Assembly: GCA_020431405.1 (NCBI GenBank)
Contig: JAGQIK010000430.1
Span: forward strand, 1-42,429
Direction of reading: 5' to 3'
DNA: 42,429 nt
Origin: Myxococcales bacterium
GTDB taxonomy: Bacteria > Myxococcota_A > Polyangia > GCA-2747355
Below the pieces are notes generated by a model. The model did no database searches. It saw only the letters and a list, made by a program, of their open reading frames with translations, and was not told where the DNA came from. A program made the translations under genes and the position numbers. Shown one piece after another: positions 1 through 42,429 of the stretch (position 1 is its first letter; the number at the start of each line of letters is the position of its first letter).

Positions 1-2826
1 CGCCGCGCGCACGCTGTCGAGGTCGTCGGGCTCGCAGAGGAACACGTTGTCGCCCATGTACTCCGCGACCGTACCCCAGCTTCCGGCGACGACATTGACG
101 CCGTGCCAGGCGGCTTCGAGCGTGACCAGCCCGGGAAGCTCGAACCAGCTCGGCAGGGCGTGCACGCGCGCGGCGCGGAAGGCGCCATGAAGCTCGGCGC
201 GCGAGATGCGCCCGGTGAAGATCGTTGGCGCGCGGCGCGGCCAGCGCTTGCACAGCTCGGCGTAGGCCGGCTGCGGCGTTTGGCTATCGACGAAGACCAG
301 CGGCACGTCCTCGTCGGCGAGCGCCGCGAGCAGCGTCAGCTGGTTCTTGCGATTCTCCAGCCGCCCGACGCAGAGCACGAAGTCCTCGACACCAAAGCGC
401 TCGACGAAGTCACGGGCCGCCGACGGCGCGTCGATATCGTCGAGGGCGGGCGGCGAAAAGCCGACGCGCACGACGTCGACCGCGCGCACGGCGCGAAGCT
501 CGGTCTCGATGCGGCGCGCCTCGCGCTCGCCGCTGGCGGTCAGCGCCGCGGCGTGTTGCGTGATGAACGTCGCGCGCTCGGCGCCCGGCCGCTCGGCACG
601 CGCGAACAGCGCGTCGACGGCGCCGTACGTCTCGTCGAGCAGCTCGCCGAAGCGCGCCGCCGTGGTCTCGCCGCTGGCCAGCGCGCGCTGCGCCGCGCTG
701 ATGGTGGCCATCGAGCGCGGCAGATAGCGGCGCTGATCCTCGTACAGCACCGTACAGACGAAGGGCACCTGCTGGCGTGCCGCGTTGAGCGCGAAGGGCT
801 CCTCGGCGTTGACGACGTGCACCAGATCGTAGCCGCTCACGTCGAGCGCCGCGTCGCTGCTGAAGTCGACCTGATGACCGCGCGCCTCGAGCGCGCGCTG
901 CGTCTCGCGCACCACCTCGCTGTCACCGCCGGGCGCCGAGAAGACCGTCGGGCGCGCCTGCAGCAGCACGCGGCGCGTGCGCTTGGCCTGCTTGCGGCGC
1001 TGGGCTTTGGCGTGACCGCGCGCGCCTTTGCCTTGGCGGCGCGGCTGCGCGAGGGCGGCCAGCCGCTCGGCGACCAGCGCGCCGACACGCGCCTCGCTGA
1101 ATCGCTCGATGATCTGTGCGCGCCCGCGCTCGGCCTTGGCCTCGGCCACATCGCGCTCGCTGACGACTCGTCGCATCAGCTCGGCGAGGTGCGCGGCGGA
1201 CGGCTCGGCCCACATGTGCCCGGCGTAGAGCGGGTTGTCGCGCTGCTGGCGCTCGCCGACGGGCACGAGGCGCTCCACATCGACGAGGTAGGCGTTGTCG
1301 TCGTCGAGAAACTCGAGGTGGCCGCTCCAGCGCGTGGCGATCACCGGGCGACGCATCAGCAGCGACTCCGACAGCGGCAGGCCCCAGCCTTCGCCGCGCG
1401 TGGGCAACACGAAAGCATCGCCGGCGCGATAGAGCGCCGGCATCTCGTGCGCTGGCACCATGCGCTCGATCAGCTCGATACGTGGGATACGCGCCGGATC
1501 GCGGTGAAGCTCGTCGCGCACGAACTCGACGAGCTGCTGTCTGAGCGGCGGCGCGTCGCCCGTGACGCCGCCGCCCTGGTAGGCGCGGATCAGCAGGCGC
1601 ACGTCGTCCTCGGCGCGAAATGCGTCGAGGTAGGCGCGCAGCAGCACGTCCCAGCCCTTGCGCTCGGTCCACTCGAAGATCGAAAGGAACGTAAAGCCGG
1701 CCGCTTCGCCGAAGCGCAGCGGCTCTGTCTCGTCGGGACGATAGGCGGCCGGATCGAAGGCGTGCGGGATGACGTGCACGCGCTCGCGCGCGACGCCCGA
1801 GCGCACGAAGGTCTCGAGGTTGAAGTGCGACGGCACCCAGACCTCGTCGGCGGGCGCCAGCGCGTCGACCCACGGGGCGGGGATGCGGTCCGTCTCGAAC
1901 GCGGTGTAGACCACACGCGAGGCGTAGCTTCGGTTGCGCGAGAAGCGCTCGGCGACGAAGTCCTTGCCCTCGGCGCTGGCCGGCGGATGGTGCATCACGT
2001 AGGTGCCGCCTGCTGGCACGAGGCTCAGCTCGGCGAGGCGCGCGGCCTGCTCGGGCGCGACGGGCGTGCGCAGCCGCGCGGTGCGGCGCACGCCGTCGAA
2101 GAGCGCCTCGACGACGCAGCCGTCGGCCTCGTCGTCGTCGATATCGTCGTCATCGAAGGAGACTTTGCAGTCCCCCCACAGCGGCTGGGCACGCACGCGC
2201 ACGCCGACAGCGTCGAGGCCGCGCACGTAGGCGCGCGCCGCGGTGGCGTAGCCGCTGGGGCCAAACAGCGGGCCCTCCCAGCTCACGCGCAGCGTGTCGG
2301 GGGCGATGTCGCCGTGACGCGCGAGCATCGGCTGCGTGTAGGCGGCGACGCACATGTTGGAGATGTCTTCGCCGTCGGAAGCCGCGTCGGCGATGGTGAA
2401 GCCGAGCTCGACGAGCAGCGCCGAGAGCGCCGGCTTGTCGAAGATCACGTAGTGGAAGTTGCCGCGATAGTCCTGACCGCCATAGAGGCGGTCGACGATG
2501 GGGTCAATGCCGATCGCCTCGCCGTCTTCACGGCGCCAGCCGGGCGGGCGCTCGCGATAGAGCCGCACCATGCCTTCGAGGTCGGGCGTGCGAATCCACA
2601 GCCGGCCGCCGGGGCGCAGCAGCCGTCGCCACTCGCCGAGCACCGCCTTCACCTCGCGCCACGAGATGTGCTCGAGGATGTCCTGCGCCACGATCTCGCT
2701 GGCGCAACGATCGGCGAGGGGCAAACGCGTGAAGTCGGCGACGAGATCGACGCCGGGCCACGGGTTGAAGTCGACGTTGACGTATCCCGCCCTGATGTCG
2801 CGGCCGCAGCCGAGGTTCAGCTTCAT
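1..2826 (-). CDS. Methyltransferase-glycosyltransferase-glycosyltransferase fusion (3' end outside window)
   Basis: At least 942 residues are visible and no stop is reached before the window edge. Residues 1-165 are a class I SAM methyltransferase: the protein opens with MKLNLGCG (motif I), followed by the acidic VNVDF strand, AQDILEHI and LRPGGRLWI. Residues about 185-600 form a GT-B glycosyltransferase of the GT4 type, with a C-terminal donor-binding half (FTFLSIFEWTERKGWDVL; VLPTRGEGWGLPLSESL). After a Lys/Arg/Gln linker near 600-630, a second GT4-like domain runs to the edge (LCVGRLENRKNQLTLLAAL; ALPSWFELPGLVTLEAAWHG). It is probably cytoplasmic and builds or methylates a glycan. It diverges from another glycan operon and has its own sigma-54 promoter, which fits modification of flagella or surface polysaccharide. 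The start is secure because motif I is at residue 4. There is no Shine-Dalgarno sequence. Confidence 0.88.
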   Translation of the reverse strand, partial: MKLNLGCGRDIRAGYVNVDFNPWPGVDLVADFTRLPLADRCASEIVAQDILEHISWREVKAVLGEWRRLLRPGGRLWIRTPDLEGMVRLYRERPPGWRREDGEAIGIDPIVDRLYGGQDYRGNFHYVIFDKPALSALLVELGFTIADAASDGEDISNMCVAAYTQPMLARHGDIAPDTLRVSWEGPLFGPSGYATAARAYVRGLDAVGVRVRAQPLWGDCKVSFDDDDIDDDEADGCVVEALFDGVRRTARLRTPVAPEQAARLAELSLVPAGGTYVMHHPPASAEGKDFVAERFSRNRSYASRVVYTAFETDRIPAPWVDALAPADEVWVPSHFNLETFVRSGVARERVHVIPHAFDPAAYRPDETEPLRFGEAAGFTFLSIFEWTERKGWDVLLRAYLDAFRAEDDVRLLIRAYQGGGVTGDAPPLRQQLVEFVRDELHRDPARIPRIELIERMVPAHEMPALYRAGDAFVLPTRGEGWGLPLSESLLMRRPVIATRWSGHLEFLDDDNAYLVDVERLVPVGERQQRDNPLYAGHMWAEPSAAHLAELMRRVVSERDVAEAKAERGRAQIIERFSEARVGALVAERLAALAQPRRQGKGARGHAKAQRRKQAKRTRRVLLQARPTVFSAPGGDSEVVRETQRALEARGHQVDFSSDAALDVSGYDLVHVVNAEEPFALNAARQQVPFVCTVLYEDQRRYLPRSMATISAAQRALASGETTAARFGELLDETYGAVDALFARAERPGAERATFITQHAAALTASGEREARRIETELRAVRAVDVVRVGFSPPALDDIDAPSAARDFVERFGVEDFVLCVGRLENRKNQLTLLAALADEDVPLVFVDSQTPQPAYAELCKRWPRRAPTIFTGRISRAELHGAFRAARVHALPSWFELPGLVTLEAAWHGVNVVAGSWGTVAEYMGDNVFLCEPDDLDSVRAA

Positions 2827-2839
2827 AGGCTCGCTGGCG

Positions 2840-2855
2840 AGCAAGGCGCGTGCCC
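2840..2855 (-). promoter_or_regulatory. Sigma-54 promoter of the MT-GT-GT gene
   Basis: Read on the minus strand this is GGGCAC-GCGCC-TTGCT, one mismatch from TGGCAC-N5-TTGCW, with the invariant GG and GC ten bases apart. The predicted +1 falls about 3 nt before the ATG, so the transcript would be nearly leaderless. A degenerate activator palindrome begins 38 bp upstream and a perfect one 58 bp upstream. Confidence 0.7.
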
Positions 2856-2893
2856 GCCAGCAACGCCGAAATCCGCTACATCACGTCGCCGCA

Positions 2894-2932
2894 GCGCCGA
2901 TAGGCCGACACGAGCGTCAAAGCTTTGACGCT
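2894..2932. promoter_or_regulatory. Paired activator palindromes between divergent sigma-54 promoters
   Basis: Bases 2913-2932 are a perfect 20-bp palindrome, AGCGTCAAAGCTTTGACGCT, with core GCGTCAA-N4-TTGACGC at 2914-2931. A degenerate copy (GCGCCGA-TAGG-CCGACAC, 9 of 14 core bases) lies exactly 20 bp away at 2894-2911. The perfect copy ends 41 bp before the rightward -24 box. The degenerate copy is 38 bp from the leftward one. The arrangement looks like an upstream activating sequence for a sigma-54 activator serving both genes. Confidence 0.78.
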
Positions 2933-2972
2933 GCCGCGCGTTTCTCCGTACGGATTCACAGCGAGATCGGGT

Positions 2973-2988
2973 TGGCACCGGCGTTGCT
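2973..2988 (+). promoter_or_regulatory. Sigma-54 promoter of the TPR1-radical SAM operon
   Basis: TGGCAC-CGGCG-TTGCT matches the -24/-12 consensus at every conserved base. The predicted +1 is near 2999, which gives a leader of about 37 nt with a hairpin and a strong Shine-Dalgarno sequence before the ATG at 3036. Confidence 0.9.
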
Positions 2989-2996
2989 TCGAGCAA

Positions 2997-3014
2997 GGGC
3001 GCAACACAGCGCCC
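2997..3014 (+). other. 5' leader hairpin of TPR1 mRNA
   Basis: GGGCGC-AACACA-GCGCCC forms a perfect 6-bp stem with a 6-nt loop at the predicted 5' end of the mRNA, 21 nt before the ATG. The TPR2 leader has a hairpin of the same 6/6/6 geometry. It may protect the 5' end or tune translation. Confidence 0.5.
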
Positions 3015-3035
3015 GACGTGGGCGAGGAGGTCTTC

Positions 3036-3710
3036 ATGTCCGAATCCTCTCGCGGCCCTCTGGTCGAAGAGATCGCAGCGCGCATCAGCGCCGGCGAGCT
3101 CGACGAGGCCATCGCCGCCGTCATCGCCCGCATCCGCGCCGAGCCCGAGCGCGCTGCGGCGCTGCACGCGCTCGCCGAGCACGAGCTGGAGACCGGCAGC
3201 TTCGAGGTCGGCGAGCTGATCATCGAGGCGCTGGTGCAGCAAGCACCCAACGCCGAGCGCCTCAGCGACCTCGGCGCGATCAAGCACGTCAAGGGCGAGC
3301 ACACGCTGGCCGAGACGCTGCTGCTCGAGGCGCTTTCTTTCGAGCCGAGCCACCAGCTGGCGCTGCTCAACATCGCGGCGCTGTATCTCGACTGCGGCCG
3401 CGTCGGCGACGCCATGCGCGCGTGCGGCTCGCTGGTGCAGGCCATCGTCCAGACCACGCGAGCCGGCGAGGCTGACCAGGCCGTCTCGGCCGAGCTGTTG
3501 TTTCAGCTCGCCGAACGGCTCGCGCCCGTCGCGCCCGACCAGGCCGACCGCGTCGCCGCCGTCGCCGTCGGCCGTCTCGATGTCGACGCCCCGCCGCGCC
3601 AGGTCAAGCTCGTCGTGCCCGCGCCCCAGCGCGAGCGCGCCGCGCGTGACGCGCAGCCCCGCCCCCAGTCAGACGCCGTGTTTTCCATCGGCGGAGGAGC
3701 CGCATCATGA
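3036..3710 (+). CDS. Tetratricopeptide-repeat protein TPR1
   Basis: A 224-residue soluble protein without a signal peptide. Residues 1-165 are helical TPR-like repeats (for example LSDLGAIKHVKGEHTLAETL and LALLNIAALYLDCGRVGDAM). The last 50 residues are Pro/Arg-rich and look disordered. The ATG was chosen because GAGGAGG sits 5 nt upstream. An in-frame extension upstream would run through the sigma-54 promoter. It is the first gene of an operon with the radical SAM protein (4-nt ATGA overlap), a CgeB-like glycosyltransferase and an HDOD-GGDEF protein. A related TPR protein near 39.5 kb has the same promoter type and leader hairpin. TPR proteins commonly scaffold glycosylation or assembly complexes. 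The exact partner here is unknown. Confidence 0.85.
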   Translation: MSESSRGPLVEEIAARISAGELDEAIAAVIARIRAEPERAAALHALAEHELETGSFEVGELIIEALVQQAPNAERLSDLGAIKHVKGEHTLAETLLLEALSFEPSHQLALLNIAALYLDCGRVGDAMRACGSLVQAIVQTTRAGEADQAVSAELLFQLAERLAPVAPDQADRVAAVAVGRLDVDAPPRQVKLVVPAPQRERAARDAQPRPQSDAVFSIGGGAAS

Positions 3711-4975
3711 CCGTGCGCGAGTACCACGTCGCCGTCTGCAACGAAGGCGCGCGTGAGACCTTCGAGCTCGTCTTCGATATCTACCCGCAGCAGGCGCCGG
3801 CACACCCCGAGCGCCACTACGGCCACTGGAACAAACGCATCGAGCTCGACGCCGGCGAGCAGCGAGACATCGTGGTGCGCTGGGACGCGGCGCGCAAAGC
3901 GGTGGCTATCGACGGCGAGCCGGCCGACAGCAGCTGGCGCGGGCCGCTCGACGAGTCCGGCCGCTACGACGTGTCATTTCTGCTCTACCGGCAGGGGCAG
4001 GTCGTCACCGAGCACAAAATGCGCGAAGATGTCGGCGGCAGTGCGTCGTCTGCATCTTCTATCGTGCTGCCCTGCGGCGGCGATGGCGCCGTGCGAACGC
4101 AGCCGCAGAGCCAGCTGCGCTCGGCGGTGTGGTTCATCACCTGGCGCTGCAACTACAAGTGCGACTACTGCTGGGAGGTTCAGCGCATCCGCCGCGGCGA
4201 GATGAAGGCCGAGCCCTACGAAGAGACGCAGAAGTGGGTCGACGCCTGGAACCGGCTGCGCCCGCAGACGCTCGACATCTCGGGCGGCGAGCCGTTTCTG
4301 CAGCCCGGCTTCATCGACATGCTCGAGGCCTTCGACGACAGCATCCGCGTCGCCATCACCAGCAACATCTCGAAGGACATCACCGAGTTCGTCCAGCGCA
4401 TCAAGCCCGAGAAGGTCTTTTCGATGACGCTGAGCTTCCACCCGACCCAGAAGGTGGCGTGGGACATGTTCCTCGGCAAGGCGTTGCTGCTCAAGAACCG
4501 CGGCTTCAACGTCACCGTCAACTTCGTCAGCTGGCCCGAGCAGCTGTGGCTGATCCCGATCTACAAGAAGGTCTTCGAGACGAGCGGGCTGCGCTTTCAC
4601 GTCGACCCCTACGCGCCGACGCCGCACTACCCCTTCACGCTCAGCGACGCCGAGCGCGAGTTCCTCAAGCCCTTCGTCGGCGGCGACCGCGAGCACTTCT
4701 TCGGCGAGACCGAACGCTACAACGTCGACTGCAGCGGCGGCTACGAGCACCTCAACGTGCACCCCGACGGCGACGCCTACCGCTGCATCAGCGACAAACA
4801 CTTCGGCAAGCCGAAGGTCGGCAACATCTTCGACCCCGACTTCTCGCTCAGCCCCAAGTTCACCTTCTGCGATGACTACTGGCGCTGTCCCGGCTGCGAC
4901 AAGGACAAGGTGCGCGTCGAACGACGCCCCGAGCCCTGGGCGCCGCGCGATGACAGCGGCTCGATGACCCTCTAG
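3707..4975 (+). CDS. Radical SAM protein with SPASM-like C-terminus
   Basis: 422 residues. The radical SAM cluster motif CNYKCDYC is at Cys148/152/155, followed by the SAM-binding SGGEP at 192-196. The C-terminal third has a further Cys set (VDCSGGYEHLNVHPDGDAYRC, then FCDDYWRCPGCDKDK), consistent with an auxiliary Fe-S cluster of SPASM or twitch type, and the HPDG phrase is typical of that region. Residues 1-125 form an extra beta-rich N-terminal domain that I do not recognise. Start and stop are coupled to TPR1 by ATGA. In a glycan operon this enzyme may modify a sugar or a peptide. The substrate cannot be read from the sequence. The family assignment is firm and the reaction is unknown. 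Confidence 0.88.
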   Translation: MTVREYHVAVCNEGARETFELVFDIYPQQAPAHPERHYGHWNKRIELDAGEQRDIVVRWDAARKAVAIDGEPADSSWRGPLDESGRYDVSFLLYRQGQVVTEHKMREDVGGSASSASSIVLPCGGDGAVRTQPQSQLRSAVWFITWRCNYKCDYCWEVQRIRRGEMKAEPYEETQKWVDAWNRLRPQTLDISGGEPFLQPGFIDMLEAFDDSIRVAITSNISKDITEFVQRIKPEKVFSMTLSFHPTQKVAWDMFLGKALLLKNRGFNVTVNFVSWPEQLWLIPIYKKVFETSGLRFHVDPYAPTPHYPFTLSDAEREFLKPFVGGDREHFFGETERYNVDCSGGYEHLNVHPDGDAYRCISDKHFGKPKVGNIFDPDFSLSPKFTFCDDYWRCPGCDKDKVRVERRPEPWAPRDDSGSMTL

Positions 4976-5000
4976 CCGAACCAACACGAGGACCCACGCC

Positions 5001-6256
5001 GTGTCTCGCAAACGCCGCAGGCCGCACAAGCCGTCTCGCCGCACGCTGCCAGAGCTGAGCTCGCGGCTGCGCGGCGCCCTGGCCTACCGGCGCTTCGTCG
5101 CGCCGCCCTACACCATCGCGTTGCTCGATGGCCGCTACCATCTGCACGGCGAGTGTACCCGCGCGCTGACACGCCTCGGACACCGCGTGCTGCCCATCGC
5201 GGTGGATGCCGCGTCGCCAGCGAACACGGTCAAGGCGCTGCTCTATGCCTGCATCGAGCAGCGCGTCGACATGCTGCTGTCGATCAACCAGATGGGCTTC
5301 GACGAAGGCGGCCACCTCGGCACGCTGCTCGAGCAGATCGAGCTGCCGGTGGCCTCGTGGTACGTCGACAGCCCGCACTTCGTGCTGCGCGGCGCGCCGC
5401 TGCCCGCGGCGGCGGTCTCGACGGTCTTTGTCTGGGAACGCTCCTTCGTCGCTTCGCTGCGCGCGTTGGGCCTGCAGGACGTGCACTACCTGCCGCTCGC
5501 CACCGACCCCGAGGTCTTTCGTCCGCTGGGCTATGGCGAGTCGCGCGCGCTGTGCTTCGTTGGCGACAGCATGAAGCGCGCCTGCGCCAAGTGGCAGGCG
5601 CGCCTCGGCCACAACGCGCGCCGTCAGGCCGGCGACGTCGCCGCCGCGCTGCTCGCCGACCGTCAGCGCGATCCCTTCGAGGTCGTCGGCACCGAGCGCG
5701 ACGAGCGCCACGCCTGCGACATCGTCGCGGCCGGCACCTGGCGCGCGACGCGCGACTACCGCGCCGGCCTGCTGCGCGCCATCGACAGCCCAGCGCTGTG
5801 CGTGCACGGCGATGACGGCTGGGGCGAGCAGCTCTCGCAGGCGCGGCTGTGCGGGCCCGTCAACTACGGCGCGCCGCTCGCCGCGCTCTACGAGAGCAGC
5901 GCGATCAACATCAACGCCACCAGTCTGCAGATGCAGAGCGCCGTCAACCAGCGCGTCTTCGACGCCCCCGCGTCGGGCGGCTTCGTGCTGAGCGACGCGC
6001 AGTCGGACCTGCTCGAGCTGTTCGAGCCCGGCCGCGAGATCGCGGTCTACCGCGACGCCGACGAGCTCGCAGCGCAGGTCGAGCGCTTTCTGCACGACGA
6101 AGAAGCCCGCCGCATGATCACCGCGCGTGCGCGCGCGCGCGTGCTGGCCGAGCACCGCTACGAGCACCGCCTGCAACGCGTGCTCGATGTGGTCAGCGCT
6201 CGTCATGCGTCCCCGGCCGTGCGCAGAACGTCTTGCGAGCCCTCTGGAGCATCACC

Positions 6257-6266
<10 letters not shown>
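5001..6266 (+). CDS. CgeB-like glycosyltransferase (DUF3880-type N-terminus)
   Basis: 421 residues. After a basic N-terminal tail, residues about 38-180 resemble the DUF3880/CgeB N-terminal half (ALLDGRYHLHGECTRALTRL; LSINQMGFDEGGHL; VASWYVDSPHFVLRG). Residues 180-410 look like the donor-binding half of a GT-B transferase: YLPLATDPEVFRPLGY, then NINATSLQMQSAVNQRVFDA and SGGFVLSD, ending in a helix with an EHRYEHRL motif. Proteins of this kind occur in spore-coat and flagellar or surface glycan loci. It follows the radical SAM gene by 25 nt and overlaps the next gene by 10 nt, so it is translated from the same mRNA. The acceptor is unknown; flagellin or a surface protein is plausible. Confidence 0.82.
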
Positions 6267-7746
<1,480 letters not shown>

Positions 7747-7750
<4 letters not shown>

Positions 7751-8610
7751 CGGGCCAGCGCCGCGGCGAGCGACTCGGCGCGCGCGCTGGCCTGCGCGAG
7801 CAGCGCCAGCGTCACGTCGGCGGCCACGCCATGGAGATCGCGCGCCCGTTCGACGAGAAGCTCGGCACCGAGCACCTCGTCGCGCTCGCACAGGCACGAC
7901 ACCAGCGCGACCGCTGGCGCGACGAGCACGCGGTCGTCACACGGCAGCAGGTGGTGCTCGGCGATGGCCGCGGCGAGCTCGGGCGGAAGCGCCCACTGGT
8001 CGCACATCCAGTGCGCGATCTCGGCGTGGTCCCAGCCGAAGCGCTGCTGTTCGAGCTGCGCCAGATCGCCGCCAGCGTGGTGCCACGCTTCGAGCAGCTC
8101 GCCGTAGCCTTTGGGGCCGTGGTGGGCGAGTAGCGGGATCGCCATGTCCTGCAGCAACGCCGCCGTGAAGGCCTCGACGCTGCTTTCGGGATGCAAGAGG
8201 TCGGCGAGCATGCGTGCCGCCGAGGCGCGCCGCGCCGACGCGCGCCAGAAGCGCATCTGCTCGTAGCCGCGCGTCTCGGCGCTGGGCAGCGCGTCGCCGA
8301 CGGCGCTAGAGATGACCAGCGACTCGAGCTGTGACATGCCGAGCAGCGCGACGGCCTGGCGCAGGTTGGTGACCTTGCGACGCAACGCGAACGCCGCCGA
8401 GTTGACCGTCGCGAGGATGCGCACCGAGAGGCCGGGATCGAAGGAGATCGTCTCGGCGACCGCTGCCGCTGCCGCCGACTCGCTGCGCATCAGCCGCAGC
8501 GCCTTGACGGCGATCTCGGGAAACGACGGCAGGCTGTGGCCCTCGATGACCTTCTTCAGCGCGCGGCGTGGATCCTTGCGCGCGCGCAGCAAACCGGCGA
8601 GCAGACCCAT
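7747..8610 (-). CDS. HDOD-domain protein
   Basis: 287 residues. The HDOD core spans about 15-215: LPSFPEIAVKALRLMRSE, ISFDPGLSVRILATVNSAAF, LRQAVALLGMSQLESLVIS, and an LLQDMAIPLLAHHG segment matching the degenerate HD region. HDOD proteins lack the metal-binding HD pair and usually act as scaffolds in motility or stress signalling. The ATG overlaps the stop of the channel gene (ATGA), so the two are translationally coupled. A longer in-frame reading exists but would run backwards through the channel gene. Confidence 0.88.
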
Positions 8611-9551
8611 CAGTCGGCCCGCCGCGCCATCTTGTTGGCGAAGATGCTGAGCAGCCCGCCGAGGGCGAGATAGCCGCAGAAGACCTCGATCACCACCAAC
8701 ACCTGCGCCGTGCTCGACGCCGGCACCACGTCTCCGTAGCCGAGTGTGGTCAACGTGACGAAGCTGAAGTAGTAGGGCGACAGCGCGCTCGGGTGCGGCC
8801 CGTAGTCGATGGCGCTCTGCTGGAAGATCACGCCGAACAGCAGCGCCAGCGCCACCGTCCAGAGCGCCCAGCGCGCGATGCTGCGCCCGCAGTCCGATGT
8901 CACACGCCACAGCCAGTAGAGCAGCCCGTGGGCGCGGCTGGCGCGGCGAAACTCGGCGAGGTAGTTCTCGTCGCGAATGTGGCGTCGCACCATGTAGGCG
9001 CCGCAGAAGTCGACGTCGCGGATGTCGGCGCCGATCCAGCTGGCGTGTCGATAGCCGCGGACGTTCTCGAGGTGTGCGCCGCGCAGATTAGCGCCGTCGA
9101 AGTGCGCGTGGTCGAGATCGCTGGCCTCGAGATCCGCCTCGCGCAGGTCGGCGCGCGCGAAGTTGGCGTGCACGAGGCTGGCGTCACGCAGTCGCGCGTG
9201 GCCGAGACAGGCGGCGCGAAAGTCGGCGTGCTCCAGCGACGCGTTGCTCAGCGTGGCGCCGCCGAGGTCGGCCTGAAAGAACGAGGCGTGGCCGCAGCGC
9301 GTGCCGCCGAAGTTGGCTCGGCGCGCGCTGCAGTGGTCGAGGCGCGCCTCGGTGAGATCGGCGGCGAGCAGGTCGGCGCCGTCGAGCTGCGCCCCCGACA
9401 GGTCGGCGCCGCGCAAGTTGCAGCGCGTCAGATCCGCACCGCTGAGGTTCTTGCCAGCGAGGTTGGCCCCGCTGAGGTCGCGGCCGGCCAGATCCGCCGC
9501 CGCCGCCGCCGCCTCGCCACAGAACGCACTATCTCGGTAGATGGCCGACAT
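8610..9551 (-). CDS. Pentapeptide-repeat potassium channel
   Basis: 313 residues. Residues 18-190 are about 30 pentapeptide repeats of the A(D/N)LXX kind (DLSGANLAGKNLSGADLT and so on), which fold as a right-handed quadrilateral beta helix. After an amphipathic linker, two membrane helices (about ALWTVALALLFGVIF and LVVIEVFCGYLALGGLLSIF) flank a pore loop with TLTTLGYGD at 266-274, the potassium selectivity filter. This is a two-TM ion-channel domain of the Ion_trans_2 type. The repeat domain would be a cytoplasmic N-terminal assembly or gating domain. GAGGTGAGGG lies just before the ATG. Its coupling to an HDOD protein suggests that membrane potential or potassium flux enters signalling. Confidence 0.9.
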   Translation of the reverse strand: MSAIYRDSAFCGEAAAAAADLAGRDLSGANLAGKNLSGADLTRCNLRGADLSGAQLDGADLLAADLTEARLDHCSARRANFGGTRCGHASFFQADLGGATLSNASLEHADFRAACLGHARLRDASLVHANFARADLREADLEASDLDHAHFDGANLRGAHLENVRGYRHASWIGADIRDVDFCGAYMVRRHIRDENYLAEFRRASRAHGLLYWLWRVTSDCGRSIARWALWTVALALLFGVIFQQSAIDYGPHPSALSPYYFSFVTLTTLGYGDVVPASSTAQVLVVIEVFCGYLALGGLLSIFANKMARRAD

Positions 9552-9590
9552 CCCTCACCTCTAAACGGCAGGGGGCGGCAGAACTTGAGT

Positions 9591-9606
9591 CAAATCGATC
9601 GATTTG
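9591..9606. repeat. 16-bp perfect palindrome in divergent promoter region
   Basis: CAAATCGATCGATTTG is a perfect palindrome, A/T-rich against its surroundings, in the 115-bp space between the channel gene and the diguanylate cyclase. It could be an operator controlling one or both genes. It does not resemble the GCGTCAA palindromes found elsewhere here. Confidence 0.45.
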
Positions 9607-9666
9607 CGGGCCGCGGCGCCGTCGACCGCGGCGATTTAGATCCTACCGACGCGCCGAGGGCCGCCG

Positions 9667-10551
9667 ATGAGTGAGCAAATGGCCCAGCCAGCGCGCAAAC
9701 GCCCGACCCTCGATGTGAGCCCCTGTGAAGGTGGCGTGGGGGCGGTGTGCAGCGAGCTCCTACACACGCTGGCGGCCCTCGCCGCGCAGGTAGCGCCGGC
9801 CGAAGCCGAGCGCATCGAGGCCCTGCTCGGCTCGGCGCTCGCCGGCGACGTCGACGCGGTTCGGCGCGGGCTCTCGCACAACGTGCCCGCGGTGCACGCC
9901 AAGCTCGAGCAGCACGAGCGCGCCGCGCGGCGCACCAGCGAGCAGCTCAAGCGCGAGCTGCGCACCATGCAGCGCGAGCTCGAGGACGCGCGCGAGCGCA
10001 CGGCGCGCGATCCGCTCACAGCGATCTACAACCGTGGCGCCTTCGACGCGATGTTCGCGCAGCAGGTCGAGCTCGCGCATGCTACGGGGCAATCGCTGGC
10101 GCTGCTGATGATCGACATCGACCACTTCAAACAGGTCAACGATCGCTACGGCCACAGCGCCGGCGACCACGTGCTGCGCGCGTTCGCCGAGGTGCTGTCG
10201 CTTTCGTTCTGCCGCGCCCGCGACGTGGTCGCACGCTACGGCGGCGAAGAGTTCGCCGTGGTGCTCGTCGACGCGGCGCCCGACCAGCTGGCGCAGCTGA
10301 CGCGGCGTCTGCTATCGCGTGTGCGCGGCACACGCGTCGAGACCCGCGCCGGCTCGGTGCAGGTCACCTGTTCGCTGGGCTTCGCGCAGATCCGACCTGA
10401 CGACAGCGCCGAGTCGCTGCTCGAGCGCGCCGATGCGGCGCTCTACGCGGCCAAAGCCGGAGGTCGCGACCGCGCCGTCGACGGCGACGCCCGCGAGCGC
10501 AGCCGCAGCGAGCGCGTCGGCGCGCTGCTCGCCGCCCGCGCGGCGCGCTAG
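9667..10551 (+). CDS. Diguanylate cyclase (GGDEF)
   Basis: 294 residues, soluble. The first 115 residues are helical and end in a coiled coil (TSEQLKRELRTMQRELEDAR) without a recognised sensor domain. The GGDEF domain starts at DPLTAIYNRGAFDAMF, with MIDIDHFKQVNDRYGH, the catalytic GGEEF at 192-196 and an RARD I-site at 183-186. It is therefore likely active and feedback-inhibited by cyclic di-GMP. It stands alone on the plus strand, opposite the channel gene. Together with the HDOD-GGDEF protein it is the second cyclic di-GMP synthase in 4 kb. Confidence 0.92.
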   Translation: MSEQMAQPARKRPTLDVSPCEGGVGAVCSELLHTLAALAAQVAPAEAERIEALLGSALAGDVDAVRRGLSHNVPAVHAKLEQHERAARRTSEQLKRELRTMQRELEDARERTARDPLTAIYNRGAFDAMFAQQVELAHATGQSLALLMIDIDHFKQVNDRYGHSAGDHVLRAFAEVLSLSFCRARDVVARYGGEEFAVVLVDAAPDQLAQLTRRLLSRVRGTRVETRAGSVQVTCSLGFAQIRPDDSAESLLERADAALYAAKAGGRDRAVDGDARERSRSERVGALLAARAAR

Positions 10552-10576
10552 CGAAGGTCGCGCTCTAGGAGACGGT

Positions 10577-10595
10577 GGCGGCGACAGCTGCCGCC
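10577..10595 (+). terminator. Possible hairpin terminator after the diguanylate cyclase gene
   Basis: GGCGGC-GACAGCT-GCCGCC gives a 6-bp GC stem in the gap before the esterase gene. There is no T-run, so this would be factor-dependent at best. Confidence 0.25.
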
Positions 10596-10664
10596 GCGCA
10601 GGCACCCAAGATCCCGAGATCACGCACCTGAAGCTGTGGCATGGGCGCTGCAGCGTGGCGGCGC

Positions 10665-11594
10665 ATGTCGCCGGGACGCACCAGATCCGCCCTCGCCCTG
10701 CTCGCCACGCTGCTTCTGTTGGCCGTGGCGCCTCGCACGGCGAGCGCGGCCGGCGCCAAGACCTTCACCGTCGAGACGCTGCGTCGGGCGGCGCGTGCGG
10801 GCAAGCTGCCGCGCCGCTTCAAGCTCGTGATGCAGCACGACGGTCGCCAGCGCGAGGCCTTCGTCAGGCTGCCCGACGGCTACCAGCCCAAGGCCGGCCA
10901 AGCCAAGCCCAAGGTCATCTACAACATGCACGGCTTCGTCAACAACGCGCAGATCCAGTCGTGGCTCACCGGCATGGAGGACGTCGCCGCCAAACGCGGC
11001 GCCGTCGCCGTGCACCCGCAAGGCATCGCCGACAAGCTCGGCGTGCGCTCGTGGAACGCTTTCGGCTGCTGCGGCGAGGCACAAAAGCAGAACGTCGACG
11101 ATGTCGGCTTTCTGACCACGCTGCACACCACGCTCGCCAGCGCGCTGCACCTGCAGCGCAAGGGCCTGTGGACGGGGCTGTCCAACGGCGGCTTCATGTC
11201 CTATCGCATCGCGCGCGAGATGCCGGCCGAGCTCGTCGGCGCCGTCGCGCCGGTGGCCGCTGTCGACGCCTCGGGCAACAAGCGCCCCGCGCACCACGTC
11301 TCGATCCTGCACACCCACGGCACCCTCGACATGGCCGTCCCCATCGTGCCCTCGCTGGCGCACTGGTCGATGGGCTGGAAGCACGACACCTACGGCTCGA
11401 TCAGCGGCTGGGCCAAGCACAACCAAGGCAAGGGCGGCTGGCCGCGCGTCGTCGGCTACGACACGCTCGAGCGCGTGTGGCGCTCCGGCGACGGCACCGA
11501 GACCGTCGCGCGCATCGTCTTCGGCGGCGGCCACATGCACCCGGGCAAGTCGCGCACCACGCAGCGCATCGTCGACTGGCTGCTCGCGCGCTAG
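10665..11594 (+). CDS. Secreted PHB-depolymerase-like esterase
   Basis: 309 residues with a Sec signal peptide (MSPGRTRSALALLATLLLLA, cleavage near TASA-AG). The alpha/beta-hydrolase core matches the poly(3-hydroxybutyrate) depolymerase/LpqC family: VIYNMHGFVNNAQ, SWNAFGCCGEAQKQNVDDVGF, the nucleophile elbow GLSNGGFMSY, ILHTHGTLDMAVP carrying the acidic residue, and a C-terminal GGGHMHPG with the likely catalytic His. Such enzymes cleave extracellular polyesters or feruloyl and acetyl esters. The substrate here is not readable. The second ATG is chosen because it leaves a proper signal peptide; the ATG 24 bases upstream is also possible. It converges on the next gene, 27 nt away. Confidence 0.85.
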   Translation: MSPGRTRSALALLATLLLLAVAPRTASAAGAKTFTVETLRRAARAGKLPRRFKLVMQHDGRQREAFVRLPDGYQPKAGQAKPKVIYNMHGFVNNAQIQSWLTGMEDVAAKRGAVAVHPQGIADKLGVRSWNAFGCCGEAQKQNVDDVGFLTTLHTTLASALHLQRKGLWTGLSNGGFMSYRIAREMPAELVGAVAPVAAVDASGNKRPAHHVSILHTHGTLDMAVPIVPSLAHWSMGWKHDTYGSISGWAKHNQGKGGWPRVVGYDTLERVWRSGDGTETVARIVFGGGHMHPGKSRTTQRIVDWLLAR

Positions 11595-11621
11595 GGCGCC
11601 GCGCTCGGCGGGTGCCGTGTG

Positions 11622-12281
11622 CTACTTGAACGTCTCGCTGCCGACGAGCTTCAGCCAGCGCTTGTGCCAGCCCGACAGCTTGCGTTCCTTCCATCGCTTG
11701 CGATAGGGCGCGACGAAGCGCTTGCCGATCCACGCGGCGAGCGCGCGCACGCGCAGCGGGAAGTAGTTGTCGCAGTAGACGCCCTTCTTGTGGCTGCCGC
11801 TCTCGAGCTTGAAGAACCACTGCGCGCCGTCCCAGACGCGCGCCGAGTAGCTCTTGTGAAGCTGCAAGTAGCCGCGCTGGGCGAGCCCCGCGCGCAGCGC
11901 GGCGAGGTCTCGGGCACTGAGCGTATAGCGTGCTAGGCGCCAGCTGTAGCCGCGGCGTGCGCGATAGAGATAGGTCGCCGCGCGCGAGCCTTCGACGATC
12001 AGCGTGTCGTAGCCGTCGCGGCCCGAGCCGCGCCCGAAGGTGAAGCGGAAGTGCTTGGCGGTGGTGAGGCCGATGGCCGCCGGCGCGAGCTTCTTTTTGT
12101 CGGCGATGACGCGCGCCAGCGGAAGGCCTTTGTCGAGCCTCGCGCCGCCCTTTTTCGCCTTGGTGCCGTCGGCGTAGTAGCCCACGCGGTCGGGCGGCGC
12201 GGCGGCGGCGTGGCGCGGCGCGACGACGAGCATCGTCAAGCCGATCAGCGCAGCGATCGCCGCATGCAGCAGGTACGACAC
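11622..12281 (-). CDS. Secreted protein of unknown function
   Basis: 219 residues. A GTG start has GGAGGG 7 nt upstream and begins a signal peptide ending near HAAAA. The mature part is basic and rich in Tyr, Trp and Lys (YLYRARRGYSWRLARYTLSA; AQWFFKLESGSHKKGVYCDN). It ends in a strongly cationic segment (AWIGKRFVAPYRKRWKERK). I recognise no family. It lies 2 nt downstream of another unknown gene, so the pair is probably one unit. It may act in the periplasm or outside the cell. Confidence 0.72.
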   Translation of the reverse strand: MSYLLHAAIAALIGLTMLVVAPRHAAAAPPDRVGYYADGTKAKKGGARLDKGLPLARVIADKKKLAPAAIGLTTAKHFRFTFGRGSGRDGYDTLIVEGSRAATYLYRARRGYSWRLARYTLSARDLAALRAGLAQRGYLQLHKSYSARVWDGAQWFFKLESGSHKKGVYCDNYFPLRVRALAAWIGKRFVAPYRKRWKERKLSGWHKRWLKLVGSETFK

Positions 12282-12283
12282 GA

Positions 12284-12853
12284 CTAGCCCTCCAACCTGT
12301 CGAGCACCTCGAAGATGTCGAGCGCCTGGCGCACCGCCCGCGCGAAGGGCAACACGTGAAGGCGTGGGATCGCCGGATCGTGCAGCGCCACCGGGCTCGC
12401 TTCGAGCTCGGCGGCGAGCGCTCGCTCGAGCGCCGCGGAGGCCGCTTGCACTGTCTCGGGCGCGTCGAAGTCGCCCTGGAATCGATCCTCGTAGAGCGCG
12501 GCCAGCGAGTCGTCGCCGATGTGCTCGCAGAGCTGCTCGAACAGCGCCTCGAGGTAAGCGTCGATCGCCGCCAGCTCGCGGGCGAGCTCGCCGTTGCCCG
12601 CGAGCGTTGCCTTGGCGCCGAGCGCCAGCAACGCCGCGCCGACCTCGCGCTTGGCGTCGCTGGCCGCGCGCTTCAGCACTTCGAAGTGCAGATCGCGCAG
12701 CTCGTCGCCCATGCCGTGCTCCTCCCAGGCGCCGCCAGCGAGCTGCTCTGCGTGCTCGTCGACGTGGTCGCGCACGGCGCGCGCCAGCGTCTCGAGCAGC
12801 CGCCGCGCGTCGATGGAGAGGTCAGCAGCGATCGCTGCGGTATCGAGCTCCAC
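12284..12853 (-). CDS. Helical acidic protein of unknown function
   Basis: 189 residues, predicted almost all helix, acidic and rich in Ala and Leu (ARRLLETLARAVRDHVDEHA; LRDLHFEVLKRAASDAKREV). No signal peptide or membrane segment is seen. The GTG at 12853 is preferred because GGAGG sits 5 nt before it. A GTG 27 bases upstream is in frame but has no ribosome-binding site. It forms a two-gene unit with the secreted protein downstream. It starts 73 bp below the end of fliO, so read-through from the flagellar operon is possible. Confidence 0.68.
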   Translation of the reverse strand: MELDTAAIAADLSIDARRLLETLARAVRDHVDEHAEQLAGGAWEEHGMGDELRDLHFEVLKRAASDAKREVGAALLALGAKATLAGNGELARELAAIDAYLEALFEQLCEHIGDDSLAALYEDRFQGDFDAPETVQAASAALERALAAELEASPVALHDPAIPRLHVLPFARAVRQALDIFEVLDRLEG

Positions 12854-12926
12854 GGTAGCCTCCAGTGCGTGGTCGCCCACGCACTGTAGCAGTCCCGAGT
12901 TTCAACTACTCGCAGTATGCGGGAGG

Positions 12927-14321
12927 CTAGTGAAGCGTGCGAGGGATGTCTTCGATGCCGAAGGCGGCGTCATCGATGGGGCCCGCGTAGCTCGTGGCAG
13001 CCGCGTTGCTGCCGAGCGAGATCGCCTCGCCTCGCTCGCGCGCGCGGCGCAGCTCGAGCACGCGCTCGGCCCAGGCCTCGTCGAGTGGCGATGCTTCATC
13101 GTGAAGCACGCGTGCACGCGGCTGCGGCGCCGGCGCGAGCTGCGGCGCGGGCTCGGGCTGCGGCGCTGGCGCCGGCACCAGCTGCGGCGCTGGCTCGGGG
13201 GGCGCGACGGCGAACCCGATCTCGGGCTGCACGATGGCGGCAGGTGCGGGTGCAGGTGCAGGCGCTCGCGCAGGAGGCGCGGGCGCGCGCACTTCGCGCT
13301 CGTCCATCTGCGCTTCGAGCCGCGTCAGAAACGACGTCGCCGCCTCCATCGCGGGCGCCGCCTCTAGCGCCGCCGCCTCGGCGATGGCGTCCATCTCGAG
13401 ACCTTGCGCGAAGAACGTCTCCGCCGCCTGATCGTCGGCCTTGTCACGGCTCACCGAGCGCAGAAGCTCGATGCCTTTTTCGCTCACGCCGAGCAGCATC
13501 AGCTCGCCCGAAACCTCGACCAGCACCAGCCGCTGCTTGCCCGCCAGCGAGCGCGACGCGATGACATCGATGTGCGGGTCGAGACCGCCTTTGCCCTTCT
13601 GGCGCTTGCGCATGAAGAACCAGCCGAGCCCCGCGCCGATGGCGAGCACTAGGCCGGCGAACAGACCGGAGCTGCCGCTGCCGCCCTTGTCCTTCTTCTG
13701 CTTGTTCTTGATCCACGCCGGCCGCTTGGCGTTGGGCTTGGCCTTCGTGATCGCCGCCGCCAGCGCGGCCGTCTTGTCGGGCTTGGCCGCTGCCGCGGCT
13801 GCCGCGGGCTTGCTGTCGGACTGCGCTGCGGCGACCTTCGGCTGCACCTTCGCCTTGGCGCGCTGCGCCCGAGGCGCAGGCGGTGGCGTCGGCTCGAGCG
13901 GCGGCGGCAGCGCCGGCGTCTTCGGCGCCGCGAAGCGCATCAGCAGATCGTGCCCATCGTCGGCGAAGCGCACGCGCGCCATCATCGCCTCGGCACGACC
14001 GTTGAGCCGCACCTCGATCTCGCTGCGATTGGGGTAGCTATGCACGCGCAGCCCACGCACCAGCGGGTGCTCGCCTTTGGGCATCTCGACGCGCTTGGCG
14101 AGCGCCATCGGCGGCAGCACCAGCACCAGCGAGCGCCGTCGCGCCCACACGCTGCGATTCTTGGTGCCCGCCGCGCCGGGGATGCGCACGGCGTTGCCGC
14201 TGAGCGTCACAGCGCCCTTGGCCTGCGCTGCCGCGGGCAGCACGCACAGCGCACAGAGGGCGGCGATAATGGTCGGCAAGCCGCGCAGCCGTCGGCCGCG
14301 CTGAATCGTCGCTCGTCTCAC
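12927..14321 (-). CDS. fliO: FliO, enlarged, flagellar export-gate assembly protein
   Basis: 464 residues, several times the usual FliO length. A signal-like hydrophobic segment (residues 15-34) leads to a periplasmic domain (about 40-130) with an AMIN-like beta pattern (VRGLRVHSYPNRSEIEVRLN; ARVRFADDGHDLLMRF). A Pro/Ala/Lys linker follows, then one membrane helix near 220-237 (GLFAGLVLAIGAGLGWFF). The conserved FliO cytoplasmic fold follows directly: IDVIASRSLAGKQRLVLVEV and LMLLGVSEKGIELL. The last 150 residues are Pro/Ala-rich. FliO helps assemble FliP/FliQ/FliR. Those genes are not downstream, so the locus is split. The GTG start has GGAGGTG 6 nt upstream and overlaps the fliN stop. Confidence 0.85.
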   Translation of the reverse strand: MRRATIQRGRRLRGLPTIIAALCALCVLPAAAQAKGAVTLSGNAVRIPGAAGTKNRSVWARRRSLVLVLPPMALAKRVEMPKGEHPLVRGLRVHSYPNRSEIEVRLNGRAEAMMARVRFADDGHDLLMRFAAPKTPALPPPLEPTPPPAPRAQRAKAKVQPKVAAAQSDSKPAAAAAAAKPDKTAALAAAITKAKPNAKRPAWIKNKQKKDKGGSGSSGLFAGLVLAIGAGLGWFFMRKRQKGKGGLDPHIDVIASRSLAGKQRLVLVEVSGELMLLGVSEKGIELLRSVSRDKADDQAAETFFAQGLEMDAIAEAAALEAAPAMEAATSFLTRLEAQMDEREVRAPAPPARAPAPAPAPAAIVQPEIGFAVAPPEPAPQLVPAPAPQPEPAPQLAPAPQPRARVLHDEASPLDEAWAERVLELRRARERGEAISLGSNAAATSYAGPIDDAAFGIEDIPRTLH

Positions 14322-14674
14322 TTCGCACCTCCGGCGGCCTTGGCGCGCTCGCCCGCGGCCATCACCTCGATGATGCGCACGCCGTAGCGCTCGCCCACCG
14401 TCACCGCCTCGCCGCGCGCGACGAGCCGATCGTTGACGTAGATGTCGAGCGGCTCGCCCGACGCCTTGGACAGCTCGACCACCGCGCCGGGGCCAAGCTC
14501 GAGCACCTCGGCGACGGTCATGTCGCGCCGGCCGAGCTCCACCGAGACGCGCAGCGGCACGTCGAGCAGAAGATCGATGGGCGGCCCACCGACGTCCACG
14601 GTAGGCACAGCGCCGGTGCCGTTGCCCTTGCGCTGGCCGTTGTCACTACTGCTGCTGGGGATTTCGTGCGACAT
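14318..14674 (-). CDS. fliN: FliN flagellar motor switch protein
   Basis: 118 residues, the usual size. The C-terminal SpoA/surface-antigen fold is clear: DLLLDVPLRVSVELGRRDMT, VAEVLELGPGAVVELSKASG, EPLDIYVNDRLVARGEAVTV and GERYGVRIIEV. The first 30 residues are a Ser/Gly-rich tail. FliN forms the lower part of the cytoplasmic C-ring with FliM and docks the FliH-FliI export ATPase. It lies between fliM (9-nt gap) and fliO (overlapping), the common order. Confidence 0.94.
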   Translation of the reverse strand: MSHEIPSSSSDNGQRKGNGTGAVPTVDVGGPPIDLLLDVPLRVSVELGRRDMTVAEVLELGPGAVVELSKASGEPLDIYVNDRLVARGEAVTVGERYGVRIIEVMAAGERAKAAGGAK

Positions 14675-14683
14675 GATGCTCGC

Positions 14684-15598
14684 TCACTCCTCGATCAGGC
14701 CTTCGATGCGCAGCGCCAGGCTGCCGCGGCTCTGCATCGGCCGGCCGCGGAACTTGGCGCGTCGTTGTATGAACAGGGGGACATCTGCTTCGACCGCAGA
14801 GTCGAGCAGCATCACGTCGCCGGGCTTGAGCGCCATCAGCTCGCGCACCGTCAACGTCGCACCACCGAGCTCTACGCTCGCCTCGAGCTTCACGCGCCCG
14901 AGATGCTCGCGCAGCGGAGAGCGCGCCGCGGGGCGCGCGCCGTTGCTGCTCGCCGCCGGCCGCACGCGCAAGTGCGCGGTCGACAGCGACACGACCAGCA
15001 GGTCTTCGTTGTCGTCGACGCGACAGACCAAAGACAGCAGCACCACCGCGCCGGCGTCGCGCAGGTTCGTCACCGGCTCCTCGACGTGCAGCGTCGCGGG
15101 GATCTCGGCCACCGGCGCTGCAGCCTCGACGAGCGTGCGATACAGCGCGCGCGCTAGCCGCGCGACCGTGCGTCGCTCGGTGGCGCTGACCGGCCCTTCG
15201 AGCGCCGCGTCGTCCGCGTCGCCGCCGAACTGCTGCTCGACGAAGCTGCGACCGAGCCACGATCCGATGCCGACGAAGCCGACGTTGTGGCCGAGCCGGT
15301 AGCGGAACGGCACGTCGCCCGCCATATCTCGCGCGCGCGACGCGGGCACGACCTCTATGCTGTCGAGCTCGAGAGTGGCGCGGCGCCGCAGCTCCTGCGC
15401 GATCTGATAGCCCGCCGTCTCTGCCCAGCCTCGCACCGCGCGCTCGAAGCGCGGCAGCATCGCCGTCGCGCAGTGCTCGCGGACGATCAGGTCGACCGCT
15501 GTCGCGCGGGCGCCTTCGCGGCTTCGCGCGACGGCGGCGTCGCTCGACAGCTCGCGCAGCGCAGCGACCTCGGAAGAGCTGAGCAGAGAAGAGCTCAC
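14684..15598 (-). CDS. fliM: FliM flagellar motor switch protein
   Basis: 304 residues. The N-terminus keeps a trace of the CheY-binding peptide (LSSSEVAAL against the usual LSQDEIDALL), so chemotactic switching may be retained but weakened. The middle CheC-like domain (about 45-205) has RYRLGHNVGFVGIGSWLGRS and FGGDADDAALEG. The C-terminal SpoA domain (about 225-300) has VKLEASVELGGATLTVRELM and LKPGDVMLLDSAVEADVPLF. It forms the middle C-ring and binds FliG and FliN. The GTG start overlaps the fliL stop (GTGA), a coupling used repeatedly in this operon. Confidence 0.93.
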   Translation of the reverse strand: MSSSLLSSSEVAALRELSSDAAVARSREGARATAVDLIVREHCATAMLPRFERAVRGWAETAGYQIAQELRRRATLELDSIEVVPASRARDMAGDVPFRYRLGHNVGFVGIGSWLGRSFVEQQFGGDADDAALEGPVSATERRTVARLARALYRTLVEAAAPVAEIPATLHVEEPVTNLRDAGAVVLLSLVCRVDDNEDLLVVSLSTAHLRVRPAASSNGARPAARSPLREHLGRVKLEASVELGGATLTVRELMALKPGDVMLLDSAVEADVPLFIQRRAKFRGRPMQSRGSLALRIEGLIEE

Positions 15599-16104
15599 TG
15601 CATCACCAACATGCGGATATACACTGCGACAACCGTGCCATCGCCGTAGACGTCGTCGCAGATCCTCAGCAGCTTCTTCTTGAGGCCCTTCTTCGACTGC
15701 GCCGCCTGCAGGTCGCTGACACGCAGGCTGCTCAGATAGATGATCGCCTGGTCACGAAAGCGCACTTGCAGCCGCTTGTCCGCCTCGCTCGGCGGCGCGT
15801 CGAACTCGAGCTCGATGGCGAGCTTGAGGTAGCGCGTGGCGCCGGGCTCGTTGAGGTTGACGATGAAGGTCGGCACCGTCACCGAGGGACCGAGCTTGTC
15901 TCCGCGCCGACCGCTAGCGCGTTTGCCGCGCTTGCGGCTGCTCTTGGCCTTGCTGCCGCCGTCGCCGTCGCCGCCGCCGCCGCGGGCGAAGGCGAAGTAG
16001 GCGCCGCCGCCACCGCCGCCGAGCAACACCACGACGAGGATGATGATCAGAGGCAGCTTGCTCTTCTTGACCGGAATCTGGTCTTCAGCTTGAGCATCAG
16101 CCAT
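15595..16104 (-). CDS. fliL: FliL stator-associated basal body protein
   Basis: 169 residues. A short cytoplasmic tail is followed by one membrane helix (LPLIIILVVVLLGGGGGGAY), a Gly/Asp/Lys-Arg linker and the periplasmic FliL domain (about 70-169: VTVPTFIVNLNEPGATRYLK, LAIELEFDAPP, FRDQAIIYLSSLRVSDLQ). The C-terminus ends VYIRMLVMQ, matching the family's final beta strand. FliL rings surround MotB and support stator activity. It sits directly after the two motB-like genes, and its ATG overlaps the stop of the upstream gene. Confidence 0.93.
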   Translation of the reverse strand: MADAQAEDQIPVKKSKLPLIIILVVVLLGGGGGGAYFAFARGGGGDGDGGSKAKSSRKRGKRASGRRGDKLGPSVTVPTFIVNLNEPGATRYLKLAIELEFDAPPSEADKRLQVRFRDQAIIYLSSLRVSDLQAAQSKKGLKKKLLRICDDVYGDGTVVAVYIRMLVMQ

Positions 16105-16879
16105 CGCGCTTCTCCTTGTGGTCGTGCGTCGGCGCGCGCAGCACTACGCGAACCCAGCGGCGACGCGACTTGACGGCGGTCGCTGCAACGACCGCGCCCG
16201 CGCGGCGCAGCTTGCGGACCAGGTAAGCCGAGCGCCAGATCGCCAGCGCCCAGGGCGAGTGGATGCGCGACGCGACGCCATGCTCGCGCACCGGCGTGAC
16301 GACGCTCTCGACGTGTCCCGCCAGCTGTCCGACAGCGCGCACCAGCTCGTGGGCCAGCTCGCGCGCCTCGACCTGTCCGCGCTCGAAGAACAGCGGCAGG
16401 TTGAGCCACAGCTCGCGCCCGCGCGGCGTGCGCACCACGCGCACGGGCGGTCCGACCTCGAGGATGCGCGCCAGGTCCGTGCGCAGCGGCGACATGCCGA
16501 CCATGCGGCGGTTGATCTTCAGCGCGCGCTCTAGGCGCATCGAGGCCTGATGGATCGTTGCCAGCTTGCGCTCGACGCTGGCCTCGAAGTAGCCCGTACC
16601 GCTGGCCAACCGCCGGTTGAGCAGCTTCATCGGGTTCATCTGCGCGTGCTGCGTGTCGACCTTCTGCACGCGCTGGTTGCCCTTGCTGCTGCCGAGCGAG
16701 CCGAGCGCACCGCGAAAGAAGCCGAAGGTCTCGCGCAGCCGCTTGGAGTCCATCGACGACATCGAGATCAACAGCACGAAGAACGTGATCAGCAGCGTCA
16801 GCACGTCGGAGAAGGTCAGCAGCCACTCGAGCGACGAGCCCTGCTTCTCTTCAGCAGCCTTCTTGGCGCGCTTACTCAC
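16097..16879 (-). CDS. MotB-like stator protein 2 (keeps the ion-carrying Asp)
   Basis: 260 residues from a GTG that overlaps the stop of motB1 by 8 nt. The N-terminal helix WLLTFSDVLTLLITFFVLLI is a canonical MotB plug/TM segment with Asp25 at the proton-binding place (Asp32 in E. coli MotB), followed by SMSSMD. The periplasmic part resembles a weakened OmpA-like domain: LPLFFERGQVEARELAHELV and a degenerate peptidoglycan-binding motif (SPWALAIWRSAYLV in place of N-x-x-LS-x-x-R-A). The C-terminus is very basic. It is the complement of motB1, which lacks the Asp but keeps a better OmpA domain. A longer in-frame reading upstream would run through motB1 and is rejected. Confidence 0.88.
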   Translation of the reverse strand: MSKRAKKAAEEKQGSSLEWLLTFSDVLTLLITFFVLLISMSSMDSKRLRETFGFFRGALGSLGSSKGNQRVQKVDTQHAQMNPMKLLNRRLASGTGYFEASVERKLATIHQASMRLERALKINRRMVGMSPLRTDLARILEVGPPVRVVRTPRGRELWLNLPLFFERGQVEARELAHELVRAVGQLAGHVESVVTPVREHGVASRIHSPWALAIWRSAYLVRKLRRAGAVVAATAVKSRRRWVRVVLRAPTHDHKEKRDG

Positions 16880-17600
16880 TGTCGAGCTCCAGCCGCCCGC
16901 GCAGGCGCTTGCCACCGACCTCGATCTCGACGTGACGGCTGTTGACGCCGTCGCGTACGCCCATCGCCACCGCGCGCACCAGCGCCGGCGGCAGCTTCGC
17001 CGCGCGCACCAGGTAGTCGGCGACACGCGCCGCGCGGCTGCCCGAGAGCTCCACGTTCGAAGGGAAGTGCACCGGCCGCGTCGGATCGGCGTAGCCGCGC
17101 ACGGTGGCGCGCACGCGATAGCGCCGCGCGATCTTGGCCACGCCGTCGAGCAGCGGGAAGGCGCTCGGATGCAGCACCGTGGTGCCGGGGCGCAGCAGGA
17201 TGCGATCGTTGAAGACGATGCGCAGCCCGTCGGCTGTCGGGATCATCGACGCCGAGTTGGTGCCGTGCACCAGACGCGTGCGGCTGACCAGCGCCTGCGC
17301 CTCGCGCAGCATCTTGCCGCCCTCGGCGCCCTGCTGCATCTCGAACGGCATCTCGCGGTGCAGGCTCTTGCCGCTGTTGCTGTCGGGGTTTTCGCCGCCG
17401 AGCAGGATGCCGAAGCTGCCGCGCAGCGAGCCGAGCGCGCGCCGCTGGCGGTTGTTGTCGACGACGGCGATGGAGTTGAGCAGGATGAAGAACGACAGCA
17501 GGATCAGGTTCAGCGATGTGAACATCACCGCGAACGCGTCTTCAGCGCTCATGCCGCCGCCGCCGCCGCCGCCAGCGGCTTTTTTGCGTCGCTTGGCCAT
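16872..17600 (-). CDS. MotB-like stator protein 1 (plug Asp replaced by Ser)
   Basis: 242 residues. A Lys/Arg tail and a run of seven Gly precede the membrane helix FTSLNLILLSFFILLNSIA. Aligned with MotB2 on the Phe and Phe-Phe landmarks (each ten residues apart), the proton-binding Asp is Ser29 here. The periplasmic half is a recognisable OmpA/MotB peptidoglycan-binding domain: ILLRPGTTVLHPSAFPLLDG, ATVRGYADPT, and NVELSGSRAARVADYLVRAA containing N-x-x-LS-x-x-R-A. It should anchor to the wall but not carry ions alone. It lies 3 nt after motA. It may form a heterodimer with MotB2 or be a structural, non-conducting stator part. Confidence 0.88.
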   Translation of the reverse strand: MAKRRKKAAGGGGGGGMSAEDAFAVMFTSLNLILLSFFILLNSIAVVDNNRQRRALGSLRGSFGILLGGENPDSNSGKSLHREMPFEMQQGAEGGKMLREAQALVSRTRLVHGTNSASMIPTADGLRIVFNDRILLRPGTTVLHPSAFPLLDGVAKIARRYRVRATVRGYADPTRPVHFPSNVELSGSRAARVADYLVRAAKLPPALVRAVAMGVRDGVNSRHVEIEVGGKRLRGRLELDSE

Positions 17601-17603
17601 CGG

Positions 17604-18368
17604 CTACTTGCTCTCGACCGCCAGCTCGCGCAGGCGCGGCTCGAGAAACGACGTCAGCTTCTGCTCGACCACGCGCGGGTTGTCGCCGAGCGAGATCGCG
17701 AGCACGCCCTCCATCGCCAGCTCCTTGTAGAGCACTTCCTCGGCGCTGCGCGAGCGCAGCTTGCCGGCGATGGGGTTGAAGATGACGTTGGCCAGCACGG
17801 CGCCGTAGAACGTGGTCAGCAGGGCGACGGCCATGGCGGGGCCGATGGCCGAGGGGTCGTCCATCTTCTGCAGCATCAGCACCAGGCCGACGAGCGTGCC
17901 GATCATGCCCAGCGCCGGGGCGTAGCCCGCCAGCGCGGCGAAGATCTCGGCGCCCGACTTGTGGCGGTCGCGCAGCTGCTCGATCTCGGTCTCGAGCACC
18001 GCCTGGATCGCCTCGATGTCGTGGCCGTCGACGGCGAGCTGCAGGCCGCGCTTGAGGAAGGCGTCTTCGGTCTCGTTGGCCGCCGTCTCGAGGGCGAGGA
18101 TGCCCTCGCGGCGCGCCTGGCTGGCGTACTCGACGAGCTGCTTGATCAGCGAGGTCGCGTCGAGCGCCTTGTAGGTGAACGCCTTCTTGGCGATGGAGAT
18201 GGCGCCGAAGATCTGCTTGAAGCGGTAGTGCACCAGCGCCGCGCCGAAGGTTCCGCCGAAGACGATCATCGCCGAGGGGCCGTCGATGAACGCCGAGAAA
18301 CCCTTGCCGATCGAGATCAGGATCAGGCCGAATGCGGCGACGAGTCCTACGATCGTTGCGAGGTCCAT
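17604..18368 (-). CDS. motA: MotA stator ion-channel protein
   Basis: 254 residues, PomA/MotA type, four membrane helices (TIVGLVAAFGLILISIG; GPSAMIVFGGTFGAALV; PALGMIGTLVGLVLML; VALLTTFYGAVLANVIF). The cytoplasmic loop holds the torque signature ASQARREGILALETAANE, with the Arg and Glu that contact FliG. The GYAPALGMIGT segment carries the conserved channel Pro. AAGGAG precedes the ATG. It is the first gene of the motA-motB1-motB2-fliL-fliM-fliN-fliO unit and has its own sigma-54 promoter and upstream palindromes. Coupling ion (proton or sodium) cannot be told with confidence. Confidence 0.95.
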   Translation of the reverse strand: MDLATIVGLVAAFGLILISIGKGFSAFIDGPSAMIVFGGTFGAALVHYRFKQIFGAISIAKKAFTYKALDATSLIKQLVEYASQARREGILALETAANETEDAFLKRGLQLAVDGHDIEAIQAVLETEIEQLRDRHKSGAEIFAALAGYAPALGMIGTLVGLVLMLQKMDDPSAIGPAMAVALLTTFYGAVLANVIFNPIAGKLRSRSAEEVLYKELAMEGVLAISLGDNPRVVEQKLTSFLEPRLRELAVESK

Positions 18369-18391
18369 CGAGTCTCCTTGTGCATCTGAAG

Positions 18392-18407
18392 AGCAACCGC
18401 TGTGCCA
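18392..18407 (-). promoter_or_regulatory. Sigma-54 promoter of the motA-fliO operon
   Basis: On the minus strand TGGCAC-AGCGG-TTGCT matches the -24/-12 consensus at every conserved base. The predicted +1 is about 13 nt before the motA ATG. It separates the stator/switch operon from the flgB-flgE operon. Confidence 0.9.
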
Positions 18408-18447
18408 CGGCTCCGCGCTGCTTTTTCCGCGTCTTCGCCGTCGGGCG

Positions 18448-18485
18448 GCGTCAACGTCAGGCGAGCAGCGTCAAAGCCATGACGC
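18448..18485. promoter_or_regulatory. Activator palindromes upstream of motA
   Basis: GCGTCAA-AGCC-ATGACGC at 18468-18485 matches the 14 core bases at 13. A half site, GCGTCAA, sits at 18448-18454, exactly 20 bp nearer the promoter and 40 bp from the -24 box. This is the same geometry as at the other sigma-54 promoters in the window. Confidence 0.75.
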
Positions 18486-18636
18486 TCCGCGATCCACAAC
18501 GTCAGAGCGGCGCGGGAGTTGAGTGATGCGGCGGGGCTGTGGGCGGAAAAGAAGCGGCGCCGGGCGCGCCCGACCAAGGTACGCGCCCGACGCCGTGGGG
18601 GCTGGACGAAGACAAGACGAAGAGGAGAGGTGGGAT

Positions 18637-18666
18637 GTGTGGGCTAGCCTGAGCGCCAGCCCACAC
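18637..18666 (-). terminator. Hairpin after flgE
   Basis: Perfect 9-bp inverted repeat GTGTGGGCT / AGCCCACAC with a 12-nt loop, 18 bp beyond the flgE stop. There is no T-run in the transcript, so it may be Rho-assisted. The 315-bp gap to motA otherwise holds the motA regulatory sites. Confidence 0.5.
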
Positions 18667-18683
18667 TCACTTAGTGGCTAAGG

Positions 18684-19985
18684 CTAGCGCTTGAGACCGA
18701 TGACCTCCTGCAGCAGCATGTCTGCGGTCTGGATCGTCTTGGAGCTCGACTGGAAGCCGCGCTGGAAGGCGATCATGTCGACGAACTCCTTGGCGAGATC
18801 GACGTTGGATTGCTCGAGGGCGCCGGCGTTGATCGAGCCGCGACCACCCTGCGTCGCCTCGCCGATCAGCGCGGCGCCGCTCTTTTGCGTCTCGACGAAC
18901 AGGTTGCCGCCGGTGCGCTGCAGATCCTGGGCGTTCTGGAAGTCGGCGAGCAGCACCTGGCCGACAGCCTGCTGCTGACCGTTGCTGAAGATGCCCGAGA
19001 TCATGCCATCGGTGTCGATGGAGATGCTGGTCAGCGCGCCGCTGGCGTAGCCGTCCTGGTCCATGAAGTTGATCGTCGAGGGTCCGGCGTAGTTGGTCAT
19101 GCCGGTGAGGCCCGAGCCGCCGTCGGTGGTGATGCTGTCGCCGAAGTCGAAGGTGATCGCCTGGCCGGGCGTGGCGCCGACGAAGTCGACGCTGGCCGCG
19201 CCGTTGACCTCGGTGTCGAGTCGTCCCTGGGTGTCGAAGGTCAGCGTGCCCGAGGCGATCGACTCCCAGGTGCCGGCGCCGGTACCGCCGGTGGTGTCGC
19301 CGCCGTCGACGAGGGCGTTCCAGGTCCAGGTGCCCGCCGCCGCTTCCTGGCGGAAGAACACGTTGACGCTGTGGGCGTTGCCCAGCGAGTCGTAGACCGT
19401 CATCGAGGTCGAGAAGTTACTCGTGCCGGTGGGATCGGTGAGCGAGAACGGGTTGGCCGGCGTCGTGGCGTTGGAGTCGAGGTTGCCGACCATGTTGGCC
19501 GCCGTGGTCGCCGACGGCGGGATGTTGGACGTGCCGACCTGCAGGTCGGTGACGTTCTTGATGATGTTGCCCTGAGCGTCGACGCCGTAGCCCTGCACGA
19601 CGAGCCCATTGTCGTTGGTGAGCTTGCCGTCGGCGTCGAGGTGGAACTGGCCGGCGCGGGTGTAGAAGTTGCCCGCCAGGCCGTCGACCTCACCCTTGAC
19701 GACGAAGAAGCCGTCGCCCTTGATCGCGAGGTCGGTAGACACGCCGGTGCCGAGCAGCGCGCCTTGGGTCAGGATCTTCTGCACGCTGGCGAGACGCGAG
19801 CCCATGCCGATGTCGCCAGGGCCTCCGCTGCCGAGCGAGCGTGCGAGCACGTCCTCGAAGTTGGCGCGCGAGCCCTTGTAGCCGACGGTGTTGGCGTTGG
19901 CGATGTTGTCGCCCACGATGCCGATGGCGTCGCCGTGCGACGACAGTCCGCTCTGACCGGTATAAAGGATGCTGACAACGGACAT
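18684..19985 (-). CDS. flgE: FlgE flagellar hook protein
   Basis: 433 residues. The N-terminal rod/hook signature is complete (ILYTGQSGLSSHGDAIGIVG, DNIANANTVGYKGSRANFED). The C-terminus carries the matching helix (FVDMIAFQRGFQSSSKTIQT, ADMLLQEVIGLKR). The middle is Gly/Thr/Asn-rich beta structure (NPFSLTDPTGTSNFSTSMTV, YDSLGNAHSVNVFFRQ), typical of hook D1/D2 domains. FlgE polymerises into the hook outside the cell on FlgD caps, to a length set by FliK. Both genes lie just upstream. A strong AAGGAGAG precedes the ATG. Confidence 0.96.
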   Translation of the reverse strand: MSVVSILYTGQSGLSSHGDAIGIVGDNIANANTVGYKGSRANFEDVLARSLGSGGPGDIGMGSRLASVQKILTQGALLGTGVSTDLAIKGDGFFVVKGEVDGLAGNFYTRAGQFHLDADGKLTNDNGLVVQGYGVDAQGNIIKNVTDLQVGTSNIPPSATTAANMVGNLDSNATTPANPFSLTDPTGTSNFSTSMTVYDSLGNAHSVNVFFRQEAAAGTWTWNALVDGGDTTGGTGAGTWESIASGTLTFDTQGRLDTEVNGAASVDFVGATPGQAITFDFGDSITTDGGSGLTGMTNYAGPSTINFMDQDGYASGALTSISIDTDGMISGIFSNGQQQAVGQVLLADFQNAQDLQRTGGNLFVETQKSGAALIGEATQGGRGSINAGALEQSNVDLAKEFVDMIAFQRGFQSSSKTIQTADMLLQEVIGLKR

Positions 19986-20088
19986 GACTCTCTCCTTGCT
20001 TTCTTTTGTCGTTTGAATCGTTCGATTCTGTTTTTTCGTATTCGGTGCTAGTGCGCCCAGTGTCCGGGCGGCTCACGAGACCTTCCGC
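19986..20088 (-). other. AT-rich flgD-flgE intergenic leader
   Basis: This 103-bp spacer is clearly richer in A/T than its surroundings. It has a small inverted repeat (GAATCG-TT-CGATTC, 20016-20029). It is the only sizeable gap inside the flgB-flgE unit. No sigma-54 site or GCGTCAA palindrome is seen. It may give the abundant hook protein an independent promoter or a stable leader. Confidence 0.4.
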
Positions 20089-20784
20089 TCACGGTGTGGA
20101 CGCACCTCCTTGCTGGGTCGCGGGCGCCTGCCGCACGGTGAGCACGTCACCCACCGAGACCTTGGCGCCGTTTATTTCGAGCAGCGGGATGCCTTGTTCG
20201 AAGGACACGCCGCTGACCATTCCTTCGAAGCGCGTGGACGCGGCGACGGCGTTGCCATTGCTGTCCTTGGCGCTGACCTCGACCTTGTAGTTCGCGGGCG
20301 GCAGCACGTTGCCAAGGTTGTCCTTGCCGTCCCACTGCACCGAGTTGAGGCCCGCCGTCTTGCCGCCCTCCTTGAGCGTGCGAACGGTGTTGCCGTTGGC
20401 GTCGAGGATCCTGATCTCGACCTCCTTGGCGGTGGCGCCGAGGTCGAAGTTGACCGCCGCCCCGCCGCTGCCGAGCAGCCGCACCTGGTCGGAGCGCACC
20501 TCGACGTTCTTGCCGATCAAGCTCGCGATCTGGCTGTTGGTCATCGAGGCCTGAGCGACCTGCAACAGCTGCAGGTTGCTGTTGACGTTGGTCATCTGCT
20601 CGAGCGACGAGAACTGCGCCAGCTGCGCGACGAACTCTTGGTTCTCCATCGGTGACAGCGGGTCCTGGTGCGCGAGCTGGGCGACGAGCAGCTTGAGGAA
20701 GTCCTCTTTGCCAAGCGAGGACTGTGTCGCGCTCGTCAGGCTCGCGCCGAGACCGCTGGCGCCGATTCCGTTGACCGCTTCCAT
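20089..20784 (-). CDS. flgD: FlgD hook-capping protein
   Basis: 231 residues. The N-terminal family signature is strong: LGKEDFLKLLVAQLAHQDPL followed by SPMENQEFVAQLAQFSSLEQ. A FlgD Tudor/fibronectin-like core follows (LIGKNVEVRSDQVRL; VEIRILDANGNTVRTL; VQWDGKDNLGNVLPPANYKV). FlgD caps the growing hook and is discarded on completion. The ATG overlaps the stop of the fliK-like gene (TAATG). Confidence 0.95.
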   Translation of the reverse strand: MEAVNGIGASGLGASLTSATQSSLGKEDFLKLLVAQLAHQDPLSPMENQEFVAQLAQFSSLEQMTNVNSNLQLLQVAQASMTNSQIASLIGKNVEVRSDQVRLLGSGGAAVNFDLGATAKEVEIRILDANGNTVRTLKEGGKTAGLNSVQWDGKDNLGNVLPPANYKVEVSAKDSNGNAVAASTRFEGMVSGVSFEQGIPLLEINGAKVSVGDVLTVRQAPATQQGGASTP

Positions 20785-21419
20785 TAGGCGATGACCTCCA
20801 CGTAGCTGTGGCGCGGGCGCAGTACCTGCCTGGGACCGTCCGTTGCCTCTTGCTCGGGCGGCGCCTTCTTCGCCGCGCTCGACTCATTTGCTCTGGTCGC
20901 TCCGCGTCGACCGTCGTCTGCACGCGCGTCGAATCGCGCGAGCTCGAGGCCCCAGCGCGCCAGAGCGTGCCGAAGCTCCTCTTCAGCTTCTTGCAACTGA
21001 TGCGCCACCGATCGGTCCGCGACGCGGGCCGTCACGGCGACGCGTCGGGCGTCGAGCATCTCCACGGCGAGCTCGACTTCGACGCCATCGAGCGCTTCGC
21101 GCGCCGAGACGACGGCGCCCGGCTGCGCTTCGCGGGCCATCAAGTGCAGCCGTCGCGCGAAATGTGTGACAGATCGTACAGGTAGCGACTTGATCGGGTC
21201 GTGTGGGATCACGGCGCCGTCGAGCGGCACACCGATGCGGTCTTCACCGTCGTCGAGGCGCAGCGGGCGCGGCGTGATGCGGGCGAGCAGCTCGGCGAAG
21301 CGGGTGTCACGCCCTTGACGCCGCGGGTGTCCATCCGATGACGCCTGCTGTCCGATGCCGTGCTCGGCGCCGCTGCGCGTGGTCGTCGTCGTCGTCGTCG
21401 TCGTCGTCATGTCGATCAT
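20784..21419 (-). CDS. fliK: FliK-like hook-length control protein, short
   Basis: 211 residues, about half the usual FliK length. It begins MIDM followed by ten Thr encoded by a trinucleotide repeat. The C-terminal half fits the Flg_hook domain: GVEVELAVEMLDARRVAVTA, then VAHQLQEAEEELRHALARWG and LELARFDA, ending SYVEVIA, like the usual V-D-V-x-A tail. FliK is exported and acts as a ruler that switches export specificity. The short N-terminal half would imply a short hook or a separate ruler. Position between fliJ/motE and flgD supports the call. The ATG overlaps the upstream stop. Confidence 0.75.
   Translation of the reverse strand: MIDMTTTTTTTTTTRSGAEHGIGQQASSDGHPRRQGRDTRFAELLARITPRPLRLDDGEDRIGVPLDGAVIPHDPIKSLPVRSVTHFARRLHLMAREAQPGAVVSAREALDGVEVELAVEMLDARRVAVTARVADRSVAHQLQEAEEELRHALARWGLELARFDARADDGRRGATRANESSAAKKAPPEQEATDGPRQVLRPRHSYVEVIA
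21384..21407. repeat. (CGT)8 trinucleotide repeat in fliK
   Basis: Eight perfect CGT units on the plus strand encode most of the poly-Thr near the FliK start. Slippage would change Thr number without shifting frame. Confidence 0.85.
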
Positions 21420-22873
21420 CGCGCCGCTCCCTTCGGGTCGGGCGTGGCCGCGCCGGCGCGCGCTGCCGGCTGGCTCGCCGGTGTGCTCGCTTTGTCTACA
21501 GCGGGACGCTTCTTCGGATTGCTGGCCAGATCGCCGCTCGCGGCCGGCTTGGCCGTCTTGGCGGCCGTCTTGGCGCGGCGGCTGCGCTTGAGGCGCTTGG
21601 TGCGCGCCCGCACGCGCTTGGAACGTCTGACGCGACGGCGCGCGACAGGCGCCGAGGGCTCGGGCGTCGCAGGGCCGAGCGCCGGAGGCACGGGCTTGCT
21701 CGGCGCCTTGGCCGCCACGCTGGGCGCCTTGCTCGACGCACGCTTGGGCGCGGGTTTGCGCTTGCGCTCGCGTGCGTGAAGCGCGGCGGCGACACGACCG
21801 CCCTCCTCGGCGGGCATGGCGGCCAGCAGGCGCGCGATACGGCTCGGCGGCAGGTGCGACATGCGCATCGCGCTGGCGACGATGCCGGGGTCCATCGCGG
21901 CGAGCATCGGTCCCGCCGTGCGCGGCTTGAGCTCCGGCAGCACCTGCGCCAGGTCCACCGTCGACTGCTGCTTGCTGACGCCCTGGCCGCGCGCCTGCGC
22001 CGCGGCGTCGGCCGCGATCTTGGCCGCCGCGGCTGCGACCTTAGCCGCCTGCTGCGCCTTGTGCTTGGCGGTGTCGGATGGCGCGCTCGGCGCGCTGTCG
22101 CCACTGCGCTGCCCCGCGCTGCGGTCGGCGGCCGTGTCCGCGCCGCCACGCCCCGCAGCGCGACCGAGCACGGCCAGCGCCGCATCGAGCTGACGTTGCA
22201 GCAGGGCCTGCGACAAGTCGCGCTCGCGCGCCTCGGCCGCCTTCTGGCGCAGCTCGTCGGCGCGACGGCGCAGCATGCGCAGGAGCACCCGCTCCTCGGC
22301 CGAGCGTGCCTTGGCGAACGTGGCCGCCACCTGCTTGGCGTGGCGCTCGCTGGCGCGGCGGGCTCTGCGCGCCTCTCGCCGTTTGGCCGCCGCCGTCTGC
22401 TTGGCCTCGGCGTCTTGCTTCGGCTTGCCGCAGCCGAGCGACACGAGCCCGATCATCAACACCACGAGCAGCTGCGGCAGCCGCGTCAACAGATGCGCCA
22501 TCTCATCTGCGGTGCGGCGCTCGCGGCGCGCCTCGTCGGCGGCGGCGCGCTCGTCGCCGCGCTCCTTGAGCCGCTCGAGCTGACGCAGCGCGCGCTGGCT
22601 GTCGATGGCGGCGGCGCGCGCGTCTTCTACCTCGGCCACGCGCTGCTGGCGCGCTTGCTCGGCGGCGCGCCGCGCACGGTCGAGCAGCTCGAGATCTTGC
22701 GGCGCTAGCAGCACGCCGGCGAGCCCTGCGATGCGCTGGCGCGTCATGGCGATCAGCTCGGCCTGGTACTGCTCGGCGCGCGTCTGCGCGTCGCGCGCGT
22801 CGGCGAGCTTCTGCGCCGCTTCGTCGCGTTGCTGCTTGCGCACGCAGATCAGCTGGTCGAGTCGGCAGGTCAT
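21416..22873 (-). CDS. FliJ-MotE in-frame fusion
   Basis: 485 residues in one open frame. Residues 1-128 are FliJ-like: two long antiparallel helices opening CRLDQLICVRKQQRDEAAQK and closing ERRTADEMA, where FliJ normally ends. A hydrophobic segment then starts at Met125 (LPQLLVVLMIGLVSLGC). It is followed by charged coiled coil (about 155-290) and an MgtE_N/MotE-like helical domain (LAQVLPELKPRTAGPMLAAM; IARLLAAMPAEEGGRVAAAL). The end is a long Lys/Arg/Ala/Pro tail. FliJ is a cytoplasmic export escort that activates the export gate. MotE is a periplasmic partner of the stator-associated protein MotC. Internal initiation at the ATG at 22501 could also release MotE alone, but no good Shine-Dalgarno sequence is seen there. 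Confidence 0.8.
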   Translation of the reverse strand: MTCRLDQLICVRKQQRDEAAQKLADARDAQTRAEQYQAELIAMTRQRIAGLAGVLLAPQDLELLDRARRAAEQARQQRVAEVEDARAAAIDSQRALRQLERLKERGDERAAADEARRERRTADEMAHLLTRLPQLLVVLMIGLVSLGCGKPKQDAEAKQTAAAKRREARRARRASERHAKQVAATFAKARSAEERVLLRMLRRRADELRQKAAEARERDLSQALLQRQLDAALAVLGRAAGRGGADTAADRSAGQRSGDSAPSAPSDTAKHKAQQAAKVAAAAAKIAADAAAQARGQGVSKQQSTVDLAQVLPELKPRTAGPMLAAMDPGIVASAMRMSHLPPSRIARLLAAMPAEEGGRVAAALHARERKRKPAPKRASSKAPSVAAKAPSKPVPPALGPATPEPSAPVARRRVRRSKRVRARTKRLKRSRRAKTAAKTAKPAASGDLASNPKKRPAVDKASTPASQPAARAGAATPDPKGAAR

Positions 22874-24195
22874 CGCTCGTTCTCCAGTGCAGCGCCCACG
22901 CGGGTCAGCCAGCGAAGGACCTCCGCCGGCGGCGTGTGCTCGTCACTGTCCTGTTGCAAGAAGCGCATCAGATCGGTCTTGCGAGCGATGGCGCTGTCCA
23001 GGCGTGCGTTCTTTCCGGGCTCGTAGGCACCGATGTTGATCAGGTCTTCGCTCTCGGCGAGCAGCTGCAGCGCCTCGCGCGCGCGGCGTGCGGTCTGCTG
23101 GTGCGTGCGGTCTGCGACATCGGGCATCACGCGGCTGGTGCTGCGCAGCACGTCGATCGCCGGGAAGTGGCCGCGGCCCGCCAGCGAGCGCGAGAGCACG
23201 AACTGGCCGTCGAGGATCGAGATCGCCGCGTCGGCAATGGGGTCCGACATGTCGTCGCCCTCGGCGAGCACCGTGTAGATGCCGGTGATGCTGCCCTTGG
23301 CGGTGGCGCCGGCGCGCTCGAGCAGCGTCGGCAGCATGGCGAACACCGACGGCGTGTAGCCCTTGGTGGTCGGCGGCTCGCCGACGGCGAGACCCACCTG
23401 GCGCTGCGCCATCGCCACGCGCGAAAGCGAGTCCATCACCAGCAGCACGCGCTGGCCCTCGTCGCGGAAGTGCTCGGCGATGCTCGTCGCCAGCCACGCC
23501 GCGCGCATTCGCTCGAGCGCAGGGCGGTCTGACGTGGCGGCGACCACCACCGTACGCGCCGCTTGCGGGCCCGCCGTGAAGGCGCGCACGAAGTCGGAGA
23601 CCTCGCGGCCGCGCTCGCCGACGAGCGCCATCACCAGCACGTCGGCCGACGCGCGCTGCGCGATCATCGACAGCAGCACCGTCTTGCCGACGCCAGGACC
23701 CGCGACGATGCCGACGCGCTGGCCTTGGCCGCAGGTCAACAGCCCGTCGATGGCGCGGATGCCAAGCCACAGCGGCTGGTCCACCGGCGCGCGCTCGATG
23801 GGCGACGGCGGCGCGCCATGCAGCGGCCTGCGCGCAGAGAGCAGCGGCGCTGGCTTGCCGTCGAGCGGCCGGCCAAAGCCATCGACGATGCGGCCGAGCA
23901 GCCCGGCACCGACCGCCACGTCGGCCGAGACGCCGCGCCGCGTGACCCAGGCGCCTGCCGCGACGCCGCGAAGCTCGCCGAGCGGCATCAGCAGCACGCG
24001 CTCGCCAGCAAAGCCCGCCACTTCGGCATGCACCGAGCCGCGGGGCGTCTCGATGGTGCACACGTCGCCGATGGCGGCGCCCGGCACGCTGGCCTCGGCC
24101 ATGATGCCCGTTACACGGGTCACGCGGCCATCGACCCAAAGGCGCGCCGCCTGGCGCGCTGTCGCCGCGAGGCTATGCACGTCGACCTGCCCCAT
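22870..24195 (-). CDS. fliI: FliI flagellar export ATPase
   Basis: 441 residues, usual length. The F1-ATPase beta-like core shows Walker A GPGVGKT in VGIVAGPGVGKTVLLSMI. The Walker B region is RVLLVMDSLSRVAMAQR, followed by the FliI-type VGEPPTTKGYTPSVFAMLP and ITGIYTVLAEGDDMSDPIAD. It energises export of rod, hook and filament subunits with FliH and FliJ. The ATG shares one base with the fliH stop, and its end overlaps fliJ/motE by four. A longer in-frame reading runs back through fliH and is rejected. Confidence 0.96.
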   Translation of the reverse strand: MGQVDVHSLAATARQAARLWVDGRVTRVTGIMAEASVPGAAIGDVCTIETPRGSVHAEVAGFAGERVLLMPLGELRGVAAGAWVTRRGVSADVAVGAGLLGRIVDGFGRPLDGKPAPLLSARRPLHGAPPSPIERAPVDQPLWLGIRAIDGLLTCGQGQRVGIVAGPGVGKTVLLSMIAQRASADVLVMALVGERGREVSDFVRAFTAGPQAARTVVVAATSDRPALERMRAAWLATSIAEHFRDEGQRVLLVMDSLSRVAMAQRQVGLAVGEPPTTKGYTPSVFAMLPTLLERAGATAKGSITGIYTVLAEGDDMSDPIADAAISILDGQFVLSRSLAGRGHFPAIDVLRSTSRVMPDVADRTHQQTARRAREALQLLAESEDLINIGAYEPGKNARLDSAIARKTDLMRFLQQDSDEHTPPAEVLRWLTRVGAALENER

Positions 24196-24956
24196 CAGAG
24201 CTGCTCCTGCGCTGCCGCGCCGAGCGCGCTGGCGACGCTGCGCAGCCGCGCGCTGACCCGCGCGTCGACCCGCCCGCGCTGGCCGACGACGATGCATCCG
24301 GCGTCGACGCTGTTGTCGGCGACGACGCGCAGCGCGCAGCGCGGGGCGGCTTCGGCGAGCCTGTCGGCGTTGGCCTCGAAGATCGCGACGTCGGTGGGCG
24401 CCACGCGAAGCTCGATCTCACCCTCGTCGAGCACCAGCGAGAGCGCCTCCTGCGCCAGGCGCAGCGCGTAGTCGCGATCGCTGTCGAGCTCGCGGCCGAC
24501 GATGGTCGAAGCGACGGCCAGCGCCAGTTCCACCACCGTGCCGCCGAGGTCGTCGGCGAGCGCCGCGCGCGCAGCGCAGAGATCGTCGATGGCGCGCGCC
24601 AGGCGGCCCGAGGCCTCGTCGTAGGCGGCGCGGCCGGCAGCCTCGCCAGCGGCACGCCCTTCAGCCTCGGCGGCGGCGCGGCGTTCGGCCAGCTCGCGCT
24701 CGAAGGCGGCTGCCTGCTGGCGCGCGAGCTCCGCCTCGTTTCGTGCTGAATCTACATGAATATGAGCCGCATCGTGTGCATTGCCCGCGATATTGTCGGC
24801 GCCCGCGTCGGCCCCTGCGAGAGGTTGCTCGACGCTCGCGAAGGCCGGGCGCACCACGGCGTGCGGCTGCGCGAGCCAGCTCACCGTCTGCGCCACGTCC
24901 TGCCCCTCGTCCTCGAGGACCGGAAAGAAGGCGCTCTTGACCGCGGCACTGGGCAC
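24195..24956 (-). CDS. fliH: FliH export ATPase regulator
   Basis: 253 residues. A variable N-terminal 70 residues precede a long Ala/Glu/Arg helix (ELARQQAAAFERELAERRAA; EGRAAGEAAGRAAYDEASGR) with the Gly/Ala periodicity typical of FliH. The C-terminal domain (ALAVASTIVGRELDSDRDYA; LRLAQEALSLVLDEGEIELR; VDAGCIVVGQRGRVDARV) resembles V-ATPase subunit E. FliH dimers hold FliI at the C-ring through FliN. GTG start; its first base is shared with the last base of fliG. Confidence 0.9.
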   Translation of the reverse strand: MPSAAVKSAFFPVLEDEGQDVAQTVSWLAQPHAVVRPAFASVEQPLAGADAGADNIAGNAHDAAHIHVDSARNEAELARQQAAAFERELAERRAAAEAEGRAAGEAAGRAAYDEASGRLARAIDDLCAARAALADDLGGTVVELALAVASTIVGRELDSDRDYALRLAQEALSLVLDEGEIELRVAPTDVAIFEANADRLAEAAPRCALRVVADNSVDAGCIVVGQRGRVDARVSARLRSVASALGAAAQEQL

Positions 24957-26005
24957 TAGACCATCTCCTCGCCGCGACCGGCGACCACCAGGCGGCCGTC
25001 GCTGATCAACTGCATCGCTTGCTCGGCGATCTCCTGCTGGGCCTGCTCGACGCGCGTCAGCGGCACCGGCGGCATGACATCGAGCTCCTCGAGCATCATC
25101 GCGGCGGCGCGCGAGGACATGCAGGCCAGCAGCTTGCCCTTGAGCTCCTCGCTGGCGGTTTTGAGCGCGACCATCAGCGACTCGCTGGCGACCTCGCGCA
25201 GCAGCGCCTGCAGCCCCTTGGTGTCGGCGTCGATGAGGCTCTCGAAGGTGAACATCGCGCGCTTGAGCTCGACGGCCTGCTCGGGCTCGAACTCGGCGAG
25301 ACGCTCGAGCAGCTGCGTGGCGTCCTCGTCGCCGAGCTGGTTGAGGATCGCTGCCACCGACGCGACGCCGTCGATGGTGCCGCCCTCGGTGGCGCCGAGA
25401 CCGAGGCTGCCGACTACGGCTTCGATGTCGGCCAGCGCCGAGCTCGGCACGGCGCGCAGCTTCGTCACGCGGCGCATCAGGTCGACCTGGCGCTCGTCGC
25501 TCTGACGCTGCAGCACCACCGCCGCGGTCGCCGGGTCGACGTGTGCCAGCACGGCCGCCACCACCTGCGGGTGCTCGCTCGCCAGCACCAATGCGAGCAT
25601 CTCGGGATCAGAGCCTTCGAGGCTCGCCAGCGGCGAGGCGGGCTCGTGGTCCTGCTCCTCGGGTTGCGAGCCGTCGCCGCGGGTGGCGAGCTCGGCTTCC
25701 TCGCCGTGCGCGCGCGCGACGAGCTCGCGCAGGTAGGTGTCGCCGCTGGCCATCGAGGCGAGGCCGGCGCGGTAGGCGTGCACGAACTGATGGTGTACGT
25801 GCGCGATCAGCTCGGCGTCGACTCGGTTGAGCTCGCCCACCGTCTGGCGCACCAAGCGAAGCTCGTTTTCGTCGAGATGCTCGATGAGCCGCAGTGCCGA
25901 CTCTTCCTCGAGCGACAGCAGCAGGATCGTGGCCCGGGTCGCCCCGTCGAGGGTCGCCCCGTCGAGGGTTGACCCGTCGCGCTGGGTCATCTGCGTCGCA
26001 TTCAT
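24956..26005 (-). CDS. fliG: FliG flagellar motor switch protein
   Basis: 349 residues. N-terminal domain: ATILLLSLEEESALRLIEHL and ELRLVRQTVGEL. The middle domain carries EHPQVVAAVLAHVDPATAAV, the EHPQ motif that binds FliM. The C-terminal domain shows MFTFESLIDADTKGLQALLR and ESLMVALKTASEELKGKLLA, the charged torque helix facing MotA. FliG links the MS ring (FliF) to FliM. The ATG overlaps the fliF stop (ATGA). Three 15-bp tandem units near the start (25936-25980) encode the LDGAT repeats at the N-terminus and are probably neutral. Confidence 0.96.
   Translation of the reverse strand: MNATQMTQRDGSTLDGATLDGATRATILLLSLEEESALRLIEHLDENELRLVRQTVGELNRVDAELIAHVHHQFVHAYRAGLASMASGDTYLRELVARAHGEEAELATRGDGSQPEEQDHEPASPLASLEGSDPEMLALVLASEHPQVVAAVLAHVDPATAAVVLQRQSDERQVDLMRRVTKLRAVPSSALADIEAVVGSLGLGATEGGTIDGVASVAAILNQLGDEDATQLLERLAEFEPEQAVELKRAMFTFESLIDADTKGLQALLREVASESLMVALKTASEELKGKLLACMSSRAAAMMLEELDVMPPVPLTRVEQAQQEIAEQAMQLISDGRLVVAGRGEEMV
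25936..25980. repeat. Three 15-bp tandem repeats in fliG
   Basis: Two identical units GGGTCGCCCCGTCGA are followed by a third diverged copy. They encode repeated LDGAT near the FliG N-terminus. Confidence 0.8.
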
Positions 26006-27663
26006 CGCGCCTCTCCCAACCAAGCGCGCAGCACGGAGGCGGCGCGCAGCGAGTCATGCTGTGCAGCGGCGAGCACCAGCTGGCGCGCGTCGCGCTCGCC
26101 GGCCGTCAGCGCGGGCGGCGTCTGGCCTTCGGGAAGCTCGGCCGCGGTGCCCCCTTCGACCTGCTGCGACTCGCGCTGCACCTTGGCCTCGAGCTCGGCC
26201 ACCGTCAGCGGCATCGGCAGCAGCTTGGCGTCCTCGGCCTCGCGCGCTTTGCTGCGCTTGCGCGCGCGCCACCAAACGAACGCCACGATGACGATCAGCA
26301 GCACGGCGCCGGCGGCGATGGCCAGCGGCCAATGCTGCGTGATGAAGACGAAGATTCCCGGAGGCGGGCCGGCGGCGAGCGCTTTGGTGTGCGCGAAGGC
26401 CACCGCGCGCACCGTGACGACGTCGCCGCGAGCAGCCGAAAAACCTACCGCGTGGCGTACGACCTGCTCGAGGCTAGCGAGATCGATCTTCTCGGCCGGC
26501 GTCTTGCTGCCCTTCTTGCCGCCCGCTGCGCCGCCACCCGATCGCACCAAGGCGCGCTGGTCGATGAGCACCGCCACCGAGAGACGCTTGAGCGTACCGG
26601 CGGGCATCACGCGCTTGCGGATGGTGCGGTTGACCTCGTAATTGCGGGTGACGCGTTTGCGCTTGGTCTCGTTGCCGCGGTTTTTCGCCGTCGGCTTGGG
26701 ACCACCGGGCAGGTTGCCGCGCACGCCGGGCACACCAGCGTTCTGTGTCGCCTTGCGGCCCGACTTTTCTTCCAGCGAGCTCTCGCTGCGCACGGCGATC
26801 TTGTCGGGGTCGTACTGCTCGTCGGTCTGGATCACGCGCGAGAAGCCGATGTCAGCGGAGACCTTGACCACCGAGTGGCCAGGGCCGAGCGCGGCGGTGA
26901 GGATCTGCCGAACGCGGCGCTCGAACGTGTCCTCGAGGCGTGACTTGTAGGCCAGCGGGCCACCGGACGCGCCGCCAAAGAGGCCGTCCTGCCCTTTGCG
27001 GCCGCCCCACAGCAGGTTGCCGGAGGTGTCGACGACGGTGACGCGGTCGGAGGCGAGCCCGCTCACCGACGACGAGACGAGGTGCACGATGGCGCGCACG
27101 GCGCCCTGCGAGAGCACGCGGCCGTCGTGCAGCTTGAGCGTGACGGCGGCCGAGACGGGGCGCTGGGTGCGCGCGAAGAGCCTGCGGCCCTCCATCGCGA
27201 TGTGCACGCGCGCCGAGCTGACCGAGTCGAGGTTCTTGATCGTGCGCTCGAGCTCGCCCTGCATGGCGCGGCGATAGTTGACGCGCTGGGCGAAGTCGCT
27301 GATGCCGAATTTCTGGTTGTCGAAGATCTCGAAGCCGACGCCGCTGCCCTTGGGAAGACCGGCGCTGGCCATCTGCAACCGCACCTCGTGCACGCGCTTC
27401 TGCGGCACCATCACCGCGCTGCCGCCGCCGGCGATGCGAAACGGCACGTGCTGCTTCTTCAGCTTCTCGACGATGCGTCCCGCGTCGTCGCTGGAGAGAC
27501 CCGAAAAGAGCGTGGAGTAGGTCGTGCGATCGGAGAGCGACAGGTAGAGCGCTCCGCCGACCACGAGCACCACCGTGAGCACGGCGAGGATCCGCGCGCG
27601 CTTGCCGAGGCGCTCCGACTGCGCCTTGAGCTGCTGGATGACCTTTTTGAGCGCTTCGGGCAC
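26002..27663 (-). CDS. fliF: FliF MS-ring protein
   Basis: 553 residues, usual length. Membrane helix 1 is near residues 24-43. The ring-building motifs follow (YSTLFSGLSSDDAGRIVEKL; GVGFEIFDNQKFGISDFAQR; YRRAMQGELERTIKNLDSVS; ARVHIAM). The family phrase PAGTLKRLSVAVLIDQ is present, as is the second membrane helix (HWPLAIAAGAVLLIVIVAFV). The C-terminal helix VLRAWLGEAR is the FliG-binding peptide. The GTG start has GTGGAG upstream. FliF is the base of the motor on which FliG and the export gate assemble. Confidence 0.96.
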   Translation of the reverse strand: MPEALKKVIQQLKAQSERLGKRARILAVLTVVLVVGGALYLSLSDRTTYSTLFSGLSSDDAGRIVEKLKKQHVPFRIAGGGSAVMVPQKRVHEVRLQMASAGLPKGSGVGFEIFDNQKFGISDFAQRVNYRRAMQGELERTIKNLDSVSSARVHIAMEGRRLFARTQRPVSAAVTLKLHDGRVLSQGAVRAIVHLVSSSVSGLASDRVTVVDTSGNLLWGGRKGQDGLFGGASGGPLAYKSRLEDTFERRVRQILTAALGPGHSVVKVSADIGFSRVIQTDEQYDPDKIAVRSESSLEEKSGRKATQNAGVPGVRGNLPGGPKPTAKNRGNETKRKRVTRNYEVNRTIRKRVMPAGTLKRLSVAVLIDQRALVRSGGGAAGGKKGSKTPAEKIDLASLEQVVRHAVGFSAARGDVVTVRAVAFAHTKALAAGPPPGIFVFITQHWPLAIAAGAVLLIVIVAFVWWRARKRSKAREAEDAKLLPMPLTVAELEAKVQRESQQVEGGTAAELPEGQTPPALTAGERDARQLVLAAAQHDSLRAASVLRAWLGEAR

Positions 27664-27701
27664 GGTTCAACTCCACTGCGCAGACGCGGCGGCGGCGCCG
27701 C

Positions 27702-28070
27702 CTACGACATGCGCATGACCTCGCGATATGCATCGAGCAGCTTGTTGCGCACACTGACGAGCATCGTGAAACCGATGTCGGCCTTGTCGAGCGCGATCAT
27801 CGTGTCGTGCAGGCTCTGCGTCTTGGCGTTGGCGTAGTTGTTGGCCGCCGTCTGCGCCGTGGCATCGAGCTTGACGACGCGGTCGAGCAGGTCCTTGAAG
27901 CTCGGGCCATCGACACCCTTGGCGGCGTCGGCGCGGCCGGCGGCGTCGGGCCGCTCCACCGAACCGATGCGCGGCGCGGGGGCCACACGCGAGCTGGCCG
28001 CGGCGCCGAGCCGCGCGCGTGCCAGCGCGAGCTTCTGCGAAGGGATGCCGTAGACCGCGTCGAGACCCAT
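27702..28070 (-). CDS. fliE: FliE hook-basal body adaptor
   Basis: 122 residues. The C-terminal half is diagnostic: SFKDLLDRVVKLDATAQTAA, LHDTMIALDKADIGFTMLVS and VRNKLLDAYREVMRM. The first 45 residues are Ala/Arg-rich and variable. FliE joins the MS ring to the first rod subunit, FlgB. It follows flgC by 2 nt, the classic flgB-flgC-fliE order. Confidence 0.94.
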   Translation of the reverse strand: MGLDAVYGIPSQKLALARARLGAAASSRVAPAPRIGSVERPDAAGRADAAKGVDGPSFKDLLDRVVKLDATAQTAANNYANAKTQSLHDTMIALDKADIGFTMLVSVRNKLLDAYREVMRMS

Positions 28071-28072
28071 GA

Positions 28073-28510
28073 CTACTTGCCGATCGACAGCGCTTTGCTC
28101 GCCATCGCCTTGATCGTTTGCAGTGTGCTGACGCCGGCCTCGTAGGCGCGCGACGCCGTGATCATGTCGACCATCTCCTCGACCATGTTGATGTTGGGCA
28201 GCTTGACGATGCCGCGCGCGTCGGCGTCGGGGTGGCCCGGGTCATAGACGGTGCGCGGCGGGCGCGGGTCGCGCACGATGCCGCTCACCTCGACGCCCTG
28301 CACCGCGCCGTCGAGCTTGTTGCCGAGCACTTCGCCGAAGCGCTTGCTCAGCGGCTGCGCGGTGAAGACCGCGTCGCGGCGGCGATAGGGGCCGCCGTCG
28401 GCCGAGCGCGTGCTGTTGGCGTTGGCGAGGTTGGACGCCGACAGGTTCATGCGCGTGCGGTTGGCGCGCAGTCCCGAGGCGGCGATCTCCATGGCCGACA
28501 TGAAGTCCAT
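28073..28510 (-). CDS. flgC: FlgC rod protein
   Basis: 145 residues. N-terminal axial motif: MEIAASGLRANRTRMNLSAS and NLANANSTRSADGGPYRR. The C-terminal axial helix is INMVEEMVDMITASRAYEAG followed by STLQTIKAMASKALSIGK. YDPGHPDADARGIVKLPNIN is the FlgC-specific loop. It is exported to build the proximal rod. It lies between flgB and fliE with 2-nt gaps. Confidence 0.96.
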   Translation of the reverse strand: MDFMSAMEIAASGLRANRTRMNLSASNLANANSTRSADGGPYRRRDAVFTAQPLSKRFGEVLGNKLDGAVQGVEVSGIVRDPRPPRTVYDPGHPDADARGIVKLPNINMVEEMVDMITASRAYEAGVSTLQTIKAMASKALSIGK

Positions 28511-28512
28511 CG

Positions 28513-28902
28513 TTATCTCCGCTGTCCGTCGCTGGCGGCGTAGCGCATCAGCGCCATACGCCGGTTGAGCATCTCGGCGGCCGCGCGGTAGCGCAGGCTG
28601 TTGGCCGCGATCTTGGCCATCTCGCGCTCGAGGCTGACGGCGTTGCCGTTGGCGTTGGGCGTCGAGGGATCCTTGAAGACGTGGTAGCGCTGACCGGCGC
28701 TGGCACCATCGCTGCGCAGGTGCCGCGTGTCGGTGGCGCGCAGCTCGCTCGCTGCGCCGAGCACGGTCTCGAAAGAGATGTCGCTCGGCTTGTAGCCGGG
28801 CGTCTCCGCGTTGGCGACGTTGGACGACAGCACGGCGTGGCGGCGCAGGTGAAAGTCGAGGGCACGTCGCATGGCGGCGACATCGGCAAACAGTCCGCTC
28901 AT
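28513..28902 (-). CDS. flgB: FlgB rod protein
   Basis: 129 residues. The N-terminal axial motif is RRHAVLSSNVANAETPGYKP, followed by FlgB-like middle sequence (VSLEREMAKIAANSLRYRAA) and the C-terminal helix AEMLNRRMALMRYAAS. It is exported as the first rod subunit. Its ATG overlaps the stop of the preceding 500-residue periplasmic protein (ATGA), so the two are coupled in translation. Confidence 0.95.
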   Translation of the reverse strand: MSGLFADVAAMRRALDFHLRRHAVLSSNVANAETPGYKPSDISFETVLGAASELRATDTRHLRSDGASAGQRYHVFKDPSTPNANGNAVSLEREMAKIAANSLRYRAAAEMLNRRMALMRYAASDGQRR

Positions 28903-30401
28903 AGCGAGTCTCCTGCGACGCGATCGAGCGCCGCGCTGGGCCGCCGTTTGCTGGCCGTGCGAGGCCGCGCGGGCTGACGGGTGCTGCCGCGCAGGCGCTC
29001 GGCGATCTGACGGAAGATGGTCCAGCTGCTGCCGCGCGCTGCCGACCTGTCGCCCAGAGACAGTCGCGTGATGCGCGTCAGCAGCGGTGCACGGTGCGGT
29101 CCGAGGCGCGACAGATCGGCGAGCGCACCCGCGATGTCGCCGCTGCGCAGCCGCTGGGTGACGCGCACGCGCAGCGCGAGCTGGTGGCGCGGCGCGGCGT
29201 CTCCGAAGCGCGACAGGTAGTAGTCAGCGGTCTGCAGCGCGCGCTCGGACTCGTCGGCGTCGCGGTAGGCGCGCAGCAGATCGCCGATGAGGCGCTCCTG
29301 CAGCCGCGCGCTGCCGCCGGCGCGCAGCACGTGCTGCAGCTCGTCGGCCGCCTCGCGCGGCAATCCCAGCGCGAGGAAGAGGCGCGCACCACGATGGCGC
29401 GCGGCGCCGTCGAGCTTGTCGCCGAGCAGCTTGCGCCCGCGCAGATACAGCAGCGCGGCGCCATAGGCGTCGTCGCGCCAGGTGCGGCGGCGCATGGCAG
29501 CCTGCAGCGCGCGGCGTGCGAGCTGGCGGTGACCCTCGGGCTGTTGCAGAGCGAGCATCAGCGCGCGCTCGCGAGCGCCGCCGACGAGCAGCAGCTCGCC
29601 GATGCGGTCGCGAAGCGCGACGGTGGCGCCGCGATTGTGGCGGCCGAAGAGCCGCACGGCGCGGTCGGTGGGCAGGCGCCCCTCGACGGCGAAGGCGATC
29701 TCGGCGGCGCGCAGCGTCGCGATGAGACCGAGCGGCCGGCTGTGCAGCAGGCGCGCGAGCGCGGTGTAGCCGAGGTGCGCCGAGGGCAGCCGACCCGCCA
29801 GCACGTTGACGTCAGCGAGGCGAAGCTCGGCGAGGTAGCGCAGCTGGCGATCGAGACGAAGCTGACCGAGCTTGGTGCGCGCGCGCTCGTAGCGGTGGCG
29901 CCGGATCAGCTTCTCGACCGGCTTGAAGGCGCCGCGTGCGATGCTGTCGATCTTGACGAGCGGCAGCTTGCGCACCAGGCGGCGCAGTGCGTGGATGCGA
30001 TCCTGGCGCGGCTCGACGCCGACATAGAGGCGCAGCTGGCCGCTTCGCCGACGCGCGACGCGGCAGCGCACCACGCCGCGCTCGACGTCGATCACACCGA
30101 CCACGCGCCCGCCGAGCTCGGAATGAAAGCGCATAGCGTAGGGGCCGACGCGCGCGGCACGGCCGAGCGCCTCGACGCGCTCGGACGAGACGCCGCTGAG
30201 CAGCAGCCGCGCGGCGATGCCGTCGGGGCTCGCTGCGCAGCGGCCCTGCGCGTGGGGTCCGAGCGACAGCGTCGCCGAGTAGACATCGCGCAGCCGCGCG
30301 CCGCGACCCGCTGCGCTGATGTCGCTCGCGAGCAGCACGAGCAGCGCGGCGGCGGCGGCGGCGGAGGAGGCGGAGGCGGCGGTGATGCGAGAGGAGATCA
30401 C
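28899..30401 (-). CDS. Periplasmic helical-repeat protein opening the flgB operon (PflA/MotC-like candidate)
   Basis: 500 residues from a GTG. It begins with an Ala-rich hydrophobic signal (AAAAAALLVLLASDISAA). Residues about 30-130 read as beta strands (LRDVYSATLSLGPHAQGRCA; YAMRFHSELGGRVVGVIDVE; GQLRLYVGVEPRQDRIHAL), a beta-sandwich or AMIN-like domain. Residues 140-450 are paired helices like TPR/Sel1 solenoids (HRYERARTKLGQLRLDRQLR; LFLALGLPREAADELQHVLR; ALQTADYYLSRFGDAAPRHQ). The tail is basic. This order, signal then beta domain then solenoid, recalls the periplasmic stator scaffold PflA of Campylobacter and also MotC. No direct homology is visible to me. Coupling to flgB and an in-operon MotE-like domain support a motor role. 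The predicted transcription start is only 2 nt before the GTG. Confidence 0.7.
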   Translation of the reverse strand: MISSRITAASASSAAAAAALLVLLASDISAAGRGARLRDVYSATLSLGPHAQGRCAASPDGIAARLLLSGVSSERVEALGRAARVGPYAMRFHSELGGRVVGVIDVERGVVRCRVARRRSGQLRLYVGVEPRQDRIHALRRLVRKLPLVKIDSIARGAFKPVEKLIRRHRYERARTKLGQLRLDRQLRYLAELRLADVNVLAGRLPSAHLGYTALARLLHSRPLGLIATLRAAEIAFAVEGRLPTDRAVRLFGRHNRGATVALRDRIGELLLVGGARERALMLALQQPEGHRQLARRALQAAMRRRTWRDDAYGAALLYLRGRKLLGDKLDGAARHRGARLFLALGLPREAADELQHVLRAGGSARLQERLIGDLLRAYRDADESERALQTADYYLSRFGDAAPRHQLALRVRVTQRLRSGDIAGALADLSRLGPHRAPLLTRITRLSLGDRSAARGSSWTIFRQIAERLRGSTRQPARPRTASKRRPSAALDRVAGDSL

Positions 30402-30413
30402 GCTCGGGAGATG

Positions 30414-30429
30414 AGCAAGCCACGTGCCA
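30414..30429 (-). promoter_or_regulatory. Sigma-54 promoter of the flgB-flgE operon
   Basis: On the minus strand TGGCAC-GTGGC-TTGCT matches the -24/-12 consensus at every conserved base. The predicted +1 near 30403 gives an almost leaderless mRNA for the GTG at 30401. Confidence 0.88.
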
Positions 30430-30468
30430 CGGCAAAGGGCAGTAGGACTTGGGTTTTGCGGCTGGAGA

Positions 30469-30505
30469 TCGTCAGGCTGTTGACAGATCGACGGGCGCTT
30501 GACGC
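30469..30505. promoter_or_regulatory. Activator palindromes upstream of the flgB operon
   Basis: TCGTCAG-GCTG-TTGACAG (30469-30486) and TCGACGG-GCGC-TTGACGC (30488-30505) each match the core at 10 of 14 bases. They are 19 bp apart, and the nearer one is 39 bp from the -24 box, as at the other promoters. Confidence 0.62.
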
Positions 30506-30509
30506 GCCG

Positions 30510-30935
30510 CTAGTCGGAGTCGGCGCTGGACGCGTCGAGCGCGTCGGGCGAGGCGTCGCTCGCGTCGGGCGAGGCGTCGCTGGCGTCGGAAGCTGCATCG
30601 GAGGGGGCATCGGTGGCGCCGTCGGCGTCCACATCGGCGTCCATGTCGGCGCCCGCGTCGGCGCCGCTCTCGCGCGCCGCGATCGCGTCAGGGCCGAGCT
30701 CGCCGGCGCGCGCGTCGCTCACGCCCACGTCCGCGTCGCCACCGATCTCGAAGACGCAGCGACCGCTGCGACAGCGCTGCTCGAGCGGACAGTCGCTGTG
30801 ACGCAGACAGTCGTCGGTGCAGCCGGCGGCGAGCAGCAGCAGCAGCAGGCTAAAGATCGAAGCGAATGCCAAGCGCCAAGTCGAGCTTGGCCAGCGCTTG
30901 ACCGTCTTCGAGGTCACTTCCTGCGAAGAAGACAT
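30510..30935 (-). CDS. Lipoprotein with Cys-rich motif and Asp/Ala/Ser tail
   Basis: 141 residues from the chosen ATG. The signal ends at a lipobox (SLLLLLLAAGC). Next comes a small Cys cluster (CTDDCLRHSDCPLEQRCRSG, then RCVF), a pattern common in myxobacterial lipoproteins. The final 70 residues are low-complexity Asp/Ala/Ser, including two SDASPDA repeats that are also repeated in DNA. It overlaps the preceding barrel gene by 86 nt. There is no clear ribosome-binding site, so the start may be lower. It is probably anchored in the outer membrane. No function can be assigned. Confidence 0.65.
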   Translation of the reverse strand: MSSSQEVTSKTVKRWPSSTWRLAFASIFSLLLLLLAAGCTDDCLRHSDCPLEQRCRSGRCVFEIGGDADVGVSDARAGELGPDAIAARESGADAGADMDADVDADGATDAPSDAASDASDASPDASDASPDALDASSADSD

Positions 30936-31356
30936 CGACACGAATCTCCAAAACCACGCCAAAGCGCCGGCCGACGCGCACGATGCCGCCGACAGCGCCC
31001 TCGACGCCAATCATGGTGAAGGGAGCAAAAAAGAACGGCACACCGCCGCCGGCGTAGAGCGCCAGCCAGGGCTTGAGCCACGCGATCTTCTTGACGCTCG
31101 GCACGGCGGCGACCGAGACGCGGCCTTCGAGCTCGACGAGGATGCTCGGGGTCCACTCGATGCTGGCGTCGTCGAACAAAGACAGCCCCACATCGAGCTC
31201 GATAAACGCCGGCGAGCGGCGTCGCCCGACGCCTTCGCCAGCGCGACCGAGCGACATGCCGCTGCCGCTCGACAACGTCACCACCGTCGCGCCATCGGCG
31301 CGCGCCTCTCCGGCGCCCGCCGCCAGCAGTAGCAACGCCACCAACGCGCGCCTCAT
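30850..31356 (-). CDS. Small outer-membrane barrel-like protein
   Basis: 168 residues with a signal peptide (MRRALVALLLLAAGAGEARA). The rest alternates beta strands: PAFIELDVGLSLFDD, SILVELEGRVSVAAV, WLALYAGGGVPFFFAPF, VGRRFGVVLEIRVDVFFAG, ending LDLALGIRFDL with a final hydrophobic Leu, suited to an eight-strand barrel. The ATG overlaps the stop of the receiver gene (ATGA). A barrel, a lipoprotein and a lone receiver in one unit suggest an envelope response module. The function is unknown. Confidence 0.7.
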   Translation of the reverse strand: MRRALVALLLLAAGAGEARADGATVVTLSSGSGMSLGRAGEGVGRRRSPAFIELDVGLSLFDDASIEWTPSILVELEGRVSVAAVPSVKKIAWLKPWLALYAGGGVPFFFAPFTMIGVEGAVGGIVRVGRRFGVVLEIRVDVFFAGSDLEDGQALAKLDLALGIRFDL

Positions 31357-31712
31357 GGCTGGGCCTCGCACAGCTGCTGCAGCCGATCGACGAAGCCGCA
31401 GAGCGGCTTTTCGAGCACGTCGTGAAGCACGCCGTGCGCGACGAGGTGCGGTGCGCTGTCGGGCGGCGCGCTGCTCATCAGCACGCGCCGCGTCTTGGGA
31501 TGGCGCTGCGCGATCTCCGACAGCAGGCTCACGCCGTCGCGGCGCGGCATCTCGTAGTCACTGACGATGATGTCGGCGTCTTCTTCGTCGAGCAGCGCCA
31601 ACGCGCGCTCGGGACACTCCGCGAGCCGCACGTGAAAGGCGCCCAATCGCCGCGCCAGCGAGCGCAGCAGCAAGACGTTGTCGTCGACGACGATGATGCG
31701 AGGTCTGGACAT
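31353..31712 (-). CDS. Stand-alone response-regulator receiver
   Basis: 119 residues, a single receiver domain without output. The acidic pocket is IIVVDDN, the phosphoacceptor lies in DIIVSDYEMPRRDGVSL, the switch Ser is in RVLMSSAPPDS and the conserved Lys is in VLEKPL. The ATG is chosen because the fold starts at once; upstream in-frame sequence is repeat-rich spacer. It lies downstream of the sigma-54 activator on the same strand. A possible partner is the hybrid kinase near 37 kb. Confidence 0.88.
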   Translation of the reverse strand: MSRPRIIVVDDNVLLLRSLARRLGAFHVRLAECPERALALLDEEDADIIVSDYEMPRRDGVSLLSEIAQRHPKTRRVLMSSAPPDSAPHLVAHGVLHDVLEKPLCGFVDRLQQLCEAQP

Positions 31713-31727
31713 CTTGCTGGGGAGCGG

Positions 31728-31777
31728 TGCAAGGGGCGGGCCGGCGCGAGGTTGGTGGAGGGTCAAGGTGTTGACGC
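31728..31777 (-). promoter_or_regulatory. Strong activator palindrome and weak sigma-54-like site before the receiver gene
   Basis: GGGTCAA-GGTG-TTGACGC at 31760-31777 matches the operator core at 13 of 14 bases. On the minus strand CGGCCC-GCCCC-TTGCA (31728-31743) has a perfect -12 box but a poor -24 box, and only 16 bp separates the two. The palindrome is convincing. The promoter is not. Confidence 0.45.
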
Positions 31778-31778
31778 C

Positions 31779-31952
31779 GGTGGCCACGGGCTCAAGGCCA
31801 CGGGCCACAGGAGCGTAGGCTCGCCGCTTCGCGGCTCGCAGCGAGCGTGGTCGAAATGGCGGTGAAATGGAGAGCGGTGGGTCGCAGCTGCGAAGCGTGC
31901 AAGGAGTGCGGGAACGAGCCTGTGGCCTGTGGCCTGTGGCCTGTGGCCTGTG
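31779..31952. repeat. 7-bp tandem repeat with inverted counterpart
   Basis: Four TGTGGCC units plus a partial copy lie at 31921-31952. About 110 bp away, GGCCACGGGCCACAGG is nearly their reverse complement. The 253-bp gap between the activator and receiver genes holds these repeats and the palindrome, and no gene. The two blocks could pair as a large hairpin. Confidence 0.6.
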
Positions 31953-31965
31953 CAAGCTTTCTCGG

Positions 31966-33321
<1,356 letters not shown>

Positions 33322-33439
33322 CTTACTGTCCTCGCGTGAAGTGCCCGATGCCGTGTCGCTGTGGTCTCTATCGGAGCGGGCGTCAGTTCTTTTAGGTGGC
33401 TTTTTGCGAGTTGCCTTACAGGGTGTCAGCGCTCCGTGT

Positions 33440-33455
33440 TTCAAGCGCGGTGCCA
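33440..33455 (-). promoter_or_regulatory. Weak sigma-54-like site upstream of the activator gene
   Basis: TGGCAC-CGCGC-TTGAA on the minus strand has a perfect -24 box, but the invariant -12 GC reads GA. The nearest palindrome is 55 bp upstream, outside the usual spacing. It could be a relic or a weak autoregulatory promoter. Confidence 0.25.
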
Positions 33456-33510
33456 AGGATCGGCGCATCCCCCCAGGCGTCCGGCACGTGCACGGATCCA
33501 CACGCGCAAG

Positions 33511-33613
33511 TCGTCACGGCGCTGACGCCGAGCGTCGGGCTGCCGACATCGACGCCCGTCAACGCGTTGACCGGCGCGGCGCCAATGGCCTGACGGCGTC
33601 AGCCGATCGACGC
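33511..33613. promoter_or_regulatory. Activator palindrome array between the activator gene and neuB
   Basis: Three copies of the operator: TCGTCAC-GGCG-CTGACGC (33511-33528, 11 of 14), CCGTCAA-CGCG-TTGACCG (33556-33573, 11 of 14) and GCGTCAG-CCGA-TCGACGC (33596-33613, 12 of 14). The last ends 41 bp before the neuB -24 box, and the middle one is exactly 40 bp further out. The 386-bp gap holds these sites and the two candidate promoters, and no gene. Confidence 0.7.
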
Positions 33614-33654
33614 CACGATGACGCCTTTGCGCCGCTTCTGCCGCCACGGGGTGC

Positions 33655-33670
33655 TGGAACCGATCGTGCA
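33655..33670 (+). promoter_or_regulatory. Sigma-54 promoter of neuB-neuA
   Basis: TGGAAC-CGATC-GTGCA keeps the invariant GG and GC with ten bases between, with two mismatches at less critical positions. The palindrome 41 bp upstream raises confidence. The predicted leader is about 27 nt with GGGAGG before the GTG. Confidence 0.6.
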
Positions 33671-33707
33671 ACGCCTGCCTGCAGCGCACACGCGCGGGAG
33701 GTTCGCG

Positions 33708-34646
33708 GTGACTCGACTACAACAACGCATGGCCGACGGTCAGACATACATCATCGCCGAGATCGGCCAGAACCATCAGGGCAGCCTCGAGATGGCGCGC
33801 GAGCTGTTGCGCGCCGCCAAGAACTGCGGCGTCGACGCCGTCAAGTCGCAGAAGCGGCACCTGCCCTCGCTGCTCACCGACGAGGAGCGAACGCGGCCCT
33901 ACGACTCGCCGCACTCGTTCGGCGCGACCTACGGCGAGCACCGCGCGGCGCTCGAGCTGTCGCTCGACGACTGGCGTGCGCTCTTCGACTACGCGCGCGA
34001 GCTCGACATCGAGCTCTTCGCCAGCCCCTGGGACATCGTGTCGGCGGCGCAGCTTTCGGCCATCGGCGCCCCGCTGTTCAAGATCGCCTCGGCGACGTTG
34101 ACCAACATCCCGCTGCTCGAGCGCGTCGCACGCGCCGACCGCCCGGTGATCGTCTCGACGGGCATGTCGACGTTGCAAGAGATCGACGCCGCCGTCGAAG
34201 CGCTCGACGGGTGCGAGCTGTACCTACTGCAATGCACGTCGGCTTACCCGACGAGCTTCGACAGCATCAACCTGCGCGCCATCGAGACGCTGCGCCGGCG
34301 CTACGGCCTGCCCGTCGGGCTCTCGGGCCATCACCGCGGCATCGCGGTCGATGTCGCGGCGGTGGCGCTCGGCGCGCGCGTCCTCGAGCGCCACTTCACG
34401 CTCGATCGTACGCTGCGCGGCAGCGACCACGCGGCCAGCCTCGAGCCGGCCGGCCTGGCGCGCTTGGTGCGCGACGTGCGCGCGGTCGAGTCGGCCCTCG
34501 GCGACGGCCACAAAGCGGTGCACGCCTGCGAGCAAGCGAGCCTGGCCAAGCTGCGTGGGCCGCGCCAGCGCGTGGCCGCGCGCGCGCCCAGCGGCGCGCT
34601 CGCCGAGAGCATCGCCGCCGCGGTGCAGAGCTGGAGCGCGCCATGA
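33708..34646 (+). CDS. NeuB-family nonulosonate (sialic/legionaminic/pseudaminic acid-type) synthase lacking a SAF domain
   Basis: 312 residues from a GTG with GGGAGG 6 nt upstream. The NeuB TIM barrel is intact: YIIAEIGQNHQGSLEMAREL, VDAVKSQKR, ELFASPWD, FKIASATLTNIPLLE, VIVSTGMSTLQEIDAA, LYLLQCTSAYPTSFDSINLR, VGLSGHHRGI, LERHFTLDRTLRGSDHAASL. The family condenses phosphoenolpyruvate with an amino-hexose to a nine-carbon acidic sugar. The usual C-terminal SAF/antifreeze domain of about 60 residues is missing: the protein stops after a short Ala/Arg helix. It is coupled to the cytidylyltransferase by ATGA. The product type cannot be distinguished here. Flagellin glycosylation is the likely use. 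Confidence 0.85.
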   Translation: MTRLQQRMADGQTYIIAEIGQNHQGSLEMARELLRAAKNCGVDAVKSQKRHLPSLLTDEERTRPYDSPHSFGATYGEHRAALELSLDDWRALFDYARELDIELFASPWDIVSAAQLSAIGAPLFKIASATLTNIPLLERVARADRPVIVSTGMSTLQEIDAAVEALDGCELYLLQCTSAYPTSFDSINLRAIETLRRRYGLPVGLSGHHRGIAVDVAAVALGARVLERHFTLDRTLRGSDHAASLEPAGLARLVRDVRAVESALGDGHKAVHACEQASLAKLRGPRQRVAARAPSGALAESIAAAVQSWSAP

Positions 34647-35389
34647 GCCGCTGGCTAGCCGTGATCCCGGCGCGCGGCGGCTCGCGTCGTCTGCCCCGCA
34701 AGAACCTCGCGCTGCTCGGCGGCAAGCCGCTGCTGGCACACAGCATCGAGGCGGCGCGCGCGGCGCGGCGGCTCTGGCGCGTGGCCGTCAGCACCGACGA
34801 CGCCCTGATCGCGGACGTGGCGCGCGCCTATGGCGCCGAGGTGATCATGCGCCCGGCCGAGCTGGCCAGCGATAGCGCCCCCACCGAGCCCACGCTGCGC
34901 CACGCGCTCGAGCACGTCGAGCAGCAGCTTGGCGAGCAGATCTCGGGCGTGGTGACACTGCAGCCCACGTCGCCGCTGCGAGGTGCCAACCGCATCGACC
35001 AAGCCATCACGCTGCTCGAGTCCGCGGGCGCCGACAGTGTCTGCGCCGTGGTGCACAACGTCGACTACTACTTCCTCGGCGACATCGACGCCGACGGTCG
35101 GCTGCAGGTCGGATACGACCCGCAGCGTAGGCTGCGCACGCAGGACATCACACCGCGCTACAAGGACAATGGCGCGATCTACGTCTCGCGGCGGGCGCTG
35201 ATCGTCGGCGATCCCTGCTGCCGTATGGGCGGCGACGTGCGGGCGCTGGTGATGGAGCCCTGGGAGTCGATCGACATCGACGAGATGGTCGACCTGCTCG
35301 AGGCGGCCGCGGTGCTCGAGCTTCGCAACCGCAGCGCCGACGCCGAGATCGACGCGCAGCTCAGCTTCGCGCGCGGCTGGGCGAGCTGA
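34643..35389 (+). CDS. CMP-nonulosonate (acylneuraminate) cytidylyltransferase
   Basis: 248 residues. The nucleotide-binding signature VIPARGGSRRLPRKNLALLG opens the protein. It is followed by KPLLAHSIEAA, VAVSTDDALIADVARAYGAE, GVVTLQPTSPLRGANRIDQA and, near the end, ALVMEPWESIDIDEMVDL, all typical of NeuA/PseF enzymes. It activates the sugar made by the preceding synthase with CTP. The 4-nt overlap with that gene and the shared sigma-54 promoter make a two-step cassette feeding a glycosyltransferase. Confidence 0.9.
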   Translation: MSRWLAVIPARGGSRRLPRKNLALLGGKPLLAHSIEAARAARRLWRVAVSTDDALIADVARAYGAEVIMRPAELASDSAPTEPTLRHALEHVEQQLGEQISGVVTLQPTSPLRGANRIDQAITLLESAGADSVCAVVHNVDYYFLGDIDADGRLQVGYDPQRRLRTQDITPRYKDNGAIYVSRRALIVGDPCCRMGGDVRALVMEPWESIDIDEMVDLLEAAAVLELRNRSADAEIDAQLSFARGWAS

Positions 35390-35397
35390 GCGCCGCC

Positions 35398-36276
35398 ATG
35401 CCGCGCCTGCTGCTCGGCCTCGCTGGCACCCTGCTAGCCCTCGTCGCGGGAGGGCAAAGCCAAAGCCGCCCCGACACAACTCCCAAGCCACAAACACCGC
35501 CACGGTCACGGTCACGGTCACGGCCCACGGTCACGCCCCACGCAGAACCCAGACCCAACGCGCCAACCGCCCCCACCACCACCCCGACACACCGCCGCCT
35601 GCTCACGCCGCAGGGTCGCATCCACGTGATCGTGCCGCGCGGCCTGCGCGAGGGCGCGGCGGTGTTCGTCTTCGTGCACGGCCATCGCACCAGCGCCGAC
35701 GAGGTCATGCGCCGCTCGGCGCTGGCGCGAAGCTTCCTGCAAAGCCGCGTCAACGCGCTGCTCGTGGTGCCCGACAGCCCGCGTGATCGCAGCGAGCCGC
35801 TGCGCTGGCCGCAGCTTGCCGACCTGCTGTCCGTCGCCGCGCGCGGCGCCGGCGTCGACAGCCCGCCCGACGGGCCGATCATCGTCGTCGCCCACAGCGG
35901 GGGCTATCGCACCGTGGCGCGCTGGACGCGCCACCGCCGGCTGCGTCAGATCATCCTGCTCGATGGCCTCTACGGCGCCGTCGGCACCTTCGACCACTGG
36001 CTGCGCGCCTCGCGCGCGCACCGTCTGGTCGCCTTTGGCGCCGGCACCCACGCGCGCGCCCTGCGCTGGGCACGCTCCGTGCGCGGCGCGGCGATCATGG
36101 CGCGCCCGCCGCGCGGCCCGCGCGAGCTCGACTGGAACACGCGTCATGCGCCGCTGCTGGTGCTGCACGCGCGGACGACCCACGCCGCCCTCGGGCGCGC
36201 CCGCGCCGTGTTCGATCTCGCCATCGCCCTCGGGCAGCTCGAGCCGCTCGACGCGCCGCGCGCCTGGAGCCGCTAG
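35398..36276 (+). CDS. Exported alpha/beta-hydrolase-like protein
   Basis: 292 residues. A signal peptide (MPRLLLGLAGTLLALVAGG) is followed by a Pro/Thr/Arg-rich linker partly encoded by a CGGTCA repeat (35503-35523). The fold shows HVIVPRGLREGAAVFVFVHG, a nucleophile elbow VVAHSGGYRTV and IILLDGLYGAV. An acidic residue is likely in LDWNTRHAPLLVLHA. The catalytic His is not obvious, so activity is uncertain. It starts 8 nt after neuA and may be co-transcribed. It converges on the histidine kinase with stops sharing CTAG. An esterase acting on acetylated glycans is possible but unproven. Confidence 0.72.
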   Translation: MPRLLLGLAGTLLALVAGGQSQSRPDTTPKPQTPPRSRSRSRPTVTPHAEPRPNAPTAPTTTPTHRRLLTPQGRIHVIVPRGLREGAAVFVFVHGHRTSADEVMRRSALARSFLQSRVNALLVVPDSPRDRSEPLRWPQLADLLSVAARGAGVDSPPDGPIIVVAHSGGYRTVARWTRHRRLRQIILLDGLYGAVGTFDHWLRASRAHRLVAFGAGTHARALRWARSVRGAAIMARPPRGPRELDWNTRHAPLLVLHARTTHAALGRARAVFDLAIALGQLEPLDAPRAWSR

Positions 36277-38021
36277 GCGCAGTCGCAGCGCTCGCCGCCG
36301 TCGAGCAGCAGCGCGAGCTTGGCCGGGTCGAGCGGCTTGTCGAGCAGCGGCAGGCTCGACTCGGCCACCTGCGCCGCTACCTCCGGCGAGACGCCGCCGC
36401 TCATCAGCGCGATGCGGCCTGACAGCTCGGGCGTTGTCGCGACGATGCGCGCGGCGAGCTCGGGCCCGGTGATGGTGGGCATCAGCACGTCGACCAGCAC
36501 GAAGTCGAAGCGCTCCCCGCGCGCGAGCATCTGCAGCGCCGTCTCCGGCGTGTCGGCGGTGGTCACGTCGTGCACCCGCGAGAGGCGCCGGTGCAGCGCG
36601 CGCAGCAGCATCGGCTCGTCGTCGACGACGAGGACGCGACAACGGCCGCCCCGCGTCCGCACGGGCAGCGAGCTGGTGGCCGGCCGCCTCGGCGGACGCG
36701 GCGACTCGGCCAGCACCGCCTCGAGCGGCAGCTTGAGCCGCGCTGTGGTGCCGAGGCCCACGCCGGGGCTTTCGAGCTCGATCGTACCGCCGTGCCGCTG
36801 CGCGATGCCGAGCGACAGCGCCAGCCCCATGCCCGTGCCTTCGCCGGGGCGCTTGCTGGTGTAGAACATCTCGGTGGCGCGCGCGAGCTTGTCGGGTGCG
36901 ATGCCGCAGCCGCTGTCGCGCACCTCGATCACGGCGTAGTCGCCGTCACGAAGGACGCTCACGGCGACGCTGTTGTAGCTCGGCGAGCCAGGCTCGATCG
37001 CCTGCACCGCGTTGCTGAGCAGGTTGACGACGATCTGATTGATCTCGTCGCGGACGCAGGTCACCGGCGGCAGCGGCTCGAAGCGCTGCTCGAGCCGTGC
37101 GCGCGCGCCGAGCGCCGAGCGAAAGAGCGTCAGCGCCGAGCTGACGACGTCCTGCAGCTCGCAACGCTCGGCCTCGGCGGCGCCCATGTGCGAGTAGATG
37201 CCGACTTGTCGCACCAGCGAGCCGATGCGGCGCACGCCGTCGCGGCTGTCGGCCAGCATCGAGCTCAGATCGAGCGCCAGGCGCCGGCAGCGCTCGCGCT
37301 CGGTGTCGTCATGGTTGCTGACGCGTTGATCGGCCGCGGCGTGCAAGACCTCCTCGAGCAGCGGCGCCTCGCGCGACAGCTCGTGCAGGATGTCGGTGAC
37401 GAAGGCGAGCGGGTTGTTGATCTCGTGCGCGATGCCGGCGGCGAACTGCCCGAGGGTGGTCAGCTTCTCCTTGATCGTCAGCATGCGCTGCGCGCGGCGC
37501 AGCTCCTTGTTGAGCCGCAGCAGCGTGGCCTTTGCTTGCGCGAGCTCGCTGTTGCGAGTCGCGAGGCGATCGCGCTGCTGCTCGAGCTGCTCGTGCGCCA
37601 GCTGCAGCTGGGCGTGCTGCGAGATCATGTCGCGATCGAGCTGACGGCGCTCGCTGGCGTCGCGCAGCAGCAGCAGCAGCCTGCCGTCCGCCAGCTCCGA
37701 GACGAAGGCGCTCAGATCGCGCGCGCCACCATCAGGCCACACGACGTGCGCTTGCTCGCGATAGCCCGGCTCGACGAGCGCGTACCAGCCGAGCTCCTCG
37801 ACACCGACGAAACACTTCGGTCCGATGGTGTCGATAGGCATGCCTATGACGAGCTCGCGCTCGACGCGCAGCAAGTCACAGGCTCTGTCGTTGAGCGCGC
37901 ACACCGACAGATCCTCGCCGTCGATGATGATCAGCGCCTCGGGGAAGGCCTCCAGCGAGAGGACGTCGGACGACCCCAGGTCGCGCGGCGCGATAACGCG
38001 CTCGATGCTATGCAGGGTCAT
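36273..38021 (-). CDS. Hybrid sensor histidine kinase (PAS-HisKA-HATPase-receiver)
   Basis: 582 residues, no membrane segment. A PAS-like domain (about 25-125; ALIIIDGEDLSVCALNDRAC) leads to a coiled coil. The phosphoacceptor is His199 in AAGIAHEINNPLAFV. The catalytic domain has an N box (DEINQIVVNLLSNAVQAI), IEVRDSGCGIAPD and TSKRPGEGTGMGLALSLG. A C-terminal receiver has VLVVDDEPMLLRAL, Asp511 in VLVDVLMP, LMSGG and LLDKPL. The attached receiver may pass phosphate on or tune the kinase. Its ATG lies 14 nt inside the end of the HDOD gene, so the two are translated together. The target is unknown; the lone receiver near 31.5 kb is one candidate. Confidence 0.9.
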   Translation of the reverse strand: MTLHSIERVIAPRDLGSSDVLSLEAFPEALIIIDGEDLSVCALNDRACDLLRVERELVIGMPIDTIGPKCFVGVEELGWYALVEPGYREQAHVVWPDGGARDLSAFVSELADGRLLLLLRDASERRQLDRDMISQHAQLQLAHEQLEQQRDRLATRNSELAQAKATLLRLNKELRRAQRMLTIKEKLTTLGQFAAGIAHEINNPLAFVTDILHELSREAPLLEEVLHAAADQRVSNHDDTERERCRRLALDLSSMLADSRDGVRRIGSLVRQVGIYSHMGAAEAERCELQDVVSSALTLFRSALGARARLEQRFEPLPPVTCVRDEINQIVVNLLSNAVQAIEPGSPSYNSVAVSVLRDGDYAVIEVRDSGCGIAPDKLARATEMFYTSKRPGEGTGMGLALSLGIAQRHGGTIELESPGVGLGTTARLKLPLEAVLAESPRPPRRPATSSLPVRTRGGRCRVLVVDDEPMLLRALHRRLSRVHDVTTADTPETALQMLARGERFDFVLVDVLMPTITGPELAARIVATTPELSGRIALMSGGVSPEVAAQVAESSLPLLDKPLDPAKLALLLDGGERCDCA

Positions 38022-38946
38022 GGAGCAGCTCCAGGAACGACTTCCATCGCGCCAGCTCGTTAGGCAGACGGGCGGCGAGCAGATCGAGCTCGCCGCCGCG
38101 CACGCGCACCTCCTCCAGTAGCCCCTCGCTCGGTTCTCCCACGTTGGTGCTGCACCCATCACCGAAGCCGGCGTAGCGCGCGATGTAGTCGGCGGCGCCC
38201 ACTACGAGCGCCGCGGTACGTTGATCGCCGATCAACGAGACGGCGCCACGTCCGCTGGCCGCGTGGTGAAACCCGATACAGGCCACCAACCGCGGCGGCA
38301 GGCGCCAGCGACGGGCGGCGACTCGGCCAACCTGCTCGTGATCGGCGCGCGGGCCGCGACCATCACGCGCGCGCTCCGCGTCGAACAGTGAGATGTCACG
38401 CTCGCGCGCGTCGTCGCAAGCGCGAGCGAAGCCTTCGGGATCAGCACACGCGCTGATGATCTTACCGATGTCGTGCAGCAGGCCGCCGGTGAAGAGCTCC
38501 TCGACGGGCAGCCGCTGGCGCCGCCCGATGTCGCGGGCCAACAGCGCGGTGGCCAGCGCGTGTTGCCACAGCCGCCCCGCGTCGAGCGGCGACCCGTCGC
38601 GCAGCCGCGGCAGCGCGCGCACCACCGCCACCGTCAAGACCAGCTGATGCAGGGTGTCGAGGCCTAGATACGAGACCGCACGACGCACGTCGGACACGCC
38701 TCGCGGTACGGCGTAGTAGGCCGAGTTGACGAGCTTGAGCACACGCGCGGTGAGCGATGGATCGCTGCTGACGAGACTAACGATCTCGGCGGTCTTGGCC
38801 TCGGGATCACTGGCCAGCTGCGCCGTGCGCACGGCGACGGCGGGCAGCGTTGGCACCTTCGCCTTTTCGATCAGCTCCAGCGCGCGGGCGTTGCTCGCCG
38901 CGCTTTCGCGGACCTTCGAGCGCTGGGCGATCTCCAAGCTCGTCAT
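38008..38946 (-). CDS. HDOD-domain protein upstream of the hybrid kinase
   Basis: 312 residues. After a short helix the HDOD domain reads KVPTLPAVAVRTAQLASDPE, IVSLVSSDPSLTARVLKLVN, SAYYAVPRGVSDVRRAVSYL, then LPVEELFTGGLLHDIGKII. Here the HD motif is intact (HDIGK) and a later IGFHHAASG recalls true HD hydrolases, so this copy may retain metal binding. The gene overlaps the kinase gene by 14 nt. In related bacteria HDOD-kinase pairs control motility or chemosensory genes. It is the third HDOD protein in the window. Confidence 0.88.
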   Translation of the reverse strand: MTSLEIAQRSKVRESAASNARALELIEKAKVPTLPAVAVRTAQLASDPEAKTAEIVSLVSSDPSLTARVLKLVNSAYYAVPRGVSDVRRAVSYLGLDTLHQLVLTVAVVRALPRLRDGSPLDAGRLWQHALATALLARDIGRRQRLPVEELFTGGLLHDIGKIISACADPEGFARACDDARERDISLFDAERARDGRGPRADHEQVGRVAARRWRLPPRLVACIGFHHAASGRGAVSLIGDQRTAALVVGAADYIARYAGFGDGCSTNVGEPSEGLLEEVRVRGGELDLLAARLPNELARWKSFLELLHDPA

Positions 38947-38991
38947 CGCCCGTCAACAACGGCCGCTGCGCGAAAAAGTTGAGGGGCCGAC

Positions 38992-39018
38992 TTAACGGCG
39001 CCGCATCACCGCCGATAT
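38992..39018 (+). promoter_or_regulatory. Sigma-28-like sequence before the mini axial gene
   Basis: TTAA-N15-GCCGATAT resembles the flagellar sigma-28 consensus TAAA-N15-GCCGATAA. The -10 overlaps the first possible ATG, so only the second ATG (39026) fits, as a leaderless start. It could be chance. Confidence 0.3.
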
Positions 39019-39025
39019 GGCGATC

Positions 39026-39253
39026 ATGCGCATCCTCTCCAGCGCGCTCGCGGGCGTGCGCAGTGCTCAGCGCGACGCGGCCAAGGCCGCCCGCCAGATG
39101 ATCCCCGACCCCCCGGGCGCGCCGCGCGGCGACGACGCCATGGTCCGCGGCGCCGTCGGCCTGATGCGCGCCGAACGCGATCAGGCTGCCTCGGTCGCCG
39201 TGGCGCGCACGGGCGATGAGATGCTCGGCACGCTGCTAGACGTGGTCGCCTAG
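39026..39253 (+). CDS. Mini flagellar axial-like protein (both D0 ends, no middle)
   Basis: 75 residues. The N-terminus MRILSSALAGVRSAQRDAAK resembles the start of rod/hook proteins (S-A-L-S-G-L-x-A-A-Q). The C-terminus MRAERDQAASVAVARTGDEM then LGTLLDVVA resembles their closing helix (A-N-x-x-V-x-x-T-x-D-E-M-L-x-x-L-L). Only about 22 residues separate them. It would thus be a D0 helix pair alone. Small proteins of this sort occur in other flagellated bacteria, but their role is not settled; export adaptor or rod plug are possibilities. An ATG 9 bases upstream is also in frame. The gene stands alone, 20 bp from a convergent TPR gene. Confidence 0.68.
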   Translation: MRILSSALAGVRSAQRDAAKAARQMIPDPPGAPRGDDAMVRGAVGLMRAERDQAASVAVARTGDEMLGTLLDVVA

Positions 39254-39272
39254 GCGACCGCCGCCTAGATCG

Positions 39273-39785
39273 CTAGCCGAGCGTCTCGACGAGGGCACGA
39301 GCCTCTTCGTCGGTGCTGTCGATGGCGATCAAGCGCCGCGCGTACTCGCAGCAAGCGTCCAGGTCGCCGTTGGCGATCGCCACGTCGACGAGGTTCTGCA
39401 GCGGCAGCGGGTCGTCGGGCGCCTGCTCCGAGGCCATCTCGAGCTGATCGACAGCCGCGCGCGTCAGACCGAGCTTGAAATAGATCACGCCCAGGTCGTT
39501 GGCCAGCCGCGGGTACATCGGATGCACGCGTTGCACGGCGTGCAGATGACCCAGCGAGCGATGCAGATCACCGAGCAGGTGCGCGCAGCGCGCCAGCCCC
39601 ATGTGAGCGCGGCTCGACGGCTGCTCGGCGAGCGCCTCGCGGAAGATCGGCTCGGCGGACTCGATGTCGCCGCTGTCGAGGATCGCCTCGGCCTGGTCGA
39701 GCAGCTGCTCGACGCTGCGCGGCGGCGTGGCCTCGATGCCGGGCTGCCCGTGCTGTGACGCCTGCGAACGGATGATGGTTTCCAT
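39273..39785 (-). CDS. Tetratricopeptide-repeat protein TPR2
   Basis: 170 residues, soluble. Residues 25-168 hold four TPR-like helix pairs (VEQLLDQAEAILDSGDIESA; SRAHMGLARCAHLLGDLHRS; RLANDLGVIYFKLGLTRAAV; LQNLVDVAIANGDLDACCEY). The phrase L-x-x-DLG-x-I with a following LE-x-A helix is shared with TPR1, so the two are probably paralogues. The ATG is set by GGAGG upstream and lies 37 nt after the predicted sigma-54 transcription start, the same leader length as TPR1. It is monocistronic here. A role in flagellar or glycan assembly is inferred from its shared control only. Confidence 0.83.
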   Translation of the reverse strand: METIIRSQASQHGQPGIEATPPRSVEQLLDQAEAILDSGDIESAEPIFREALAEQPSSRAHMGLARCAHLLGDLHRSLGHLHAVQRVHPMYPRLANDLGVIYFKLGLTRAAVDQLEMASEQAPDDPLPLQNLVDVAIANGDLDACCEYARRLIAIDSTDEEARALVETLG

Positions 39786-39799
39786 GGTTTCGACCTCCG

Positions 39800-39817
39800 G
39801 CAGGCCACGAAGCCTGC
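39800..39817 (-). other. 5' leader hairpin of TPR2 mRNA
   Basis: On the minus strand GCAGGC-TTCGTG-GCCTGC is a 6-bp stem with a 6-nt loop, 14 nt before the ATG. It has the same geometry as the TPR1 leader hairpin but a different sequence. Confidence 0.5.
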
Positions 39818-39832
39818 ACACGTAGCGATCGA

Positions 39833-39848
39833 AGCAACCCACAGGCCA
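39833..39848 (-). promoter_or_regulatory. Sigma-54 promoter of TPR2
   Basis: On the minus strand TGGCCT-GTGGG-TTGCT has a perfect -12 box and TGGC at -24, with GG and GC ten bases apart. Transcription from TTGCTTCGA onward begins like the TPR1 promoter. Confidence 0.72.
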
Positions 39849-39887
39849 AGATCTGCGCTGTCTGATCCCGAGGGATTAGCGCGCGCG

Positions 39888-39925
39888 GCGTCAACGCGTC
39901 GACGATCTCGTCGGACCCTTGACGC
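39888..39925. promoter_or_regulatory. Activator palindromes upstream of TPR2
   Basis: GCGTCAA-CGCG-TCGACGA (39888-39905, 12 of 14) begins 39 bp from the -24 box. TCGTCGG-ACCC-TTGACGC (39908-39925, 11 of 14) lies exactly 20 bp further out. Confidence 0.72.
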
Positions 39926-40004
39926 CGAGGGCGCGGCGCCGCGTCGCGATCTCGCGCATCGATAGAGAGCGCCAGCGGCTCGCGGCTTGCTTCATGGCCA
40001 GGGC

Positions 40005-40505
40005 GTGAGGCGCTCGCTCGCATCGCTGCTGCTGCTGTTCGTCGCCGCGTCCAACGCGCGCGGCGCGGACGACACGGCCTCCGTGCTGCTCTACAACACG
40101 CACACCGGCGAGCGGCTGCGCGTGGGGCGCTACCTGCCATCACCGCGCGCGCTCGACCGCTTCTTGCGCAGCCGCAAAGCGCGACGCTACACCCTGATGG
40201 ATCCGCGGCTGGTTCTCGCCGCCGTCACCGCGGCGCGCGCACACGGACGCACCGCGGTGCACATCATCAGCGCCTTCCGCCCGCGCGCGCTCAACGAGGC
40301 GATGCGCCTCGCCGGACACAAGGTCGCTCGGCGCAGTCGACACACCTCGGGGCAAGCGTTGGATCTGCGGATCCCGGGGCTCGAAACGCGCGCGCTGTGC
40401 CGCTACTTCGACCGCGTTCACGGCGGCGGCGTGGGCTGCTACCAGGGCGCGCGATTCGTGCACATCGACGTCGGGCCGCGCAGGCGTTGGGGCTTTGGTC
40501 GCTAG
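40005..40505 (+). CDS. Exported M15-like (YcbK/DUF882-type) peptidase
   Basis: 166 residues from a GTG that begins a signal peptide (RRSLASLLLLFVAASNARG). The zinc-site motifs of the M15A/DUF882 family are present: SAFRPRALNEAMRLAGH, then SRHTSGQALDLRIPG with His and Asp ligands, and a late FVHIDVG with the third His. These enzymes trim peptidoglycan peptides in the periplasm. There is no ATG in frame nearby and the Shine-Dalgarno sequence is weak. The next gene follows after 18 nt. Confidence 0.8.
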   Translation: MRRSLASLLLLFVAASNARGADDTASVLLYNTHTGERLRVGRYLPSPRALDRFLRSRKARRYTLMDPRLVLAAVTAARAHGRTAVHIISAFRPRALNEAMRLAGHKVARRSRHTSGQALDLRIPGLETRALCRYFDRVHGGGVGCYQGARFVHIDVGPRRRWGFGR

Positions 40506-40523
40506 GGCGGTATATTTGGTGCG

Positions 40524-41345
40524 ATGTCGCCACGCTTGCTGTTGGTCGCCTCGCTCGTCGTCGCCGCGGGCGCGTGCACGCTCGACGTGCCCGATCCCAA
40601 CAGCGTCGCCGATCCCGACCTGAGCGCCGTCGCAGACGCCGGCGCGCGCGAGCTGCTCCGCGACCGAGGCGCGCGCGACGCCGACCTGCCGTCAGGCGAA
40701 GCGCGCGTTGACGCCGGCGACGTCGGGCCCGACGCGCCGATAAAGCGCCTCTTCGAAGACGGCTTCGAAAGCGGCGACGTGTCGGCGTTCAAAGGCAACA
40801 ACGTGGGAACCGGCGACAGCCTCTCGGTCGTCGCCAATCCCGCCTTCGCAGGCAGCTACGCGCTGCGCTGCTCGGTGGACAGCGCCGCCACAGGCCAGGC
40901 GATGGTCTGGCACGATCTGCCGCCGGCCAACCGCTACTACCTGAGGCTGCGCGTGTACCTCGACTCGGCCTTCGCCACGACCTCGCGCGTGAACATTCTG
41001 CAGACGCTCTACGGCGGCTGGAACAACATCATCGGCTTCACCATCCGCCCCGACCTGACCTTCTACCTTTGGAACTCCGCCGCCAGCGAGGAGTACAACT
41101 CCGGCGGCGTGACCTTGAAGCGCGCCACGTGGCACAGCATCGAGGTGCTGGTCGGCGTCTCGAGCAGCGCCGGCGAGGTCGCCGTGTGGCTCGACGGCCA
41201 GCAGATCGTCGACGCGACGGGCGTCAACACCGGCAGCAATCCTATCGAGCGCTTCGTCACGGGCATCTTCTGGCTCGACCCCGAGACCGAGCCCAACACG
41301 ATCACCATCGATGACGTCGCGGTGGATACCGCGCCCTTTCACTAG
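40524..41345 (+). CDS. Lipoprotein with LamG/polysaccharide-lyase-like domain
   Basis: 273 residues. Signal and lipobox: LLLVASLVVAAGAC. An Asp/Ala/Gly-rich linker (about 20-72) leads to a beta-sandwich of concanavalin type: LFEDGFESGDVSAF, SYALRCSVDSAATGQAM, YYLRLRVYLDSAF, TWHSIEVLVGVSSSAGEVAV, WLDGQQIVDATGVNTGS and TITIDDVAVDTA. This pattern is typical of secreted myxobacterial carbohydrate-binding or unknown lipoproteins. No catalytic residues can be named. It lies 2 nt before a Ser/Thr kinase gene. Confidence 0.78.
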   Translation: MSPRLLLVASLVVAAGACTLDVPDPNSVADPDLSAVADAGARELLRDRGARDADLPSGEARVDAGDVGPDAPIKRLFEDGFESGDVSAFKGNNVGTGDSLSVVANPAFAGSYALRCSVDSAATGQAMVWHDLPPANRYYLRLRVYLDSAFATTSRVNILQTLYGGWNNIIGFTIRPDLTFYLWNSAASEEYNSGGVTLKRATWHSIEVLVGVSSSAGEVAVWLDGQQIVDATGVNTGSNPIERFVTGIFWLDPETEPNTITIDDVAVDTAPFH

Positions 41346-41347
41346 CC

Positions 41348-42429
41348 ATGGCTGACGACGACGCCGTAGCCACCGAGCCGACCGCCCGGCGCGTGGACGA
41401 CGTGGCGACGACCGAGGTCGGCGAGCGGCCCGCCCCGTCGTCGTCGCAGCCCGACCCCATCGGCAAGCTGCTGCGCGGCACCTATCGCCTCGAGCGCTTC
41501 ATCGGCGAGGGCGGCATGGGCCGCGTCTACGAGGCATCGCACGAGCGGCTATCGCGCCGCTTCGCCGTCAAGCTGCTCGGCGGCGAGCACTCGCGCAACG
41601 ACAAGACCGTCTCGCGCATGGAGCGCGAGGCAGACATCACCAGCCGCCTCGATCACGCACACATCGTCGACGTGATCGACTTCGACTACGCCGACGACGG
41701 CAGACCCTTCATCGTGATGGAGCTGCTCAAGGGCGAAACGCTCGCCCGACGCCTGCAACGCGAGCGCGTGATCAGCGACCTCGACCACGTCGAGGCCATC
41801 GTAGAGCAGGTCACCTCGGCGCTGGCGGCGGCGCACGGCGCCGGCATCGTCCACCGAGATCTCAAGCCCGCCAACATCTTCCTCTGTCGACGCGCGAGCG
41901 GCGAGAAGCTGCCATTCGTCAAGGTGATGGACTTCGGCATCTCCAAGGACATGCACGCCGCGGGACACGAGCTGACCGCCGCCATCGCCGTGCTCGGCAC
42001 GCCGCCGTACATGTCGCCCGAGCAGATCCAAGGGCGCACGGCGCACGCCGACGCGCGCGCCGATGTCTTCGCGCTCGGCGCGGTGATCTTCCGCATGCTC
42101 GGCGGCGCGCCGCCGTTTCGCAGCGACTCCAAGGCCGAGTCGATGTTTCGCCAGGCCACCAGCGGCAAGCCGATCGAGACGCCCGCTTGGACGCGCGTCG
42201 CCGAGCCGATCCGACGCGTGGTGCTGCGGGCGCTCAGCGCCAAGCCCGACGCACGACAGGTCGACGCGGCCGAGCTCGGCAGGCAGATGAAGGCCGCCAT
42301 CGGCGAGGCGCGCGCTGGCGGCGCGGCGCGCGCGCACGGCGAGACGCAGGGCGACGAGGCCGGCGACACGCTCGACGTGCCGCCGCGCACACGTCGCGGT
42401 GCGCGAGGCCCGAGCCAGCGCGTGACGCG
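41348..42429 (+). CDS. Ser/Thr protein kinase (3' end outside window)
   Basis: At least 360 residues. After a 40-residue acidic/Pro tail, the kinase domain shows the Gly loop IGEGGMGRVYEA, AVKLL with the ATP-binding Lys, VMELLKGETLARRL, catalytic loop IVHRDLKPANIFL, DFGIS metal loop and GTPPYMSPEQI activation-segment end. It then continues to SAKPDARQVDAAELGRQMKA. All key residues are present, so it should be active. The Pkn/PASTA-type C-terminus is not visible. Eukaryote-type kinases are abundant in Myxococcota, which supports the taxonomic guess. Confidence 0.92.
   Translation, partial: MADDDAVATEPTARRVDDVATTEVGERPAPSSSQPDPIGKLLRGTYRLERFIGEGGMGRVYEASHERLSRRFAVKLLGGEHSRNDKTVSRMEREADITSRLDHAHIVDVIDFDYADDGRPFIVMELLKGETLARRLQRERVISDLDHVEAIVEQVTSALAAAHGAGIVHRDLKPANIFLCRRASGEKLPFVKVMDFGISKDMHAAGHELTAAIAVLGTPPYMSPEQIQGRTAHADARADVFALGAVIFRMLGGAPPFRSDSKAESMFRQATSGKPIETPAWTRVAEPIRRVVLRALSAKPDARQVDAAELGRQMKAAIGEARAGGAARAHGETQGDEAGDTLDVPPRTRRGARGPSQRVT

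Follow-up and report, generated by a model that had tools for sequence, protein, structure and literature searches.

The window, by which we mean the whole stretch of 42,429 nucleotides that was analyzed, carries near its left end a short control region, 2840-2988, from which genes depart in both directions (Table 1). The leftward gene encodes a protein with a methyltransferase and two glycosyltransferase domains, and the rightward set encodes a TPR protein, a radical SAM/SPASM-like protein and a glycosyltransferase. In G003, a genome of the same order, the homologue of this glycosyltransferase lies around 7 kb from the flagellin genes, and a link with flagellin modification is therefore plausible. 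For the glycosyltransferase, radical-SAM and methyltransferase genes alike, that link is drawn from neighborhood alone. A clear orthologue of the TPR protein was not found in the relatives, and the orthologous divergent locus was found in no close relative.

The same window harbors a flagellar cluster, recognized by Pfam matches to flgB, flgC, fliE, fliF, fliG, fliH, fliI and fliK, with further matches to flgD, flgE, motA, motB, fliL, fliM, fliN and fliO. The MotB plug domain is matched by two overlapping open frames within 16097-17600. Rfam gave no matches in the window. Another contig, C462 of G000 (L153, L154), contains three flagellin genes, and no operator-paired sigma-54 promoter is found there.

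Table 1. Features of the divergent control region and of the related sites and genes in the window; transcription starts are predictions
Feature	Position	Strand	Remarks
Methyltransferase with two GT4 glycosyltransferase domains	1..2826	-	leftward gene, cut by contig end; ATG 2826, leader 3 nt from predicted start
Leftward sigma-54 promoter GGGCAC-GCGCC-TTGCT	2855-2840	-	predicted start 2829
Degenerate second copy GCCGATAGGCCGAC	2896-2909 (14-mer) or ~2893-2912 (20-mer)		uncertain
Perfect 20-bp palindrome AGCGTCAAAGCTTTGACGCT	2913-2932		operator core GTCAAAGCTTTGAC at 2916-2929
Rightward sigma-54 promoter TGGCAC-CGGCG-TTGCT	2973-2988	+	predicted start 2999
TPR protein	3036..3710	+	rightward gene; GAGGAGG ribosome site, then ATG 3036
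Radical SAM/SPASM-like protein	3707..4975	+	rightward set
Glycosyltransferase	5001..6266	+	homologue in G003, 53% identical
motA sigma-54 promoter TGGCAC-AGCGG-TTGCT	18407-18392	-	
motA-motB-fliL operon operator	18470..18483		within second palindrome copy, 18467-18486
Consensus sigma-54 promoter, flgB-containing operon	30414..30429	-	GTG 30401, 2-nt leader
Operator upstream of operon containing flgB-flgC-fliE-fliF	30471..30484		
Receiver-domain gene sigma-54 promoter	31728..31743	-	
Operator upstream of receiver-domain gene	31762..31775		gene ATG 31712
FleQ-like sigma-54 activator	31966..33321	-	degenerate receiver, AAA+ with GAFTGA, Fis-type HTH with NRTTLVEK
Two exact operators before activator gene	33513..33571		starts 33513, 33558
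Second divergent pair, leftward sigma-54 promoter	39833..39848	-	
Second divergent pair, two 7/8 operators	39890..39923		20 bp apart
Second divergent pair, rightward sigma-54 promoter	39976..39991	+	M15 peptidase, GTG 40005

Promoters and palindrome of the control region

A preliminary description of the region had proposed two sigma-54 promoters facing away from each other, and these are borne out in sequence, in coordinates and in spacing. Judged against TGGCAC-N5-TTGCW, both have the correct GG-N10-GC spacing, and of a maximum score of 16 the rightward promoter reaches 15.5 and the leftward 15.0. The genome contains a single copy of rpoN, and a negative control, the sigma-54 genome pattern with an incorrect -24/-12 spacing, has no matches in the window. 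The start positions given are predictions that assume the customary 12-nt distance.

The perfect 20-bp palindrome described between the promoters is likewise present. At up to 3 mismatches it is found in the 11.2-Mb genome only at 2913-2932 and 18467-18486, both within the window, and in 100 shuffles of the window no match is expected by chance. The palindrome was also considered as an intrinsic terminator, which was rejected because no T run lies 3' of it. Its core is composed of inverted GTCA and TGAC half-sites spanning 14 bp.

A degenerate copy had also been described 20 bp away. At its 20-bp center-to-center distance this copy matches 5/8 of the operator-core positions and 10/20 of the 20-mer; a 5/8 match arises at 3.3% of offsets, which places the copy alone within chance. 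It may nonetheless be a real operator, since secondary half-sites are enriched approximately 20-23 bp from the main operator across the regulon and its offset is -20. With distances taken from the 14-bp cores, 43 bp separate the perfect copy from the rightward -24 box and 60 bp separate it from the leftward; between the degenerate copy and the leftward box there are 40 bp. The reported distance of 38-41 bp between each promoter and its nearer copy is thus about right if the weak copy is counted, and otherwise becomes 43 and 60 bp.

A probable flagellar operator and its candidate activator

The motif GTCA-N6-TGAC occurs seven times in the window, compared with 0.48 expected from a Markov model, and the control spacers from 0 to 20 other than N6 occur 0-1 times each. 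At least four sigma-54 promoters in the window have an exact operator upstream; the gap between operator and promoter is 62 bp for motA, 41 bp for the flgB-containing operon and 18 bp for the receiver gene. The motif thus precedes flagellar operons, namely those of motA and flgB here, and in G003 a REC gene, flgB, fliL and a further operon.

These sites closely resemble those of known flagellar regulators. The FleQ operator has the consensus GTCaNTAAAtTGAC (PMC6120874, PMC10723142), and for the FleQ/FlrA-like regulator DVU2894 of Desulfovibrio vulgaris the predicted operator is yGTCA-N6-TGACr, found at flagellar genes and upstream of DVU2894 itself (PMC4641369). The half-sites and the 14-bp length are the same as those of FleQ in Pseudomonas and FlrA in Vibrio, although the center of the operator contains GC here and is AT-rich in the FleQ operator. 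The suggestion that the palindrome is the operator of the activator is supported by this common core.

The gene at 31966-33321, which had been put forward as the likely activator, is supported in that role by the FleQ-like AAA+ domain and recognition helix of its product. FleQ is its best solved relative (E ~1e-83), the alignment spans the RTTLVEK of the recognition helix, and the two proteins have in common an AAA+ domain with GAFTGA and an HTH ending in RTTLVEK. As is expected of the FleQ/FlrA type, the receiver lacks a phosphorylatable aspartate: Gln stands in place of the Asp, and Glu in place of the conserved Lys. Both residues are kept in the G003 activator (L072:11214-12542). FleQ contacts c-di-GMP through an LFRS stretch and an ARN that follows its Walker A box; the alignment shows neither to be conserved, and by these residues the protein differs from FleQ in the strict sense. 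A further difference from FleQ is that distant orthologues of the activator in the class bear a true receiver domain. The activator's own gene, like that of DVU2894, is preceded by the operator, here in two exact copies, through which autoregulation is possible. DVU2894 differs in having GAFTHA and few predicted targets, whereas the operator here heads structural operons as well as surface-modification genes. The region upstream of the activator gene, 33513-33611, contains two exact and two 7/8 operators, and the sole sigma-54-like box seen there, at 33455 (TTGGCAC...TTGAA), lacks the -12 GC.

The association extends across the class. In G003 an orthologous activator with 57% identity lies in a syntenic flagellar cluster, alongside four operator-promoter pairs. 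The flagellar loci of around 45 class genomes contain 102 N6 sites, of which 26 precede a sigma-54 promoter, counted when the site lies within 110 bp upstream of it, against 16 of 293 for the 20 other spacers (p ~3e-10). A whole-genome pattern of the operator followed at 20-112 bp by TGGCA-N6-TTGC gave 73 pairs in 318 genomes of the class, compared with 3 for the reversed control. What the computation shows directly is the motifs themselves, how rare they are in the genome, and that they recur and go together with sigma-54 promoters.

Predicted near-leaderless sigma-54 starts

The 3-nt leader of the leftward gene at first seemed an objection to the leftward promoter. It fits a pattern that is found throughout the class, since in class loci an ATG or GTG lies at +2 to +6 of 60 of 103 sigma-54 promoters, where 13 are expected (p ~1e-27). 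In loci of other phyla the corresponding figure is 4 of 45, with 8 expected. Most of the near-leaderless frames (54/58) are open for at least 36 codons, and they are found in 31 of the 39 genomes with a match. The genes concerned, named by inspection of their N-termini, include flgB, flgG, fliL, fliG and genes for CsrA-like and FlbD-like proteins. Within the window, start codons are found 2-5 nt after a predicted sigma-54 start at 2826, 10665, 30401, 31712 and 40005. The M15 peptidase promoter, with its 7/8 operator and 2-nt leader, is found again in G003.

It is likely that the sigma-54 promoters of this class, those of the flagellar regulon included, are placed so that transcripts would start 2-6 nt before the start codon. 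Such a placement would systematically couple activator-dependent sigma-54 transcription to leaderless translation. The leaderless genes of bacteria known so far have been ascribed to sigma-70-type boxes, and in Actinobacteria and Deinococcus-Thermus the promoter likewise puts the mRNA start at or near the start codon (PMC3160421); the difference here is that a sigma-54 -12 box takes the place of the sigma-70-like -10 box. No description of a sigma-54 counterpart was found in the literature searched, which is not proof of absence.

Probable control of two promoters from one site

We consider it probable that 2840-2988 belongs to a flagellar regulon of the FleQ/FlrA type, as a divergent sigma-54 control element, and that its operator is read by the product of 31966-33321. 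A dimer of this protein would bind the GTCA-N6-TGAC palindrome at 2916-2929, further subunits, possibly on the weak second copy, would complete an AAA+ oligomer, and the oligomer would remodel the sigma-54 polymerase at both promoters, the palindrome being symmetric and so able to serve both directions. The rightward output would be the TPR, radical-SAM and glycosyltransferase genes, and the leftward output the methyltransferase-glycosyltransferase gene, from an mRNA expected to be near-leaderless. The products probably act in surface or flagellin modification and would be produced together with the flagellum. The binding and activation, like the roles of the genes and the length of the leader, are predictions from the DNA.

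Divergent control from one common site, as proposed for this region, is supported by recurrence. Six of the 10 divergent sigma-54 pairs in class loci enclose an operator that matches at 7/8 positions or more; the window holds two of these, and G100, G172, G278 and G208 have one each. The second pair in the window, 39833-39991, sits between a TPR gene and the M15 peptidase gene. The preliminary description had one dimer pair activating both promoters, of which the common operator is supported; the weakness of the second copy leaves the pair itself uncertain.

A refinement of this explanation, compatible with it, is that two dimers are required, one per promoter, on the perfect and the degenerate copy. 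We regard this as a real possibility that falls somewhat short of an even chance. It would agree with the regulon-wide enrichment of secondary half-sites and with the two operators, exactly 20 bp apart, of the other divergent pair in the window; set against this are the 5/8 match of the copy here, several regulon operators that have no visible partner, and the ability of a single palindrome to serve both sides.

The compact placement was thought to be unusual, and this was not borne out. Operator-to-promoter gaps in the regulon are mostly 40-110 bp, so the spacing is within its normal range, and in D. vulgaris the distance from a sigma-54 promoter to the site of its enhancer-binding protein (EBP) is in most cases no more than 100 nt (PMC4641369). 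The exact compact divergent layout is nevertheless rare, being found in 1 of 318 genomes. The gaps show a weak 10.5-bp periodicity (R = 0.31, p = 0.012, or 0.03 without near-duplicates), which is no more than suggestive of helical phasing.

Could the rightward promoter alone be real, the leftward box having arisen by chance and the leftward gene being transcribed from elsewhere? The leftward -24 element reads GGGCAC instead of TGGCAC, the perfect palindrome lies at a distance of 60 bp, and the start codon follows the predicted start by 3 nt without a ribosome site. Yet only 0.00055 matches scoring at least 15.0 are expected on one strand of an 80-position stretch, a chance of ~5.5e-4 for such a box, 60 bp falls inside an occupied range of class spacing (59-66 bp), and near-leaderless starts are the norm for sigma-54 promoters of the class, with four others in the window. 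We therefore judge this explanation improbable. Slightly less probable again is that another regulator, an EBP or a repressor, binds the palindrome while the flagellar activator acts elsewhere: a large genome is expected to encode many EBPs, others of which could read the site, and FleQ itself is able to repress (PMC10723142), but the palindrome is nearly confined to the flagellar cluster, fits a FleQ/FlrA-family operator and, in G003, accompanies the orthologous activator.

The wiring favored here, a FleQ/FlrA-type operator common to two divergent sigma-54 promoters, is of a known kind, and novelty would come only with confirmation of the near-leaderless transcripts. Its interest is that operator, activator and targets would together provide a readable flagellar regulon for a large and poorly studied flagellated lineage, probably of myxobacteria, a regulon that appears to reach surface-modification genes through a common divergent switch. 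If the near-leaderless starts are true, leaderless translation in bacteria would extend beyond sigma-70-type promoters and would be supplied by a tightly gated sigma factor.
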